A DNA stretch of 64,000 bases from Cereibacter johrii. GTDB lineage: Bacteria; Pseudomonadota; Alphaproteobacteria; Rhodobacterales; Rhodobacteraceae. The translations under genes were made by a program, and so were the position numbers. Below the pieces are notes generated by a model. The model saw only the letters and a list, made by a program, of their open reading frames with translations, was not told the DNA's origin and ran no database searches. The DNA is taken from positions 1-64,000 of the forward strand of contig NZ_MABH01000136.1 in the NCBI RefSeq assembly GCF_001720585.1, given 5' to 3'. Of the stretch, positions 1 to 64,000 are shown one piece after another. The first letter of the stretch is position 1, and each line of letters begins with the position of its first letter.

Positions 1-8
1 CGGCATGT

Positions 9-84
9 GGGGCCTTAGCTCAGCTGGGAGAGCACCTGCTTTGCAAGCAGGGGGTCATCGGTTCGATCCCGATAGGCTCCACCA
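9..84 (+). tRNA. tRNA-Ala (anticodon TGC)
   Basis: A complete cloverleaf can be read. The 7-bp acceptor stem has the G3:U70 wobble pair that defines alanine tRNAs. The anticodon TGC is at 42-44 in a TTTGCAA loop, there is a GTTCGAT T-loop, and CCA is encoded at 82-84. It sits in the 16S-23S spacer of an rRNA operon; a tRNA-Ile and the 16S gene would be expected just left of the window. Confidence 0.97.
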
Positions 85-330
85 GATCCGGTTCGATCGC
101 CAAGCCCATTGGGTGGGTTTGGCCGTCCAACCGGACGAGATTTTGACATCGTTCAGAGAGATACAACATCAGTATCGCCGGTCTCCCGAGTAGGGGAAGA
201 CCTGGGGTTCGACCCCGCAGGCGATATTGTTCCAAGTCTAGTACAACTGACCGCGACGACCTTCGGGTCATCGCATGGGAATGTACATGCTTCTGACATG
301 GGAAAGAGCCTTGCTCTTTCCGGATCAGAT
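85..330 (+). other. rRNA operon spacer with 23S processing stem
   Basis: Internal transcribed spacer without a gene. Its last part (about 309-335) is complementary to 3146-3172 beyond the 23S 3' end; for example TCAGATCAAGC at 325-335 pairs with GCTTGATCTGA at 3146-3156. The two ends of the 23S precursor therefore form the long stem that RNase III normally opens during maturation. Confidence 0.75.
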
Positions 331-3152
<2,822 letters not shown>

Positions 3153-3254
3153 CTGACCCGGTAACAGCAAGGCTCAATAAGCCAAAGCTCTACCCCAGAT
3201 CAGAAAGCAATAGACCCGGAACAAGCAAAAGCCTGATGTTGTCGTTTCTTCTCC

Positions 3255-3372
3255 GGTCTGGTGGCCATAGCACGAGCAAAACACCCGATCCCATCCCGAA
3301 CTCGGCAGTTAAGTGCCGTCGCGCCAATGGTACTGCGTCTCAAGACGTGGGAGAGTAGGTCGCCGCCAGACC
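3255..3372 (+). rRNA. rrf: 5S ribosomal RNA
   Basis: GGTCTGG at the 5' end pairs with CCAGACC at the 3' end (helix I). The conserved 5S core around CCCGATCCCATCCCGAACTC (3284-3303) and the GGGAGAGTAGG block lie between them. It follows 23S after about 100 bases of spacer. Confidence 0.95.
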
Positions 3373-3416
3373 TGAAAAGAAACGAATATCCCTCAAAACG
3401 ATCAAATCAAAACCGA

Positions 3417-3493
<77 letters not shown>

Positions 3494-3521
3494 GACTTTC
3501 TAAAAAGATATCAAAGACTTC

Positions 3522-3546
3522 AAAGCCGAGCATAACGCTCGGCTTT
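3522..3546 (+). terminator. rRNA operon terminator
   Basis: A perfect 10-bp inverted repeat, AAAGCCGAGC / GCTCGGCTTT, has a 5-base loop (ATAAC) and lies 29 bases after tRNA-fMet. The T tail is short (TTTCGT), as is common in GC-rich genomes. It ends the operon and marks the last clearly chromosomal feature before the prophage. Confidence 0.85.
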
Positions 3547-3563
3547 CGTCGTTCCAAATTCTT

Positions 3564-3580
3564 GTCAACACCTGGTCAAC
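3564..3580. repeat. GTCAAC direct repeat near the prophage left end
   Basis: GTCAAC occurs at 3564-3569 and 3575-3580, an 11-bp period. Short direct repeats of this kind beside a prophage end could be recombinase arm sites. No matching core could be found at the right end, so this is only a pointer to where the left junction may lie. Confidence 0.3.
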
Positions 3581-3632
3581 GTTTTACGAGCCCCCCATCG
3601 GCGGGGCGGACAAACGCCGCCGGAGCCATCTG

Positions 3633-3944
3633 TCACTTCGGAAGATCCTCCCGAAACCGGTCCATCTGGTGCATCCGCTCGTGCAGGATCGTCACGATGC
3701 CGACGTCCCCGTTCGACAGCCGCCGCCAGTACACGAAATGATGCCCGTGCCGGAAGTAGAAGCCTTCGATCCCGAACTCGGCCGGGATGGGGTGCGACGC
3801 GACGCCATGGCTGTCGATCTTGTCGAACGCCGCGAAGAGCTCGGTGATGTAGCGATCCGCCTGTTCCGCGCCCCAGCGGTCGCGCGTGTAGCGGTAGATC
3901 TCGTCAAGCCGCAGCGATGCAGCCTCCTGGACGCGGACGGCCAC
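3633..3944 (-). CDS. parE: ParE/RelE-type toxin
   Basis: 103 aa with a GTG start at 3944. The fold signature of the ParE/RelE superfamily is visible: an N-terminal helix pair (LDEIYRYTRDRWG), a basic strand region and the C-terminal strand VGIVTILHERMH. Family members poison DNA gyrase (ParE) or cut mRNA on the ribosome (RelE); which applies here cannot be told. It is 4 bases downstream of its ParD-type antitoxin and clearly co-transcribed. The pair sits at the extreme left end of the prophage, the usual place for an addiction module that stabilises the element. A GC-rich hairpin about 3596-3626 follows the stop and may end the transcript. Confidence 0.85.
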   Translation of the reverse strand: MAVRVQEAASLRLDEIYRYTRDRWGAEQADRYITELFAAFDKIDSHGVASHPIPAEFGIEGFYFRHGHHFVYWRRLSNGDVGIVTILHERMHQMDRFREDLPK

Positions 3945-3948
3945 GCTG

Positions 3949-4203
3949 TCAGCCCTGGTTCCGGGCGATCACCTCGGCCGCCGTCACCGGGCGATAGCTT
4001 TCCTCCGGCGCAGCGAAGGCGCGCGTCAGCTCTGCCTTCAGGCGATCAAATGCCTCACGCTCCACCCGTTCCTTGTCGCGCCGGATCAGGTCGCGGACGT
4101 ATTCGCTGATGTTCTCGTAGGACCCGTTCTCGCCCACGTTCGATGCCACGAACTCGCTCAGCGCGCCGCTGATGCGGACCGTCATCGTCGTGGTCTGGGA
4201 CAT
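3949..4203 (-). CDS. parD: ParD-type ribbon-helix-helix antitoxin
   Basis: 84 aa. The N-terminal 50 residues read as a ribbon-helix-helix DNA-binding domain (strand TTTMTVRIS, then two helices including SEYVRDLIRRDKER). A flexible C-terminal tail would wrap the toxin. The ATG at 4203 is preceded by GAGGTCCCC. ParD proteins neutralise ParE and repress their own promoter, which should lie in 4204-4260. Confidence 0.85.
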   Translation of the reverse strand: MSQTTTMTVRISGALSEFVASNVGENGSYENISEYVRDLIRRDKERVEREAFDRLKAELTRAFAAPEESYRPVTAAEVIARNQG

Positions 4204-4374
4204 GGGGACCTCCGTCTGTTGTCTTCAAGATACGCAAGAATGAATGCGCAGGCAAGATTGGCTTCGCGTCGCGCGCAGCGCGAGGTTGAGTTGCACGCAG
4301 CCGCAGACAGCTTCCTCGCGCCCGGCGCGGTCTCGCATCTGGCCTTGGCCCATCGCCTGTGGCAGCATCGCCGC

Positions 4375-5097
4375 ATGATCGCATTCCGTCCGCTGCCTGA
4401 TGACCATCCCGACCTCGCGCATTTCCCCTTGCTGCGCGCGGCGCTGCTCACCTTGCGGTACGCGCAAGAGCACGGCGCCATCGGTCTGACGAAATCGAAT
4501 GCCTTCAAGCGGGTCTTTGTGCATTGGGCGGTCGAGGCCTTCAACTGGCCCGGAAAAAGCGCCGAGGAGATGTTCCGCTACAACAAGGTGATCAACGAAT
4601 ACGAATTCCCGCCGCTCGAAGTGCTGCACGCCCTGCTGACCGGCCTGCGCCTTGGTCGGCATTACAAAGGCGAATTCAAGGTCACCAAGCGCGGGGCAGA
4701 GTTGGCGCAGGCTCCGGGGCAGCTCTTCGCCGCGCTGATCCCTCACTATCTCTTCGAGATCGACCATGCCTCCTACGCGCGTTTCGACGAGTGCCCCTTC
4801 GGCACATGGGACGTCTGGATGAATGTCATCAATGTCGAGGCGAACCTTGGCACCACCGAGCGCAAGCTCTTTGCCGCCTTTTACGGCGAGGAGCAGGATT
4901 GGGACACGCCCGGTTGGCGCGACATGGCCGCCTTCTCCTCGTGCGTGCTGCGTCCGCTTGAATGGGCGGGCCTTCTGATGCAACCGCGTGAGGCGCAGTA
5001 CGGCGCCACCACGCGCGAGGTCTTCAAGACGCCCCTCTGGCGCGCCGCGCTGAAACTCGACACCGATCAGATGTTGCGGCCGGTTCTGGTGCAGTGA
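4375..5097 (+). CDS. uncharacterised rightward prophage gene
   Basis: 240 aa from the ATG at 4375 (MIAFRPLPDDHP); the same frame is open further upstream to 4219, but that part is low-complexity and Arg/Ala-rich, unlike real coding here. The protein has an alternation of aromatic and acidic residues and a segment (about 90-105) rich in basic residues (GRHYKGEFKVTKRG) that resembles a winged-helix wing. No signal peptide or membrane segment. It runs against the leftward prophage operon and beyond the last tail gene, so it is probably a lysogen-expressed accessory gene. No function can be assigned, and no strong ribosome binding site is visible. Confidence 0.6.
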   Translation: MIAFRPLPDDHPDLAHFPLLRAALLTLRYAQEHGAIGLTKSNAFKRVFVHWAVEAFNWPGKSAEEMFRYNKVINEYEFPPLEVLHALLTGLRLGRHYKGEFKVTKRGAELAQAPGQLFAALIPHYLFEIDHASYARFDECPFGTWDVWMNVINVEANLGTTERKLFAAFYGEEQDWDTPGWRDMAAFSSCVLRPLEWAGLLMQPREAQYGATTREVFKTPLWRAALKLDTDQMLRPVLVQ

Positions 5098-5150
5098 CTT
5101 TTGCTTGGCCTCGAGGGCAGGGGGCGCCGGTCGGACCTGCAAGACGGGCC

Positions 5151-7073
5151 TCAGTAATCGGTTTCCAGATAGACCCCGGCACAGTCATAGGCGACGGCGG
5201 CGGCCGTGACGCCGGTGTTCAGGAAGAGCCGCGGCGAGAGGAATTGCGTGTTCGCGGGCAAGTCGGCGGTGATCTCCTGTTCGAACACCGCGCCTGACAC
5301 CTCGTCGACGACGCGCACCCAGACAGAGCTGCCATTCGGCGGCGCTGCGATGAAGAGGGTGAGCACGCCGCCGGTGGCGATGGCGAAGCTCGCCCCCATG
5401 TCGGTGAGCGTCGGTGCCCCCGAGGCATCATTCGTCACCATCTGCCAGCGCGTGTGTGTCCCGCGCTGGAAACCGATGCCGATGCAGGTGATAGCAGTGG
5501 CGAGCGTCAGGGTGGTTGCGAGAGCGGCCGTTGATCCGTAGAGGCCGAAGAACCCCATGCCGGTCGCCTGCAGGGTCGTGAGCGAAATCCGCGTGACGAA
5601 GGTCCAACCGCCCAGGCCCGCCGCGTTGCCGCGCCAGCAGGCCCAGCCTGCGGAGCGCTGGTCGGCGACCGAGTCTGCCACTGCGGCCGAGGTCAGACGC
5701 CAGCGCCGCATCGAAGCGGCGAGGTTGGTCGAGGCCAGTGTGGGATGCGAGACGGTGCCGACCGAGGTGAGCGGCAGCCCCTCGGCGGTGATCGTGGTGC
5801 TGGTCGAGGGCGACCAGTTGGCGATCCGGTTGACCCCGAAGTGTGGCTGGAGGGGGAAGTCGCGGCCCGAGGGGCGCATGACGTCGATCCATGGGGCGCC
5901 TGCGCGGTTACGGGCGTAGACCGACGCTTTGCCAGCGGGCGGCGGGGGCGGGGCAATGGTCAGTCCCGGCAGGACCGTGGGCTGCGGCAGTTCCACCTGG
6001 CCGCTGGTGCGGTCGATGCGGATCGCGTCGAAGAAGGCCGCGCCGTCCGGGCTGACCTTGATGCCGAAGTCGTCGTTGCCGAGCAACCCGATCAGCGCCC
6101 GCGCCGAAAACCCGGTCTTGAAGGCAAAGGCCGCGTCGTTCGCGGCCGCGGCCTTGTTGACCGTCGCCTCGATCCCGGCGCCTGCGTTGTTCAGAAGCAC
6201 TGCGGGCGTGTTGACCGAGAGCCGGTTATAGGTGTCCGCCGTCGCTCCGCCGAGTCCGAGCTGTTGCGCGGTAAGGTTTGCCTGGGGCATGCCCACCTGC
6301 GTCACGGCGTTGGCGAAGGTGACGGTGGGCGTGTTGATGACGGTCGTGCCGCCCGCGCCAGCCGTGGCCGAGCCAATGTTGACGACCGTGGTCGATCCAG
6401 ATGCACCTCCGGTCCCGAGGTTCACGGTCTTGGTGACGCCCGTTGTCGTCGCCCCGGTGCCCAACCCATAGGTGGCGGTGCCTGTTGCCGTGCCGATCGA
6501 GGCGCTGGCGGCCGACACCGTCACGGTCCCGGACGCTGTAAGCGTGCCCGAGAAGGTCTTGTTGCCGGTGAAGGTCTGGGTACCCGCCAGGATCGCGAGT
6601 TCCGACGAGGTGTTCGGCAGTGTGAAGCTGCGCGTCGTCCCGGTGCTGATCCCCGACAGCGAGAAGGTCGCCTTCTTCGTCGGATCGGCATCGTTGACGA
6701 GGCTGAAGATGGCATCCGACACATTGCTCGGCTCGCCCACGACCTCCCAGGCGCTGCCGCTCCAGGCGAGGAACAGGCTTTCGGCCGCGACCCAAGTGAG
6801 CCAGCCGGGGCGCGGCAAGAGGCGGATCCATGCGCCGTCCACCCAGAAGGCCACATTCAAATCCCACCCGGCCCAAAGGCCGGTCGCGCCGGGGGCCACG
6901 AGGTGCCGGTTTCCGTCGGCCGGGCTGGCCGGGGGCGCAGTCCGCGTGCGGTCGAGGACCGAGAGTTGCACCATGGCATCGAGCAGCCGGAGGGCCTCGT
7001 TGTGGGTGACATGCTTTTGCGCCTGCGCCGCCAGAAGGTAGGGCAGGCCCAGATGGGTCGTGGTGTCTGACAT
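5151..7073 (-). CDS. DUF2793-type tail fibre / host-recognition protein
   Basis: 640 aa. The first ~90 residues (LPYLLAAQAQKHVTHNEALRLLD ... WVDGAW) match the DUF2793 module found after the tail hub in Rhodobacterales phages and near gene transfer agents. Residues about 150-260 are Gly/Thr/Ser/Ala-rich with near-periodic strands, as in a fibre shaft. The C-terminal ~200 residues look like a globular beta-rich tip. It is the last gene of the leftward morphogenesis operon, 21 bases after the tail hub. The role in binding the host surface is inferred from position and composition. Confidence 0.75.
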   Translation of the reverse strand: MSDTTTHLGLPYLLAAQAQKHVTHNEALRLLDAMVQLSVLDRTRTAPPASPADGNRHLVAPGATGLWAGWDLNVAFWVDGAWIRLLPRPGWLTWVAAESLFLAWSGSAWEVVGEPSNVSDAIFSLVNDADPTKKATFSLSGISTGTTRSFTLPNTSSELAILAGTQTFTGNKTFSGTLTASGTVTVSAASASIGTATGTATYGLGTGATTTGVTKTVNLGTGGASGSTTVVNIGSATAGAGGTTVINTPTVTFANAVTQVGMPQANLTAQQLGLGGATADTYNRLSVNTPAVLLNNAGAGIEATVNKAAAANDAAFAFKTGFSARALIGLLGNDDFGIKVSPDGAAFFDAIRIDRTSGQVELPQPTVLPGLTIAPPPPPAGKASVYARNRAGAPWIDVMRPSGRDFPLQPHFGVNRIANWSPSTSTTITAEGLPLTSVGTVSHPTLASTNLAASMRRWRLTSAAVADSVADQRSAGWACWRGNAAGLGGWTFVTRISLTTLQATGMGFFGLYGSTAALATTLTLATAITCIGIGFQRGTHTRWQMVTNDASGAPTLTDMGASFAIATGGVLTLFIAAPPNGSSVWVRVVDEVSGAVFEQEITADLPANTQFLSPRLFLNTGVTAAAVAYDCAGVYLETDY

Positions 7074-7094
7074 GGGGATTCCCGTGGGGTGGGA

Positions 7095-10000
7095 TCAGAA
7101 TTGCAGCGTGACCGCGGCGGGTGTGCCGCGCCCGAGGCGGTTCGAAAGCTGGAAGATGCGGAGCGCCAGTGTCTGGCCGGGCCCGAGCAGCGCGCCCCAG
7201 TCGGTGATCTGCTGCGCGGCGGTATAGAGGGCGGAGGTCGTGGTGCTGGTCAGCGTGCGCTTGACGGTCGTCCCGTCGAGGATCTGCACATCGTAGCTTT
7301 CCAGGTCTTCGGCCAGCGGCACCTCGACCTGTTCCCAGGCATCGGCGACCAGCGCACGGGACCGCCGCGTCCAGCGGATCGTCAGATCGCCCGGGCTGCG
7401 GGCGGTTCGCCACGGCTGCTCGACATGCACCGGCGCGAAGGGCAGGAGGCCCCGCCCGGTCGGGGTGAAGCCCAGCGCGGCGAAGCTGTCGTCGTTGACG
7501 GCGCGCGCGGCTGGTCCCACACGCCAGTTCCAAGGCAAGCCAAGGTCAGCCTCGGCAATGGGCTGCGAGGCCAGTGTGGTGTCCAGTACCACCACTCGCG
7601 CCCCGGCAGGGGTGGGATTGCCGATGGCATGTTCCGTGCCGCGCTGGCCGCGGAGGAGGCGGGTCAGGCGATAGCGGCCAGGGGCGATAAGCTCTGCAGC
7701 CCCCGCCTGGACGATCTCCCAGACGCCCACCGCGGCCTCGATCGCCAGCGCGTTTGCGCCGCCGAAGAGGGCGACGTCGGTGACACTCTCCAGCGTTCCC
7801 GAAAGCAGATCGACCACCAGCGCGTTGCCCAGATCGAAGCGCGAGGTCGGCCCCGGAAAGAAATCGAAGGCCAGCGTGCCGATCCGCGCCCGACTGCCGA
7901 AGGTCGTCAGGAGGTTGAACCCGTCTGTCGAGGCGCTACGGAACACCGCGATCTCGCCCGGCCATGGGCTGGCATAGGCCGCGATCCAGGGGCGATGCGC
8001 CGCAACCTCCTCGCTGATCTGCGGCAGATCCAGCATCACCACCTCGGGCGTGCCGAAGACGACGGGGCTCGCAACATTCGCGGGCCGGGGATCGCCGGGC
8101 GGCAGGTCATAAGCAGCGCGGTCCTGGCGCACCGCCTCGACGCCGCGCGCTTCGGCATCGGCGATGGAGGTGAGGCGGAATTCCATCTCGCGGCCGTCAT
8201 GTGCAAGGCGGATCACATCGGCCGGATCAAGGGCCAGCTTTGACGGCGGCAGGCGGAAGGTGGCGCTTTCCCGGCCGATCCAGGCCTCCATCAGCGCGCG
8301 GCGGCACCGGCGTTCGGCCTCCTCGGGCGGGATCGCCATCGGGAAGGACTCGAACGCGATGCGGGTCGTGTCAACGGTGATGCGCCGCGCCTCCACCTGC
8401 GCCGCGTCGTAATCCTCGTCTGCGCGGGCGACCTGCCACTTCAGCGCCTGCGGCAGTTCGGTCTCCTGGCCGCGTGTCAACTCGAAGGCCTCGCCCTCGC
8501 GGTTGGCAACCAGATCGTCGATAGCCAGCGTGACGACCGAGGCGCGGCCACGCATCACAAACCGGATCACGCCTTCGGTCTCGATGGCGTCGAAGCCGAA
8601 ATGCCGGGCCAGCGTGGAAATCGATGCACGAGGGCTTTCCAGCGCCCCGATCACATAGCCCTCGACCGCGCCCCAGAGGCCGGAGACATCAATGAGGCTT
8701 TCCGCGAGCCCGGCGCGCAGGCAGAGGTTGCGCACAAGCGCGGCGAGCGAGACAGCGCCGAGCCGTCCGGTGAGCCAGTGGCCGAGCCGCCAGTTCGCGC
8801 CGTCCGTCCAGACGCCGGTCAGTTCGGGGAAGAACGGATAGGGCCGCGCGTCCCAGGTCCAGGCGGCGCATTCGGGAACATGCACCATGCGGCCGCCATA
8901 GACGGGCGAGGTCGGGTTATTGGCCGGAGTTCCCCACCAGAGATAGCTCGCTTCCAGATAGGCGCGCTGGAGCGCGTCATCGCGCCAGCCGCGGGAAAAA
9001 TGCGGCGTGGCGCTCTCGGACGACTTCGGGTCGAAGAAGACATTGGGCTGGTTCGTGCCGCGGTCGATGGCGGGACAGCCGAGTTCGGTGAACCAGATCG
9101 GCTTCGATTGCGGCACCCATGCCGTGGGCGGGCCGCTCTCGATCCCGCTCGGGCGGTTGAGATGCGCGTTCGACCACCAGGCGCGCAGATCCTTGGTGCG
9201 GAAGACCCACGGCTTGCCCGCAGCGCCATCGGTGATGGGCGTCCGTAGTTGCGCCGACCAGTCGGCGGCGCTGGCATAGAACCAATCGAAGCCCTCGCCA
9301 CCGGCGATGTTCGCTTGCAGATAGCCGCGGTCATAGATCGCGGGCCAGCCTTCGATCGCGTCCAGATGCTCGAACCCGTCGCGCCAGTCCGACAGCGGCA
9401 TGTAATTGTCGATGCCCACGAAATCGATGTTCGCATCCGACCAGAGCGGGTCGAGGTGGAAATAGACATCCCCCGTGCCGTCCTGCGGATGGTGGCCGAA
9501 ATACTCCGACCAGTCGGCAGCATAGCCGATCTTCGTGCCCGGCCCGAGGATTGTGCGGACGTCGGCCGCGAGGGTCTTGAAGGCCGAGACGGCCGGATAG
9601 GCGCTGGCGCCTGAGCGGATCGACGTGAGGCCGCGCATCTCCGAGCCGATCAGGAAGGCATCGACCCCGCCCGCGGCGGCGCAGAGATGCGCGTAATGCA
9701 GCACCATCCGGCGCAGGCCCCAATCACCGGGCGAGCCGGTGAAGGTGATGGTCTCGCCCGACACCGCGAACTGTGCCGGGTTGGCCGTGCCGAAGAAGCT
9801 TGAGACCTGCGTGGCCGCCGCCGCGGTCTTGTCCACGGTTCCCGCGGAACCTGCGGCCGGGGAGCAGGTAATCCGGCCGCGCCAGGGGAAACTCGGCTGA
9901 CCGAGCGTCGCGGCGTTGTCGGAATAGGGATCGGGCAGTGTGTTGCCAGGCGGCACATCCATCAGCAGGAAGGGATAGAAGGTGACGCGCAGCCCGCGCG

Positions 10001-11060
10001 CCTTCATCTCGCGGATTGCCTCAACCACCGCGAAATCCGCAGGCGTGCCGCCATAGACCGGCCGATCCTCGGCGTCGCGGCTCACGAGATGCGCATTCGT
10101 CCGCGTCACGCCATTGACCGTCCAGACCTTGGGGCTGGTCGTCTTGGCCGCCACCTCGACGCCGGGCTTGATCGCGCAGTTTCCAGCGCGCAGGTCATTG
10201 CCAAACCAGGCGACGACGAGGCTGATGCTTTCGACCGCCGGCGCCAGAGCCTGCAGCCGGTCGAGCGCCACCACCATGTCGGCGGTGTCGGAAACCGCGT
10301 TCAGGTTCTCGGCCACTTGCGCCCCGGTCTCGCCCTTGCGGATCGCCTCGGTCGCATAGGTGAACTCGCCCGAGGCCGGGATAAGAGTGACGGCACGAGT
10401 CAGCCCCTCGGCGGTGTCGGGATCGGCCAGCGGGCGGAACACCTCGAAGCTGAGTTGCGGCAGGCGGTTGCCGAAGGTGGCCAGCGCCAGATCCTCGAAG
10501 ACGACATAGGCCGTGCCGCGATAGGCAGGCGTGTTGGCCGCGCCCATCTTCGCCGCAATGAAGGGATCGGCGGTCTGCACTTCGTCGCCCGGATACCAGC
10601 GCCACGTGATGCCGGTCATGTCGAGCGGCTTGCCATCAGCCCAGATGCGGCCGATGCCGGTGATCGGCCCCTCGCAAAGAGCGACGGCAAAGGACGCATA
10701 GTAGAGATATTCGGTGGTCTTGACCTTCCCGCCGCCCCCGCCCTTGCCGCCGCCTTGCGTCGTGGTCTTCGTCTCTTCACGGAAATCAGTGGACCAGAGG
10801 ATGTTGCCGCCGATCCGCATCCGCCCGTAATGGCGGGGGATCACCGCGCCTTCGGTGGAGGAGGTGATGCGCAGCGTGTCGAGCCGCTGACCCTCGATCC
10901 GTTGCGCAGGCGCGAGCGAGGAGACGATCCAGCTGTCGACGACAGACCCCACGGTCGAGCCGACAAAGCCGCCGATGACGGCGCCGGAAAGGCCAAGGAT
11001 CGTGCCGCCGAAAGCCCCGCCAATGGCGGAGCCGACGGCGCCGAGGACAAGGGTGGCCAT
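7095..11060 (-). CDS. tail hub 'megatron' with TIM-barrel domain (GTA gp15-like)
   Basis: 1,321 aa from the ATG at 11060 (MATLVLGAVGS), preferred over the upstream in-frame start because residue 1 onward is the typical Gly/Ala-rich amphipathic opening. Recognisable parts: a Gly-rich N-terminal segment, an alpha/beta region about 330-720 corresponding to the glycoside-hydrolase-like TIM barrel of gene transfer agent gp15 (SEYFGHHPQDG, ELGCPAIDRGTN), then repeated beta domains to the C terminus. Such proteins form the central tail fibre hub and may help penetrate the envelope. The gene lies 8 bases after the NlpC/P60 gene, the same order as in R. capsulatus GTA. Confidence 0.88.
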   Translation of the reverse strand: MATLVLGAVGSAIGGAFGGTILGLSGAVIGGFVGSTVGSVVDSWIVSSLAPAQRIEGQRLDTLRITSSTEGAVIPRHYGRMRIGGNILWSTDFREETKTTTQGGGKGGGGGKVKTTEYLYYASFAVALCEGPITGIGRIWADGKPLDMTGITWRWYPGDEVQTADPFIAAKMGAANTPAYRGTAYVVFEDLALATFGNRLPQLSFEVFRPLADPDTAEGLTRAVTLIPASGEFTYATEAIRKGETGAQVAENLNAVSDTADMVVALDRLQALAPAVESISLVVAWFGNDLRAGNCAIKPGVEVAAKTTSPKVWTVNGVTRTNAHLVSRDAEDRPVYGGTPADFAVVEAIREMKARGLRVTFYPFLLMDVPPGNTLPDPYSDNAATLGQPSFPWRGRITCSPAAGSAGTVDKTAAAATQVSSFFGTANPAQFAVSGETITFTGSPGDWGLRRMVLHYAHLCAAAGGVDAFLIGSEMRGLTSIRSGASAYPAVSAFKTLAADVRTILGPGTKIGYAADWSEYFGHHPQDGTGDVYFHLDPLWSDANIDFVGIDNYMPLSDWRDGFEHLDAIEGWPAIYDRGYLQANIAGGEGFDWFYASAADWSAQLRTPITDGAAGKPWVFRTKDLRAWWSNAHLNRPSGIESGPPTAWVPQSKPIWFTELGCPAIDRGTNQPNVFFDPKSSESATPHFSRGWRDDALQRAYLEASYLWWGTPANNPTSPVYGGRMVHVPECAAWTWDARPYPFFPELTGVWTDGANWRLGHWLTGRLGAVSLAALVRNLCLRAGLAESLIDVSGLWGAVEGYVIGALESPRASISTLARHFGFDAIETEGVIRFVMRGRASVVTLAIDDLVANREGEAFELTRGQETELPQALKWQVARADEDYDAAQVEARRITVDTTRIAFESFPMAIPPEEAERRCRRALMEAWIGRESATFRLPPSKLALDPADVIRLAHDGREMEFRLTSIADAEARGVEAVRQDRAAYDLPPGDPRPANVASPVVFGTPEVVMLDLPQISEEVAAHRPWIAAYASPWPGEIAVFRSASTDGFNLLTTFGSRARIGTLAFDFFPGPTSRFDLGNALVVDLLSGTLESVTDVALFGGANALAIEAAVGVWEIVQAGAAELIAPGRYRLTRLLRGQRGTEHAIGNPTPAGARVVVLDTTLASQPIAEADLGLPWNWRVGPAARAVNDDSFAALGFTPTGRGLLPFAPVHVEQPWRTARSPGDLTIRWTRRSRALVADAWEQVEVPLAEDLESYDVQILDGTTVKRTLTSTTTSALYTAAQQITDWGALLGPGQTLALRIFQLSNRLGRGTPAAVTLQF

Positions 11061-11068
11061 TGGGATTC

Positions 11069-11515
11069 TCAGCGTGCAGGGAACAGGAAGGCGAAAGCGA
11101 TGCGCCGCCGCCATGTCGGTGTCAGCGGTTCCTCGATCACGCCGAGGCGTTCATAGGCGTGCAGGAAGGTGTCGGGGCCGGTGAGGATGCCGACATGCTT
11201 GGCGATGGCGCGGGGCCTCATGCGGAAGAGGATAAGCGCGCCAGGCAGGGCATCATCCGGGGCAATCTCGGGCATTATGCGGCGAGCGCCCTCGGCCAGA
11301 ACCTCGCGCGGGCCCATCTCGCCCCAATCCCGGCTGTAGGGCGGGATCGGGAAGGGTTCCGGCCCGACCACCTCGCGCCAGACGCCGCGCGCAAGGCCGA
11401 GGCAATCGCAGCCCACGCCCTTGAGGCTCGCTTGGTCGTGGTAGGGCGTGCCAAGCCAAGAGCGCGCGACGGCAATGACGCGGACCGGATCGGCGGGCGG
11501 GATGGGCGCGGTCAC
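11069..11515 (-). CDS. NlpC/P60 cell-wall peptidase of the tail tip (GTA gp14-like)
   Basis: 148 aa, GTG start at 11515 overlapping the previous stop as GTGA. The NlpC/P60 signature is present: Cys38 in CDCLGLARG, and a His in AKHVGI. Members cut gamma-D-Glu-diamino acid bonds in peptidoglycan. In tailed particles of this type the enzyme rides on the tail tip and opens the cell wall locally during DNA entry. Its position between DUF2163 and hub genes reproduces the gene transfer agent order. Confidence 0.9.
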   Translation of the reverse strand: MTAPIPPADPVRVIAVARSWLGTPYHDQASLKGVGCDCLGLARGVWREVVGPEPFPIPPYSRDWGEMGPREVLAEGARRIMPEIAPDDALPGALILFRMRPRAIAKHVGILTGPDTFLHAYERLGVIEEPLTPTWRRRIAFAFLFPAR

Positions 11516-12396
11516 AGCACCGCTCCCTCGTGGCCGCCGTCCTTGGTTGCGTAACGGAGCACGGCATCCTGGCCGGGGATGTGCGGAAAACCCCGGAAGT
11601 TGGCGACATTTGCGAACTTCGCCCGGCAGGTTGCGAGGCTCTTGTCGCAGCCCGCGCGGATCGTGAAGGCGTCACCCTCGCTGATGGCCCGCACCGGAGC
11701 CTCCAGCAGAGTCAGGATTGCCACGCCCTCGACAAGCGTGTGCGATAGTACCTCGGCCTGCCGCCCGGCATTGGCGCCGCTGGTCCATTGGATCCGTCCA
11801 TAGGAGAACCAGCCCGCGGCATAGGCTTGCAGCCCCTCGGTCGTGAAGGCGCGATCACGCTGTAATGCCGCCACCGTGCCGGTGCCGGTGTAGATCGGCG
11901 TTTCGGCATGGATGCCGCAGCGTCTATCGCCCAGCGCCGCGTCGCAGGTTGCCTGGAAGGTGCGCCCGACCGTTTGGCCGAGGACATGGGCAAGGCTCCG
12001 AACCTCAGCGACAAAAGCCAGCCGCCCGCGCCGGATCTGGCCGATGGCGCCCCGGCGCAAAAGCACGCGCTGCGCCGGGGCCGCCCAGTTCACCCGCCAG
12101 ACCTCGACCATGCCATTGTCCCAGCGGCCATCGAGAATATCGGTCTCGGTGATCCGGTCGGAGGTCAGCACCCCTTGAGCGTCCTGCGCATCGACCGAGA
12201 GATCGGAGCCAGATCGGACCTCGGACGCCGTCAGCCCGCTTTCGGGCTCGAACGCGGTCCCATCGAAGCTGAGACTGCGGTCGTGGTCGGTGAAGCCGAA
12301 ACTCACGCCATCGGCGCGGGTGATACGCCAGCACCATGCAAGCGTCGTGGTGCCTTCGTCGAGGTGGGATTGAAGGTCTGGCGGGAGGGACTTCAT
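11512..12396 (-). CDS. DUF2163 tail hub protein (GTA gp13-like)
   Basis: 294 aa, ATG at 12396 within an ATGA overlap with the upstream stop. The start MKSLPPDLQSHLDEG, the FGFTDHDRSL motif and the C-terminal GCDKSLATCRAKF...NFRGFP block are characteristic of DUF2163/BR0599 proteins, the distal hub component known from gene transfer agents. Cysteines cluster near the C terminus as in homologues, where they may hold an iron-sulfur or metal site. Part of the leftward tail-tip set. Confidence 0.9.
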   Translation of the reverse strand: MKSLPPDLQSHLDEGTTTLAWCWRITRADGVSFGFTDHDRSLSFDGTAFEPESGLTASEVRSGSDLSVDAQDAQGVLTSDRITETDILDGRWDNGMVEVWRVNWAAPAQRVLLRRGAIGQIRRGRLAFVAEVRSLAHVLGQTVGRTFQATCDAALGDRRCGIHAETPIYTGTGTVAALQRDRAFTTEGLQAYAAGWFSYGRIQWTSGANAGRQAEVLSHTLVEGVAILTLLEAPVRAISEGDAFTIRAGCDKSLATCRAKFANVANFRGFPHIPGQDAVLRYATKDGGHEGAVL

Positions 12397-12626
12397 TTGT
12401 CCTGCCCGGCAAAGCCGCGCTCGATCCGGTCGCGCAGGCCGATGAGGCCGAGACCGAGGCTGATCAGCGTCATCGGCGCGGCATCGCCCGAGCCCGAGAG
12501 CAGCGCGACGAGGTGGGCCAGCGCGGCGAGTTGCCCCTGATCGGGCAGGAAGAGGGCGCCGGTGCCGGTGGCAAGGGCGAGGCACCCGGCCCACCAGGTC
12601 AGGGATTTGGGGCGAAGGTAACGCAT
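12393..12626 (-). CDS. small membrane protein next to endolysin
   Basis: 77 aa with a good ribosome binding site (AAGGAGACCTCCG-ATG). Two hydrophobic stretches are seen, about residues 11-26 and 48-62, with a basic C-terminal tail (RDRIERGFAGQDK). It lies directly downstream of the endolysin gene, so a holin, antiholin or spanin-like part in lysis is likely, but no specific family was recognised. Confidence 0.6.
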   Translation of the reverse strand: MRYLRPKSLTWWAGCLALATGTGALFLPDQGQLAALAHLVALLSGSGDAAPMTLISLGLGLIGLRDRIERGFAGQDK

Positions 12627-12642
12627 CGGAGGTCTCCTTGGG

Positions 12643-13203
12643 TCAGAGGGGGGAAAGCAGCGCGAGGGCGTCCGCCTCGCTCAGCCGCCGCAGCGGGCGG
12701 GCGAAATCCACCTTTCCGTTGCGGTCGACCGACCAGACGGTGAGCGGCCCGGTGGGATAGCGGCCGTCGCGGAAGAGATCGCGCTCGGCCTCGCGCCGGG
12801 GCCGGATGGTGGCGGGACGCAGCCAGCCCATGAACGCCTCGGCCGCGGCGTCGCGATTGCCCGCGTTCAGGTGGCGGGTGAGGGCCGCCTTGGCGATGCC
12901 GCCAGTGTTGTAATGGAAGCTGACCAGCGCATCGAACTCGTGCGGGGCAAGCGGCACCTGCACCGCGCGCAGCACGGCCGCCTCGTAGCTCGCGATGTCA
13001 GCGCGAAAGAGGCGGAAGGCGTCTCGGATCGCGGCGGAGACATCCGCAGGCAGGCCGCGCGGCATCTGCGCCGGATCGGGCGGGCCCGCCGCCGCGGTGT
13101 GGCCGATGCCGAACGTCCAGATCTTGCGGACATCGAGATAGGGCCCGGGCACGATACCCTCGTGCCGAGCGAGGGCCAGAAGCCCCCGGTTTGTCATGTG
13201 CAT
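12643..13203 (-). CDS. phage endolysin, T4-type lysozyme (GH24)
   Basis: 186 aa. The catalytic spacing Glu15-8 residues-Asp24-5 residues-Thr30 is exactly that of T4 lysozyme (HEG ... YLD ... WTFGIGHT). The FHYNTGG and RR-EAE-DLF motifs of the family follow. It hydrolyses peptidoglycan at the end of the lytic cycle. No signal peptide or signal-arrest segment is evident, so release through the neighbouring holin is expected. An in-frame ATG two codons downstream is an alternative start. Confidence 0.9.
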   Translation of the reverse strand: MHMTNRGLLALARHEGIVPGPYLDVRKIWTFGIGHTAAAGPPDPAQMPRGLPADVSAAIRDAFRLFRADIASYEAAVLRAVQVPLAPHEFDALVSFHYNTGGIAKAALTRHLNAGNRDAAAEAFMGWLRPATIRPRREAERDLFRDGRYPTGPLTVWSVDRNGKVDFARPLRRLSEADALALLSPL

Positions 13204-13207
13204 GGGA

Positions 13208-13339
13208 TCACCCGAATGTGGAGACGAGGAAGATCAGCACCGCGACGATCACGCCGATGCGCAGGCGATGGCGGAAGGCCTGGCCCGGATCGGCGGCATC
13301 GCAGCGAAGAATGCGGGCGCGGCGCAATAGCTCATGCAT
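13208..13339 (-). CDS. 43-aa single-span membrane protein in the lysis cassette
   Basis: A short reading frame starts at the ATG at 13339 (MHELLRRARILRC) and ends at TGA 13208-13210. It overlaps the holin gene end by 8 bases and stops 4 bases before the endolysin start. The N-terminal half is basic; residues about 28-42 (IGVIVAVLIFLVSTF) form one membrane span at the C terminus. Tight packing between two lysis genes and the clean N-in topology argue that it is real. A role as a second holin component or holin inhibitor is inference. Confidence 0.6.
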   Translation of the reverse strand: MHELLRRARILRCDAADPGQAFRHRLRIGVIVAVLIFLVSTFG

Positions 13340-13682
13340 CGGCGTCGTCTCCCTTCCGGGCGCGCAGCCGGGCAAGGGCGACCTCGATGAAGGCCGGGCC
13401 GAAGACGCCGACGAGATAGGCGGCCGAGCCCGCCGCTCCCCCGGCCGGGATCGCCTCGGGCGGCAGGTCGAGCCAGCGCGCGACGAGCGCCATCGAGAGG
13501 CTCCCCATTCCGGCTGCGATCAGCCCGCCCAGCAGGATGTGGCGCAGCGCGTCGCGCAGGCGCATGCGCGTGGTCAGCGCGTTCGTGGCGCCGCCGAGCG
13601 CGCCCCAGGCGGCGAGGATCACCGCCGTCGAGGTGAGCAGATCGCGCAGCGCCGCGCCGACAAAGCTCGTGTCGTCATTCAT
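13332..13682 (-). CDS. putative holin
   Basis: 116 aa with three hydrophobic segments (about residues 15-32, 50-67 and 78-98) and a charged C-terminal tail rich in Arg/Lys/Asp. This is the size and layout of a class I holin, and it stands just upstream of the endolysin. Its ATG overlaps the stop of the DUF2460 gene (ATGA). Holins set the time of lysis by making lesions in the inner membrane. The family was not identified more exactly. Confidence 0.7.
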   Translation of the reverse strand: MNDDTSFVGAALRDLLTSTAVILAAWGALGGATNALTTRMRLRDALRHILLGGLIAAGMGSLSMALVARWLDLPPEAIPAGGAAGSAAYLVGVFGPAFIEVALARLRARKGDDADA

Positions 13683-14305
13683 GGCCGGATCTCCGTGAGG
13701 GGGATGGAGGGGATCGAGCCGAGCCGTTCGAGATCGAGGGTGATGTCGAGCGTGTCGGTGTCGAAACGGACGGGAACGTCGAAGTCGAAGCCCGCTGTGA
13801 GGGCGACGCCTGCGGCGGGCGCGGTGGCGAAGGTGACAAGGCCGGTCGCGGGTGAGACCGACCAGCCGGAGGCTTGCGGCACCCCGTTCAAGGCGATGGT
13901 GACGGTCCCGGCGACTGGCTTGGTGATTCCTCGCGTCCAGCTCTGCGCGCCGGAGCTGTAGCGTTTCGTCAGCTGAAACTGCGTCGTGCTGCCATCGCCG
14001 GTGCCGATCAGCTGATCGGTTGGGCCTGGGAGTTGCGAGGGCAGGCAGGATTTGAAATCGGCCCAGTCCTTGAAGCGGAAGCCATAAAGACGGCCGCTCC
14101 GCGCTTCGAAGAAGGCCACGACCGCCGCCAGATCGTCGGCGCGGCGGATGCCATAGGCGACGTCATAGCGGCGGCGCGAGTTGGCCCAGCTCGCGTTGCG
14201 CTCCTCGGCGCCTGAGGCCAGCTCGACGATCTGGGTGCGCCGCTCCGGGCCGCCCCGCGCCCCGCGGCTGATGTTGTCCGGAAACCGGATCTCGTGAAAG
14301 GCCAT
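13679..14305 (-). CDS. DUF2460 distal tail protein (GTA gp12-like)
   Basis: 208 aa. The N-terminal motif FHEIRFPDNISRGARGGPE, the GFRFKDWADFKS motif near residue 80 and the repeated beta strands to the C terminus are typical of DUF2460, the distal tail protein of gene transfer agents. It follows the tape measure gene by 9 bases, as expected for the first tail-tip gene. Confidence 0.92.
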   Translation of the reverse strand: MAFHEIRFPDNISRGARGGPERRTQIVELASGAEERNASWANSRRRYDVAYGIRRADDLAAVVAFFEARSGRLYGFRFKDWADFKSCLPSQLPGPTDQLIGTGDGSTTQFQLTKRYSSGAQSWTRGITKPVAGTVTIALNGVPQASGWSVSPATGLVTFATAPAAGVALTAGFDFDVPVRFDTDTLDITLDLERLGSIPSIPLTEIRP

Positions 14306-14314
14306 GGTTGATCC

Positions 14315-16735
14315 TCACATCCCACGGCGCCCGAGCGAGACGGCGCGGGCGATATCGGCGGCGACTTGGGTGCGGGACTGCCGGAAGCTCTCCGCGTCGC
14401 GCGCCATGATCGTGACGTTGACGGTTGGTGCGGCGGTGCTGCCGGTCGTCTCCGCCTCGCGCTTCGAGAGCACGCGTTCGCCGCGCTGCAAGATCGCGGG
14501 CACTTCGTCGGGAAGCAGACCGGCCCAGCCGCCACTGTGCATACGGGGCGCGCCCGCGAAGGCCAGCGCCGGAACCATCCGGCCCGGGCCCGCGGCACCG
14601 ACCGTGCCGCCCGCGTGCAGGATGTTGGCGAAGATCCCGCCCGCGCCGCCCAGCGCACCGGCGAGCACATTGGCGAGGGGGCCCAGAACAAAGCGCCGCG
14701 CCGCGAGTTTGGCGAGATCGGCGATCATCGAGGTCACCAGATCGCGGAAGTCGAGCTTGCCGGTCTTCACGAAGCTGCCCACGGCCTCCTCGGCCGAGGA
14801 GAAGGCGCCGACGAGCGCAGTGCCGATATCGCCGCCGATGTCGCGCGCCTTGGCGGCATAATCGGCAAGCGCATCACTGGCGGCACGCCAGAGCGGCACC
14901 GCGCGGTCCGCCCCTTCGGCCGCGGCAGCGCCCGCGCCCCGCGCTGCCTCGGCGGTCTCGTCGAGTTCCGCACCTAGCCCGTCAGCGGCACCGGTCGCGC
15001 CGGTCAGAGCCGTTTCCGCATCGGTGCCGGTGCGCGTCACCGCATCCTTCAGCGCCTGCCAGGAGGCAAGCGGGTGCCCGGCCGCGTCAGAAAGCATGCC
15101 CGAGGCTTCGCGATAGGCCGCGGCGCGGGAGCGGGCGTCGTCGGCCATGGCGCCGAGGCCGAGATCGGGCGGTTCAATGTAACTCCGCCCGAGCGCCGCC
15201 GAGAAGGCATCGGCGGCCGCCGTGCCCGCAGCGGATGCCGCGCCTTCGAACGGATTGCCGATGCGCCCCAATTCTACCGAATCGAGCGTGCCGATCTTCA
15301 CCCCGCCTTCGCCCACCGCCCAGTCGGGCAGAAGGTCCAGGGCGGCGTTCAGCGCGGTGATGAAGCGGTTGATGCGGGTGACCACGCCGTTCAGCATCGC
15401 CTCGACGCCCGAGATCAGCCCGTTCGCCGCCTGAAACGCAAAATCACCGATCGCTCCCGGCAGCTTGCCCCAGATCGCCACCGCCGCGTCATAGGCGCCT
15501 TGAAACACCGCTGCCGTGCGGTCGCCGAAGCCCACGACGCCTGTGATGGTGCCTTCAAGAGCCGAAAGAGCATCGGCCTTCAGCCCCTGCCAGCCCGCCG
15601 CCATCCGCGCCAGCGCCGCATCGAGCGCGAGGCCAATGCGCGACCAGACCTCGCGCGCCAGATCGGTAAGCAGCCGGAACGCCTCGCCCACGCCGCCGAC
15701 CCGGGCCGCGAATTCGGAGAACTGATAGACGAGCTCGCCCACGCCGACGATCAGCGCCCCGATGCCGGTGCGAATGAGCGCGCCGCGCAGGACGACGAGC
15801 GCGGTGGCAAGGCCGCGCACGGAAAGTGCCGCCGCGGCAAGGCCCGCGATCCAGCGCGCGCCCATGAAGGCGGCGAAGGTCGCGGAATAGGTGGCGAGCC
15901 GCCCGAGGTTGTCGAAGACGAGGTCGATGGCGCGTCCGAGCGGGCCGCTGGCGCGCGCGGCATCGGCGAGCGCGTTCGCCACAGTTTCCAGCGCCGGTGC
16001 GACGGCGGCGGTCAGCCGGTTCGTCAGGCCAAGCCAGATCAGGCTCAACCGATCCAGCGCATCGCCCGTACGCTCGATCTGCGCCGCATCGGCGGCACTC
16101 ACAGCCACCCCGAAATCGCGGACATCCTTTGCCGCATCGCGCAGCGTCGCGCTGTCGACCCGCAGAAAGGCAATCGCCGCCCGGTCGCCGAAAAGGTCCG
16201 AGGCCACCGCCGCGCGCTCGGCCTCGGGCACGAAGCGGTTGAGCGCATCCTGAATCGCGATGATGCGCTGATCGAGCGGCAGCGCCTGCAACGCGGCCGC
16301 CGTCAGATGCAGCCGCGCCAGCGCGCCGACCGCCGTGCCCGATCCCGCCGCCGCCTCAGAAAGCCGCGTCGTCAGCTTCTTCGTCGCTTGTTCGATCTCA
16401 CCCATCGAGACCCCGGCCAGCTCGCCCGCCCAGGTCAGAACCTGCAGGCTCTCGACCGTGGTCTTGAGCGACGCGGCCATATCCGCCTGCGCGCCGATCG
16501 TCTCCAGCCCCGAGCGCACCATTGCCACGCCCGCAGCCGCGGCCGCGGCCGTCACTGCCGCGAGCGCCACCCCGGCCTTGCGTGCGAAGCCCGCCAGCCG
16601 CGTGTTCGCCAGCTCCATCTCGGAGGAAAGCCGCCCGAAGCCACGCACCCCCGCCTCGCCGATTCCTTCCAGTTCTGCGCGCACCTGCCGTCCGCCCTCC
16701 GCCACAAGGCGGACGGAAACGCGTTTTTCAGCCAT
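14315..16735 (-). CDS. tail tape measure protein
   Basis: 806 aa. The N terminus (KRVSVRLVAEGGRQVRAEL) is the usual tape-measure opening, followed by long Ala-rich helices. Hydrophobic segments lie about residues 50-75 and 285-325. The C-terminal ~170 residues resemble the lambda gpH C-terminal domain (FRDLVTSMIADLAKLAARRF, then a Gly/Ala-rich segment and LLPDEVPAILQRGERVLS). It sets tail length and is ejected with DNA. It overlaps the end of the frameshifted chaperone product by 8 bases, the classical order chaperone-tape measure. Confidence 0.9.
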   Translation of the reverse strand: MAEKRVSVRLVAEGGRQVRAELEGIGEAGVRGFGRLSSEMELANTRLAGFARKAGVALAAVTAAAAAAGVAMVRSGLETIGAQADMAASLKTTVESLQVLTWAGELAGVSMGEIEQATKKLTTRLSEAAAGSGTAVGALARLHLTAAALQALPLDQRIIAIQDALNRFVPEAERAAVASDLFGDRAAIAFLRVDSATLRDAAKDVRDFGVAVSAADAAQIERTGDALDRLSLIWLGLTNRLTAAVAPALETVANALADAARASGPLGRAIDLVFDNLGRLATYSATFAAFMGARWIAGLAAAALSVRGLATALVVLRGALIRTGIGALIVGVGELVYQFSEFAARVGGVGEAFRLLTDLAREVWSRIGLALDAALARMAAGWQGLKADALSALEGTITGVVGFGDRTAAVFQGAYDAAVAIWGKLPGAIGDFAFQAANGLISGVEAMLNGVVTRINRFITALNAALDLLPDWAVGEGGVKIGTLDSVELGRIGNPFEGAASAAGTAAADAFSAALGRSYIEPPDLGLGAMADDARSRAAAYREASGMLSDAAGHPLASWQALKDAVTRTGTDAETALTGATGAADGLGAELDETAEAARGAGAAAAEGADRAVPLWRAASDALADYAAKARDIGGDIGTALVGAFSSAEEAVGSFVKTGKLDFRDLVTSMIADLAKLAARRFVLGPLANVLAGALGGAGGIFANILHAGGTVGAAGPGRMVPALAFAGAPRMHSGGWAGLLPDEVPAILQRGERVLSKREAETTGSTAAPTVNVTIMARDAESFRQSRTQVAADIARAVSLGRRGM

Positions 16736-17395
16736 CTTGATAGGTTTCCATCTGTTCGTTGAGTCTGCGCACCATCACCGCCTCGATCTCGGGCAGTGTT
16801 TCGGCGGCGATGAGCCTGTTCACGCCCAGCGCCTCGGCGAGGGCGAGTGCTGCGCTCATGTCCCAGCCGATCACCGCGCCGGGAACAAGCCGCAGCTGCC
16901 CGCCAAGGCGTTGCACCAGATCCCAGACCTGTGTGCCCTCGACCGTCTGCGGCCGGTTCAGTCTTGCGGGACAGTCGGGGCAGGGGCCTTGGCAGGCCGC
17001 GCAATAGCCTTCGCCCCCGCCGAAGGACCAGTCGGCGAGGGCGCGGAGGCGTTTTTTTCTGCGTCCAGCATCAGGCCGCGCGCGACGTAACGGGTCTGAA
17101 AGGACTCGAACACCGGCCAGATGTCGAGAAGGGCGTTGATGCCCTCGGGCGTCACCACCATCGTGGCGCCTGTCTCGTCGCCGACGCCCTCCCAGTCGAG
17201 AATGGCCAGACGCGCGAGAGCCTTGGCCATGGCAAGCGCCAGTTCCTCCTGTGTGGCACCCTCGGGCAGCGCGGCAAGGCCCGGATCGGCGCGCGCGGCC
17301 ACCATCAGCGCGGTGGTCAGAGGCGCAAGCTTCAGGCGAAGGCCCGGGGCAAGGTCCAGCCATTCGGGCTGGTTCGAGAGGTTCAGACGGATCAT
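16728..17395 (-). CDS. tail assembly chaperone GT, product of a -1 frameshift
   Basis: The 222-aa product is made if ribosomes slip back one base on AAAAAAC at 17051-17057. Residues 1-115 come from the G frame and residues 116-222 from the frame that ends at 16728. The extension opens with RLRALADWSFGGG and carries four cysteines (C132, C135, C139, C142; CxxC-x3-CxxC) that could bind zinc. It continues as an acidic helical domain (WDLVQRLGG ... EAVMVRRLNEQ). Without the shift this second frame has no start codon or ribosome binding site of its own. In lambda the gpG and gpGT pair is needed for tail assembly and GT bridges the tape measure to the tube. Assignment rests on position plus the complete signal. 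Confidence 0.8.
16958..17395 (-). CDS. tail assembly chaperone G (unshifted product)
   Basis: 145 aa from the ATG at 17395 (MIRLNLSNQPEWLDL), with GGAG 11-14 bases upstream. An in-frame start further left at 17446 is less likely because it would read through that site. The protein is Ala/Leu-rich and helical; its last 30 residues are a Pro/Ala-rich low-complexity tail (ARPAKAPAPTVPQD). It lies between tail tube and tape measure (with one accessory gene in between), the place of lambda gpG. Most ribosomes should make this form. Confidence 0.8.
   Translation of the reverse strand: MIRLNLSNQPEWLDLAPGLRLKLAPLTTALMVAARADPGLAALPEGATQEELALAMAKALARLAILDWEGVGDETGATMVVTPEGINALLDIWPVFESFQTRYVARGLMLDAEKNASAPSPTGPSAGAKAIARPAKAPAPTVPQD
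17013..17057 (-). promoter_or_regulatory. programmed -1 frameshift signal
   Basis: On the minus strand the zero-frame codons GAA AAA AAC contain the canonical heptamer A AAA AAC (17057 to 17051). Eight bases later a 9-bp stem begins: GCCCTCGCC (17042-17034) pairs with GGCGGGGGC (17021-17013), with one G:U pair and a 12-base loop. An alternative 6-bp hairpin (CCTTCG/CGAAGG, 17026-17008) overlaps it. Spacer and stem length are those of efficient -1 signals. Confidence 0.8.
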
Positions 17396-17478
17396 GGGAC
17401 GGCCTTTCTCCAAAAGAAAAGCGACGTGCCGGGGCACGTCGCTCAAAGGGCAGGGACTGGATGCTGCCGCGGCTCAGC

Positions 17479-18378
17479 TCATTGCAGGCAGCATTTCTTG
17501 AACTTCTTGCCGCTGCCGCAGGGGCAGGGATCATTGCGGCCGGTCTTGCCGGTGACGACGCCCTCGAAGGGATCGTCGCCCCGTGGGATCAGCGACGACA
17601 CCACCTTCAGCCCCTGATCTGCCTGCCGCGCCAGAAATTCGGGCGAGAAGCAGTACCACGACGACAGTTCGGCGATGGTATCGGTGATCAGCTGGTTGCT
17701 GGGCATCTGGGTGAACCAGCCCGGATGCCCGGTGGACATCGTTTTGCCGAGAAACTCGGTGAAATCCTCGTAGCGGGCATAATCGGACGTGATCAGCCCG
17801 CTGTCGAAGACCGCGCGCACCGCGGTTTCCATCTTGGCCAGCCCAAGTGCCGCGATGCATTCCGCCCAGGGCCACCAGATCTCCTCGCCCGTCACCGTCG
17901 CGGTCAGATCGAAGAACTCCGTCAGAAACGCTTCGATCTGCGGCCGCAGGCCCGGGTTCTCAAGCGCCAGGATCACCAGCGTGTCGAACATCTCGCCGCG
18001 GACGTAGATGTCACTCGCATCGTCGAGGAGGATCTCGAAGATCGGTTGCAGATCGCCATCGAAGACCCCGGCCATGACACGCGCCGAGGCTTCGGTGATC
18101 GAATCCCCGAGGAGCGCCTCCAGAAAATCCGGCTCGCGCCGCAAGAGCCGCGCCAAGGGCCGATAGGCGCGGGGCTCGCGCCATTCAGCGAGCAGGAAGA
18201 AGACAAAGATGAACGCGTCCATGCCGTCGAGGTCGCGCGTGCGCGCCTGCTGCAGCCGGTCGATGTAGTCGAGAAACACCGGCACCATGGCCTCGCGCTC
18301 TTGCCGCGCCGCCTCGATCGCCGCGCGCGGCAAAGGCCCCTGGCGCTCGAATGTGGCCATGATTTCGGCAGGTGTCAT
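17479..18378 (-). CDS. DUF1186-like protein with C-terminal SEC-C zinc motif
   Basis: 299 aa from the ATG at 18378, chosen because GAGGAGCTGCCA precedes it; the frame is open 15 codons further. Residues 1-250 form a helical, repeat-like body with alternating hydrophobic and acidic helices (LLRREPDFLEALLGDS, LLDDASDIYVRGEMFDTL), resembling DUF1186. The end is a SEC-C motif, CPCGSGKKFKKCC, which binds zinc and in SecA contacts SecB and ribosomes. It sits inside the tail operon between tube and chaperone genes, where lambda-type phages have no such gene, so it is an accessory gene carried with the operon. Its role in infection is unknown. Confidence 0.75.
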   Translation of the reverse strand: MTPAEIMATFERQGPLPRAAIEAARQEREAMVPVFLDYIDRLQQARTRDLDGMDAFIFVFFLLAEWREPRAYRPLARLLRREPDFLEALLGDSITEASARVMAGVFDGDLQPIFEILLDDASDIYVRGEMFDTLVILALENPGLRPQIEAFLTEFFDLTATVTGEEIWWPWAECIAALGLAKMETAVRAVFDSGLITSDYARYEDFTEFLGKTMSTGHPGWFTQMPSNQLITDTIAELSSWYCFSPEFLARQADQGLKVVSSLIPRGDDPFEGVVTGKTGRNDPCPCGSGKKFKKCCLQ

Positions 18379-18453
18379 TGGCAGCTCCTCTGGATCGGGA
18401 CTCAGCTGGAGGAATATCGCCAAATTCTATCCGCCTCCACCGCTCGATGCGCT

Positions 18454-19395
18454 TCAATAGCTGGTGACGGTGTTGACGAGGACGGCGGTGCACATGCGCG
18501 CGGGGCTGGTGGCCTTTGCCGCCCGCCACTCGAAGCTCGCCTGAATGCCCTGCGGGCCAGGGATTTCGATGCGGGGCCGCGGCAGATAAACGGCATGGGC
18601 GGTGAAGGTGAAGCTCGCGTTGGCGCCAAGGCTCCAGGCGAATTCAAGCTCGCAGGGCGTGCCGTCGATGGCTTGGGTCACCAGCGTGCTATCGGCAAAG
18701 CGCACCTCGATCTTGCCGGTCAGCGCCGCCATGCCGGGATCGGCGCCCTCGATCTTGCCGTCGTTGCGGATCGTCTCGATCCGGTCGAGGCCGTTGGCAT
18801 AGGTGACCTCGGCCGAGACGACATTGCCAAGCGCCACCCCGTTGCGTTTGACCGCGCCGTTGAAATGACCAAACCGTTGCAGCGCGAGCGTGGTCGGTGT
18901 GCCCGCGGCGGTGACCGTGTCGATGGCCTCGCCCTGCGCGATCAGCCGCACGGTTGCGGTGAGCAGCCCCGATCGGCTCATCTGCCAGCTCAGCTGATCG
19001 ACCATGCAGCCGGTGTACATCGCGTAGCGCGGCACCTCGGGCATCGCCACTTCAATCGCCATCGAGGGCAGGGTCCAGTTCCCCGACTGAAACGTGTGGG
19101 TCTTGGGCGTGGTGCCGGTGGTCGTCGGCGCCCCGAAGGTGCCCTTCAGCCAAAGACCGAAGTTCTCGACGTCGATCGGCACCACGACATCGCCATCGGC
19201 GGTGAGCGCATCCTTGATCGGCGCCGTCGGGTCACGCCCTTGGCCCAGAAGCTCCGAGGCAATCAGCGGCTGTTCGGAGCCCAGCGAAGTGCTGGCAAAA
19301 GGCACCGTGCGAAAGCCCGTGGCGGGGGCGGGGCCATAGACGGATTCGAACGCAAGCGCCATCTGCGCCCGCGCCCCTTGGGCTCGTGCCATCAT
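18454..19395 (-). CDS. major tail tube protein
   Basis: 313 aa (or 312 from the second ATG at 19392, which has better spacing from AAGGAGAGA). The sequence is beta-rich with conserved tail-tube features: MARAQGARAQ at the N terminus, PIDVENFGLWLKGTFG, and the WQMSRSGLLTATVRLIAQGE strand pair. The C-terminal ~90 residues may form an extra Ig-like domain. It polymerises as hexamer rings around the tape measure. It is 22 bases downstream of the tail terminator gene. Confidence 0.88.
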   Translation of the reverse strand: MMARAQGARAQMALAFESVYGPAPATGFRTVPFASTSLGSEQPLIASELLGQGRDPTAPIKDALTADGDVVVPIDVENFGLWLKGTFGAPTTTGTTPKTHTFQSGNWTLPSMAIEVAMPEVPRYAMYTGCMVDQLSWQMSRSGLLTATVRLIAQGEAIDTVTAAGTPTTLALQRFGHFNGAVKRNGVALGNVVSAEVTYANGLDRIETIRNDGKIEGADPGMAALTGKIEVRFADSTLVTQAIDGTPCELEFAWSLGANASFTFTAHAVYLPRPRIEIPGPQGIQASFEWRAAKATSPARMCTAVLVNTVTSY

Positions 19396-19416
19396 TCTCT
19401 CCTTGATGTCTGGGGT

Positions 19417-19839
19417 TTAGCCGAGCGGATCGGCGGTGGTGTACTGCAGAACGACCGTGATCACCGCCGCCTTCAGCGCCGCGGCGCCCTCGACAGGCAG
19501 ATCGACCGGGCTCGGAGCCTCCGGTTCGACCCAGTCGCACAGGCCACCGAGCGTCCGGTCTGCGGCGAGCGCCGCGCCAATGGCGGCGATCAGATCGTCA
19601 AACGCGCTCGCCCGGCCGGGGCCCGCCTGAACGACGACCTCCAGCTCGGCGCGGTGCTGGTAGTGATAGCGCAGCGGCGAGAGCGTCACCTCAGGTTCAC
19701 CCGGCTGTCCGTCGCGCAGGATGATCAGCCCGGCTGCAGGGATCCGTTCGGGCAGGACCTCGTCACGCAAGGTGAGGGCGGCAAGCTGCTGCAGCCGCGC
19801 GTGCAGCGCGGCGAGGACAAGTTCGCGGGTGGTGGGCAT
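19417..19839 (-). CDS. tail terminator protein (gpU-like)
   Basis: 140 aa from the ATG at 19839 (MPTTRELVLAALHARL), with GGAG 7 bases upstream; the in-frame ATG at 19851 lacks a site. The alternating strand/helix pattern and the RAELEVVVQAG strand resemble lambda gpU-type terminators, which stop tail polymerisation and form the head-side end of the tail. Position before the tube gene supports this. The gene upstream in the operon is separated from it by a backward insertion (19974-20879). Confidence 0.75.
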   Translation of the reverse strand: MPTTRELVLAALHARLQQLAALTLRDEVLPERIPAAGLIILRDGQPGEPEVTLSPLRYHYQHRAELEVVVQAGPGRASAFDDLIAAIGAALAADRTLGGLCDWVEPEAPSPVDLPVEGAAALKAAVITVVLQYTTADPLG

Positions 19840-19973
19840 TTGCCACTCCAAGAATGTCAGATGTTCAGCGAAGGCTCCGGTCGAACCCGATAAACGTTAT
19901 GGTGCTCATGCCTCAGCATGTTGACGGACTGGAGTGCTTCGGGTCTCCTAGGCTCAAAATGTGGAGTTCAACG

Positions 19974-20879
19974 ATGATTGATGAACTAAAACGGTTCTTT
20001 GAGGATTACCCTCGTCAAGTCCTTCAGATGCGTGGTGTTAGCCCGGCTGATCTCCCCGCCGGTCTCATGGATCGCCTGCTGGATTATCGACATCGTCAGC
20101 TCGTCAACTTGGAAGATGCGCAGTACTTCCGGATCGACCCGGCTGCCTACTGGATGCTGACCAAGCTTATCTCCGAGATGAAGCGTGATGGGCTCGAAGA
20201 GCTTTACTCTCAGGTCATGCTTCCCTTTTCGACGATGATGATCGAGATCGCTGATAGTGAGCCAGATCAGGTGCTTACTGGTGTGGTTATTCAGATTGAT
20301 GACGCAATTTTCACACAGCGTTTCATTTTGCGCAAAAACGATGTGGGCCCGAGTAACTGCGCAATAGTTTCAAGGGGGCTAAAGGCAGAGATAATTTACA
20401 CCCCGACCCGTGAACTCTTTGACGCCGTCGGCTTACCCGTACCTGACGCCATGATTGAGGACGAGATTACTTGGAACAAGACGTTCCTCGCTTTGGCGGT
20501 CGCGATAGCCACTCTTCTGCGCCACGATGGCATGCTGAAAGTGGAAGAGGTGTCGCTCTACCCAAGGCAAACGAGGCGTCAAGCTGAACGATCCGGCAAA
20601 TCGCTCCCAGATACCCTGATTTCAAAGATTACGCTTGGCAAAGCAGGTCGTGGCCAAGTGGAAGCGATGAAAGAGGATAACAAGGATGGGGTACGTCAAG
20701 GCATTCCCAGGAGAACTCATTGGGTTAGGGGGCATGCAATGCGCAGCAGATCGGGCCAGATTGTCTGGCGCATGCCTCATCTTCGAGGTGCAGGCCCAAT
20801 GATCAAGCAGGTGCGGCACCTGACCGCCGAAGCGGTGACTGATACCGATGACACAAGTGACTTAACCAATGGCGGCTAA
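19974..20879 (+). CDS. unknown accessory gene inserted backwards in the tail operon
   Basis: 301 aa from the ATG at 19974 (MIDELKRFFEDYP), with GGAG 7 bases upstream; longer in-frame starts (19854, 19959) have no such site. Base composition is visibly lower in G+C than the tail genes on both sides. Residues about 60-230 are a mixed alpha/beta region with many aromatic and acidic positions. Residues about 248-272 carry THWVRGHAMRS and VWRMPHLRG, a His/Trp/Arg-rich pattern that I have seen at the ends of uncharacterised phage and plasmid proteins. No membrane segment. Orientation, composition and site make it a typical moron, expressed on its own, perhaps in the lysogen. Superinfection exclusion or anti-defence are guesses only. 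Confidence 0.75.
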   Translation: MIDELKRFFEDYPRQVLQMRGVSPADLPAGLMDRLLDYRHRQLVNLEDAQYFRIDPAAYWMLTKLISEMKRDGLEELYSQVMLPFSTMMIEIADSEPDQVLTGVVIQIDDAIFTQRFILRKNDVGPSNCAIVSRGLKAEIIYTPTRELFDAVGLPVPDAMIEDEITWNKTFLALAVAIATLLRHDGMLKVEEVSLYPRQTRRQAERSGKSLPDTLISKITLGKAGRGQVEAMKEDNKDGVRQGIPRRTHWVRGHAMRSRSGQIVWRMPHLRGAGPMIKQVRHLTAEAVTDTDDTSDLTNGG

Positions 20880-20911
20880 GCTGCTTGTAGCAGATATCCC
20901 CTTTGAGGAGT

Positions 20912-21529
20912 TTACCCCCCCCCCGCCACGATCCGCTCCTCCACCCCATCAATCGCCCGCTCCGCCTCCCGCGCGAGGTCAAGTCGCTTGCGGAGCTTGA
21001 CTTGCGGCACGAGGAGGAACACCGGCATCGTCGCAAGCCCACGGCCGGTTTTCGAGCGGGATGCCACCGCGCGGCCCTTGCTGTTCAACCGCCCCTCGGC
21101 CACCAGAAGGCTCGGTCCGCTACGGCGATAGATGAAGCGCAGCCGCAGTCCGGTGCGGCGCTCCCATTCGCCGGGGGTGATGCGGCCGCCGCGGGTGGAT
21201 TTGCCTGCGGCCGGGGTGGGGATCGCGAGCCAGAAGCCGTCTTTCGAGCGGATCAGCGGCCCCGTGTCATGCGCTCCGACGATCACCGGGGCGTTCGACC
21301 AGACGAGTGCCGCCGCGTTCAGGCTCGCGCTGCCCTTGGGATAGGTCGCAAGCCGGATCGAATTGCCAAGCCTTGTGCCGAGGCCCGCTTGCACGATCTG
21401 CCCACGCCAGGCGGATTTCAGGCCCGTGCCTGCCGCATGCATCGCCGCGCTCACCGTCTTTTCGCCCGCGCGGATTTCCTCCTGCATCAGCGCGACCAGG
21501 TCGGGGCGGAGCTCGAGTTTCAGCTTCAT
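20912..21529 (-). CDS. minor tail / tail-completion protein (DUF6441-like)
   Basis: 205 aa from the ATG at 21529 (MKLKLELRPDLVALM), which overlaps the stop of the preceding gene (ATGA). The opening amphipathic helix, the GLKSAWRGQIVQAGLG motif and a basic C-terminal region are seen in phage proteins between head-tail joining and tail terminator genes; I associate it with DUF6441. The expected function is completion of the tail at the neck, like lambda gpZ or HK97 gp10. A run of C residues (20915-20924) follows the stop. Confidence 0.65.
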   Translation of the reverse strand: MKLKLELRPDLVALMQEEIRAGEKTVSAAMHAAGTGLKSAWRGQIVQAGLGTRLGNSIRLATYPKGSASLNAAALVWSNAPVIVGAHDTGPLIRSKDGFWLAIPTPAAGKSTRGGRITPGEWERRTGLRLRFIYRRSGPSLLVAEGRLNSKGRAVASRSKTGRGLATMPVFLLVPQVKLRKRLDLAREAERAIDGVEERIVAGGG

Positions 21530-21849
21530 CGGGCCCCCTCCGGCCGCAGGTCCAGCTTCCAGATCAGCCGCTCGCGGTCGCGCAGCGGCTCGCCCTGGAT
21601 CACGAACCGATCGGCGCCGATCACGATCAGATCGCCCGGGCGCGGCGCGGGGAGGTCGGCCACCCGCACGTCCACCACGGTCGTGTCGCTGACAAACCGC
21701 CCCGCGCCGAAGTCGGTGATCCGGTCGGGCGCACGGGCGATGACCCTGATCTGGCGCTCCTCCGCGGTGGCGGCCGTGATCCAGAGCGCGGGCGTCGCAA
21801 GGGAGGGATGCGCGAAGAGCCGATCCACGGCCGCGGCAAAGACAGTCAC
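21526..21849 (-). CDS. head-tail joining protein (gpFII-like)
   Basis: 107 aa, GTG start overlapping the upstream stop as GTGA. Small, beta-rich (VDVRVADLPAPRPGDLIVIGADRFVIQGEP), with size and position of the lambda FII family that binds the portal/W complex and receives the tail. Confidence 0.65.
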   Translation of the reverse strand: MTVFAAAVDRLFAHPSLATPALWITAATAEERQIRVIARAPDRITDFGAGRFVSDTTVVDVRVADLPAPRPGDLIVIGADRFVIQGEPLRDRERLIWKLDLRPEGAR

Positions 21850-23609
21850 GGCGCGATGAAGCCCTGCGCATTCACATAGACCTGCGCGCCGGTGGTGATG
21901 CAGGCGACGTTCAACGCCGTGTTGGCCGTCGTGCGCAACGGATCGGCGAACTGATGGCTTTCCGAAAGCGTCATCGAAGCGGCAAGATGCCCGCGCCAGA
22001 TCACCGTGGAGCCATCCTTCAGCACGACTTCCGTTGCCACCGTCCCCGCGTTCTTCAGTTGCAGCGCGGTCACGAACCGCCGCAGCCCGCCCCCGGCCGC
22101 TGCGCCCAGAACCACATCACTGGTGTTGGTGATCCCGCCCGCCGCGGCGGCAGAGCTCCATTCCAGTTCGGAGATCTGCCAGGGGCGCACCACCTGCACG
22201 CCCTGCACCGTGGTGATCAGATCGGCCACATCGCCGCTGGCGACGCTCGCATAGGCCGCCGTCACCGCGCGGGCGGCGACGATCACCGGGGCCGTCGAGC
22301 CGCGCGCGCCGTCATGGGCGACGGGGCCGACCGCCGTTGCCGTCACCACCGAGCCCGCGACCGTGCGCGCGGCAATCGCCTGTCCCTCGACGATCTGGCC
22401 GCGCCCGGCGGTGATTTCCGCGGTAAGCTCGGCATAGTCCTGGCAGTTGATGAAGGACATCTGCAGGCTGACCGCGGTCGGCGCAGCGGCGAGCGCAACC
22501 CGTCCCGAGCCTGCGACGTAGGATCCACCGAAGACCGTGCCCTGCAAGTCGATCTGGTTCGCGTCGATCACCGTCACGGTGAAGTTGCCGCGCGGCTCCG
22601 CCCCGGCATTCGTCACCCCGTTCAGATATTCGACCCAGACGAGGTTGCCGGTGGAAAACCCGTGCGCGGTGACGGTAAGCCGGATCACCCCGCCCGTGCC
22701 CGCAACCGCCCCGGTCACCGCCTTCCAGGCGGCATGGTTCAGGCTGCGCAGCCGCAGCTTGTAAAGCGCCGAAGGGTCGGGGATCTGCTGGTGGCGGACA
22801 TAGGAATTGGCCCGCCCCGAAGTCGCATCGAGCGCACGGGAATGGACATAGGCCTCGTCCGAGAAGGGCTCGATCTCCAGAATGCTGGCGCTCGCGGTGG
22901 TGAGGATCGTCACCGTGGCACTTTCAAGCGGCGTCAGGCCCCCGTTCTGGCTGAAGTATCGCATCAGCGTGGCGGTGGTGCTGGCCGCGCCGCCGATATC
23001 GATGCCAAAGCAGTGCTTGCCATCGGGAAGGCCGCGGAGCGCATCGACCGAGACGGCTTCAAGGATCTGGTGGTTGTTCGCATGACGCGTGTTCACCACC
23101 CCGGCCATGGCGCGAAACGGGATGGTGAAGCTGTCCTTCAACAGAAGTTCGACGACCGCGCCCGCCGTGGTGCCCGAGGCGATGGTCAGCGTCCCGCCCG
23201 CGATGGTGGAGCTGGCGCCATCGGCCGCCGTGACCTGCCACAGATCGGCGAGCGGCCGGGTGAAGCTGTCGCGCATCTTCTTTTGCACCGACTTCACCTT
23301 GAGCATGTCGTCGAGCGCGTCATAGCCCGCAAGTTCCAGGGCGCCGCCGCTGCCGGTCAGAACGGCAATCACCACCGGCTCGGTCTCGGCGCGGGCATAG
23401 ACGATGTCGCTCCGGCCAAGCCCGGTCAGGCACAGGGGCTCGATCCGGGCTGCGACATGGTCGGGCGTGCCGGGGGCGGGGAGCGCGGAGCCCACGTGCA
23501 GCCGGAAGGCGCCCACCCCGATCGGCGCGATCCGGCACTGCGCGACGCCCGTGGCAATCGCGGTGTAGGTGTCGGGGGAGAGGGTGAACTGCCGGGTCAG
23601 GCTGGGCAT
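21846..23609 (-). CDS. large structural protein between capsid and joining genes
   Basis: 587 aa, ATG at 23609 after GAGGTCCCC. The sequence is Thr/Ala/Gly/Val-rich, almost wholly beta, with repeated short strands (IRLTVTAHGFSTGNLVWVEYLNG). Its C terminus, NVACITTGAQVYVNAQGFIAP, resembles the ends of capsid-attached or head-fibre proteins. Lambda has no gene of this size here, so it is probably a decoration or head fibre protein. Function is inferred from position and composition alone. Confidence 0.6.
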   Translation of the reverse strand: MPSLTRQFTLSPDTYTAIATGVAQCRIAPIGVGAFRLHVGSALPAPGTPDHVAARIEPLCLTGLGRSDIVYARAETEPVVIAVLTGSGGALELAGYDALDDMLKVKSVQKKMRDSFTRPLADLWQVTAADGASSTIAGGTLTIASGTTAGAVVELLLKDSFTIPFRAMAGVVNTRHANNHQILEAVSVDALRGLPDGKHCFGIDIGGAASTTATLMRYFSQNGGLTPLESATVTILTTASASILEIEPFSDEAYVHSRALDATSGRANSYVRHQQIPDPSALYKLRLRSLNHAAWKAVTGAVAGTGGVIRLTVTAHGFSTGNLVWVEYLNGVTNAGAEPRGNFTVTVIDANQIDLQGTVFGGSYVAGSGRVALAAAPTAVSLQMSFINCQDYAELTAEITAGRGQIVEGQAIAARTVAGSVVTATAVGPVAHDGARGSTAPVIVAARAVTAAYASVASGDVADLITTVQGVQVVRPWQISELEWSSAAAAGGITNTSDVVLGAAAGGGLRRFVTALQLKNAGTVATEVVLKDGSTVIWRGHLAASMTLSESHQFADPLRTTANTALNVACITTGAQVYVNAQGFIAP

Positions 23610-23616
23610 GGGGACC

Positions 23617-24639
23617 TCAGTTCGAGCTGTGGATCCGGACGGCGAGGCGCGGGCGCTTGTTCACCGGCAGGATCGAGGCTTCGGTCATCACGTCGATCCA
23701 GCGGCCCTTTTCGTCGAGATGCTGGCGGGCGTAGAGCGGCAGGCCGATGGTGTTGGCGGTCTCGAGCAGGTTCGCGGGGCCGCCATAGGTGGTGAAGGTG
23801 TCCATCGTGCCCAAGGGGAAGGCGATGCCCTCATTTGCCGGAACCAGCCGTTCGGGGACCTTGGTCGAGAGGGTCACGGTGCCGGAATATTCCTCGAAGA
23901 GGATGCCCCCGAAGGGGAAGTTGCGCCGCACATTCTCGCGCAGCGGCTGGGCGCCGGTGGCGGCGTAGAACTTGTAGGCATCTTCGGTCTTCGGATGCGC
24001 GATCAGCTTGTCGAAGAATTCGCGGCTGACGAGGGCATGGACCGAGGTCATCGCCTCGCCCAGAAGGTTGTCCTCGATGGCGCGCAGCACCTCGCGGACC
24101 TTGGCCTGCACGTTCGTGCCTGCGGTGCCCAGCACGAAGTCGACCGAGATTTGTGCCAGGCCAAATTCGGTGAAGTAGTTGTAGAGGGTGGTGCCCGCGC
24201 CGTCCTTCACGATGCCGCGCAGCGCGTTCATCTCCATGTATTCCCGCGTCTGGGCATGCTTGCGGCGCATCAGCAGGAGCTTGCGGTTCATCACTTCGAC
24301 GAGCGGATCTGCCGCATCGAAGGCAGCGAGTGCAGGTTGCCCCTGGATGTCTGCGGGCAGGATCACGTCGTCATGCGGGATCCAGGGCAGGGCGAAGCTG
24401 CGCATCGAGCGGCCTTCCCGGTTGCCGACGGTGGCGGGGCCGCCAAGGGGGACGGAAGGCAGAAGGCTCAGGACGCCCTCGTATTGCTCGATGATGACCG
24501 CCCGCTGGCTGACCCCTTCGAAGCGGAAGAGGCCGATCTGGCCGAGGCGGGTGTAGAGGTTGGGCAGGATGTTGATGGCCTGCGTCATCTCGGCCAGCGA
24601 ATAGCCGCCAGCGTCGAAGGGATTGCGCACGAGGGTCAT
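23617..24639 (-). CDS. major capsid protein (lambda gpE family)
   Basis: 340 aa from the ATG at 24639 (MTLVRNPFDAGGYS). The same frame is open further upstream inside the decoration gene, but that part reads as Ser/Pro/Arg-rich noise. Length equals lambda gpE (341). Typical features are the N-terminal AINILPNLYTRLGQIGLF motif, the VSREFFDKLIAHPKTEDAYKF helix region and the late NTIGLPLYARQHLDEKGRW strand. It follows the decoration gene by 25 bases. Confidence 0.92.
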   Translation of the reverse strand: MTLVRNPFDAGGYSLAEMTQAINILPNLYTRLGQIGLFRFEGVSQRAVIIEQYEGVLSLLPSVPLGGPATVGNREGRSMRSFALPWIPHDDVILPADIQGQPALAAFDAADPLVEVMNRKLLLMRRKHAQTREYMEMNALRGIVKDGAGTTLYNYFTEFGLAQISVDFVLGTAGTNVQAKVREVLRAIEDNLLGEAMTSVHALVSREFFDKLIAHPKTEDAYKFYAATGAQPLRENVRRNFPFGGILFEEYSGTVTLSTKVPERLVPANEGIAFPLGTMDTFTTYGGPANLLETANTIGLPLYARQHLDEKGRWIDVMTEASILPVNKRPRLAVRIHSSN

Positions 24640-24664
24640 GGGTTTGCTCCGGTGGTGAGGGGGA

Positions 24665-25045
24665 TCAGACGCCGTCGCGGGCGATGATGCCGACGGCGGC
24701 GAGCTGGGTGAGCTTCGTGGTGATCTTCGTCGCGTCATCGACGCTGGCGTCATAGGCAAGGCCCGCACGCGAGACGATGGCCGGGCCGCGGGTGAGGACG
24801 ACCCCAACGGCATCGGCGAGCGTCGCATCGACGGCATAAAGCAGCACGGCGGTCGCGACCTGCGCCCCGTCCGAGCCGCTCGCCGTCGCGAGCTTGTATT
24901 TGCCGTTCACGGTGATTTTGCCGAGCACCGATCCGACCGGATAGGGCATGCCCATCAAGAGCGTCACGGTCTCGCGGGTGTAGTTCGGGTTGACCTCGTA
25001 TTTGAGGACATCGCCCATGCTGGGCGGATCCGTCAGGACGGGCAT
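24665..25045 (-). CDS. head decoration protein (lambda gpD-like)
   Basis: 126 aa. Start MPVLTDPPSMGDVLKYEVN and the GSVLGKITVNGKYKLAT strand pair are typical of gpD-type decoration proteins, which trimerise at capsid three-fold axes. It lies between protease/scaffold and capsid genes exactly as in lambda. Confidence 0.88.
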   Translation of the reverse strand: MPVLTDPPSMGDVLKYEVNPNYTRETVTLLMGMPYPVGSVLGKITVNGKYKLATASGSDGAQVATAVLLYAVDATLADAVGVVLTRGPAIVSRAGLAYDASVDDATKITTKLTQLAAVGIIARDGV

Positions 25046-25119
25046 GGTTCAGTCTCCACGATGTTGGGGATGAGGGGCGCTGCGCGGTTGGGCGGGCGCG
25101 GAAGAGATCGGCTTCGGTA

Positions 25120-26433
25120 TCAGTGCGAGGCGGCGGCCGACTTCCTCGCGGCAGCCACGATGGGGCTTTCCTTCGCGCCCGCGGCCGGGGCGGAGGCGAT
25201 GATGCCCGCGGCATCGCTCCGCGCGGCGAGATCGGCCAGCACCTTGGCGCGCAGCGCTTCGGGCTTCACGCCTTTGGCGACGGCATCGGCGGCGTCGATC
25301 TGGATGCCAAGGCGCGCCGCCTGCGCGCAGACCTGCGCGACCTCGGCGGCTTCCGCCCGGATCGCTTCGGGCGACATCGCGGCCGCCGTGGTTTGCGGCG
25401 GTGCGATCGCCGCGGGCGAGGCCGGTTCCGGCGGGGTGCTGGCAGAAGGCTGCGCATCATCTTTGGGGGCAGTGGTCATCATCGGGCCCTTTCCCTTGGG
25501 GTTGGATTTGAGGGTGGCTGTGCCGCGGGGTGCGGCGGCGAAAGCGCGGAAGGCGGCAACCGGATCGGCCACCTCATCGGCGAGACCGGCGAAGACAGCC
25601 GCCTCACCACGGAACACGGCGGCCTCGGTGCCGAGCGCCCGAAGGGTGTCGAGGCGCCGCCCGCGACCCTCGGCGACGGTTTCGGCGAAGAGCTGGCGCA
25701 GGTCTTCCAACTCGCCCGCGATCCGGGCGCGGACGGACTCGGGCAGAGGCTGGTAGGGGTTCGCATCGACCTTGCGGGCGCCTGCGTGGATCAGCGTCAC
25801 TGCGATGCCCTTCTGGTCGAGCGCCCCGCTCATGTCGCTGTGCATGGCCACAACGCCGATGCTGCCGACAGCGCCGGTGCGCGGCAGGATGATGCGGTCG
25901 GCCTGGGAGGCCAGCGCATAGGCCGCCGAGAGGGCGTGATCGGCGACGAAAGCTTGCACGGGCTTGACCTGACGCGCCGCGCGGATGCGGTCGGCGAGGT
26001 CGAAAGCACCGGCCACCTCGCCACCGAAGCTATCGATGTCGAGGGCAATGCCGCGAATGGCCGGATCGGCCAGCGCCGCCTGCAGCTGCGCCGCGATGCC
26101 CTCGTAGGAGGTCAGCCCCGAGGATTGGCCGATCCAGGCGCCGCGATGGACGAGCGTGCCCGCGATTTCGATGACCGCGATCCCGTCGACGACCGCGAAG
26201 GGCTGGCCGCCATTCCGCGCCTGACGGCTGGTCAGGTCGTCGCCAAAGAGCGAGGCGCGGGCGGGCAGGGTGGCGGCATCCCGATCTTCGGCGGCGATTT
26301 CCAGCCCTTCGATGCGGATGTCTCGCCCGGTGATCCGGGGCCCCAGCCCGGTCAGGAAAGCCAGCGCCTTGGCAGGATCGACCATCAACGGCGTGTTGAA
26401 GACCCGCTGCGCGATCTGGGTGTGGTGCATCAT
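25120..26433 (-). CDS. S49-family prohead protease with scaffold tail (gpC-like)
   Basis: 437 aa; ATG overlaps the portal stop. Residues about 65-290 form an S49 (SppA-like) peptidase. The serine region is in DHALSAAYALASQADRI and the following GAVGSIGVVAMHSD strand, and the general-base Lys lies in the GARKVDANPYQPL area. The C-terminal ~130 residues are Ala/Pro-rich and helical, like the Nu3-type scaffold fused to gpC. The enzyme trims portal and scaffold in the prohead. Confidence 0.88.
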   Translation of the reverse strand: MMHHTQIAQRVFNTPLMVDPAKALAFLTGLGPRITGRDIRIEGLEIAAEDRDAATLPARASLFGDDLTSRQARNGGQPFAVVDGIAVIEIAGTLVHRGAWIGQSSGLTSYEGIAAQLQAALADPAIRGIALDIDSFGGEVAGAFDLADRIRAARQVKPVQAFVADHALSAAYALASQADRIILPRTGAVGSIGVVAMHSDMSGALDQKGIAVTLIHAGARKVDANPYQPLPESVRARIAGELEDLRQLFAETVAEGRGRRLDTLRALGTEAAVFRGEAAVFAGLADEVADPVAAFRAFAAAPRGTATLKSNPKGKGPMMTTAPKDDAQPSASTPPEPASPAAIAPPQTTAAAMSPEAIRAEAAEVAQVCAQAARLGIQIDAADAVAKGVKPEALRAKVLADLAARSDAAGIIASAPAAGAKESPIVAAARKSAAASH

Positions 26434-27947
26434 CCTTCCTCCGCGGGCTGGGGGTTTCGGTCCTCGCCGTCGTCTTCCTGATCACTGGCGTTCTGCTGAT
26501 CTTGCTGCGGGCTTTCGGCGCCGCTCTGTCCTGTGCCGCCACCCGCCGCCTGCGCGGGCGATCCCGGCCGCCGGAAGTCAAGCCCGAGCTCCGCCTCGCG
26601 CTTGCGTTCGGCCGCGATTTCCCGGTCGACCTGTTCGGCGTCATAGCCGCGCTCGGCGATGGCCTGCGTGCGGGATTTGAGGCCCGCCTCGATCTGCAGG
26701 ATCTCGGCCGCGGCATCCTTGGCGGGGTCGATCCAGTCCCATTTCGTCGGAAGCCAGTCACAGGCAAGGTATGCGCGCCGATCGATGGCAAAGCCGGGCA
26801 GATCGATGGCGCCCGCCAGCACCGCCATGTCCATCCAGCGCGTCCAGACGGCGCGGCAAAGCTGATAGACCATCACCGAATGCTGGAAGGCGGAGATGCG
26901 GCGGCGAAAGTCGACGAGCGCGATCCGCGTGTTCGAGAAGTTCCCCTTCGCCGTGTCGCCGGTCAGATAGCCATAGGGAACGCCCAGCGCGGCGCCGATC
27001 TGCAGGAGCGTGCGGTACTGGAACGGTTCATAGGTGGACCCGGAATCCGGCGTCGAAGGGGTGGTGACATCCTCGCCGGGATCGAGCCGCACCACCTGGC
27101 CCGGTTCCACCTCCAGATCGTCCTCTGCCGGATCGAGGGCGGTTTCCGGCGCGGGGGAGGTGATGAACATCGCGAACATCGCCGCGGTCTTCTTCCGCTC
27201 CAGTTCGGCATCGTCGTAGAGGTCGAGGGTAAACAGCTTCACTACGGCCGCGGCGAAGCGCGATACGCCCCGCAGCTGGCCCGCCTCGACCGGGTCGAGG
27301 ATGTGGATCACTTCGGACGCGGGCACGCGCACCGTTTCTCCGGCCAGCCCGGGATCGGTACTGTCGCCCGGATGGCGTCGCAGGAAGTGGTAGGCGACGC
27401 GGCGGCCGATCCCATCAAACTCGATGCCCTGCCGGATCGACCCCGCCCCGGGCAGGACGCGGGTCATGTCCTGGGGCAGCATTTCCGAGGGCAGCATCTG
27501 CAACTGCATCGGCACGGTCAGCCCGTCTTCCGCCCGCCGCGTGCGGATGCGCAGGAAGACCTCGCCTGCCAGAAACACCTCGCGCGCGGCGCGGCGCTGC
27601 AGCCCGAAGAAGTCCGTCAGCCCCTCAGCATCAGCCTCGTCCGTCCAGGCGAGCCAGAGCTTCTGCAACTCCTCCTTCTTTGCCGCATCCGCGATCTTCG
27701 ACGAGGGCTTGATGCCGTCACCGACGACGTGATTGGCGAAGGCATCGACCGCGTTCGCCGCATAGCCGTTGTTGCGCACGAGCCAGCGCGCCCGGGCGGT
27801 GATGGTTTCGCCCGAGGCCGCAATCAGCGTGTTCACATGCGCCCGCGTGGCACGGAACCCACGCATCCGGCGGTGGTACTGCGCCGCGTCAAACCCGCCG
27901 ATGATGGACCCGAGCCGCGCGCGGAAGGCATCGAGCACCATGGTCAC
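26430..27947 (-). CDS. portal protein (lambda gpB family)
   Basis: 505 aa, GTG start at 27947 in a GTGA overlap (an ATG at 27941 is the alternative). Conserved lambda-portal features: NNGYAANAVDAFANHVVGDG, the EVFLRIRTRR strand, VIHILDPVEAGQLRGVSRFA, and PYGYLTGDTAKGNFSN. The dodecameric portal is the DNA gate and packaging motor dock. The C terminus is Gln/Glu-rich low complexity. Confidence 0.92.
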   Translation of the reverse strand: MTMVLDAFRARLGSIIGGFDAAQYHRRMRGFRATRAHVNTLIAASGETITARARWLVRNNGYAANAVDAFANHVVGDGIKPSSKIADAAKKEELQKLWLAWTDEADAEGLTDFFGLQRRAAREVFLAGEVFLRIRTRRAEDGLTVPMQLQMLPSEMLPQDMTRVLPGAGSIRQGIEFDGIGRRVAYHFLRRHPGDSTDPGLAGETVRVPASEVIHILDPVEAGQLRGVSRFAAAVVKLFTLDLYDDAELERKKTAAMFAMFITSPAPETALDPAEDDLEVEPGQVVRLDPGEDVTTPSTPDSGSTYEPFQYRTLLQIGAALGVPYGYLTGDTAKGNFSNTRIALVDFRRRISAFQHSVMVYQLCRAVWTRWMDMAVLAGAIDLPGFAIDRRAYLACDWLPTKWDWIDPAKDAAAEILQIEAGLKSRTQAIAERGYDAEQVDREIAAERKREAELGLDFRRPGSPAQAAGGGTGQSGAESPQQDQQNASDQEDDGEDRNPQPAEEG

Positions 27948-28159
27948 AGACCCTTCGTGGCGATGGTGCCCCAGCGGCGGCGACGGGCAGATGTGCCGCT
28001 TGCCGCTGCGATCCGCCCCTCAAGATCCCTGATCGCCGCCGCCAGTTCGGCATCCGAGCCGTAGGTCACGGTCTTGCCGTCGTAGCTGACGCTGCGCAGC
28101 CCGGCGAAGCGGGCTTCCTGCAGAGCCGTGAGCAGGGTCTGCATGCGTTCAAGGTCCAT
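27944..28159 (-). CDS. gpW-like head-tail joining protein
   Basis: 71 aa, start ATG 28159 overlapping the terminase stop (TGATG). Two helices with a central hairpin (VSYDGKTVTYGSDAELAAAI) match gpW, which plugs the portal after packaging and links it to FII. The length (lambda gpW is 68) and location between terminase and portal are exact. Confidence 0.88.
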   Translation of the reverse strand: MDLERMQTLLTALQEARFAGLRSVSYDGKTVTYGSDAELAAAIRDLEGRIAAASGTSARRRRWGTIATKGL

Positions 28160-30201
28160 CAGTCCCTCATGAAGTTCGGGGTGTAGGCCCGCCGTCTCCG
28201 GCGCGGCGTGGTCAGGGTTCCGGCCTTGGGTTGGGCCGGATCGGGTGGTGCGCTTTCCGTCGCGACCGCCGCAGGCATGCGCGTTTCCACGCCCGCCTGT
28301 GCCTCGAGCCGCCGCCAGGTGGCCTCGTCCCAACGGTCGGCACCGAGGATCCACGCGGCGGCGCGGGCATAGACCCGGCAATCGAGCGCCTCGTTCCGTT
28401 CGCGCATCTTCTGCCATTCCTGATGGGCATAGCCGCGCTTGTTGCGGATGGTGACCAGCTGTTCGGCCACCAGCTGCTTCAGCCATTCGGTGTCGGCCCA
28501 GCCGGGCAGGTGGATCGTGCCGGGGGCATCCAACACCCCTGTGGCCCGTTCCTCGTCGGAGGGTCGCTCGATCCGCAGGAAGCGGTAGGTCTCCGCTTTG
28601 AAGGTCGCCGTGGCCACCGACCAAAGCCGCGCGCCGCGGCGCAGGCGTTTGCCGCCGATGGTGGCGTCGACAAAGGTCGGGCCCGAGACAGGCGCGGCGC
28701 GGTTGAAGCCCTCAAGCCCCTTCAGCGGCGCGACCTGTTCGAAGCCCACCTTGCGCGACCAGGCATAGACCGCCGCGGCCTCATAGCCGGTGTCGATGCC
28801 GAACCGCGCCACGGTCATGAAGGCGCCGTTCGCATGCTGCCAAGACCGGCATAGGAGCGCAGTCAGCTTGTCCCATGCGGCGGGATCGTCTGGCCCGCCC
28901 GGAATGACGATGTGATCGACGAGCCAGCTTTCCAGACCCCGGCCCCAGGCCCAGATGTCGACCTCGATCCGGTCTTTCTGGACGTCCGCCCCGGCGGTCA
29001 GGAACAGCCCCGCCATCGGCACCATGCCCACCTTCCAGGCCTCGCGCCGATCCGCCAGCCGCTGCCATTCCGGCGCGTCGCCCGACTCGACCCATGTCTC
29101 GCCCAAGAGCGTGTTCCGCGCGGCGCGCAGCATTTCTTCTGAGCCCTGCGCCGCCAGCCATTCCCGCGCGACGTCGGCCCAGCTCTTCCAGCCAAGCGGC
29201 GAATAGAGCGCCGAGAGGTGGAAGCCGATGGCCTTCGGATCGGTCGCAACCGCCGTCGCCCGCCATTCGCCCTTGGCCAGCATCTCGGTCTTGTGGTGCT
29301 CGGCGATGGGGCGTTCGCAGCCCTCGCAATGGTACGCCGCGGTCTCGGGTTTCCCCTTCGCCCAGCGCAGCCGGTCGAATTGCAGCCATTGCATGGTGCC
29401 ACAGTGGGGGCAGGGCACGAAGTAACGCCTCTGGTCGGACGCCTCGAACTCGCGCTCGATCCGGCTCAGCCCCCGGATCGTCGGCGTCGAGACCATGAAC
29501 ACCTTGCGCCGGTGCGCGAAGGTGGTGGTCCGGGCCTCGGCCAGCGTGACCGGATCGCCTTCCTCGTCGGCCGAGGCCGGATAGGCATCGACCTCGTCGA
29601 GGAAGACATAGCGCGCGGGCATCGACCGCAGCCCGGTCGCTGAATTCGCGCCGGTCAGCACCAGGATGCCGCCGGGGAATTCCTTCGACAGCATCGAGTT
29701 CCCGGCGTCTCGCGACCGGGCAGGGCTGACCCGTTCCCGCAGCGCCGGGCTTTCCGCGATCAGCGGGTCGATCCGGCCGCGCGAGGACCGCTTTGCCATC
29801 TCGACCGTCGGCAGCACCGCCAGCATCGGCCCCGGCGCGTGGTGGATGACGAAGCCGATCCAGTTGTTGCCCGCTTCCGTGGCGCCCACCTGCGCCGCCT
29901 TCATGAAGCTGATGCGCTGCGCCGGATGGCCAGGCGAGAGCGCATCCATGATGGCGCGCAGATAGGGCGTGCGCGCGGTGCGATACCGCCCCGGCTCGGC
30001 CGAGGCGCGCGAGCCGAGCCAGCGATGCGCATCCGCCCATTCCGACACCGTCAGGTTCGGATCGGGGCGCAACCCCTGCCGCCAGACCCGGAGCAGATCC
30101 TCGGCACCGTCGAAGCCGAGGTCGAGACCCTCTGTCAGGTCGTTGTCGTCATCCGAGCGAGACCCGAAGATCGGCGAGGGCGTCGAGCTGCTCTCTGACA
30201 T
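28159..30201 (-). CDS. terminase large subunit (lambda gpA family)
   Basis: 680 aa. ATPase: Walker-A-like KAAQVGATEAG at about 101-111 and Walker B RYVFLDEVDAY at about 197-207. A zinc finger CPHCG ... CEGC sits near 275-305. The C-terminal half has the nuclease core (TAGADVQKDRIEVDIWAWG, FGIDTGYEAAAVYAW). It cuts concatemers and drives DNA packaging. A gpA-type enzyme predicts defined cohesive ends for this phage. Confidence 0.93.
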   Translation of the reverse strand: MSESSSTPSPIFGSRSDDDNDLTEGLDLGFDGAEDLLRVWRQGLRPDPNLTVSEWADAHRWLGSRASAEPGRYRTARTPYLRAIMDALSPGHPAQRISFMKAAQVGATEAGNNWIGFVIHHAPGPMLAVLPTVEMAKRSSRGRIDPLIAESPALRERVSPARSRDAGNSMLSKEFPGGILVLTGANSATGLRSMPARYVFLDEVDAYPASADEEGDPVTLAEARTTTFAHRRKVFMVSTPTIRGLSRIEREFEASDQRRYFVPCPHCGTMQWLQFDRLRWAKGKPETAAYHCEGCERPIAEHHKTEMLAKGEWRATAVATDPKAIGFHLSALYSPLGWKSWADVAREWLAAQGSEEMLRAARNTLLGETWVESGDAPEWQRLADRREAWKVGMVPMAGLFLTAGADVQKDRIEVDIWAWGRGLESWLVDHIVIPGGPDDPAAWDKLTALLCRSWQHANGAFMTVARFGIDTGYEAAAVYAWSRKVGFEQVAPLKGLEGFNRAAPVSGPTFVDATIGGKRLRRGARLWSVATATFKAETYRFLRIERPSDEERATGVLDAPGTIHLPGWADTEWLKQLVAEQLVTIRNKRGYAHQEWQKMRERNEALDCRVYARAAAWILGADRWDEATWRRLEAQAGVETRMPAAVATESAPPDPAQPKAGTLTTPRRRRRAYTPNFMRD

Positions 30202-30685
30202 GGGCTTCCAGCACCCTCTGCAGGATCGCGGTCTCGATCGTCACCGATGCCCCGGATTGTCGTTCCACCTCCGCCATGATTTGCGCCGCCATCAGCGCCG
30301 CCACCCGTCCGGGCCAGGTCACCCAGGCGTCGCGCTCCTGCCGCGCGAGGCGAAACACCAGCGTTTCTGCCCGCGCGCGGTCGACGAGCGCACCCTTCTT
30401 CTTCTGCACGGCCAGCTGGCGCTCCTGCGCCGCGTAGACGGTGAGCGCCGTGCGCGCCTTGATATAGGAGGCGGTTTCGCCAAGCCCGCCCGGTGCCGCG
30501 TCTCCGCCCAAAGATCGACGCTGCTGGTCCGGATCCGTCATCTCGGCCCGCCGCACATCCGAGGCAGCGGCATTGATCGACCCGTCGTCATAAACCACCA
30601 GCCGCCCGTTCTTGCGCGCCTTCTGCACACCGCCGCGCGAGAGGCCGGAATGCGCCACATACTCGCGTTCGCTCATGCCCTTCAT
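30149..30685 (-). CDS. terminase small subunit (Nu1-like)
   Basis: 178 aa from the ATG at 30685 (MKGMSEREYVAHSGL). The frame extends upstream only with non-ATG starts. Residues 1-40 form a winged-helix DNA-binding domain (SEREYVAHSGLSRGGVQKARKNGRLVVYDDGSI), as in lambda Nu1. The rest is helical and Ala/Gln/Arg-rich. It overlaps the large-subunit start by 53 bases. It should recognise the packaging site cos, which is expected nearby; no cos could be identified by eye. Confidence 0.8.
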   Translation of the reverse strand: MKGMSEREYVAHSGLSRGGVQKARKNGRLVVYDDGSINAAASDVRRAEMTDPDQQRRSLGGDAAPGGLGETASYIKARTALTVYAAQERQLAVQKKKGALVDRARAETLVFRLARQERDAWVTWPGRVAALMAAQIMAEVERQSGASVTIETAILQRVLEAHVREQLDALADLRVSLG

Positions 30686-30769
30686 GGCGCCGTGATGCCT
30701 ATCAAGATATTGAAGATAAAGGGGAAAATACAATCATTCCCGTTGATTGTCTTCCCCTCCGGAGCGATT

Positions 30770-30786
30770 CTGTTGTCCAACAACAG
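30770..30786. promoter_or_regulatory. 17-bp palindrome upstream of the rightward cassette
   Basis: CTGTTGTCCAACAACAG, with 7-bp arms around CCA, lies 34 bases before the start at 30820 and between divergent transcription units. It is a plausible operator for the small cassette. Confidence 0.45.
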
Positions 30787-30819
30787 GCCGCATCGCGCCG
30801 ATCCCAGGAGGGCTTCACC

Positions 30820-31035
30820 ATGACCACGACCACCATCCGCATCGACTATTCCGCCTTTCCCGAGGGGTTCGATCTGAGCCGCCCGGACGCCATTGCCGAG
30901 GTCATCGAGCAGGCACTGCGCGAGAGCGGGATCCCGGCCGAGGCCTCCGACGTCCTGTCGCACCTGAAGATCGAACTGCCGACCGCCCAGCTTGGCGCTG
31001 CCAGCCGCACGCTGGCGGAGATGCGGCTGATCTGA
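30820..31035 (+). CDS. small unknown protein of the rightward cassette
   Basis: 71 aa with a strong ribosome binding site (AGGAGGGCTTCACC-ATG). One helix-rich domain (DAIAEVIEQALRESGI ... TLAEMRLI), acidic overall. First of three rightward genes between terminase and the methyltransferase pair. Not recognised. Confidence 0.65.
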   Translation: MTTTTIRIDYSAFPEGFDLSRPDAIAEVIEQALRESGIPAEASDVLSHLKIELPTAQLGAASRTLAEMRLI

Positions 31036-31146
31036 CCGGAATGATCAGAAAGCACTGATATTGCTGCGATTTGCCTACGATCATTCGCCCGACAGAGCGA
31101 TGGTGTTGGCACCGGAACGATGCAACTCACCGAAGGATGCCCCGCC

Positions 31147-31356
31147 ATGACCGCCCGCCGCGCCGTCGACAACTCCAAGGCCCTCGACGCCTTCATCGCC
31201 GCCAAGGCCGAGATCGACATGATGCTGGAGCGCCTGAAGGCCCTCAGCGACGACCATTTCGAGACCCACCCCGACGAGATCCATTGGGGCCATGTCGGCA
31301 CGCTGAAGCACTACGCGGGCCTGCTGCGCCAGATCAGCGACAGCGCCTTCAAGTAA
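31147..31356 (+). CDS. small unknown helical protein
   Basis: 69 aa from the ATG at 31147, preceded by AAGGATGCCCCGCC; nine more codons are open upstream. Helical and charged (KALDAFIAAKAEIDMMLERLKAL), with a His-rich middle (HFETHPDEIHWGHVGTLKHY). Second gene of the cassette. Not recognised. Confidence 0.65.
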   Translation: MTARRAVDNSKALDAFIAAKAEIDMMLERLKALSDDHFETHPDEIHWGHVGTLKHYAGLLRQISDSAFK

Positions 31357-31471
31357 GGCGAACACGCCGCCTGACGCGCCCACAACGCGCGACGGCCGCC
31401 CCGCCCGGCAGCGCGGGGCTTGCCTCCGTAGAAGGCGCGCACAGCTCGCGCCCAAGCGCCCGGAGGCCCCG

Positions 31472-32035
31472 ATGACCACCCCGTCCGACACCCAATCCCT
31501 GATCCTGTCCCGCGCCGCGACCCGGCCGGGGAACCTCGCCCTGCCGCTGCCCGAAGGGCTGGTCGGCGCCGCCGCCAAGATGGTGGTCGGCAAGATGATC
31601 GCCTGCGGCTGGCTCGAAGAGGTCGAGGCCAACCTTCGCCGTAGCGAGCCGATGTGGCGCGAGACCGGCGACGGCCACAGCACCACGCTGATCGCCACAG
31701 AGGCTGGGCTGGAGGCCATCGGGATCGAGCCGGTGGTGGCCAGCGCCGTCGCCAGCGTGCGGAAGGCGAAGCCCAAGGCGGAACCCGCGGAAACGCCCGA
31801 CGACACCGCCACCGCGAAAACCGTCACCGTCCGCGCTGGCACCAAGCAGGCGCAGATCATCGCCATGCTCCAGCGGCCCGAGGGCGCAACGGTCGCCGAG
31901 ATGGTCGAAGCCACCGGATGGTTGGCGCACACGGTCAGGGGCTCGATCTCTGGTGCCCTGAAGAAAAAGCTGGGTCTGCCCATCGCCGCGGAGAAGGTCG
32001 AGGGCAGGGGGACGGTCTATTTGCTTCATGGGTGA
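31472..32035 (+). CDS. DUF3489 domain protein
   Basis: 187 aa after GGAGGCCCCG-ATG. The C-terminal ~75 residues (TKQAQIIAMLQRPEGATV ... GWLAHTVRGSISGALKKK) are the DUF3489 winged-helix-like domain, frequent in proteobacterial islands and prophages. The N-terminal half has a second helical domain (AAAKMVVGKMIACGWLEEVEA) that looks like another winged helix. A regulatory, DNA-binding role is likely but unproven. It ends the cassette before a strong terminator. Confidence 0.8.
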   Translation: MTTPSDTQSLILSRAATRPGNLALPLPEGLVGAAAKMVVGKMIACGWLEEVEANLRRSEPMWRETGDGHSTTLIATEAGLEAIGIEPVVASAVASVRKAKPKAEPAETPDDTATAKTVTVRAGTKQAQIIAMLQRPEGATVAEMVEATGWLAHTVRGSISGALKKKLGLPIAAEKVEGRGTVYLLHG

Positions 32036-32105
32036 ACCGAAGAGTGGGACCCAAAAGCCGTTCGTTAGGTGATAATTATCGACAGCGAACGGTAGGAATT
32101 AATCA

Positions 32106-32131
32106 AAGCCCCGGCATTGCTGCCGGGGCTT
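32106..32131. terminator. cassette terminator
   Basis: 10-bp perfect stem AAGCCCCGGC / GCCGGGGCTT with loop ATTGCT, 71 bases after the DUF3489 stop. Being nearly symmetric it may also stop the leftward methyltransferase transcript. Confidence 0.8.
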
Positions 32132-32136
32132 CATAT

Positions 32137-32164
32137 TGGTGCGGGGTGGCGGATTCGAACCGCC
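32137..32164 (-). other. 3' end of a tRNA gene without its 5' part (attachment-site-like)
   Basis: On the minus strand the sequence is a perfect T-arm (GGCGG-TTCGAAT-CCGCC) followed by ACCCCGC, the discriminator A and CCA, exactly a tRNA 3' end. No matching 5' acceptor half, D-arm or anticodon arm can be folded in the 90 bases before it. Integrating elements carry such 3' fragments at their attachment sites, so this may mark an old or nested insertion. Confidence 0.6.
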
Positions 32165-32223
32165 CGGCGGCTTCCGGCCTTGGACCTAAGGGTCTGCCCT
32201 CGATATGTCGTTTGTCGTGGTAC

Positions 32224-32403
32224 TCAATCGTTTCCATGGCCCCGCAGCGCCGCCAGAGTATCCAGTCCAGTTTTCAACGTAGTCTTCACAATTTTCATCA
32301 TGATGCCTCCCAGATGCGAGTTGATGGTCAGAAACCAGTCAAAGCAGAGCCAGAAAACGACGAGCCACGAGACGACATCCCCGAAGGAGATACCCAAGGT
32401 CAC
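32224..32403 (-). CDS. possible small membrane protein
   Basis: A 59-codon frame could begin at GTG 32403 (AAGG nine bases upstream) and ends at TGA 32224. Residues about 10-28 (VVSWLVVFWLCFDWFLTI) make one strong membrane span; the tail MMKIVKTTLKTGLDTL is amphipathic and basic. An internal ATG at 32301 could give a 25-residue peptide alone. Otherwise 32165-32585 holds no gene I can support. No family recognised. Confidence 0.3.
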   Translation of the reverse strand: MTLGISFGDVVSWLVVFWLCFDWFLTINSHLGGIMMKIVKTTLKTGLDTLAALRGHGND

Positions 32404-32585
32404 CAGAGCCGAACCTTGAATTTCGTTGTTCTAGAATGGGAGTTTCGGTCTGGGTTTTCAAGGCCATCTCGTACACCGTCGGTCAGTTGGCGCGATCAGT
32501 CCCGACACGGTCAACCTCAAGACAAGCAGTCCTGGACGGTCTGCCTAGGGCAATTGAACCAATGAGGCGAACTGTACTAGCGTGT

Positions 32586-33905
32586 CTATCGCTCCGCTTT
32601 CCGCCCCGTCGCCATCTCCCACCGTCGCACGGCGACGTCGCAATAGACCGGGTCCAGCTCCACCGCGCAGCATCGTCGCCCAGTGCGTTCGGCGGCGATC
32701 AGCTGGGTGCCTGAACCGCAGAAGGGCTCGAACACCAGGTCGCCGGGGTCGGAGAAGGCTTCCAGCACCGCCTCGACCAGCGCCACCGGGAAGACAGCCG
32801 GGTGCGATCCCGCCGCGCCCAGCCCGCCCTTGTGGCGCATGATGCGGAAGACGCTGTCGGGGATGCGGTGGCTCTGGATCGCGTTGCCGGTGCCGGTCTT
32901 GCGGTGGACAGTGCCGTCGGCCCCGCGCAACCCGCCTCCGCCAAGGGTTTCGCCCGCGTGCTTGCTCTCCACCGTCTTGTTCGGCTTTCGCGGGTGGCGG
33001 TTAAAGTGGAAGATGAACTCGTGCGACGGGGCGAGGCGGCCGTTCCAGTCACCCGGTAGGCCCGGTCCTTGGTCCCAGACATACCAGCCGAAGCGCCGCC
33101 AGCCCTGCGCGCGCATCCAGTCGACCCAGCCGTCCCAGTAGGGAATCCACTCGCCATCGCGATGGACGAGGCCGAGGTTGACCAGCAGCTGGGCATCGGC
33201 GGTGACGGGGGCCGCGGCGAAGACGCCCTGCATCAGCGCATCCCAGTCGCCGACCTTCTCCTTCGCCGCGCCATAGTCGCGCTGCTGGGCGTAGGGCGGG
33301 GAGGTGAACATCAGCGCCGCCTGCGCCCCGTCCATCAGCCGCGCCACCACGGCCGGGTCGGTCGCATCGCCGCAGATCAGGCGATGATCGCCCAGCGCCC
33401 AGATATCGCCGGGGCGGGTGATCGGATCGGCCGGGGCCTCGGGGATGGTGTCGGCGGTGTCATCGTCGATGGACGCACGGTCGTCGGCATCGTGCAGCAG
33501 CGCGTCCAGTTCATCCTCGGGGATCCCGATCAGCCCGAGGTCGAAGTCCTCGGCCATCAGGCCCCGCAGTTCCTCGAGCAGGAGTGCCTCGTCCCACCCG
33601 CCCAGTTCGGTCAGCTTGTTGTCGGCGATGCGATAGGCACGGCGCTGTGCCTCGGTCAGATGGCCCAGCACGATCACCGGCGCCTCGGCCAGCCCCAGCT
33701 TTGCCGCCGCCAGGACGCGGCCGTGGCCCGCGATCAACTCGCCATCGGCAGCGACGAGGCAGGGGACGGTCCAGCCAAACTCGGCCATGCTGGCGGCGAT
33801 CTTCGCTACCTGGTCGGCATCATGGGTCTTGGCGTTACGCGCGTAGGGGCGGAGGCGGGCCAGCGGCCACTGCTCGATCCTGCCGGGTAGGAGGGGCACA
33901 TTCAT
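32586..33905 (-). CDS. ParB-N / DNA methyltransferase fusion, SPPY type
   Basis: 439 aa. Residues 10-110 are a ParB N-terminal domain (RLRPYARNAKTH, GELIAGHGRVLAA, YRIADNKLTELG). Residues 165-430 are a beta-class amino-methyltransferase with SPPY at 202-205 first and the AdoMet motif EPFCGSGT near 405 after it. SPPY usually marks N4-cytosine enzymes. Its ATG overlaps the stop of the paralogue upstream (ATGA). Such fusions are common orphan methylases of phages and may protect phage DNA from restriction. The ParB part may guide DNA binding; its CTPase activity is untested here. Confidence 0.88.
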   Translation of the reverse strand: MNVPLLPGRIEQWPLARLRPYARNAKTHDADQVAKIAASMAEFGWTVPCLVAADGELIAGHGRVLAAAKLGLAEAPVIVLGHLTEAQRRAYRIADNKLTELGGWDEALLLEELRGLMAEDFDLGLIGIPEDELDALLHDADDRASIDDDTADTIPEAPADPITRPGDIWALGDHRLICGDATDPAVVARLMDGAQAALMFTSPPYAQQRDYGAAKEKVGDWDALMQGVFAAAPVTADAQLLVNLGLVHRDGEWIPYWDGWVDWMRAQGWRRFGWYVWDQGPGLPGDWNGRLAPSHEFIFHFNRHPRKPNKTVESKHAGETLGGGGLRGADGTVHRKTGTGNAIQSHRIPDSVFRIMRHKGGLGAAGSHPAVFPVALVEAVLEAFSDPGDLVFEPFCGSGTQLIAAERTGRRCCAVELDPVYCDVAVRRWEMATGRKAER

Positions 33906-35164
33906 GCCGCGAGCCGCTTGGCTTTCAGGGCGGCGAAGGTTTCGCCGGTTTCCGCCAGCACCGCCTCTTGGCCGGTGAAGGATTGCCAGCGCTCGATGGC
34001 CACATCGACATAGGCCGGGTTCAACTCAATCCCGAAGCACACCCGCCCGGTGGTTTCGGCTGCGATCAGCGTGGTGCCAGATCCCATGAAGGGCTCATAG
34101 ACCGCTTGGCCGGGGCTGGAATTGTTCAGGATTGGCCGCCGCATGCATTCGACCGGCTTCTGCGTGCCATGCACGGTGTCGGCATCTTGATCCCGGTTGG
34201 CGATCTGCCACAGCGTGGTCTGCTTGCGGTCTCCGGCCCAATGACCCTTTCCCTTGGCGCGCACCGCATACCAGCAGGGTTCATGCTGCCAGTGGTAATC
34301 GCCGCGGCTGAGCACCAGCCGGTCCTTCGCCCAGATGATCTGCGACCGGATGGCGAAGCTCGCCGCCACCAGGCTATCCGCCACGGTCCCCGCATGCAGC
34401 GCGCCATGCCAGACATAGGCGACGTCACCAGGGAACAGCGCCCAAGCATCGCGCCAGTCGGCGCGGTCGTCGTTCAGCACCTTGCCGGTGCGTTTCGTCT
34501 TCGCGGCCCCCGCGGCATTGCGCCAGGAGGGATCGTATTCGACGCCATAGGGCGGGTCGGTGACCATCAGCAATGGGCGCAGATCACCGAGCAGCCGCCC
34601 CACGACATCGGCCGCAGTGCTGTCGCCGCAGATCAGCCGATGCGCGCCCAGCTGCCAGAGATCGCCCGGCACCGACACCGGTGACACCGGCAGTTCCGGA
34701 ACATCGTCCTCGCCCTCGACCGGACCATCGCCGCCCAGCGCCTCCGGATCCCGCAATAGCGCGTCGAGGTCATCGTCGCTGATGCCGAGCAGGGTCAGGT
34801 CGAAATCCTCGGCCAAGAGCCCCGCGATCTCGTCGCGCAGCATCGCCTCGTCCCATTCGCCCAGTTCCGTCAGCTTGTTGTCGGCGATCCGGTAGGCCCG
34901 GCGCTCGGCCTCGTCGAGGTGGCTGAGCCGGATCACCGGCACCTCGGTCAGCCCGAGCATGGTCGCGGCCAGCACGCGACCATGGCCCGCGATCAGTTCG
35001 CCGTCGTCGGCCACCATGCAGGGCACGGTCCAGCCGAACTTGGCCATGCTGGCGGCGATCTTCGCCACCTGGTCGTCGCCGTGCATCTTGGCATTGCGGG
35101 CATAGGGGCGCAGCCGGGCAATCGGCCAAGATTCAACCTGGCTCGGCGCGAAGACGAGGTCCAT
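33902..35164 (-). CDS. ParB-N / DNA methyltransferase fusion, DPPY type
   Basis: 420 aa with the same layout as its downstream neighbour: ParB-N about 10-110 (RLRPYARNAKMH, GELIAGHGRVLAA), then DPPYGVEY at 203-210 and EPFMGSGTT at 357-365. DPPY indicates N6-adenine methylation. The first ~130 residues are nearly the same in both copies while the catalytic parts differ, so the pair arose by duplication with exchange of specificity. The upstream gap 35165-35640 contains short direct repeats. Confidence 0.9.
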   Translation of the reverse strand: MDLVFAPSQVESWPIARLRPYARNAKMHGDDQVAKIAASMAKFGWTVPCMVADDGELIAGHGRVLAATMLGLTEVPVIRLSHLDEAERRAYRIADNKLTELGEWDEAMLRDEIAGLLAEDFDLTLLGISDDDLDALLRDPEALGGDGPVEGEDDVPELPVSPVSVPGDLWQLGAHRLICGDSTAADVVGRLLGDLRPLLMVTDPPYGVEYDPSWRNAAGAAKTKRTGKVLNDDRADWRDAWALFPGDVAYVWHGALHAGTVADSLVAASFAIRSQIIWAKDRLVLSRGDYHWQHEPCWYAVRAKGKGHWAGDRKQTTLWQIANRDQDADTVHGTQKPVECMRRPILNNSSPGQAVYEPFMGSGTTLIAAETTGRVCFGIELNPAYVDVAIERWQSFTGQEAVLAETGETFAALKAKRLAA

Positions 35165-35314
35165 GGGGTGGGGCTCGGGATGTGGGGGAGGAAAATGAAA
35201 AGCGCCCGCGAGGGGGTTCCTCCGGGCGCAATTCTTCGATGATCAAGAGGTAGGTCAATGGGGGCACATCTGTCAACCGAAAAAGTAACGCGGATTCAAC
35301 GGCTTCTCAGGAAT

Positions 35315-35473
35315 TGGCTTTCCGGGTGGCTTCCCGCCAACTGGCTTCCCCGAAGGTGGCTTCCCTGGCTTCCCGCCGGGAATCCACCACGGCCAGATCG
35401 TGATTCTGCAAGCCGCTGATCTGACTCAGGAATTCCGGCTACGGGTCGCAAGGTGGCTTCCGCCTGGCTTCCC
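35315..35473. repeat. seven TGGCTT-CC direct repeats
   Basis: TGGCTTtCC or TGGCTTCC(C) begins at 35315, 35327, 35342, 35357, 35366, 35454 and 35465, often preceded by GG or GC. The array lies in the ~475-base gap before the first ParB-methyltransferase gene and after the restriction island. No convincing gene was found in the gap (an 89-codon minus-strand frame there only translates the repeats). It may be a binding-site array or a slippage-generated relic. Confidence 0.6.
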
Positions 35474-35640
35474 CGGTGAAACTGCCTGACGCTAGCGAAC
35501 CGCCGCGCTGCGCCCCCCCGCATACGTTCAGGGCCGGGGAGGAACCAGAGGAGGGGGGCGTTCAATCGAGAACAATTTGCTGGGGATTCCAGAATCGCAC
35601 TGCGAATACGCTTGGCCGACGAAAAAGGCTAGGCAGGCAG

Positions 35641-36264
35641 CTACTTGTCGGAACCCTCAAGGAAGAGATTGCAGCTCACATGCGCAACCGCGAGCTCTTC
35701 TCCGGAAGAGTGCGCATGGTGCGACAAGAAGGACCATTTGATGGTGTGGTCAGAAGTATGTCCCTGCTGACGGCATGGTAAATCTTCATCCATCTTTGCC
35801 CTAACCGATTTTACCAGCTGCGCGATGTTGCTCTTCCTAACGTAAGAAAGAACAACGCCTCTCCCTTCTCTACCTGTTGTGTATCGGCTTAGGAGCTGTT
35901 CTAGCCCACTTATATGATAGCTTGGTCCATCATGAATTTTGGCTTCAAAGAGTTTCTTTCTCACGGGTGTGCAATGGTCCAAATATACAGTGATGTCCAC
36001 ATGGCCATTCGAGTGTGCTTCTTGAAGCACTGTCACGCCAGGCATTTTAAGCGAGGCAGCGAACACACCTGACAAACCCACTTCGTCTAGAACGGCAAAG
36101 TTCTTCTTATTCACTTCCAGATGATCGACTGCTTCCCCTATAAAGGCATCATAGGCATTGTCGAACTCATCATCTGTGCTGGCGCAAACGAGATCAACGA
36201 AATTCGGTGCCTTCTTCATTAGCAACTCTGCAAAAGCGAGGGCTGAGTTCGGGTTCACAGTCAC
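35641..36264 (-). CDS. accessory PD-(D/E)xK nuclease-like protein of the restriction island
   Basis: 207 aa from a GTG at 36264 that overlaps the Res stop as GTGA; an ATG at 36291 would overlap 31 bases and is less likely. Residues about 88-125 give the nuclease signature: Asp90 in GHVDITVYL, then Glu107-Ala-Lys109 in KKLFEAKI, followed by a helix with ISGLEQLLSRY, as in restriction-type PD-(D/E)xK folds. The N-terminal 80 residues are helical. G+C is visibly low. Third gene of a Mod-Res-X operon. It could be an extra nuclease, or a specificity or control partner; the family itself is not recognised. Confidence 0.65.
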   Translation of the reverse strand: MTVNPNSALAFAELLMKKAPNFVDLVCASTDDEFDNAYDAFIGEAVDHLEVNKKNFAVLDEVGLSGVFAASLKMPGVTVLQEAHSNGHVDITVYLDHCTPVRKKLFEAKIHDGPSYHISGLEQLLSRYTTGREGRGVVLSYVRKSNIAQLVKSVRAKMDEDLPCRQQGHTSDHTIKWSFLSHHAHSSGEELAVAHVSCNLFLEGSDK

Positions 36265-39200
36265 CGCGTAAACCCTTCCATGAACTCCCACCTTACTTCG
36301 AAACTATTCGCCCAGTTTCGCCATTCTGATTTTGTAATCCTACCTTGCTTCCAAGCGGCCATCATTTTGAATAGGTCGGCCAAGCCCGCCGTGCTGGTCG
36401 ACCCGGAAACTGGAAGCAGCCTCATGCGCAGGAGTGGGGGCTCATAGTCTGTCAATGCCGAAACAACGGACAGACCTTGGATCACTTCGCATGATGCGGC
36501 ACTTGCAGCAGATTCAATATGCCTTAGCTGGAAAAAATTCCTGTTTTCTTGCTGCGCCTGTTCAAACAGTATTTGGCCTGCCTTAACCATATTTGGCATG
36601 TCACTAAAGTGCTGAAGGAGCGTGCCCTTGAGCGCATTCGGAAACTGATCACTGTTGAACAGTGGCAAGTTTGCACTCTGCTGTTCCAGGTCCCACTTCT
36701 GACTCGCTAGGCCATTGATGGCCAGTCCGACCTTGCCTGGATCATCTACCAGCAGATAGCGCCACGTCCCGTATCCGCCTGTGTGGTTTACGGCTTCGAC
36801 CCAGCGCTCAGCTGCCTTTGCCTTCGCGTCTGCATCGTCATTAACTCGACCTTTGATCTCGACGATTACGTTCAGACCTTTGTCGGTTACGACAATGAAG
36901 TCAGGGACATATCGAGAGACAACACCTCGATGTCGGTAAGGAATAGTGAAGCCAAGCCTATCGTTCTTGACCCAGCGCTTTACCCCAGGATGACTATCGA
37001 GAAGGAATGCAGCACTCTGTTCCCATTTCTCAGTATCGGCCACCATCGCGTTGAGGTGGCATCGATTGACTGGGTAGACTGGCTTTGTCGAATGAAAATC
37101 GACGTTCAAGGTGCTTCCGCGCCCTGCTGCACCAGTTGGAATGACCGCGACCTCGCGCTCTCCCGTCTTCGAACCTTTCTTGATTGCCTCAAGCAGGGAG
37201 CTGATCGCAGCCTGCATGTACTCGCCTACCAACAGCAAGTCTCTTGGTAGACTGTCACCCTTTAAATCGAGCTTCTCGTCGAGGAATCGCTTTGATGCGA
37301 ACGCAACCTTCGGAAATAGCTGCTGAACCGGAACAGCTTCTGCGCCGTTATCGGCTTGCCAACGAGCACAGACCTCCCGAGCGAGTCTGAATGCCACCTG
37401 TTGATCGCGGAATCGCGCCCGCCAATCTCTCAGGGACAACACGGGTCGCTCACCCGGTCCGAAAACGGCGAGCGAGCCGTCCGGTGAAGTCAGCGGCGTC
37501 AGCTCCACCGTCTGTGGGATCTTCATTGGATCGATGGTGACCTTTGACACCTTGGACCAGTCGACATGAACATCGAAATGCCCCGTCTGATGGTATCCGG
37601 ACACGACCGGGAATGTGATTTCGTAGTCTGCTTTCTCGGGGACGGAGAAGATGTGATTGGGGTCGGGTTGGGGCGGCTGCGGGCCGACTGGTTTGACTTT
37701 GAAGGGGATCAGTTCGAACGGAACCCCAAAGACCTTTGCCGTTTCCTCGGCAAACATTTGGGTTTCTTCGTTCAACGCGTAGCTCTTGCGCCGCAATGCC
37801 CTGCCGACCACCTGTTCGCACAGGAGCTGTGACCCGAACGGCCGCAAACCAACGATGTGCGTGACCGTGTTCGCGTCCCATCCTTCCGCCAGCATGGCGA
37901 CTGAAACGATACACCGCACATCGCGACCTGGCGGTATGCGCTCATCGATCCACTTTATCGAACCGTCATTTTCATCGCTTGCGACCTTGTCATTGTGCTT
38001 ACGGACCAGTTCGGACCAGTCTTCAGGGATCCTGCCTCCCGGCCAAGTCGCCTTGCCCACGGTGTCGAGGATGAACCGGAGGCGTTTGGTCTCGTCTTTC
38101 GAGCCGCCGTCCTCGATGTCCTCCATCACCTTCGAGTCGATCCGGACCGTTACTTCCTGTCCGGGCGCGTTCCTGAACCAGCTGGGCGCGACGCCGTAGC
38201 TATCGTTGCCATTACCCAACCAACCGTGGACCTCTTTGGCGACCGCCGTGTCGCGGCAGACCACGATGAACACGGGCGGCACCGGGTGCTTCTGCTGCTG
38301 CTTGGATTGCTGCTCCCACTCCGAAAACCGCTGGTACCATTCTTGAGCGAGCAGATTGATCGGTGCCGAGGCATAGTTCATCACGATCTCGGGCGTGATG
38401 TTGGTGCCGAGGCCATCTTCCTTGGCTTTCGCCTGCACCCACCGCCAGATGTTGAAGTAAGCGGCTTCCTCCGCCCCCGATACATCTCGGGCGGGTAGCT
38501 GCGGGATCTTCACGAGGCCCGATTCAATGGCGTCGAGCAGACTGAAGTCCGAAACGATCCAGGGGAAGGGCTTCCCGACCTCGTTGCCTGATCCCTGGAT
38601 GTAGAAAGGCGTTGCCGAAAGATCGACGCACAGGTTGATCCCGCGCCTGCGGCCGCCGCCAGCCAGCTTGTTGATCCTGTCCAGCGCCTCAACCCAGATA
38701 GTCGCTTCCCGAGCGTTCTTGCTGGCGAGATCTTTGTCCTCGTCGAGGCTTTCCTCGCTTGCCGCATCGCCGCGACGATAGGCGTGGTGGGCCTCGTCGT
38801 TGAAGATCAGCCAATGCGGACTCCGGCCTTTGCCGCTGCCCAGCTCTCGGCGGACACGCTTGAACCATGCCGGATCGGACTCGAAGTACTTCGTCTCCAC
38901 GCTTTCGTTGGCCTTGCCAGCATTCTTGACGACCTCGACCGCTTCCCCGGTTTTCACGACCTTGGCGCTATCGCCGTTGACTGTGTTCGTCTCCTTTTTC
39001 GCCAGGCGATGCCAGTTGGCGATCATCACCTCGCCGCGGCGCAGCTCTTCCATACGGTGCGGCGGGACGAGTTGGCGCGTCCGGTAGAGGCTGACATCGC
39101 CCAGCGCAGGGTCCAGTTCTTGCAGCCGCTCGCGGATCGTGACGTTCGGACAGACTATCAGGACCGTGTCCGAAAACCGGTCATCGCGGGGTGAGGCTAC

Positions 39201-39806
39201 GCGGTTCAGGATCGACCAGGCGGCCAGCATGCCCATGACGGTCGTCTTGCCGCTGCCCGTCGCCATCTTGCAGGCGTAACGAATAAAGGCGCGGACACCG
39301 GCCGCCTTTGCCTCCAGCCCGGGTTCGTCCCGAGGAACTTCGGGAACGCCCTTGCGGTAAACGTCTTTGGCCTCGACGAGAAAGATGATCGTTTCGGCCG
39401 CCTCGATCTGCGCAAAGAACAGGCGTTGCATGCGCTGATCGCTGCGCCAGAGTTCCAGTAGTTCCCGTGTCACAGGCGACGCGCCATCATAGGCCACGCC
39501 ACCGCTGTGGATGCCTGCCCGCCAATCCTTCACGCGACCGCGGATCGCGTTGACGATCTCAAGTTCGACCTCTTCGCCCGCCTGGCTTTCGAACAGCTCC
39601 GCCTGATTGCGGTCAGGGCGGCCGCGGCCGGAATGTTCCGGCACGCGGTAGAAATAGCTCGCACGGCGCCGACCCTCTGCCTTGTAGGGGGGCTTGGCCT
39701 TCTCGATCTTCCAGTGAACCTGCGGTTCCCGGAACGGCGAGTTGATGATGACCGGCTGATCCTCGGGGATCGGTTGCGGTGCGTCTTGTTCTGCGGCAAC
39801 GGACAT
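36261..39806 (-). CDS. type III-like restriction enzyme Res (helicase-nuclease)
   Basis: 1,181 aa. Superfamily 2 translocase: Walker A MATGSGKTT at 181-189, DEAH box at 337-340 (LIFNDEAHHAY), a VDLSATPF motif III and motif VI QVVGRALRR after EGWDANTVTHI. A PD-(D/E)xK endonuclease follows at about 965-987 (YVPDFIVVT ... VIVEIKGR). About 190 further residues extend the C terminus beyond usual Res subunits. The N terminus (INSPFREPQVHWKIEK) matches the subgroup I know as BPTD_3080-type restriction endonucleases. With Mod it should translocate from, and cut near, unmethylated sites. Its ATG shares a base with the Mod stop (TGATG). Confidence 0.9.
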   Translation of the reverse strand: MSVAAEQDAPQPIPEDQPVIINSPFREPQVHWKIEKAKPPYKAEGRRRASYFYRVPEHSGRGRPDRNQAELFESQAGEEVELEIVNAIRGRVKDWRAGIHSGGVAYDGASPVTRELLELWRSDQRMQRLFFAQIEAAETIIFLVEAKDVYRKGVPEVPRDEPGLEAKAAGVRAFIRYACKMATGSGKTTVMGMLAAWSILNRVASPRDDRFSDTVLIVCPNVTIRERLQELDPALGDVSLYRTRQLVPPHRMEELRRGEVMIANWHRLAKKETNTVNGDSAKVVKTGEAVEVVKNAGKANESVETKYFESDPAWFKRVRRELGSGKGRSPHWLIFNDEAHHAYRRGDAASEESLDEDKDLASKNAREATIWVEALDRINKLAGGGRRRGINLCVDLSATPFYIQGSGNEVGKPFPWIVSDFSLLDAIESGLVKIPQLPARDVSGAEEAAYFNIWRWVQAKAKEDGLGTNITPEIVMNYASAPINLLAQEWYQRFSEWEQQSKQQQKHPVPPVFIVVCRDTAVAKEVHGWLGNGNDSYGVAPSWFRNAPGQEVTVRIDSKVMEDIEDGGSKDETKRLRFILDTVGKATWPGGRIPEDWSELVRKHNDKVASDENDGSIKWIDERIPPGRDVRCIVSVAMLAEGWDANTVTHIVGLRPFGSQLLCEQVVGRALRRKSYALNEETQMFAEETAKVFGVPFELIPFKVKPVGPQPPQPDPNHIFSVPEKADYEITFPVVSGYHQTGHFDVHVDWSKVSKVTIDPMKIPQTVELTPLTSPDGSLAVFGPGERPVLSLRDWRARFRDQQVAFRLAREVCARWQADNGAEAVPVQQLFPKVAFASKRFLDEKLDLKGDSLPRDLLLVGEYMQAAISSLLEAIKKGSKTGEREVAVIPTGAAGRGSTLNVDFHSTKPVYPVNRCHLNAMVADTEKWEQSAAFLLDSHPGVKRWVKNDRLGFTIPYRHRGVVSRYVPDFIVVTDKGLNVIVEIKGRVNDDADAKAKAAERWVEAVNHTGGYGTWRYLLVDDPGKVGLAINGLASQKWDLEQQSANLPLFNSDQFPNALKGTLLQHFSDMPNMVKAGQILFEQAQQENRNFFQLRHIESAASAASCEVIQGLSVVSALTDYEPPLLRMRLLPVSGSTSTAGLADLFKMMAAWKQGRITKSEWRNWANSFEVRWEFMEGFTR

Positions 39807-42772
39807 CAGACGGCATCCTCTTCGCCGCGGGTCGCCATCAGCTCGTTGCCGCGCTCGTCGATCACCTTGACCGCGATCCGCTTCTTGTCGCCCAGCGCGA
39901 AGGGCTCGCTGACCGTCCCCGCAAGGTGCGACCAGACGCTGTCCTCGAACTGGCCTTTCAGCGATTTCTGCAGGTTGTCCCAGGCGCTGGTCTTCGGGAA
40001 GAACACCTGGCTGGCATAGAACGCCATGCCGTTGTGATTGGTGTCGAGCATCCAGCAGGGCAGGTTTTCCGCGTCGATGTGATCCGTGTCCATCAGATGC
40101 GGCATGAAGATGTCGAGCCCGCGCAGCTCCACACGATAGAGCGGCGTGCCATCGGCACGTTGCCCTGCCTTCTTCAACCGCACATCCGGCAGGCCGGTAA
40201 TCGAGAAGATTTCGCTGTTCTTCGACGTCTTCAGCAGGTCCGACATCACCACATCCGGCGTCACCGCGATGTAGGCCGTCGGGATCTTCATCTTTTCCAG
40301 AAGCTCACGAGCTTTGGCCTGGATCGCAAAGCCGAACAGGAACAGCTGACTAAAGCCCTGCTGCATCGCCTCCATCGCGGCGTTGAAGACGTAGTCGGAT
40401 CCGATGGCGCCGTCCTCCGGGCCGAAGGCGATGGCGATGGTTTTCTCGCTGCCGTTCTTTGCCACGGCCTCGGCATGCAGATACTCGCGGTCGGCCAGTG
40501 GGCGAACGTTGTCTAGTTGCAGCGTCACGTTCCCGGGCAGGCTCAGCGATTTGCTTTGGCGCAGTACTTCGGTCATCCGGTCAAGGTAGGCGCGCGGACT
40601 GGAAGACTGGGGCTGCGCGGACGTCCCGTCGGTATCGTCCTCCATGCTCATCGCAGCCTGAATAGTGGCCTCGACCGTGAAGGGTCCGCAGACCCTCGTG
40701 ATCTTGTCGTTCACTTCGGGGCGGTCGACCAGCACCTCCATCTTGGGGTCTTCATCGTTAGCCACTTTCTTGAGGGTTATGCGGGGCACAAGCCCTCCAG
40801 TTTCGTCGCCTTTTCTGTTCTGCTTTCGCTCGTAAACAAATCCACCGGCAGGTCCCTTCGAAGGCTCTTTGAGGCGGTACCAAGGGAATGCAGTCGTTAG
40901 AAGGCGCTGCCTTGCCAAGGCGATGGGAACGCGCGACGTATCGACCGTAATCCAGCGCCGACCCCAGCGCTCGGCTACCAATGCGGAGGTGCCAGACCCG
41001 CAGGTGATATCAAGAACAAGGTCTCCTGGTTCCGTTGTCATGTGGAGACAGCGCGTGATTACCTTTTCTGCGGTCTGAACGACGTACATTTGATCTTCGG
41101 TAAAGCTGCCAGTTCCTGTGTCCATCCAGATATTGTCGAGGTAGGTTAGCGGATTGTCCTCCAGCAGTAGAATTGTTGAGAGGTTGGTACCACTCCACCA
41201 GAGGCGCCCCTTCTCAGCAAGTTTATCCATCTCTTTGCCGGGTTCTGGATCATAACTCCAGTGACGGTTTCTCGCGCAAGGAACCTCGATGCCTTTGAAA
41301 TTGTATGGCTTGCTCCGCCCCTCTTGGTAACCCTGCGAGGTAATCGGACCAAGCCTTCCGATCTTCCATCCCGTTGGGATAGGGTCTTCGCCGGAGATTT
41401 CTTTTTCCGTCATCTTTCGCATGTCAGACAGGTCGGGTGAAAAGATCGACGTGTATTGCTTGGCGCCGACATCGCCGGGTTTCTTGGGGCGCGAAAGTGC
41501 GGTAAATGCCTGACGTTCGATGTCCTTTGCGTAGACTACAAGGTAATCGCACACGGAGGGAATGCTGTCTGTGGATTGAGAGCTGGTTTTAAAGAAGGCG
41601 ATCTGCCCAGCATAGTTTTCCGGACCGAAGACCTCATCGAGGATTTCGCGCACATGATGAAGATTGTCGTCGGAAATTTGGACGAATACGCTTCCTGATT
41701 CCGATAGGAGCTCCTTCGCGAGGAGCATCCGATCTCGAATGAAAGTCATGTATGAGTGAAGACCGAGTTCCCATGTGTCCCGGTAGGCTTTCACCATCTC
41801 GGGCTCGCGGATCATGTGCTCGTCCTTACCGTGGTTATCTTTGACTGTTTTGTCCCTCACGAAGGGCTGGAAGTTCGAGCCAAACTTCACGCCATACGGG
41901 GGGTCGAAATAGATCATCTGCACCTGGCCACCCAATCCCTCGTATACGAGGAGCGAGTTCATCACCTGCAGCGAGTCGCCAAGGATCAGGCGGTTGGTCC
42001 ACGGGCCCTTGTGCTCGTAGGCATCCAGCCGGTCGGCAATGTCGAGGTCCAGATCGCCGAACAGGTCCAGCGTCTGCCCGCGCGCCTTGTGGGACTTCAG
42101 TGTTTCGAGGATCGCCGACGTCGAATGACGTTCGTGCACGAACAGGGGCAGCGTCGGCACGCTGATCTGCTGCCGTTCCGCCTTGCCTGCCCAGTTCAGG
42201 AAGGGCTTGGTCAAGCTGCGCAGCCGCGCCGCGCATTGCGACAGCGACGTGAACCGCTCCTCCGTCCCCTTCCAGACCTGTGGCTGGGCAAAGACCGTGG
42301 CCTCGCCCTTTTCAGCCGCATCCGCCACCAGGTTCAGCAGCCACTCCGCAAACGGCCGCTCGCCGTTCTCGTCCCATGCCAGTTCCGGCGCGAGGCTGGA
42401 GTCGTAGCGATAGGTCTTTGGCGGCTTGCGATGCGAGAACTGCGCCTCGACCCCGACATCGGGACGCAGAACCGCCTGGTCGGCATGCGCATAGGCGCCA
42501 GACCCGGCCGAGGATGCGATTGGCGCAGCTTTGGGCTTGGCAGGCTGCTGTGCCTTGGGCGCGTCACCATTTGCCCTTGCGACCGAGCCACCCTGACCGC
42601 GCCCTTTGGTAAGCACGCCTTCGGCGATCATTTGGTCACGAACCTCGTGATAGTCCTCGTCCGTCAGATCCGGCAGGTTTTCGCGGAGCCGTGCGATCAG
42701 GGCACGATTGCCGATGGTGGAACCATCTTCGGGGATAAGGGACAGGACAAGATCACGCAGGGAATCGGACAT
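39806..42772 (-). CDS. type III-like DNA methyltransferase Mod
   Basis: 988 aa. N-terminal ~60 residues are a winged-helix module (LRDLVLSLIPEDGSTIGNRA), followed by a Lys/Ala/Pro linker. The beta-class N6-adenine catalytic order is DPPYGVKF at 290-297 first, then DITCGSGTSA at 588-597. The long stretch in between carries the target-recognition region. Residues 620-988 are an additional C-terminal part, much longer than in classical Mod, with a mixed alpha/beta region that may contact Res. It modifies host DNA and defines the recognition site. The start is divergent from the CoiA-like gene. Confidence 0.9.
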   Translation of the reverse strand: MSDSLRDLVLSLIPEDGSTIGNRALIARLRENLPDLTDEDYHEVRDQMIAEGVLTKGRGQGGSVARANGDAPKAQQPAKPKAAPIASSAGSGAYAHADQAVLRPDVGVEAQFSHRKPPKTYRYDSSLAPELAWDENGERPFAEWLLNLVADAAEKGEATVFAQPQVWKGTEERFTSLSQCAARLRSLTKPFLNWAGKAERQQISVPTLPLFVHERHSTSAILETLKSHKARGQTLDLFGDLDLDIADRLDAYEHKGPWTNRLILGDSLQVMNSLLVYEGLGGQVQMIYFDPPYGVKFGSNFQPFVRDKTVKDNHGKDEHMIREPEMVKAYRDTWELGLHSYMTFIRDRMLLAKELLSESGSVFVQISDDNLHHVREILDEVFGPENYAGQIAFFKTSSQSTDSIPSVCDYLVVYAKDIERQAFTALSRPKKPGDVGAKQYTSIFSPDLSDMRKMTEKEISGEDPIPTGWKIGRLGPITSQGYQEGRSKPYNFKGIEVPCARNRHWSYDPEPGKEMDKLAEKGRLWWSGTNLSTILLLEDNPLTYLDNIWMDTGTGSFTEDQMYVVQTAEKVITRCLHMTTEPGDLVLDITCGSGTSALVAERWGRRWITVDTSRVPIALARQRLLTTAFPWYRLKEPSKGPAGGFVYERKQNRKGDETGGLVPRITLKKVANDEDPKMEVLVDRPEVNDKITRVCGPFTVEATIQAAMSMEDDTDGTSAQPQSSSPRAYLDRMTEVLRQSKSLSLPGNVTLQLDNVRPLADREYLHAEAVAKNGSEKTIAIAFGPEDGAIGSDYVFNAAMEAMQQGFSQLFLFGFAIQAKARELLEKMKIPTAYIAVTPDVVMSDLLKTSKNSEIFSITGLPDVRLKKAGQRADGTPLYRVELRGLDIFMPHLMDTDHIDAENLPCWMLDTNHNGMAFYASQVFFPKTSAWDNLQKSLKGQFEDSVWSHLAGTVSEPFALGDKKRIAVKVIDERGNELMATRGEEDAV

Positions 42773-43001
42773 CGGGAACCTTCGGGGACATCAGCTATTG
42801 CAGCGAAGCTAAGGACTTTTCATGGAAATTACAGCCCAAAGTTGACTTGGTCAGTAGGTCGGGAACCTCGTCAGGGCGGCACTTCGAGCCACCCGCTAGA
42901 CGAGCGAGGTGGCGGGGTAGCCGCGGAGACTGATTGGACAAATCATGGCGCCCGTGCAACCCCTTCATTCCCCCGATCCATGATTTGCACGAGCCTCAGA
43001 C
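42773..43001. promoter_or_regulatory. divergent promoter region, Mod / CoiA-like gene
   Basis: 229 bases separate the two divergent starts and must contain both promoters. A locally A+T-richer stretch lies at about 42810-42865. No clear -35/-10 pair or palindrome was found by eye. Confidence 0.4.
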
Positions 43002-43667
43002 ATGCGATTTGCCATCCATAACGAGTCCCGAATTGAAGCAGCGCCCCAAGCGAGGGGTTTATGTCCCGGGTGTGGCGCTGAGCTCGTCGCCAAATGCGGC
43101 AACGTCAAGGTCTGGCACTGGGCACATAAGGGGCAGCGGCACTGTGACCCCTGGTGGGAAAACGAAACCGAATGGCGCCGCGCATGGAAGAACAACTTTC
43201 CTACTGACTGGCAAGAAATTCCTGCTCGCGACCCAAAAGGGGAGTTGCACATCGCGGATATCAAGACGCCGCACGGGCTGGTGGTTGAATTTCAGCACTC
43301 CCACCTCAAGTCGGACGAGGCACTGCAGCGCACTGCGTTTCATCAGAACATCATCTGGGTCGTGGACGCCATGCGCCGCAAGACCGACGCCAGCCAGTTC
43401 ATGCGGGCAAAGTACGAGGGGATGCGGCACGATACGAAAGACGGTGTCGTCGACCAGCTCTGGCTTTACTCTGCCCGACTGCTCAAGGAGTGGACAAAAG
43501 TGGGTGTAATCACCGCCTTTGACTTCGGCGGTGAGAAGGTGTGGTTGCTTCGACGCGTGCGTTCGGATTGGATTTACGGGTTCGAATATCCAAAGACCAA
43601 GCTGATCGAGCATATCTCCGAGGGTAGCCCATTCCCAGACGTGCTGTTCGGAAAGCCCGGGCGCTAA
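43002..43667 (+). CDS. CoiA-like PD-(D/E)xK nuclease with zinc finger
   Basis: 221 aa. N-terminal zinc finger: Cys21 and Cys24 (CPGCG), with His39/His42 (HWAH) and Cys48. Then the CoiA-type nuclease core: Asp86 in HIADIKT and Glu96-x-Gln98 in VVEFQHSHL, followed by the helix around EALQRTAFH and the VVDA strand. CoiA is a competence-linked protein; nuclease relatives occur beside restriction systems. It is the only rightward gene of the island and converges with the next phage gene (4-base overlap of ends). Confidence 0.8.
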   Translation: MRFAIHNESRIEAAPQARGLCPGCGAELVAKCGNVKVWHWAHKGQRHCDPWWENETEWRRAWKNNFPTDWQEIPARDPKGELHIADIKTPHGLVVEFQHSHLKSDEALQRTAFHQNIIWVVDAMRRKTDASQFMRAKYEGMRHDTKDGVVDQLWLYSARLLKEWTKVGVITAFDFGGEKVWLLRRVRSDWIYGFEYPKTKLIEHISEGSPFPDVLFGKPGR

Positions 43668-44329
43668 CGGACCCTCCAAGGAGACACCTTCGGCATCGCC
43701 GCCGTCACCTCGACCTCGCGCAGCATGCCGCCCGCAATCAGCCCGTCCCGTACCCAGCCCAGCGCCTGCCACCAGTCGTCATATCCACGCCGCGCGGCGT
43801 CGATCTGCTGTGGGTGGGGGGAGAAGGTGACCGGGCAGGCTAGGATGTCGATAGTCTTCCACGTCGCCCGTGCGCCCGCGCCACGCACGCGGATGCGCTC
43901 TGTGCCCACGACGATGGACCCCGCATGCGTGCCATGCTGGTTCTGCTTGACGATGGTCGGCACGCAGCGTGGGACGGCGCCGGGCATCCAGTCCGGGGTC
44001 AGCCCGGCGCGGGCCAGTTCCGCGACGCGGATCGCCATGCGCTTGCCGCCGAGGCTGTCGGGGATCCCGGCGACGGTGGCAGCGATCACCTCGGCGTCCT
44101 CGTGGGTGTAGCCGCCGATCTTGTGCTGGCCGCCGTCGATCTTGCAGCCCAGCACGGCCCGTTGCAGCAGGACGTATTCCAGGCCGAAGCCGAAGCCTTC
44201 CTCGGTGACATCCGGGGGCAGGGGCAGTTCCAGCTGCGCTTGTTCGATCCGGAATGCCCATTCCAGCGCCGCCTGCACGCCCAGCGCGCGCTTGATCCTG
44301 GTGCCGCTGACGCGGCCGTGGAAACTCAT
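43664..44329 (-). CDS. conserved phage early protein, function unknown
   Basis: 221 aa, ATG overlapping the previous stop. No catalytic motif is recognised. Notable segments are GFGFGLEYVLLQRAVLGCKIDGG, a Lys/His-rich middle (VKQNQHGTHAG) and a C-terminal QIDAARRGYDDWWQALGWV helix. It sits at the end of the replication operon, just before the restriction island, so a DNA-metabolism or late-gene control role is possible. Confidence 0.7.
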   Translation of the reverse strand: MSFHGRVSGTRIKRALGVQAALEWAFRIEQAQLELPLPPDVTEEGFGFGLEYVLLQRAVLGCKIDGGQHKIGGYTHEDAEVIAATVAGIPDSLGGKRMAIRVAELARAGLTPDWMPGAVPRCVPTIVKQNQHGTHAGSIVVGTERIRVRGAGARATWKTIDILACPVTFSPHPQQIDAARRGYDDWWQALGWVRDGLIAGGMLREVEVTAAMPKVSPWRVR

Positions 44330-45418
44330 GGCTGCAATCCTTCAAGGAAATTCATCTGCGCCGGGCGCTGGGCCGCATCGGTCGGTCGCCAGATCCACGG
44401 GCCCGAGGCCATGGGCAGCTGCGAGAGAGCGCCACGCATGTGCTGCTGCCAGAGGGTGAACTCCGTTGCCGAGCAGGCGCAGAGCGCGTGCCCGATGGGC
44501 CAGCCCATCAGCCATCCGACGAAGAGCGGGTTCAACCGCCGCCGTGACCGGCCCTTCAGGATCCGCCGCGAGACGACGCGCCCATGCGAGGCAATCATCG
44601 AAGCCCAAAGCGGGCGCGAGATCGGGGCGTGCGGCGAGGACCGCGGTCCATCCGGGAAGGTCGCCGGGGCCGGGCGGGTGAAGCCCTGCTCCGCCCGGTA
44701 GTGCAGCAGGTCCATCCGGGACTTGCCGTCGCTGCGCGTGATGCTGGCCTGGCTCGACCCCTTCCAGTTCTGCGCGGCCGGGGTTGGCCAGTGGTTCGGC
44801 AGAGCCTTCGCGATGCCCAGCGCCAGCGCCTCGGCCTTCCGGGTAAAGTCGCTGTTCCCGGCCGGGTTGTAGCGGCCGGTGCCGGGATGCAGGCTCATCG
44901 GTGTGGGCCAGGATGAAGATGCGGAGGCGCTCGTGCGGCGCGCCGACCTCTGCCGCCGAGAACAGGCCCGCCGCAGGCATGTAGCCCAATCCCCAAAGCT
45001 CTCGCAGGACGGTCTCGAGGCCGAGGGTGACGTGCCCGGCGACGTTTTCGAGGAAGACCCATTCGGGGCGGCACTCGCCGATAACGCGGGCGACATCGGG
45101 CCAGAGGTGGCGGGGATCGTCGGCGCCGCCGCGTTTCCCGGCCGCGCTGAAGGGTTGGCAGGTATAGCCTGCGAGGACGGCATCGAAGGCCCCGCGGAAG
45201 GGGCGGGCATCGAAGCTGCGCAGGTCGGTCCAGATCGGGGCCGGGGCGAAGTATTCGGAGTGCTGGGCCGCGATGAGGACGGCGCGCGGCCAGTCCTCCC
45301 ATTCGACGAAGGCGCGGGTGTGATAGCCGGGCTCGGCGAGCATGAGGCCCAGATCAAGGCCTCCGCCGCCCGCGCAGAGGGACAATCCGTGCCGGGGACG
45401 TGACACCATGCCATTCAC
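44326..45418 (-). pseudogene. C5-cytosine DNA methyltransferase split by a frameshift
   Basis: The first ~170 codons from GTG 45418 (or ATG 45409) encode the enzyme's start: AdoMet motif I in LCAGGGGLDLG, the catalytic PC-motif as GYTCQPFSAAGKRGG, and the ENV motif as WVFLENVAG. After about 44905 the homologous continuation (WPTPAAQNWKGS, RRLNPLFVGWLMGWP) is in another frame, one base further on, ending at 44326. Both ends are tightly coupled to their neighbours (GTGA and ATGA overlaps), which shows the original gene spanned both frames. The second half could start alone at ATG 44898. Catalytic Cys is present, but target recognition and motifs IX-X would be lost. Confidence 0.75.
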
Positions 45419-46422
45419 CGCACCCCGCGCTCGCGCAGGCGTTCGGCCGTGACCAGCCCCCGGGCCAGCATGGCGTCGCGCATCGTGTTGCTGATCGCGC
45501 TGACCGGCAGATAGCGGTCGGAATTGACCAGATCGGCGTAGAAGGCAGGCAGGTCGGTGATCGGCTTCGCGGCCGGGGCGGGGGCCGCCTTGGGCTTTCT
45601 GCGCTTCCGCCCGGCATCCTCGACCTTGCGCTTGGCCGCCCTTTGCATCACCCGGTCCAGCGCCTTCGGGCCATCGGGCGGATCGGGGTGTTCCTGGCGG
45701 CTGGCCTCGGCCGTGGCGATGATCTCCGCCTCGGTCAGCCCCAGCTCGTCGCGCCAGCGCAGGACGTGCAGCCGGGGCGGCCAGCCTTGCCACCAGCCGG
45801 GCAGGGCGGCGGGGTCGAGGCCCAGCGCGTCGAGCAGCGCCTCGAACATCTCTTCGGAAATCGCTTCGCGCGCTTGCGCGCTCTCCTCTTCCTTTACTGG
45901 TTCTCTTAAAGGTTCCCTTACAGGGTTAGTGTCCGAAATCCGGACACGGCTTTCGGCATTTTCCGGACACGGGTCAGCCAGAAAATCGGACACGGCTCCG
46001 GCACAACCCCCGTGTCCGAAATCCGGACACGGCAGCGCATCGGCCATGCCGTCACCAGCACAACCATCGGCATCGTCGACGCTTTCTGCGCCGTCGTCGT
46101 CACCGTGTCCGATTTCCGGACACGGCACCACAGCCCCGGGTGTGAAGCCCGGCTCAAACTCCAGGATGTAGCGGGTGGGCAGCTGTCGCTTGGTCACAGG
46201 ATCGAGCCGCGGCACGCGCCGCAGCAGACCCACGGCCTCCAGCTGGGCAAGGTGATCGTTCAGCGTGGACCGGCTGATCTCGCAGTCATGCGCCAGCCGG
46301 TCCTGCGAGGGGAAGCAGCCATAGTCGGGGTTGAACCGGTCGCAGAGGTGCCAGAGCACGATCTTGGTCGTGGGCTTCAGGCCGCGCTGCTTGATGGCCC
46401 AGTTGGTGGCCTCGTGGCTCAT
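45415..46422 (-). CDS. phage replication initiator-like protein (helix-turn-helix, gpO-like)
   Basis: 335 aa from the ATG at 46422, overlapping the VRR-NUC stop (ATGA). Residues 1-75 are a winged helix-turn-helix (NWAIKQRGLKPTTKIVLWHLCD, then FPSQDRLAHDCEISRSTLNDHLAQLEAVGLL), as in lambda O or plasmid Rep initiators. Residues 95-165 are low-complexity with repeated CPEIGHG/CPDFGHG peptides, because an iteron array lies in the DNA beneath. The C-terminal third is Lys/Arg/Pro-rich with a helical end. A replication role is inferred from the domain and the internal repeats. Confidence 0.75.
   Translation of the reverse strand: MSHEATNWAIKQRGLKPTTKIVLWHLCDRFNPDYGCFPSQDRLAHDCEISRSTLNDHLAQLEAVGLLRRVPRLDPVTKRQLPTRYILEFEPGFTPGAVVPCPEIGHGDDDGAESVDDADGCAGDGMADALPCPDFGHGGCAGAVSDFLADPCPENAESRVRISDTNPVREPLREPVKEEESAQAREAISEEMFEALLDALGLDPAALPGWWQGWPPRLHVLRWRDELGLTEAEIIATAEASRQEHPDPPDGPKALDRVMQRAAKRKVEDAGRKRRKPKAAPAPAAKPITDLPAFYADLVNSDRYLPVSAISNTMRDAMLARGLVTAERLRERGVR
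45929..46123. repeat. iteron-like palindromic repeats, probable phage replication origin
   Basis: Three full copies of GTGTCCG-N5-CGGACAC lie at 45929-45947, 46012-46030 and 46105-46123, with spacers AAATC, AAATC and ATTTC. Half copies CGGACAC lie at 45964-45970 and 45987-45993. All are flanked by a C..GG context. An A+T-richer stretch (about 45890-45930) adjoins. In lambda the origin iterons likewise lie inside gene O. Confidence 0.7.
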
Positions 46423-46814
46423 GGCGCGGGCCTCCGCGGGGCAGGGGCGATGCGCGTGGTGAAGCCGTGATCGGCCAGCGCACCCAGCGCGTCGTCGAGA
46501 CTTCGCACCAGCGCCCAGCCGAACCCCTGCGGCTGCACCGCATCGCGGAACGCCTCCTGCTCCGGTCGCAGCCGCCCCTTCGGCGCCTTCAGTTCGAGGA
46601 ACAGGACACGGCCGTCGCACAAGACCATGAGATCGGCGAACCCGGCATGGACGCCCATGCCGACGAGGATCGCCTGGTGCTTCGCCCCGCGGGGCCCGGC
46701 CTCGGTTACCTCGTTGGCGCAATGGTGAATGATGGCCGAGCGGGGCAGGGCGATGCGCAGCGCCTGCACCACGGCGCGCTGCAGATCGGCCTCGGGGGTA
46801 CCACGACGTTTCAT
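46419..46814 (-). CDS. VRR-NUC domain nuclease
   Basis: 131 aa. PD-(D/E)xK core of VRR-NUC: Asp61 in GFADLMVL, Glu74-Leu-Lys76 in FLELKAPKG, then Gln86 in LRPEQEAF. Such stand-alone phage nucleases act on branched or single-stranded junction DNA in replication and recombination. It overlaps both neighbours by 4 bases, so it belongs to the replication operon. Confidence 0.88.
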   Translation of the reverse strand: MKRRGTPEADLQRAVVQALRIALPRSAIIHHCANEVTEAGPRGAKHQAILVGMGVHAGFADLMVLCDGRVLFLELKAPKGRLRPEQEAFRDAVQPQGFGWALVRSLDDALGALADHGFTTRIAPAPRRPAP

Positions 46815-47050
46815 TGCGCGGTCCTCCCTTGGTCTTCGCGCTGGGCGCGGGCGACGGGCCGCCGCGCATCGAGCACCAGCAGCAGGCGCTGGGCGTCGGC
46901 CCGCTCGGTCGCGCTCTCGCCATGTGTGGCGAGGACCGTGCAGGCGAGGCGGAGCAGATGGTCGCTGTGATGCGCGGCATCGGCGACGACGGCGCGGGCC
47001 TCGGCCACGCGATCGGCGGGCCAGGCGGAATTGCGGGCCTGCACCATCAT
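46811..47050 (-). CDS. small unknown helical early protein
   Basis: 79 aa from the ATG at 47050, overlapping the stop of the excisionase-like gene (ATGA). Wholly helical, with a long Ala/Arg-rich stretch (RVAEARAVVADAAHHSDHLL). Second gene of the leftward early operon. Not recognised. Confidence 0.6.
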   Translation of the reverse strand: MMVQARNSAWPADRVAEARAVVADAAHHSDHLLRLACTVLATHGESATERADAQRLLLVLDARRPVARAQREDQGRTAQ

Positions 47051-47295
47051 GCCCGCCCCCGCGATTTGCGCACCGGATGCGCCTGCTCCTGCGCCCGGAT
47101 CCATTCCTGAACCGCGGCGCGGCGGTAATAGGTCTTGCGACCTATGCGTGTGCAAGGCGGACCCTGGCGGCGGGCTTCCCAGCGCGACAGGGTGTCGGCG
47201 GTCAGGCCAAGCGCCTGCGCCAGCTGTTCGCGGCTGATCCAGTCGGCCAGCAGATCAACAATCTCCGCGTCGGGTTCGGTCTGGATGTCTTTCAT
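47047..47295 (-). CDS. excisionase / AlpA-like helix-turn-helix protein
   Basis: 82 aa, ribosome binding site GGGAGCAGCCG. Residues 18-62 form the winged-helix of the MerR/Xis group (SREQLAQALGLTADTLSRWEARRQGPP, then RIGRKTYYRRAAVQEWI). Such proteins direct excision or control early genes. It is the first gene after the control region and heads the leftward early operon. Confidence 0.8.
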   Translation of the reverse strand: MKDIQTEPDAEIVDLLADWISREQLAQALGLTADTLSRWEARRQGPPCTRIGRKTYYRRAAVQEWIRAQEQAHPVRKSRGRA

Positions 47296-47356
47296 CGGCT
47301 GCTCCCTCGTGTCCTGCGCCTCTCGGGGTCAGGAGCAGCGAAGCAGAGCGGCGAGG

Positions 47357-47380
47357 CCGGAAAACAGGCGGAAGGTGGAA
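47357..47380. repeat. 24-bp repeat, copy 1
   Basis: CCGGAAaACAGGCGGAAGG continued by TGGAA; the same 24 bases recur at 50522-50545 with one mismatch. It lies 62 bases upstream of the excisionase-like start. GGCGGAAG here also pairs with CTTCCGCC at 47398-47405, and TTCCGG (47388-47393) mirrors CCGGAA. Confidence 0.65.
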
Positions 47381-47661
47381 TTGCCGGTTCCGGCCTTCTT
47401 CCGCCACTGTTTTCATTGGAGGAAATTTGAATTCGAGCCGCTGACGGGGAATTTCAGGTCGCCGGGCAAGGGCCAAAGTGCGACGTCTTCCGGCTGCAAT
47501 TCCGGTGCGCTGGGTCGCTATCGCCCCGGTGGCCCACATTGTCCTCGGTTCAACCGCTTTCGCCGGATTTGATGGGGGCGGAATTGGCGGAACCTGTTGT
47601 TCCGGTCGCCTCTGGGCGGGGTTCGGCGATATCCACAGGAACTTGTCGGTCGCCGCCGTAA

Positions 47662-47698
47662 TTCACGGGTTCGTGAGTAAACACACGCGAGGCGTGTG
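47662..47698. promoter_or_regulatory. two palindromes in the control region
   Basis: TCACG-GGTT-CGTGA lies at about 47663-47676 and CACACGC-GAG-GCGTGTG at 47682-47698, 5 bases apart, inside the 617-base gap between leftward early genes and the rightward 47913 gene. The second is flanked on both sides by GTAAAC. They are good candidates for repressor operators. Confidence 0.5.
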
Positions 47699-47867
47699 CG
47701 TAAACTTTCCGGGAGCAGTCCACAAGAATCGAAAAACGAACATAACCAGACGCCAGTGCCGCAACCGGTATGGCTCTGGACTACAGGCGGTTTCACACAA
47801 CGACTCGCTCCGCACCCGGTCTCGCCCACGTGCCTCCGCACGGCGGGTCATTTGTAACCTGCCCTCT

Positions 47868-47883
47868 CGCGGCTTTTGCCGCG
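47868..47883 (+). other. hairpin before the 47913 gene
   Basis: CGCGGC-TTTT-GCCGCG, a 6-bp stem 29 bases ahead of the start and just upstream of its ribosome binding site. It may be leader structure; there is no T tail for a terminator. Confidence 0.4.
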
Positions 47884-47912
47884 GGATAGGGTTTGTCTGA
47901 AGGAGTTATCTG

Positions 47913-48515
47913 ATGCCCCTGCCGCCTGTTGCCTTCTATTCGATCTACGAGATTGCGGTGCGCTGGGGATGTCACCCGGCCGACGTGGCGGGATGGGCTG
48001 CGGCGGGGCACCTGCAGGTGCTGGCGGGGATTCCTCCGGTCAGTTGCGGCGAGGAAACGGTCGCGGGAATGGTGCAGGTGCCGATCGCCGAGCTGATGCC
48101 GATGTTCCGGCGGATTGGCCCTAGCGACGAGCAGGCGCGGCTGAAGCGGGTGATGCCGCTGGGCAGCAAGTCCTGGCTCAAGGTCACCGATCCGGCCGAG
48201 GGGGTGCTGGTGCGGTCCTCCGATCTGTTGATCGACGCGGTGACGCTGCAGCAGTTCGAGGAGGACCGCGATCTGCTGCGGCGCCCGGCCTCCAGCATTG
48301 GCTCGGGCCCGCGATACGATTGGGACGCGATGTATGCATGGCTGACCTGGTCGCTCTTCGAAAAGGGCGTCCCCGAGACCCAGACTGCGCTCGTCACATT
48401 GGTGCAGGAGTGGTTCGTGCAGAACTCGAAATCGGGCGAGGTGCCGGATGAAAGCACGATCCGAAAGCGGCTGACCTCGCTCTGGCGCAGGTTGCGGGGC
48501 GAAGATGCCGCGTGA
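47913..48515 (+). CDS. rightward phage protein near the control region, possible regulator
   Basis: 200 aa with a strong site AAGGAGTTATCTG-ATG. The N-terminal 45 residues have a helix-turn-helix-like pattern (SIYEIAVRWGCHPADVAGWAAAGHL). The middle is acidic (LQQFEEDRDLL) and the end is DESTIRKRLTSLWRRLRGED, a second helical DNA-binding-like segment. Its orientation opposite to the early operon and its place beside the palindromes are those of a lysogeny regulator. No known repressor family was recognised. Confidence 0.65.
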   Translation: MPLPPVAFYSIYEIAVRWGCHPADVAGWAAAGHLQVLAGIPPVSCGEETVAGMVQVPIAELMPMFRRIGPSDEQARLKRVMPLGSKSWLKVTDPAEGVLVRSSDLLIDAVTLQQFEEDRDLLRRPASSIGSGPRYDWDAMYAWLTWSLFEKGVPETQTALVTLVQEWFVQNSKSGEVPDESTIRKRLTSLWRRLRGEDAA

Positions 48516-48581
48516 GGATCAGGCCGATTTCGGTAGGTTGAGATCATTTCGCCCGAGCCAAGAAAAGCACGGGCGCTTCTG

Positions 48582-49136
48582 TCAAACCGGTTCCCACCAA
48601 GTACGCCATTTTCGGACTGTTTTCCCGGAATTGCTCATCTGTTCCGGTGCATAACGCTTTACGTACTTTTTCCCGTCATGCTCAACAGTATCTCGAGATC
48701 GAGCGTTCGGGAACTTTTCGTTCAGGGCGCGCTCAAGTTCGGCTGCTGCTGCCGTCTGTTCGGGATCGACTTCTACAGCATCACCGAGGCAATCCCACCA
48801 GGTGTCCCATGTATAGACAGTCCGGCCGGACCGGCTCTTGGATCGGGGCTTCATCCGTTTGGAAAATCGCTTTCCATTCCAAACAACTTCCACGCCTTTG
48901 GCAGCATTTGGAAAGGCTTCATCCAGTTCGGCCGAGATGCGTTCGCGTTCTGTATATGGAAGGATCCCGAGCTTCTTCAGCTGAGCGGTGATCCGAGCCA
49001 CCTCCTCTCGAGCAGCGGAGATTCGGCCATGATACTTGTCGAGATTTCCGGAAGTGTCTTCCCCATCCCGTTCCATGAGACGGTCCAGTTCTGCCTTCGC
49101 TTCTTCCAATTGCTGCAATGTGGGTTGTCTGGGCAT
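48582..49136 (-). CDS. unknown protein with an internally duplicated module
   Basis: 184 aa. Residues 5-56 form a coiled coil (LEEAKAELDRLMERDGE ... AAREEVARITAQLKK). Then two copies of a ~45-residue module follow: about 69-114 (LDEAFPNAAK, WNGKRFSKR, GRTVYTWDTWWD) and about 134-183 (LNEKFPNARS, HDGKKYVKR, GKTVRKWRTWWE). The Phe-Pro-Asn-Ala, Gly-Lys-(R/K)-(F/Y) and TWW positions are kept. Basic and Trp-rich modules suggest nucleic-acid binding. It lies between the integrase and the control region, slightly lower in G+C. Not recognised. Confidence 0.65.
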   Translation of the reverse strand: MPRQPTLQQLEEAKAELDRLMERDGEDTSGNLDKYHGRISAAREEVARITAQLKKLGILPYTERERISAELDEAFPNAAKGVEVVWNGKRFSKRMKPRSKSRSGRTVYTWDTWWDCLGDAVEVDPEQTAAAAELERALNEKFPNARSRDTVEHDGKKYVKRYAPEQMSNSGKTVRKWRTWWEPV

Positions 49137-49168
49137 CGCGGTGTTAGTCCAGTTCTTCGTGCGGACAA

Positions 49169-50449
49169 TCAGATAGCAGCATCGTGGAACATAACGCCAG
49201 CCTCATCCTGTGCCGCCTCATGCACAAGGCGCGGCCGCGGGCGCAGGAGGCTAGCCACCGTGTCGACGCCCGCACGTAGCGGCGAATCCATCAGGTGTGC
49301 GTAGCGCTGGGTGGTCTGCATCTGGCTGTGGCCCAAGAGCTTGCCGATCATTTCCAGCGATGCGCCACCGCTGACCAGCAGCGAGGCGAAGGTGTGGCGC
49401 AGGTCATGGATGCGGACGTCGGCCAGCCCGGCATCCTTCTGCACCTTGGCCCAGAAGCGGCGGATTTCCCGCACCGGCTGGCCGACAGTGTCGCCGGGGA
49501 ACAGCCACGGGTTGCCTCGCGGCACCACCAGCTGGCGCAGCCGCACGATGGCCGCGACGTCCTGCGAGATAGGCACACGATGGATCTTGCGCTGCTTGGT
49601 GGTCGAGGCGGGTTTCGACCAGATCGCATAGTCGAGGTTGAACTGTTCGAACCGCGCGGTGCGGACCTCGCCCACCCGGGCGCCGGTCAACATGCACATG
49701 CGGATAATGGCCGCTGCACGCTGATCCTCGGCGGCATCCAGCACGGCCGCCAGCCGTGTCAGCTCTTCGGGCGACAGGAACCGTTCGCGGGCATGTTCGA
49801 TGCGCCGATGGAACCCCTGCGCGGGGTTGTCCGTCCGCCAGTCCCATTCCACCGCCAGCGTGAACATCTTGCGCAGCACCTCGCCCATGCGGTTGGCCCG
49901 GATCGGGGTGGGCTTGTGGCCCTGCAGTTTGCGGGCCCGGTTGTTGGGCTTCGCCTTGCAGGGTCGGGGACGCCCCTCGGCCACGAAATCGAGGAACTTC
50001 GCGACGTCGGACTTGGTGATCTCTGTCACCAGCCGGTTGCCCCAGGCCGGTTCGACCATTTTCTTTAGCATCGACACCTGGTCGCCCGCATTGGTCTTGG
50101 CGAGTTTCGGCAGATGCTCGGCGATGTAGCGGTCAATCATGTCGGTGACGCGCGGGGCCCCGCGCCACTCGTCGCGCGCCGCCAGAGGATCCTGCCCTTC
50201 GTCGATTGCGCGACGCAGTTCCTTGGCACGTTCGCGGGCGGCCGTGACGCTCCACTCCGGCCAGCGCCCGATGGTCATCCGCCGCTGCCGCCCGGCGTGC
50301 CGGTAGTCGATAGTGAAGGTCCGCGCGCCCGAGGCCTGCACCCGGGCGGCGAAGCCGATCACCTCGGTGTCGAAGATCTGATAGCTGACGCCGGGCTTCG
50401 GCTCAGCCTCGCGCAGGGTTTTCTCATTCAGTTTCAGTCTCTTGACCAT
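49169..50449 (-). CDS. int: prophage tyrosine integrase
   Basis: 426 aa from the ATG at 50449, with GGAGG 8 bases upstream (the frame extends 9 codons further). Residues 1-85 form an arm-binding domain of the DUF4102 type (VKRLKLNEKTLREAEP). A core-binding SAM-like domain follows. The catalytic domain has Arg in TGARVGEVR, HDLRHTFAS (HxxR), LGHSQMQTTQRYAHL with the His and the nucleophile Tyr. It integrates the phage near this end of the element. DUF4102 integrases often use tRNA 3' ends. Confidence 0.92.
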   Translation of the reverse strand: MVKRLKLNEKTLREAEPKPGVSYQIFDTEVIGFAARVQASGARTFTIDYRHAGRQRRMTIGRWPEWSVTAARERAKELRRAIDEGQDPLAARDEWRGAPRVTDMIDRYIAEHLPKLAKTNAGDQVSMLKKMVEPAWGNRLVTEITKSDVAKFLDFVAEGRPRPCKAKPNNRARKLQGHKPTPIRANRMGEVLRKMFTLAVEWDWRTDNPAQGFHRRIEHARERFLSPEELTRLAAVLDAAEDQRAAAIIRMCMLTGARVGEVRTARFEQFNLDYAIWSKPASTTKQRKIHRVPISQDVAAIVRLRQLVVPRGNPWLFPGDTVGQPVREIRRFWAKVQKDAGLADVRIHDLRHTFASLLVSGGASLEMIGKLLGHSQMQTTQRYAHLMDSPLRAGVDTVASLLRPRPRLVHEAAQDEAGVMFHDAAI

Positions 50450-50521
50450 CCATCCCGCCTCCTTGCCCGACGACACAGGCGTAGACCCGCGCCACTATCA
50501 AGTCGGATCACGGGCCGGGGA

Positions 50522-50545
50522 CCGGAATACAGGCGGAAGGTGGAA
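50522..50545. repeat. 24-bp repeat, copy 2
   Basis: Matches 47357-47380 at 23 of 24 positions and lies 73 bases upstream of the integrase start. TTCCGG at 50564-50569 mirrors its CCGGAA, as at the first copy. Shared operator or integrase arm site. The gap 50450-50748 holds nothing else I can name and should contain the prophage right end. Confidence 0.65.
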
Positions 50546-50748
50546 CTGGGTGCCGGGGGGAAATTCCGGACAAGAAGAGCAAGGGGTTGGGCGAACTGGC
50601 CCAGCGCGCGGGATAGGGAGCCGACGGAGGCACGCCGATAAAAACAGTCAGTCATTTGAGACCCAGCCAGCGCCCACACCCGACGGCGCCCCAGCCTCGG
50701 CAGATCGCATCATCCCGCGCCCCAGCGGCGCCGAGGCCGGAGACTTCG

Positions 50749-51225
50749 ATGACCCATCCCGACCCACGCCAGCGCGACGCCCAGGGCTGCCGCAAGGGCA
50801 AGCGCCTGTCCGACTGCGGCTTTGACGAGGTCGAGCGGCGCGCGCTCACGCTCATGCGTCACCTCTTCGTCGGCGTGGCGCAGAACCGCCCGCCGGGCGG
50901 GCCCGAGGCCGTCATGCTCGCCCGAACCCTTCTGGGGCCTGCAAATGGCGACCAGGCCATGGCAGCGCTGCTGGCCTTCGTCCAGACCATGGCCCTCTCA
51001 CGCGGCGAGCCCTTCCGCTATGCCAATCCCTTCTGCCCCGGCTGCGCCGCCCGGATCACGGCGGACGAGGAGCGGCTCGTGCGCGTCCTGCACCACGTCC
51101 GCCGCGGGCAGGAGGGCCGGGCGATGATCCATGCGCTGATGCTCTGCGAGGCCGGGCCGATCGGCCCGCTGATCGAGGCGGCCCACGAGGTTCATCGAGC
51201 CGCGGAACCCGCGCCCTTCGCCTGA
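50749..51225 (+). CDS. conserved hypothetical protein of the second element
   Basis: 158 aa from ATG 50749 (MTHPDPRQRDAQG). Helical, with one CxxC pair (NPFCPGCAARI) followed by EERLVRVLHHVRRGQEG. The cysteines might bind metal. Small, acidic to neutral, no membrane segment. It begins the mostly rightward gene set that ends with the second integrase. Not recognised. Confidence 0.65.
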   Translation: MTHPDPRQRDAQGCRKGKRLSDCGFDEVERRALTLMRHLFVGVAQNRPPGGPEAVMLARTLLGPANGDQAMAALLAFVQTMALSRGEPFRYANPFCPGCAARITADEERLVRVLHHVRRGQEGRAMIHALMLCEAGPIGPLIEAAHEVHRAAEPAPFA

Positions 51226-51363
51226 GCGCGCGATCCTCCGACGGGAGAGGAGGTACCTCGGATCCGACCGATGATCGGCGGTGCCTCTGGCGCCACCACC
51301 CCCCGTGCCGGAGGCGTACCACTTCCGCGGCTTTCGATCCTAGACAGGCACAATGAGGGTGCG

Positions 51364-51786
51364 TCACCCGGCGGCAGCCGCCGGGTGACGTCGTCTCATT
51401 CTCCCGCCAGATCCTTCTGCACGGAGTGGCCGCAATGGACCGCCGTTGCCCCGGGCGCCGGCGTGCAAGTTTCGCCCTCGGCCAGCGCCTCGACGGTGAA
51501 CCTTCGCGCGCAGCTGCGCGGTCCCCTCGGCGCGTAGGTAGAGCCTCCCGGTGCCGAACTTCTCCTTCACCTGCGCGACCCGGATGGCGTGCGCACTCGG
51601 GTCGGCTTCGGAGAGGCGGACGAGGCCGTCCAGAGCGGCGGCGAGCAGCCGCAGCCAGCCCGCTGGGCATCCGGCGATCTCTTCACCTCCGATGATGGCC
51701 GCAGCGTCGAGCTGGCGGCGAATGCGGCCGCCGAGCGCGCGGGCCGCCTCCGCATCGAGGGGCTCCTCATCGAAGGGGTAGGGCAC
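51364..51786 (-). CDS. hypothetical phage-like protein, possibly frameshifted at its end
   Basis: 140 aa. Residues 1-95 look genuinely coding: PFDEEPLDAEAARALGGRI, then AQVKEKFGTGRLYLRAEG, a motif I have seen in small Rhodobacterales phage proteins. From about 51480 the frame turns into Gly/Arg-rich noise, while the frame one base on reads FTVEALAEGETCTPAPG ... HCGHSVQKDLAGE and stops near 51407, with the cysteines homologues usually have. A one-base slip in the element or in the sequence is likely. Confidence 0.5.
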   Translation of the reverse strand: MPYPFDEEPLDAEAARALGGRIRRQLDAAAIIGGEEIAGCPAGWLRLLAAALDGLVRLSEADPSAHAIRVAQVKEKFGTGRLYLRAEGTAQLRAKVHRRGAGRGRNLHAGARGNGGPLRPLRAEGSGGRMRRRHPAAAAG

Positions 51787-51798
51787 CGCGGGTTGAAG

Positions 51799-51969
51799 CT
51801 ACAGCGGGGCGACGCTCCACCTCCCGGTCCAGGCGGCCGCCGCCGCCTGCGCCAGTTCCGCCAGATCGGGCAGCGGGGTGTCGCTGCTGATGGTCTCGGA
51901 TAGGGTGTGCCGCCGTCCCGGTCCGTCGAGCCGAACCGAACGGAAGATCGCGAACCGATCGTCGGTCAT
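51799..51969 (-). CDS. small unknown protein
   Basis: 56 aa from ATG 51969 (MTDDRFAIFRSVRLDG) to 51799, 12 bases before the next leftward gene. The composition is protein-like, with an acidic middle and an Ala-rich helix (LAELAQAAAAAW). No good ribosome binding site. Not recognised. Confidence 0.45.
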   Translation of the reverse strand: MTDDRFAIFRSVRLDGPGRRHTLSETISSDTPLPDLAELAQAAAAAWTGRWSVAPL

Positions 51970-51981
51970 TCCGGCACCCGA

Positions 51982-52101
51982 ATGCCACACCACCCCCAGC
52001 CGATCTCCTTCTCGACCGCCAGCAGATCGCTCACCCCGGACGACATCGCCGAGGAGGAGACGCTCCTCGAGCTCTACAAGGCCGCGCTCGGCATGGCCTG
52101 A
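51982..52101 (+). CDS. possible very small protein
   Basis: 39 codons from ATG 51982, ending RSLTPDDIAEEETLLELYKAALGMA as the more convincing part (acidic helix). Divergent from the previous gene with a 12-base gap. The start is uncertain because no site precedes it. Confidence 0.3.
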   Translation: MPHHPQPISFSTASRSLTPDDIAEEETLLELYKAALGMA

Positions 52102-52199
52102 CCCATCCCGGCGCGGCCGGCGATCCGCGCAGCTTCCGTTCAACTCGCCCGGCGCCTCCGCGGCCCGGGCCCTTTCTCCCGAACCTGCGGAGCATTCCC

Positions 52200-52379
52200 A
52201 TGAAGAGCAAATCCTCGATCCTGTCCGCGTAGCAGCAGGTCCTCTCCGAAACGGCGCGGTATCTTCCGTTCGGCGGTGCCACTTCGGAGGACCGGCCCGG
52301 CCTGTATCGCCGTGTTGCGCGCAGCTGCGGCGTGCCGGTCGAGGCGGTGCGCCGGGCGGTGGAGGCCTCCGGTGGCTGA
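52200..52379 (+). pseudogene. small HTH-like gene interrupted by an amber codon
   Basis: ATG at 52200 reads MKSKSSILSA and then TAG (52230-52232). The same frame continues for 48 more codons (QQVLSETARYLPFGG ... LYRRVARSCGVPVEAVRRAVEA) to a TGA that overlaps the next gene's GTG start. The part after the stop has a helix-turn-helix look. No other start lies just after the TAG, so the gene is probably inactive unless the stop is suppressed. Confidence 0.45.
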
Positions 52380-53094
52380 TCCCCTGCGCATCCTGATCGG
52401 CTGCGAGACCTCGGGCGTGATGCGCCGGGCCTTTGCTGCCCGCGGGCATGACGTCTGGTCCTGCGACCTCCTGCCGGCAGAGGACCGCTCGAACCGCCAC
52501 ATCGTCGGCGATGTGCGCGACCATCTGACCGACGGCTGGGATCTGCTGGTCGTGGCGCACCCGCCCTGCACAAGGCTCTGCAACAGCGGCGTCCGGTGGC
52601 TGCATGAGCCCTCGAAGCGCCTGCCCGAGACCTATGCCGCGGCGGAGCGGGAGGCCTACCTGCGCATGAGCCGTGAGGAGCGGCTGGCCTTCCTGTGGGC
52701 GGACCTCGACCGCGGGGCGGCGCTGTTTGCGGCCTGCTGGCAGGCGCCGGTGCCGCGCGTGGCGGTCGAGAACCCGGTGATGAACCCGCACGCGCGGGCC
52801 CGTCTGCCGGCGGATCTGCCGCGGCCGCAGACGGTGCAGCCGTGGTGGTTCGGCGAGCCCTTCTTCAAGGCGACGAGCTTCTATCTGCGCGGTCTGCCGC
52901 GGCTCGCCGCCACCAACCGGCTGACGCCGCCCCGGCCCGGCACGCCCGAGCACAAGCGCTGGTCTGCCGTCCATCGCGCACCGCCGGGGCCCAGTCGCTG
53001 GATATTCCGCAGCCGCACCTTCGAGGGCGTGGCCGAGGCCTGCGCCGACCGGTGGGGCGGGTGGGCCGAAGCGGAGGTCGCGGCATGTGGGTGA
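52372..53094 (+). CDS. DNA-methyltransferase-like protein
   Basis: 240 aa from GTG 52372, with GGAGG seven to eleven bases before it. The Rossmann-type start LRILIGCETSGVMRRAFAARGHDVWSCDL resembles motif I-II of cytosine methyltransferases. The PP-C motif LLVVAHPPCTRLCNSG at about 65-80 and VAVENPVMNP (ENP) at about 133-142 match motifs IV and VI. The target-recognition half is short. Proteins of this type are frequent in Rhodobacterales phages and elements; whether it methylates is not known. Confidence 0.75.
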   Translation: MADPLRILIGCETSGVMRRAFAARGHDVWSCDLLPAEDRSNRHIVGDVRDHLTDGWDLLVVAHPPCTRLCNSGVRWLHEPSKRLPETYAAAEREAYLRMSREERLAFLWADLDRGAALFAACWQAPVPRVAVENPVMNPHARARLPADLPRPQTVQPWWFGEPFFKATSFYLRGLPRLAATNRLTPPRPGTPEHKRWSAVHRAPPGPSRWIFRSRTFEGVAEACADRWGGWAEAEVAACG

Positions 53095-53135
53095 GGCTGC
53101 CGAACGTGGGCGGACAAGACGAGGAGATCTAGGAC

Positions 53136-53318
53136 ATGCGATCAGCCACCGTCACGAAGACCGCTATCAGCCGGGCAATTGCCGCCTGGAAGGAGTGCGG
53201 GCTGAAGGTCGGCGGGATGGAGATCACCAAGGACGGCACCATCCGCATCACGGCGGCGATGGACGACTCGGCGCCCGCGGCTCAGCGTGGTGGGCCGAAG
53301 CAGTGGCCGACCAGGTGA
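53136..53318 (+). CDS. excisionase-like small protein
   Basis: 60 aa. Helix-turn-helix-like core ISRAIAAWKECGLKVGGMEITKDGTIRIT, a pattern regularly found immediately before integrases in this bacterial group. It overlaps the integrase start by 16 bases, a typical translationally coupled Xis-Int pair. Confidence 0.65.
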   Translation: MRSATVTKTAISRAIAAWKECGLKVGGMEITKDGTIRITAAMDDSAPAAQRGGPKQWPTR

Positions 53319-54412
53319 TCGACGTGAAGCACAACTTCCCGGGCCTCCTGCGCGAGAAGCTCCCGTCCGGGGCCATCCGCTTCCGCGTCCGGGCCGAGGG
53401 CAACAAGCTGCTCCGCACCGCCATCCCGGTCGGGCCCGACCATGCCGACTTCTATCACCACTATACGGCCGCGCGAGAGGGGCGGCGCTGGGAGGGGCCG
53501 CCGCCCGAGAGCAAGGCGGTCGCCCATTCCATCCAGTGGCTGGTGGACAAGTATCTTGCGCACCTCGGGCGGCTGGTCGACGCCGGACAGGCCTCGAAGC
53601 TGACGCTCCAGCAGCGGCGATCCCAGCTGCGCAGGCTCTGCGCCATGCCCACCGACGATGGCGGCGGGATCTACGGCGAATATGACATGTGCGCGCCGCG
53701 GAGCGCCTTCATCGCCGCCCGGGACCAGTGGAGTGACAAGCCCGGCGAGGCGAACAACCTCATCAAGTCCGTCTCGGCCATGTATCGCTGGGCCATCGAC
53801 GAGGCGGAGCTCCTCGCCGAGAACCCGGTCAAGGGCATCAAGAAGCTCGCCATGAAAGGCGAGGGGGCGGCGCCCAAGACGCCCGAGGATCTGAAGAAGT
53901 TCCGGGACAGGCATCCGCTCGGCACGACCGCGCATCTGTGGCTCACGCTGCAGATGTTCACGGCCTGCCGGGTCGACGACGCGCGCAAGCTCGGCCGCCG
54001 GCATGAGGTCGAGAGGGCAGGGGAGATGTGGCTGGACTCCCAGCCCGGCAAGAAGGGAAGCGCGCCGGTCTCGATCCCGATGATGGCGCCCCTCCTGCGG
54101 GCGGTCCGGGCGCAGAAGGTGCAGGGGGCGACCTACCTTCTGACCGACTACGGCAAGCCCCTCAGCACGGCCGAGAGCCTGCGCAACCGTGTCCGCAAAT
54201 GGTGCGCGGCGGCCGGCATCGAGGGGAAGTCCTCGCACGGGATCCGGAAGGCGGTGGCTGAGCTCCTGGCGGAGGCCGGTTGCAGCCAGCACCAGATCAT
54301 GGCGATCATGGCACATACTCAGGCGAAGACCTCGGAGATCTACACGAAGGGCGCGCAGCGGCGGTTGCTGGCGGCCGATGCCCTGGCCGCCCTGAGCGAC
54401 ATGGAGTGGTGA
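53303..54412 (+). CDS. second tyrosine integrase
   Basis: 369 aa from GTG 53303 (VADQVIDVKHNFPGLL); the upstream open frame is non-coding in character. N-terminal arm-binding and SAM-like domains are followed by a catalytic domain with Arg in TACRVDDARKL, HGIRKAVAE (HxxR) and AHTQAKTSEIYT with the nucleophile Tyr. It differs in domain style from the first integrase, so it belongs to a separate element. It faces right, towards the truncated reductase gene. Confidence 0.88.
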   Translation: MADQVIDVKHNFPGLLREKLPSGAIRFRVRAEGNKLLRTAIPVGPDHADFYHHYTAAREGRRWEGPPPESKAVAHSIQWLVDKYLAHLGRLVDAGQASKLTLQQRRSQLRRLCAMPTDDGGGIYGEYDMCAPRSAFIAARDQWSDKPGEANNLIKSVSAMYRWAIDEAELLAENPVKGIKKLAMKGEGAAPKTPEDLKKFRDRHPLGTTAHLWLTLQMFTACRVDDARKLGRRHEVERAGEMWLDSQPGKKGSAPVSIPMMAPLLRAVRAQKVQGATYLLTDYGKPLSTAESLRNRVRKWCAAAGIEGKSSHGIRKAVAELLAEAGCSQHQIMAIMAHTQAKTSEIYTKGAQRRLLAADALAALSDMEW

Positions 54413-54964
54413 TCGGGAGACGACCCGGCCCCTTGCGCCAGGCGATGGTGCTGCTTGGAGACCATGGCCCTGTGGGCACAATGACTTGTTGAACAGCTGC
54501 TCCCGAAGGACTGCTGTCTGCTGGGCGCAGGAAGCGGTCCCTTTGCCGATGCCCAGCCGCGCGCGACAACTTGGCGCATCCGGCCCGAAGCCGCCGGTCT
54601 CCCCTCCCTGCGCAGGCCTCCGAAGCGGCCAGTCGAGCGCGTTGCAGCGAGGGGACTGAGCCGCCCTCCGTGTCTGGGCTCTGACCTGTGCCGCGGGCTG
54701 CCTGTCCGTCCGCGAAGGGCTGGAAGCGGTCATCATGCTTCGAGCCTTCGTAGATCGCCCGAGCGCTGTTCGTTGCGGAGGGCGGGCTAAAAAGCGCCGC
54801 CTTCTTGGCCGGCCCAGGGCCGGTCTTGCCGACCCTGAGGGCGCGATCGTGTCCTCAAGGAAGCCGCTCGAGTGGCCGGAACCGCCCGTCTGCCGCCCGA
54901 AGTGTCCCACGGTCCCGAAAAATGGGACACCTTGCGTTGTTTTGACAGGATAAATACTGGAATG
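54413..54964. other. gene-free stretch between integrase 2 and truncated reductase gene
   Basis: 552 bases. Only one clear structure was seen, the inverted repeat GTGTCCCA (54902-54909) / TGGGACAC (54923-54930) with a 13-base loop. This stretch should contain the right attachment junction of the second element. No tRNA or tRNA fragment was found. Confidence 0.5.
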
Positions 54965-55480
54965 CTAGGCCCGGAGGGTCTCGAACCCCGCGGCCCGGGC
55001 GGCCGCCAGTTTCCGGCGCAGCGCCTCCTCGAGATCCGCCGCCGGGATGTGTGGATGGCCCTCGGGATAGCCGGCGAAGGCCAGACGCCTCAGTCCGTGA
55101 TGCTGAAGGATCCCCGTCCCGAGCAGATCGAGCGCCGAGGCGAAGGGCCCCGAGGGCTCGGCCCGGTCGCCCCCCGTGAGGAAGACCGAGCGCACCTGAG
55201 CCATGCGCCGCAGTTCGCCCAGCAGAGCGTCGAGCGCATGGGCGCTGGCGATGTTGCGGGCCACGAGATGCGGCACCGGCTCGAGCCCTGCGGAGCGGAT
55301 CTCGGCCGCGGCCTCCAGAACCACCTCCGGGGGCTGGTCGGGCAGGTCGGCCACGAAGACTTCGGTATGCTGGGGCAGGCCCTCGATCACGGCGCGACGC
55401 GACGCCCGGTCCTTCGCGGTGATCTCGATCGACCTCGGGCCGAACCGTGCGGGCCGGGGGCTCGGGCCTGTCTTTGCCAT
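54965..55480 (-). pseudogene. methylenetetrahydrofolate-reductase-like gene, 3' truncated
   Basis: 171 codons from ATG 55480 (GGAGAG upstream). The sequence follows the N-terminal half of the MTHFR family: SIEITAKDRAS, TEVFVADLP, PVPHLVARNI, VRSVFLTGGDRAEPSGPFASALDLL and FAGYPEGHPHIP. Family members are ~290 aa; here it stops right after KLAAARAAGFETLRA, where the next conserved strand (IVTQF in others) should begin. The break coincides with the second element, so insertion or rearrangement cut the gene. The barrel is incomplete and activity is unlikely. Confidence 0.7.
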
Positions 55481-55496
55481 CGGAACTCTCCTTTCA

Positions 55497-55524
55497 GGAG
55501 ACGCCCGATCCCTGCGGCGTCTCC
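55497..55524 (-). promoter_or_regulatory. leader hairpin before the reductase-like gene
   Basis: Perfect 9-bp stem GGAGACGCC / GGCGTCTCC with a 10-base loop, 17 bases ahead of the start codon. It could be an attenuator or the terminator of the gene upstream. The rest of the gap 55525-55753 shows nothing I can name. Confidence 0.5.
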
Positions 55525-55753
55525 GCTCTGGCACGGTCGGCCCCACGGCATCCGCCACCCGATCCTGCGAGGAAAGGCGCCGTCTGAACCGGCGAGCTGC
55601 GAGACATCGGGATCCTCGATCACGGTGACGCCGATCGCCGGCCGCACAAGCGCCCAATCGCACCCGGAAGGATTGGTTCCACGGAAAGGCCCCGAGCCGG
55701 CTCGGCGGCGGGGCTCGAGAGGGGCTGTCACCCGTCCGAGGGCTTGGCGCGCT

Positions 55754-56791
55754 TCAGCCCTCCCGACGCCAGTAGGTCGAGAAATAGGGGCGCATCGCCG
55801 CCACCCGCGGGTCGCTCCGGAAATGGGCGCGCGCCTCGCGCACGGTCGTCTGCTCGGCCGCCACCCAAAGGTAGGGGGGCGGCGCATCGGGATCGAGATC
55901 GACGGCCCGCAGGGCTGCAAGCAGCGTCTCTCCCGCGTGGCGCCGGAGCCATGTCACCTGGACGCGATCCGGCGCGCGGAGGGGCACGCGGTCGCCGTCG
56001 TCGCCGATCTCGATCAGCACCCGGCCGCGCCGGTCGGCGGCGGAAGTCTCGAGGATGCGCCGGATCGCGGGCAGCGCCGTCTCGTCGCCCGCAAGGAGGA
56101 TGTCGCCCGCGTCCGGAAGATCGCCTCCCCCCGGCCCCATCACCGCCACCTCGGTGCCCAGCGGGGCCGAGAGCGCCCAGGCGCTGGCCCGGCTTCCTTC
56201 ATGCAGGAAGAGGTCGAAGGTGAAGCGGTTGGCCTCGGGCTCCAGCGCGACGAAGGTGTAGACCGCGCGGTGCAGCGCATCTTCGCCCTGGGGCCAGACG
56301 GTGCGTCCACGCTTGTCGAGCCGCGGCCAGACCGGCGCGCGGCCCTCGGGCGGCAGGAGGAGCGAGAAATGCATGGGCCCCGCATCCAGCGCCGCCGTGT
56401 CCGCGCAGCCCATGGTCAGCCGCAGGAAGTTCGCGCCCCGCCGCTCGCGGGCGACGAGCGTCGCGGGATGAAGGCTCGGCGGTCGCTGCGTATCGGGGCT
56501 GCCGGTCCAGGCGATGCCCTTGCCCGCGTCGGGGCAGACATGGTCGAGCAGATACATCGCGCTCTCGCGGAGCTGGTAGAGCTCCACCGGGCCGCCCGCG
56601 CGGATCGCGATGCGCAGGCGCCCGCGCGCCGCCTCGATCTCGGTCTGGCCCCGGCCATAGGCGATGCGCAGGCGCCCGTCCGCCCGCTCCTGCGGGATCT
56701 CGAACGCCGCCACATGCTCCTCGATATGGTCGAGCAGCCCCTCCGGCAGCGGACCTTCGTAGAAGCCTACGGTCTGTTGAGCGAGGGTCAT
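55754..56791 (-). CDS. siderophore-interacting FAD protein with DUF2218 N-domain
   Basis: 345 aa. Residues 1-95 are a DUF2218 domain (LDHIEEHVAAFEIPQERADGRLRI). From about 105 follows the FAD-binding-9/SIP flavoprotein: the KR.. FAD strand region (RRGANFLRLTMG), then AVYTFVALE, and the NAD(P)-binding-like C-terminal domain with ILLAGDETALPAIRRILE and LWVAAEQTTVREARAHF. SIP proteins reduce ferric siderophores in the cytoplasm to free iron. An iron-regulated promoter is expected in 56792-57270 but no convincing box was seen. Confidence 0.88.
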   Translation of the reverse strand: MTLAQQTVGFYEGPLPEGLLDHIEEHVAAFEIPQERADGRLRIAYGRGQTEIEAARGRLRIAIRAGGPVELYQLRESAMYLLDHVCPDAGKGIAWTGSPDTQRPPSLHPATLVARERRGANFLRLTMGCADTAALDAGPMHFSLLLPPEGRAPVWPRLDKRGRTVWPQGEDALHRAVYTFVALEPEANRFTFDLFLHEGSRASAWALSAPLGTEVAVMGPGGGDLPDAGDILLAGDETALPAIRRILETSAADRRGRVLIEIGDDGDRVPLRAPDRVQVTWLRRHAGETLLAALRAVDLDPDAPPPYLWVAAEQTTVREARAHFRSDPRVAAMRPYFSTYWRREG

Positions 56792-57276
56792 GTATGTCTC
56801 CTCAATGCGGGATCACGAGCGGCGTCCCCGGGCGGGGAGGGCGGTGGAGGTCGTCACGGGGAGGCCGTGCGGAGGTGGGGAGCGGTCGGCACGGCGGGGG
56901 CGGGCCCGGGAAAAGGAGGCGCTTGCCGCGCAGCACCCGCGCCCGGCAAGCGCAGATCGTGCAGGAGGCTCACCGCATTCAGGCCGGTCTGGCGGTTGCG
57001 CGGCGAAGGGGCGGGTCTGCGAAAAGCAAGCTCGGGCGGTGCAAGCAGCGACATGGTCCACCGTGCTGATGGGTTCGGTGGCTTGCAGGGCAGCTTTCGC
57101 GGAGGGAAACGCGAAGGGCACCCGACTGGCTGGCGTCGCTCCTAATGACCCGAGAATACCTGACAAGTCAACTCGGTCTTTATGTCCTGTCCGGCGCCCG
57201 GCCGGCAGCCGCGTCCGCAGTCCCTCAGAGGGGCGGGCTCGTGGCCTTGCGCACGCACATGGCAGGCATCTCCCGC

Positions 57277-57600
57277 CGGAACGAGGCGCTGCGACGACCT
57301 CGGACCCAGCCGGCCAGAAGCAACGTGGGGCGGATCCGCCCGGAACGAGGCGCTGCGAGGAGCTTGGATTCGCCGACCAGAAGCGGCGCGCGGGCGGATC
57401 CGCGCCGGAAAGAGGCGTCGGAAAGAGTTTGAACCCCGGTCGGCCAGAAGCGGCGTGCAGGCCTATCCCACAGAGGTGCCGCGAAGGCCTTGGTCCCGCG
57501 GGACAGCAGCGGCGCGCAGGTGGACCCGTGCCGAGACGAGGTGCCGCGAGGATCTCGCATCCAACCGGCCAGTGGCGACGCGCGGGCCTGACCGCGCGCC
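57277..57600. repeat. degenerate tandem repeats of about 63 bp
   Basis: Five imperfect units share CCGGAAcGAGGCG ... GCCAGAAGCgGCG..GGCGGATCC. The landmark CCAGAAGC (or its variants) starts at 57314, 57377, 57444, 57503 and 57569, so periods are 63, 67, 59 and 66. They fill the space just after the ATPase gene. The 816-base gap 56792-57607 contains no gene I can support. Confidence 0.65.
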
Positions 57601-57607
57601 GGGATCG

Positions 57608-58687
57608 TCAGGCGATGAAGTCGATCCGCTGGCCGTTCGCGGCATCGAAGAGATGCAGGTTCTGGCGGTCGAAGCGCAGCGGCTGCGCGCGGCCGAGGCT
57701 GCGCGCCCGGTCGGCCGGCACCCGCACGGTGATCTCGCGCTCGCCCATGAGGCAGATGGCGAGCGTGTCCGACCCCAGTTCCTCGAGCACGTCCACCTCG
57801 GCGACGAAGTCGGCCTCCTCGGGCGCGCAGGGCTCCAGATGCTCGGGGCGCAGGCCCACATCGACGGCGGTGCCCACCGGCACCGGCAGATGGGAGAGCG
57901 AGATCGCGCCGCCGCCCACCTCGATCACCGTGCCGCGATCCGACGAGGCCACCCGGCCCGGCAGGATGTTCATCTGCGGCGAGCCGATGAATTCGGCCAC
58001 GAAGCGGCAGGAGGGCCGCTCGTAGAGTTCGAGCGGGCGGCCGTGCTGGATGATGCTGCCCTTGCGCAAGACCACCACGCGGTCGGCCAGCGTCATGGCC
58101 TCGACCTGATCGTGGGTCACATAGATCGTCGTCGTGCGCAGCATCCGGTGCAACCGCTTGATCTGGGTGCGCATTTCCACCCGCAGCTTGGCATCGAGGT
58201 TCGAGAGGGGCTCGTCGAACAGGAAGACCTTGGGCTTGCGCACGATGGCGCGGCCCATGGCCACGCGTTGGCGCTGGCCGCCCGAGAGCTGGCCGGGACG
58301 GCGGTCGAGCAGGTCCTCGAGCTGGAGGATGCGCGCGGCCTCCTCGACCTTCTTCCGAATCGTCTCGGCGGGCTCGCCGCGCATCTTCAGCCCGAAGCCG
58401 ATGTTGTCGCGCACCGTCATGTGCGGATAGAGCGCGTAATCCTGAAACACCATCGCCACGTCGCGGCCCTTGGGCTCGATGTCGTTCACCAGCCGGTCGC
58501 CGATCCGCATATGGCCGCCGCTGATGTCCTCGAGACCCGCAATCATCCGCAGCATCGTGGATTTCCCGCAGCCCGAGGGCCCCACGAAGGCCACGAACTC
58601 GCCGTCCTCCACCTCGAGATCGACGCCGTGGATGGCCTCCATCCCGCCATACCGCTTCACGATCTTCTGCAGACTGATGCGCGCCAT
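57608..58687 (-). CDS. sugar ABC transporter ATP-binding protein (MalK/UgpC type)
   Basis: 359 aa from ATG 58687; the frame is open 17 codons further without a site. Walker [10 protein letters not shown] at about 36-44, Q-loop [10 protein letters not shown], signature [14 protein letters not shown], Walker [13 protein letters not shown], and the H-loop YVTHD. Residues 235-359 are a MalK-type regulatory TOBE domain. It powers the importer whose other parts are encoded rightwards from 60518, across a shared promoter region. Confidence 0.93.
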
Positions 58688-58742
58688 GCGCTGTCCTCCC
58701 TGTCGTCCGGCCGCTCCTCGCGCCGATGCCCGTCTCACCTAC

Positions 58743-58787
58743 ATTATCAATATCGTTGACATTATCAATAATCATGTGATTATCAAT
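58743..58787. promoter_or_regulatory. three ATTATCAAT repeats at 18-bp period (operator)
   Basis: ATTATCAAT occurs at 58743-58751, 58761-58769 and 58779-58787, each exactly 18 bp after the last. They lie between the divergent ATPase and GntR-regulator genes. TTGACA at 58756-58761 with a GATTAT at 58778-58783 (16-bp spacer) could be the rightward promoter, so a bound regulator would cover it. The GntR protein itself is the obvious candidate. Confidence 0.7.
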
Positions 58788-58813
58788 ACGACATCAGGGA
58801 GGATGCAGGGGTC

Positions 58814-59554
58814 ATGGGTGTGGGCGAGGCCTTCGGAGCGGGACCGCAGCGCAGCCGCAGCGCGCAGGTGGAGCATGCGCTCCGCCGCGAGATCGTGCTG
58901 GGGACGCTGCCGCCCGGCGGCGTGCTGCGCGAGCTGGATCTCGCGCAGCGCTTCGCGGTGGCTCAGGGCACCATCCGCGAGGCGCTGATGCGGCTGTCGG
59001 AAGAGGGGCTCGTCCAGCGCCGGGCCCGCCGCGACACCCATGTGACCGAGGCCCATTCCGACGATGTGGTGGAGCTTCTGCGCATCCGCCACGACATCGA
59101 ATGCCGCGCCGCGCTGCGGGTGATCGAGGCGAACGATCCCCGCCTGCGCAAGGATCTCGACATGCTGCTGCAGGCCATGCGGCTGGCTGCGCTGCAGGAA
59201 GACGAATATGCGCTGCTCGAGCAGGACTGCCGCTTTCACCTGCGTCTGTTCGAGGCCGCGGCCATGCCGGTGGTGGAGCCGGTGCTGATGCGCTGCCTCC
59301 TTCATACGCAGCGGTTCAAGATCCTGAACAGCGCGGCCCACAGCCGGGAGCTGCTCGCGACCGCCGACCGGCATGTCTCGATCCTCGAGGCGCTCGAGAC
59401 GCGCAGCGCCGAGGCGCTGATGCGCGCGCTTTCGCATCACATCGCGACCATCGTCGATTTCGGTCCCGAGGTCATGCCGCCGCTCGCGCCCGAGACAGGG
59501 CAGGGCGTGGCGGGGCAGGCCGCGGCAGGGCCCAGCCTGAAGGTGCATCCATGA
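58814..59554 (+). CDS. GntR-family regulator (FCD subgroup)
   Basis: 246 aa, start after GGGAGGATGCAGGGGTC. N-terminal winged helix (VEHALRREIVLGTLPPGGVLRELDLA, then QGTIREALMRLSEEGLVQRR). C-terminal FCD ligand-binding helical domain with the metal-binding Asp/His pattern (LLRIRHDIECRAAL, CRFHLRLFEAA, HVSILEALE, ALMRALSHHI). It likely senses the transported sugar or a metabolite and controls both divergent units. Confidence 0.9.
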   Translation: MGVGEAFGAGPQRSRSAQVEHALRREIVLGTLPPGGVLRELDLAQRFAVAQGTIREALMRLSEEGLVQRRARRDTHVTEAHSDDVVELLRIRHDIECRAALRVIEANDPRLRKDLDMLLQAMRLAALQEDEYALLEQDCRFHLRLFEAAAMPVVEPVLMRCLLHTQRFKILNSAAHSRELLATADRHVSILEALETRSAEALMRALSHHIATIVDFGPEVMPPLAPETGQGVAGQAAAGPSLKVHP

Positions 59555-60468
59555 GCCTGACCCTTGCCCCCGAAATGCGTGCCGTGCTCGACCGGCTCCT
59601 GGCCGAGGACGGGGTGCAGCCCGATCCGACGCTCCTGCCGCCGGCCGAGGGCCGGGCGGCGGCCGAGGCGGGCAACCGGCGCTGGAACGGGCCGGAGCCC
59701 GCCATGGCGCGCGAGCTTCGCGTCGAGACGCCGGACGGGCGGCGGGCGCATGTCTTCCTGCCCGCGGGCGATCTCGGGCGCGAGGCGATCCTCTTCATCC
59801 ATGGCGGCGGCTGGGCCTTCTGCTCGGCCGCGACCCATGAGGGCGCGGCGCGCCAGCTTGCGGTCGAGACGGGCGCGGCCGTGGTGACCTTCGACTACCG
59901 GCTCGCGCCGGAACATCCCTATCCGGCGGGGCTGGAGGATTGTCTCGCCGTCTGGGCCGGACGCGAGGCGATCCTCGCCGGACGCCGCTGGTCGGTGGCG
60001 GGCGACAGCGCGGGCGCCAATCTCGCGGTGGCACTGATGTTCCGGCTGCAGGGCCGCGACCTGCCAGCCGCGGGGCTTCTCTTCTACGGCGTGTTCGACG
60101 CCGATTTCGAAAGCCCGAGCTATGTCGAGGTGGCCGACGGGCCGGGCCTGACGCGGGCCAAGATGCAGCGCTACTGGGATTTCTACACGCCCGCGGCAGG
60201 GCGGCTCGAGGATCCCTGCCTCACGCCCGCCCGCGCGCCGGATGCGCTGCTGGCGGCGCTGCCGCCGCTCTATCTCAACGCGGCCGGGATCGATCCCCTG
60301 CGCTCGGACTCCGAGCGCTTCTCGGCGCGGCTCGCGGCGCTGGGGCGGACCGACCGGTTCGACATCGTACCGGGGGTCGTCCACGGCTTCATGCAGATGA
60401 GCCGCTGGCTGCCGCAGTCTGTGGCGGCCTACCGCCGGGCGGGCGAAGTCTTCCGGGCGCTCACCTGA
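59551..60468 (+). CDS. alpha/beta hydrolase, hormone-sensitive-lipase-like esterase
   Basis: 305 aa, ATG overlapping the regulator stop (ATGA). Oxyanion motif HGGGW at about 88-92, nucleophile Ser in GDSAGANLAVAL, acid Asp in NAAGIDPLRSD, and catalytic His in VVHGFMQMSR. Family IV esterases cut short acyl or acetyl esters. In this cluster it could deacylate an imported sugar derivative; this is inference. Confidence 0.9.
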   Translation: MSLTLAPEMRAVLDRLLAEDGVQPDPTLLPPAEGRAAAEAGNRRWNGPEPAMARELRVETPDGRRAHVFLPAGDLGREAILFIHGGGWAFCSAATHEGAARQLAVETGAAVVTFDYRLAPEHPYPAGLEDCLAVWAGREAILAGRRWSVAGDSAGANLAVALMFRLQGRDLPAAGLLFYGVFDADFESPSYVEVADGPGLTRAKMQRYWDFYTPAAGRLEDPCLTPARAPDALLAALPPLYLNAAGIDPLRSDSERFSARLAALGRTDRFDIVPGVVHGFMQMSRWLPQSVAAYRRAGEVFRALT

Positions 60469-60517
60469 CCGCTGCCACGCGCGGCGGAACCGTTTCTCGA
60501 TTTTGGGAGGAGAGAGA

Positions 60518-61732
60518 ATGAAAAGAACCATCAGCGCGCTGTCCCTTCTGGCCGGCCTCGCGCCGGGGATCGCCTCGGCCGACAGCACCGTCCGCTTCTG
60601 GTATCACTTCGACAATCCGGAGAACCCGATGTCGGATCTGGTGGCCAAGTTCGAGGAAGCGAACCCGGGCATCAGGATCGACGCGCAGAACGTGCCCTGG
60701 AACAGCTATTACGACAATCTCTACACGGCCATCGTCGGCGGCAACGCGCCCGACGCGGCCATGCTGAAGATGTTCGCCCTGCCGCGTCTCCTCGAGATGG
60801 AGGCGCTCGAGCCGCTCGACGAGATGATCGCGGGCTGGGAAGGCCGCGACGACATCCTCGACAATCTGTTCGACCTGACCGAGGCCGAGGACGGCAAGCA
60901 CTATTACCTGCCGGTGCAATATGTGGCGCTCTATCTCTACTATCGCGCCGACATGTTCGAGGAGCTGGGCCTTGCCCCGCCCGAGACCTGCGAGGAGTTC
61001 CGCGAGGCCGCGATCAAGCTCACCCGCGACACGAACGGCGACGGCAAGATCGACACCTACGGGTTCGGCTTCCGCGGCGGCAAGTCGGGACACGAACATT
61101 GGGGCGCCTTCACGCTGGGCCGCGAGGGCGTGGCGCTCGACGACAGCCTCACCTCCGAGGCAGGCGTCGCGGGCACGCAGTTCGTGATGGATCTCTTCCA
61201 GAAGGACAAGGTCTTCCCGCCCTCGGCCCCGAACGACGGCTTTCAGGAGATCATCGGCGCCTTCAAGACCGGCGTGACCGCGATGACGATCCACCATGTC
61301 GGCTCCTCGAACGATCTGGTGGCGGCGCTGGGCGACAAGGTCGCGGCGGTGCCGGTGCCGGAATGCGGCGGCGGGCGCTGGACCACCTTCGGCGACGAAT
61401 CCACCGGCGTCCTCAGCAATGCCAGCGACAAGGAAGCCGCCTGGAAGTGGATCTCGTTCCTGTCGTCGGAAGGCAACAATGCGCTCTTCAACAGCGCCAC
61501 CGGCCAGCTTCCGGTGACCAAGAGCGACAGCGCCAGCTGGGACCAGCACGAGAAGCGGTTCGTCGAGGCGACGCAGGCCTCGCTGCCCTTCGCCCATCTG
61601 CTGCCCGCCTCCTCGGCCACGCCCGAGTTCGTGAACACCGTCTGGCCCACGAACATGCAGCGCGCGCTGAACGGTGAGATCACCGCCGCCCAGATGAACG
61701 AAGCGATCGCCAAGCTCTTCGCCGAAGAGTGA
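60518..61732 (+). CDS. sugar ABC transporter substrate-binding protein
   Basis: 404 aa from ATG 60518 with GGGAGGAGAGAG just before. Residues 1-21 are a Sec signal peptide (KRTISALSLLAGLAPGIASA). The family-1 extracellular binding fold follows (VRFWYHFDNPENPM, NAPDAAMLKMFALPRLLEM, YGFGFRGGKSGHEHW). Periplasmic receptor of the importer. The ligand cannot be named from sequence. Confidence 0.92.
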   Translation: MKRTISALSLLAGLAPGIASADSTVRFWYHFDNPENPMSDLVAKFEEANPGIRIDAQNVPWNSYYDNLYTAIVGGNAPDAAMLKMFALPRLLEMEALEPLDEMIAGWEGRDDILDNLFDLTEAEDGKHYYLPVQYVALYLYYRADMFEELGLAPPETCEEFREAAIKLTRDTNGDGKIDTYGFGFRGGKSGHEHWGAFTLGREGVALDDSLTSEAGVAGTQFVMDLFQKDKVFPPSAPNDGFQEIIGAFKTGVTAMTIHHVGSSNDLVAALGDKVAAVPVPECGGGRWTTFGDESTGVLSNASDKEAAWKWISFLSSEGNNALFNSATGQLPVTKSDSASWDQHEKRFVEATQASLPFAHLLPASSATPEFVNTVWPTNMQRALNGEITAAQMNEAIAKLFAEE

Positions 61733-61858
61733 CGGTGCAGGGCCGGGGCGCTCCCTCCCCGGCCCGCCTTCTTCCGAACCATCCGACGCGCCGCCCGCGT
61801 CCGAGCCCGACCCGCCTGCCGGCCCTCCGCGCCGCAGGGGACGAGAGAGGTCCGCCCG
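61733..61858 (+). other. intergenic stretch within the transport operon
   Basis: 126 bases, GC-rich, with GGAGCGCTCCCTCCCCGGCCCGCC near its start as a weak hairpin that may lower expression of the permeases relative to the binding protein. No gene. Confidence 0.35.
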
Positions 61859-62785
61859 ATGACAAGTGTTCCGGTCCCCGACCGCGACGAAATCGCCCCC
61901 GCCCGCCGCGCGCGGCTCTGGCGGCAGGTGCTGCCGCTGGCGCTGCTGTCCCCGGCCGTGCTCGTCACGCTCGCCATCGTCTTCTTCCCGATGGTGCAGA
62001 CGGCCTGGATGAGCCTGCATGACTATGTGCTGTTCCGGCCGAAGAAATTCGACTGGGTGGGGCTCAAGCACTATTCGGCGATCCTGCAGGACGAGGTCTT
62101 CTGGATCTCGCTGCGCCACACCGTGCTGTGGATCGCAATCACCGTGCCTGCGCAGGCGCTTCTGGGGCTCGCGACGGCGCTTCTGCTGAACCAGAAGTTC
62201 CCATGGCGCCCCGTGGCCCGCGCGCTCATCATCATTCCCTGGGCGCTGCCCTCGGTCGTGATCGCGCTGATGTGGGCCTGGATCTACGATTCGAACTACG
62301 GCGTGCTGAACGACCTTCTCCTGCGCGTGGGCATCCTCGAACAGTCGATCCCGTGGCTCGCCAACCCCGACACGGCGCTCTATGCGATCATCCTCACGCT
62401 GACTTGGCAGGGCTTTCCCTTCTTCGCGGTGATGATCCTCGCCGGCCTCCAGTCGATCCCGCGCAGCTACTACGAGGCGGCCTCGCTCGACGGCGCCTCG
62501 AGCCTCCGGCAGTTCTGGCACATCACGCTGCCCGGCATCTCGGGCGTGCTCTTCACCGCGATCCTCTTGCGCACGATCTGGGTCGCCAACTCGATGGATG
62601 TGATCTTCGTGATGACCGGCGGCGGGCCCGGCTACGCCACCTATACCCTGCCGCTCTACGCCTTCCTCGAGGCGCGCACGAACCTCGATTTCGGCTATGG
62701 CTCGGCGCTCGCCATGACCTTCACGCTGCTCCTGCTCGGCATCGTGATCCTCTATCTGAAACGCTCGGCCAAGGCGGTGCACTGA
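61859..62785 (+). CDS. sugar ABC transporter permease (MalF type)
   Basis: 308 aa, six membrane segments (first about 22-45). The EAA loop is [22 protein letters not shown] near residue 205, where the ATPase docks. Preceded by a short cytoplasmic N terminus. First of two permeases. Confidence 0.92.
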
Positions 62786-63618
62786 TGGCTCTGGGACGCA
62801 AATCCACCCTCAGGCGGATCCTGACCGTCGATCTGCCGATGGCCCTGATCCTCGTCTTCACGCTCGGCCCCTATCTCTGGATGGCGCTGACCTCGCTCAC
62901 GGCCGAGGACAAGCTCTTCACCCGCGGCCCCTCGGTCTTCGACCTCGTCTGGGAGAACTACGCCCGGCTCTTCGCCAACGTGGGCTTCGCGCGCAACATG
63001 CTCGACAGCCTGATCGTGGCCTCGGGCACCGTGATCGTGGGCCTCACCCTGTCGGTGACGGCGGCCTACAGCTTCTCGCGCTTCGACTTCCGCTTCAAGC
63101 GCGTGCTGCTGCTGCAGTTCCTGCTCATCAACATGTTCCCGCTGGTGCTGTTGATCCTGCCGCTCTTCGTGCTGATGCGCCAGCTCGGGCTTCTGGACAC
63201 GCATCTCGCGCTCATCATCGCGAATTCGACCATCGCCATTCCCTTCTCGGTCTGGATGATGACGAGCTACATCAACGGCATCCCGAAATCGCTCGACGAG
63301 GCGGCCATGACCGACGGCTGCTCGCGGCTCTCGGCCATGGTGCGGGTGATCCTGCCACTCTGCGCGCCGGGCATCATCGCGACCGGCATCTACATCTTCA
63401 TCACCGCCTGGAACGAATATCTCTATGCGCTGACGCTGGGCGGGCAGAACGTGCGGCCCATCACGGTCGCGGTGCAGACGATGATCGGCGAATATCAGGT
63501 CCAGTGGGGCCTCCTCACTGCCGGCGGCATCGTGGGCGCCATGCCCGCCACCCTCCTGTTCCTGATCGTGCAGCGCCGTCTCGTGGGCGGCCTGACCCAG
63601 GGCGCCGTGAAGGGCTGA
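62785..63618 (+). CDS. sugar ABC transporter permease (MalG type)
   Basis: 277 aa from ATG 62785, sharing a base with the previous stop (TGATG). Six membrane segments; EAA loop [23 protein letters not shown] near residue 175. C terminus [16 protein letters not shown] is the typical MalG ending. Pairs with the upstream permease. Confidence 0.92.
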
Positions 63619-63671
63619 CCCTAGACCCGGCGGGGCCGGAGAGGGCCCTGCCTTCCCAAGAAGGAAGAAAC

Positions 63672-64000
63672 GTGAAAAATCCTGTCGGCATCATCTCGAT
63701 GCAGTTCATCCGGCCCTTCACTTCGGAGTCGCTGCATTTCCTGAAGAAGTCCCGGGCCCTGGGCTTCGACTTCATCGAGCTTCTCGTGCCCGAGCCCGAG
63801 GACGGGCTCGATGCGGCCGAGGTGCGGCGCATCTGCGAGGGCGAGGGGCTGGGCCTCGTTCTGGCCGCCCGCGTGAACCTGCAGCGCTCGATCGCCAGCG
63901 AGGAGCCTGCGGCGCGGGCCGGCGGGCGCGACTATCTGAAATATTGCATCGAGGCCGCCGAAGCGCTCGGCGCGACCATCGTCGGCGGCCCGCTCTACGG
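63672..64000 (+). CDS. TIM-barrel sugar isomerase/epimerase, 3' end outside window
   Basis: 109 codons from GTG 63672 (AAGGAAGAAAC before it). The start [20 protein letters not shown], then [13 protein letters not shown] and [23 protein letters not shown] follow the AP-endonuclease-2 / D-tagatose 3-epimerase barrel: strand 1, the Glu of strand 2 (IELL) and the GG of strand 4. It probably converts the imported sugar. The catalytic Glu/His residues lie beyond the window. Confidence 0.85.

Follow-up and report, generated by a model that had tools for sequence, protein, structure and literature searches.

The closest described relatives of the locus analysed here are the BPTD_3080 type III restriction-modification systems, in which Mod is accompanied by a helicase-nuclease Res. 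Other known systems offer comparisons for individual parts of it. In Hachiman, the PD-(D/E)xK nuclease HamA is partnered with the SF2 helicase HamB. In the PrrC/EcoPrrI/Stp system, as far as the available part of the source describes it, a latent nuclease is encoded with a restriction enzyme and is activated when phage inhibits that enzyme, providing a precedent for guarding (PMC12707154). Excerpts of Tuck et al. 2025 describe transferable nuclease-protease pairs, which unrelated systems have acquired as two-part effectors on repeated occasions (PMC12799240), and those of Rousset et al. 2022 a set of three genes from P2-like phages that gives protection from P1 (PMC9122126).

Our locus lies in a window of 64,000 nucleotides, the whole stretch of Cereibacter johrii DNA that was analysed. 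It shares Mod and a helicase-nuclease Res with the BPTD_3080 systems, scoring above the curated cut-off (1160 vs 800 bits), but differs from them by a B domain on Res and by a third nuclease gene, C. Its features are as follows:

39806..42772, minus strand: Mod, type III-like N6/N4 DNA methyltransferase, 988 aa (Pfam N6_N4_Mtase, 4.3e-23; PADLOC MTase_III, 1.3e-135; DPPY at 290, GSGT at 592)
39804..39808, minus strand: Mod-Res stop/start overlap, TGATG
36261-39806, minus strand: Res, whole ORF, 1181 aa
36717..39806, minus strand: Res core, residues 1-1030, SF2 helicase with its own PD-(D/E)xK nuclease (NF046055 match)
36849..36905, minus strand: Res nuclease signature PDFIV...EIKG, residues 968-986 (same motif in the Res proteins of loci L114 and L078)
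36267..36656, minus strand: probable B domain, residues 1051-1180, at the C-terminal end of Res (hhalign; G+C break; span from an HMM that includes the window's own tail among its sequences)
36261..36264, minus strand: Res-C start/stop overlap, GTGA
35641..36264, minus strand: C, the third gene, predicted PD-(D/E)xK nuclease, 207 aa, GTG start (E61/E107/K109; AlphaFold2 model; fold matches; PHROG)
35938..36084, minus strand: putative catalytic stretch of C, with conserved residues E61, D90, E107 and K109

The initial annotation had placed the three ORFs at these coordinates, and both overlaps that it described can be read in the sequence. Its account of the third gene as low in G+C (0.486 vs 0.657 for the window) with a second PD-(D/E)xK signature (E61, D90, E107-x-K109) is likewise accurate. 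The prophage setting that it proposed is confirmed by genes for a terminase large subunit, a head maturation protease, a tape measure protein and tail proteins, all on the strand of the island, and by an IMG/VR contig (L049) that has all three island genes at 100%.

Res matches NF046055, the BPTD_3080 family restriction endonuclease model, with 1160.2 bits (cut-off 800) over residues 19-1030, and contains the motifs GSGKT, DEAH, SATP, GRALRR and PDFIV...EIKG. The last of these bears out the earlier claim that Res holds a PD-(D/E)xK domain of its own. Given that Mod has DPPY and SAM motifs, and Res has helicase motifs with a C-terminal PD-(D/E)xK, Mod-Res is by motif and family match a type III restriction-modification system with a BPTD_3080-type Res and a long Mod. 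The length of 988 aa reported for Mod is correct, but its long C-terminus, which had been singled out, is a trait of the subfamily: Mod measures 869-1131 aa in 14 of 17 related loci with Mod neither cut nor split. Extra residues at the end of Res also exist, although they number about 150 beyond the end of the NF046055 match at residue 1030 and not 190. In the stretches read around 17 other BPTD_3080 Res genes there was no C, and an HMM search detected no B-like tail on their Res proteins.

To assign the third gene we compared C across 49 homologous loci. E61, E107 and K109 are present in 49/49 and D90 in 48/49. The AlphaFold2 model (pLDDT 89.4) has helix 61-72, strands 77-83, 89-95 and 102-110, and helix 114-125, so that the E...D...ExK arrangement would lie on an alpha-beta core. 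C is thus a predicted PD-(D/E)xK nuclease by near-invariant motif and modelled fold. It also matches phrog_9664 (6.7e-21). Fold matches to the model were all middling (CidB/CinB domains, Z 8.6; BamHI, 7.3; McrBC chain M, 6.0). HamA (8vxy) is among them at a Z of 5.8 with 130 residues aligned and an rmsd of 3.8, tied with several other nucleases. Window C has no Pfam DUF1837 match, the domain of HamA, up to E 1, and PADLOC gave a HamA match (E 0.012) at one distant C homologue only (L010). Foldseek with the C model returned no match at E 0.001; acetyl-CoA carboxylase entries stood topmost and recurred among the other fold matches of C. Pfam, NCBIfam and PADLOC were uninformative for C; PADLOC matched it only to PDC-S54 (E 6.9e-6), and there only to the C-terminal portion of the model. 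Profiles of C and of A, a protein described below, gave nothing useful when run against PDB sequences.

In homologous loci C follows B, a putative adaptor of about 135 aa with no Pfam match in the two free B proteins scanned. Profile-profile comparison of the Res tail with B by hhalign gave P 3.6e-6, a probability of 87.5% and a score of 38, against 19 for the best of 300 column shuffles; the probability was 12-19% when the profile consisted of four close Res tails alone. When a simple HMM of free B sequences was used, the window tail ranked top of the 18 Res proteins in the set, at a non-significant E of 0.3-0.9. An HMM of Res tails matched the plain Res of locus L092 (E 0.0011); the match covers residues 773-806 and lies away from the protein end. 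The G+C of the tail (0.508) is near that of C (0.486) and unlike that of the Res core (0.596). From the profile comparison and the drop in G+C at the junction, the roughly 150 surplus residues of Res most probably form a B domain. We rejected the idea that the tail is unique to the window Res. B would then stand directly before C in the window as well, an identification made for the Res tail by profile-profile comparison only.

The census of C loci took in 51 loci and was reduced to 49 by removing L115 and L116, two distant single-protein versions in which neither A nor B was found. Omitted beforehand were repeats of the window (L001, L025, L042, L049), the same or near-same loci (L054, L057, L062, L011, L112, L117, L119, L120, L124, L125), short forms of loci later taken longer (L043-L048, L063-L066, L105-L111) and three near-copy plasmid matches. 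The near-copies L008 and L122 count towards the 49 but are absent from the C tree, and the E. coli loci L134-L136 lie outside the 49. As the loci were collected by searching with C, those lacking C are unsampled. The census used two HMMs: one of B, built from 25 free B proteins together with the tails of the EF-Tu, S3, type ISP, L072 and L073 proteins, and one of tails, built from those of the window type, L114 and L050. Matches to these input sequences are thus a given; neither HMM contained the MmeI-like front or any of the remaining loci. E-values given below for B on the type ISP, EF-Tu and S3 fronts come from an HMM of free B proteins alone.

B accompanies C in 49/49 loci, adjacent to it in 48 and at 1.28 kb in one. 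It lies directly before C, either as a free protein or as a C-terminal fusion on the preceding protein, here called the front, and the order is front, B, C wherever a front is recognised. Nine loci have B as a fusion to a full-length front, which is Res in five of them. The commonest front, absent from the window, is the RdgC-fold protein A (37/49); Res is the front at five loci, leaving 44/49 without it, and three loci have no recognisable front. This last group counts against reading fronts as guarded proteins. With 44 of 49 loci lacking a Res front, we rejected the idea that C is specific to this Res subgroup. Its homologues are mostly unrelated to Res, an outcome that the initial annotation had named as refuting its reading, but they are not alone.

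The other fronts were each seen once, which also counts against a guard reading. They comprise, by Pfam, a type ISP enzyme (B at E 3e-13) and an MmeI-like enzyme (7e-14), together with EF-Tu (2e-16) and, on a 3.3-kb contig, ribosomal protein S3 (1.3e-3), all with B fused. EF-Tu has two other gene copies besides the one for this front, a third, whose product shares 88% identity with host EF-Tu; S3 has one other, so that its front is a second copy, 62% identical to host S3, with GEGG in place of the host GKKG, a position that we take to be the KH loop. By their sequences, both are extra copies of host proteins, and as spare copies they fit what a bait needs. A has the RexA / RdgC fold (Foldseek E 2.5e-5, probability 1.00; Z 9.9, 235 aligned, rmsd 7.0), with an extra N-terminal helical part. 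The partner of RexA is RexB, whereas A is partnered by nuclease C and adaptor B. PADLOC on A and B proteins gave chance-level matches only (Csm2, E 0.0019, for one A; Cas9, E 0.28, for another).

In the Res tree the window-type and L114 proteins fall in separate clades, and in the C tree (47 rows) the C proteins of the same loci share one clade with that of L050. Over 1007 aa, L114 Res shares 78% identity with another Res, whose end falls roughly at the start of B. Across the Res-B junction, third-position G+C falls from 0.893 to 0.396 in L114 and from 0.715 to 0.570 in the window; in 8 of the 17 plain Res genes, those tested, the drop was <=0.056. Little or no G+C break occurs at the type ISP and S3 loci, an observation that counts against a guard reading. 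The trees indicate that two separate Res lineages carry B-C. Given this, and its presence behind several unrelated fronts, sequence comparison identifies B-C as a cassette that has been transferred, and the island as a type III system with this cassette grafted on. One of the 17 other BPTD_3080 Res proteins, at locus L079, offers a parallel. Its long tail was considered as B and rejected (hhalign P 0.53), being a C-terminal nucleotidyltransferase domain of MNT type (6.5e-12), and the next gene, which overlaps it, is HepT-like (1e-27). MNT/HepT is a toxin-antitoxin pair. By these domain matches, L079 carries another graft of the same kind on a related Res, a parallel that we count towards the guard reading set out next.

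These data allow us to hypothesise how the island works. B would tether C to the front and keep it harmless, much as an antitoxin does its toxin. Once a phage attacked or inhibited the front (here Res), or engaged it abnormally, B would alter the state of C, which would then cut nucleic acid so that infection is stopped or the cell is killed. In the window, Mod-Res would be the primary defence, guarded by B-C as its backup; an abortive-type response is a good guess. We give this model of a type III system with a latent, B-held nuclease fired by phage attack an even chance. Linkage, motif, predicted fold and transfer come from sequence and model and the B domain of Res from profile comparison, and from these we infer B-C binding, latency, trigger, substrate and outcome. 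A wider version is more tentative, and we hold it to be somewhat less than evenly probable: a spare copy of a phage-attacked protein (restriction enzyme, EF-Tu, S3 or RdgC/RexA-like DNA protein) would bear a C-terminal B tag and a latent nuclease that fires upon attack on the bait. The window would then be the type III version, in which the immune enzyme itself is guarded, and the MNT-type tail with HepT a second, unrelated guard cassette with the same job.

The fronts could instead serve delivery, Res, type ISP, MmeI-like and RdgC-fold proteins taking C to DNA, EF-Tu to tRNA and S3 to the ribosome or mRNA, with C cutting whatever its front binds. All recognised fronts are nucleic-acid binders by family, and A has the fold common to RdgC and the lambda exclusion protein RexA, for both of which non-specific DNA binding is described in the available part of the source (PMC11077077). 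Direct DNA sensing would thus account for A, the commonest front, as well as guarding does, a point against the guard model. A single nuclease family would, however, need to handle both DNA and RNA, and the basic pair is gone from the presumed KH loop of the S3 copy. RNA binding by EF-Tu and S3 goes on in all healthy cells, so that binding alone cannot be the trigger, and we regard delivery as unlikely.

The initial annotation saw in C a type III accessory that makes a second, later cut on DNA already cleaved by Res. This reading draws on the overlapping genes, the five Res-B fusions and the three restriction enzyme types among the fronts, but has to contend with the 44 C loci that lack Res and the 17 other BPTD_3080 Res loci where no C turned up in the stretches read. 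As the B-C pair also stands behind an EF-Tu copy, an S3 copy and an RdgC-fold protein, type III-specific two-step cleavage is the weaker reading, and we consider it improbable. The translationally coupled nuclease gene is present as described; given the loci without a Res front, it does not define a distinct type III variant. B-C might also be a plain toxin-antitoxin or addiction cassette, C being the toxin and B, free or fused, the antitoxin, hitch-hiking behind a front that is irrelevant. Small paired genes on plasmids and prophages, the three frontless loci and the MNT-type/HepT pair attached in like manner to a related Res would all suit such a cassette. Nevertheless, with B on full-length fronts in nine loci and A kept upstream in 37, the front seems to matter, which leaves this explanation very improbable in our estimate.

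Set beside the known systems, the guard model finds its likeness to PrrC with EcoPrrI in the way of working only. PrrC, encoded in a type IC locus, cuts tRNA as an anticodon nuclease, whereas C has a predicted PD-(D/E)xK fold, sits in a type III locus and belongs to a cassette found also behind non-restriction proteins; the island therefore lies outside the PrrC class, a latent anticodon nuclease in a type IC locus. As in B-C, the pairs in the available text of Tuck et al. 2025 have one part fused to a core protein and a separate nuclease (PMC12799240). Those pairs join an MBL-type nuclease to a trypsin-like or caspase protease, the MBL-type and trypsin-like parts being replaced in B-C by a predicted PD-(D/E)xK nuclease and an adaptor without a Pfam match in the two free B proteins scanned. 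A-B-C homologues occur as three hypothetical proteins at the gpA-gpQ hotspot of E. coli P2-like prophages (three regions read). Only in this position do they agree with the system of Rousset et al. 2022 as the available text gives it (PMC9122126), which makes them no more than candidates for that system. A scan of an E. coli collection with Leclercia A-B-C found nothing. Among the papers listed by searches of the open-access literature, we recognised none on the B-C module.

If this model is true, one nuclease module is reused behind proteins that share little beyond belonging to the nucleic-acid machinery of the cell, including near-copies of host EF-Tu and S3. Bacteria would then possess a guard system with exchangeable baits, in which the list of fronts points to host proteins attacked by phage, and extra genes at type III loci could be grafted effectors. 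The recurrence of the B-C pair behind quite different proteins hints at an exchangeable 'alarm plus executioner' component of bacterial immunity.

The prophage in the window surrounds a Mod-Res-C island of three overlapping genes, as the initial annotation had described, with TGATG joining mod to res and GTGA joining res to C:

39806-42772, minus strand: Mod, 988 aa, with Pfam N6_N4_Mtase and PADLOC type III matches
36261-39806, minus strand: Res, 1181 aa, a BPTD_3080-family restriction endonuclease
35641-36264, minus strand: C, 207 aa, start codon GTG

The BPTD_3080 match covers residues 19-1030 of Res, with 1160 bits where 800 are required. That description of the island stands, while the meaning attached to the long Mod and the extra Res residues is revised here. 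Nearby, two overlapping tandem ORFs (32586-33905 and 33902-35164) each carry a ParB-like and a DNA methyltransferase part, the first by PHROG matches and the second by eye, and a CoiA-like protein with a weak nuclease-like part (43002-43667, plus strand; CoiA_N 5.7e-9) is divergent from mod.

Using C as the query, we sought its loci in plasmids, phages, viral contigs and genomes, which gave 51 loci, or 49 once two distant ones (L115, L116) were set aside. The protein ahead of C and its adaptor B, termed here the front, is the RdgC-fold protein A in 37 of the 49, and Res in only five (the window, Rhodobacter sp. SY28-1, Thetidibacter halocola, Pseudorhodobacter aquimaris and locus L114). Type ISP, MmeI-like, EF-Tu and S3 fronts occur at one locus each, and a recognisable front is absent from three (L050 and two loci within one genome). 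C is therefore not a type III gene, and the distinct type III variant proposed earlier is not upheld. C is also rare, being carried by 7/398 genomes of the phylum sample, 6/295 of the family and 1/385 of the window's class, counts that take in the window's own genome, and by 5/249 in one order and 2/229 in a second class, which each take in the sample's centre genome and one distant L115/L116-type match. We also inspected 17 further BPTD_3080 Res loci from 16 genomes ("plain" Res below) and saw no C within the sequence covered, which contig ends cut short in some cases. At L126 (6407-7473) the A gene is broken into two frames. L050 (1851-2803), on a viral metagenome contig, has a B-C pair whose neighbours are HigB- and HigA-like by eye; its C is 54% identical to that of the window.

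Residues E61, E107, K109 and Y128 of C are invariant across the 49 loci, and D90 and Q123 are conserved in 48. An AlphaFold2 model (20 sequences, pLDDT 89.4) places these in the expected order, with E61 on a helix, D90 and E107-x-K109 on strands and Q123 on a helix, in keeping with the second PD-(D/E)xK signature originally noted in this gene. VIA-align matches included the Wolbachia CidB/CinB domains (Z 8.6, rmsd 3.5, 129 aligned), which we take to be nucleases, followed by BamHI (Z 7.3), McrBC chain M (Z 6.0) and HamA (Z 5.8). Because these values are middling, with acetyl-CoA carboxylase rows among them, and Foldseek by itself was weak, it is motif and topology jointly that identify C as a predicted PD-(D/E)xK nuclease. 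The distant L115 (5013-6269) and L116 (4877-6121) proteins, of ~415 aa and with no Pfam match, are C-like in their later part (E 7e-15 and 7e-10); neither A nor B was found nearby. They are possibly related to the PADLOC candidate PDC-S54, a 410-aa model whose C-terminal part is matched by C.

B, of ~135 aa, is the constant partner of C. At 48 of the 49 loci the end of the B-bearing gene lies close to the longest-ORF start of C, from 15 bases upstream of it to 69 bases downstream; the exception is L100 (4090-6519), where B and C are separated by 1.28 kb. Nine fronts have B fused at their C-terminus: the five Res and the single type ISP, MmeI-like, EF-Tu and S3 proteins. We built an HMM from 25 free B proteins; with E values for a search of 1000 sequences, it matched the free B of L050 (0.038) as well as the tails of EF-Tu (2e-16), type ISP (3e-13) and S3 (1.3e-3), and among controls 0/7 plain Res and 0/2000 shuffled sequences scored better than E 1. 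No match to the window-group Res tails was found with this HMM; the window Res ranked top of 18 Res proteins, yet at E 0.3-0.9. Profile-profile comparison of the Res tails with L114 and L050 against B gave P 3.6e-6 (probability 87.5%, score 38.0), the best of 300 column shuffles scoring 19.0; leaving out L050 gave P 2.1e-5 (score 33.6 against 16.2 in shuffles). The four close Res tails alone gave P 0.0013-0.0025 with an hhalign probability of only 12-19%, a score reached by 0/200 shuffles built from the set that includes L050. Synteny also supports the assignment of the Res tail as B, since it and the free B of L050 alike end within the start of C.

In the C tree (47 rows) the Res-linked proteins and L050 form one clade (100/100), and those of the EF-Tu and S3 loci branch from within the A-linked set (100/97, 99/85). 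In a tree of Res cores (22 rows), the window group and L114 fall into separate clades (100/100 each); B-C was therefore gained by Res at least twice, or moved between Res lineages. Over 1007 aa the L114 Res shares 78% identity with its plain counterpart from L078, a protein that stops about where B begins; the following slot holds an unrelated gene with a weak DUF4268 match in L078, and C, then Mod, in L114. Third-position G+C falls from 0.893 in the L114 Res core to 0.396 in its tail and 0.425 in C, and the corresponding values for the window are 0.715, 0.570 and 0.514; in the eight plain Res genes compared (of 17), the drop across an equal length never exceeds 0.056. The break is not general to every front, being slight or absent at the type ISP and S3 loci. 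By these sequence comparisons, the B-C cassette travels as a unit.

The type ISP, MmeI-like, EF-Tu and S3 fronts are known from single loci. The EF-Tu front (L071; 572 aa) is the third tuf gene of its genome and is 88% identical to the host EF-Tu over 391 residues; the genes for EF-Tu-B and C are directly preceded by one for a 651-aa protein (4510-6465) with an HSP90-like ATPase domain (HATPase_c_3, 5e-16). The S3 front (L070; 353 aa), from a single 3.3-kb contig, is a second S3 gene, 62% identical to the host S3 over 218 residues, with GEGG in place of host GKKG at what is presumably the KH loop. In the type ISP front (1764 aa) we recognise Mrr, helicase, coupler, methylase and specificity domains; the MmeI-like front (1089 aa), encoded on a Rhizobium phaseoli plasmid, combines an MmeI N-terminal domain with those for helicase-spacer, methylase and target recognition. 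The predicted model of A (from L121; 14 sequences, pLDDT 88.9) matched RdgC by Foldseek (E 2.5e-5, probability 1.00); aligned over 235 residues, the two give Z 9.9, though with an rmsd of 7.0. The RdgC fold also occurs in the lambda exclusion protein RexA (PMC11077077).

Extended Res tails are not confined to loci with C. After the E-x-K-G motif, 60-91 residues follow in 14 of the 15 plain Res (17 in all) with a locatable motif, against 174 in the plain Res of L079 and 198 in the window. The L079 tail was considered as B and rejected (hhalign P 0.53). This Res (1123 aa) instead ends in a nucleotidyltransferase domain (residues 1041-1116, 6.5e-12), and the next gene, overlapping it, is HepT-like (1e-27); the arrangement spans 5452-9187 on the minus strand. 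MNT/HepT pairs act as toxin and antitoxin. This Res family thus has another, unrelated pair joined to it in the manner of B-C, with the controlling part on the Res tail and the destructive part as the next gene. In L092 a free nucleotidyltransferase gene (2.5e-16) lies beside Res, followed by an ORF that is HepT-like by eye. The Res-Mod slot of other BPTD_3080 loci holds varied accessory genes, including GmrSD_N proteins in L087 (9568-11454) and L088 (10281-12152), the weak DUF4268 match in L078 (6079-6987) and a protein without Pfam match in L086 (5578-6279).

These data allow us to propose, with evenly balanced confidence, that B-C is a guard, in which C would fire once the front is attacked or misused. 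We favour such a trigger because it can apply equally to restriction enzymes, to proteins of translation and to a DNA-binding protein, and a single trigger logic should suit all fronts. Binding of B to C, latency of C, its trigger, its substrate (DNA or RNA) and the outcome are putative. We consider it unlikely that the front instead delivers C to cut whatever the front binds: in a healthy cell EF-Tu and S3 are already engaged with RNA, which would make such delivery suicidal without a further trigger. A two-step cut by a type III enzyme is improbable, with Res the front in so few loci, and a plain toxin-antitoxin cassette is the least probable reading. The guard has a precedent in PrrC, a nuclease awakened by phage inhibition of EcoPrrI (PMC12707154).

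Eight A and five B proteins were run against PADLOC without a convincing match, and A, B and C correspond to phrog_12777, phrog_11490 and phrog_9664, all listed in PHROGs as function unknown. P2-like prophages of E. coli carry A-B-C at their gpA-gpQ hotspot; a DNA match to one A-B-C was present in 28 of 5426 E. coli genomes, and in six of these it spanned at least 80% of the length. Proteins of three such regions (L134, L135, L136) match the A, B and C HMMs; there, A-B-C is annotated as three hypothetical proteins between replication and portal genes, a known defence hotspot. Rousset et al. 2022 (PMC9122126) describe a three-gene system without known domains at this hotspot that protects against P1. 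The closest published pattern we have seen (PMC12799240) is a nuclease-protease pair that is likewise repeatedly acquired, although its nuclease type differs and it has a protease where B has no Pfam match. If A-B-C is the system of Rousset et al., which lies at the same hotspot, the canonical form would have a measured effect, with no mechanism attached. Modular effectors of bacterial immunity are already known; here a proposed one sits on a type III enzyme, and its range of fronts is unusual.
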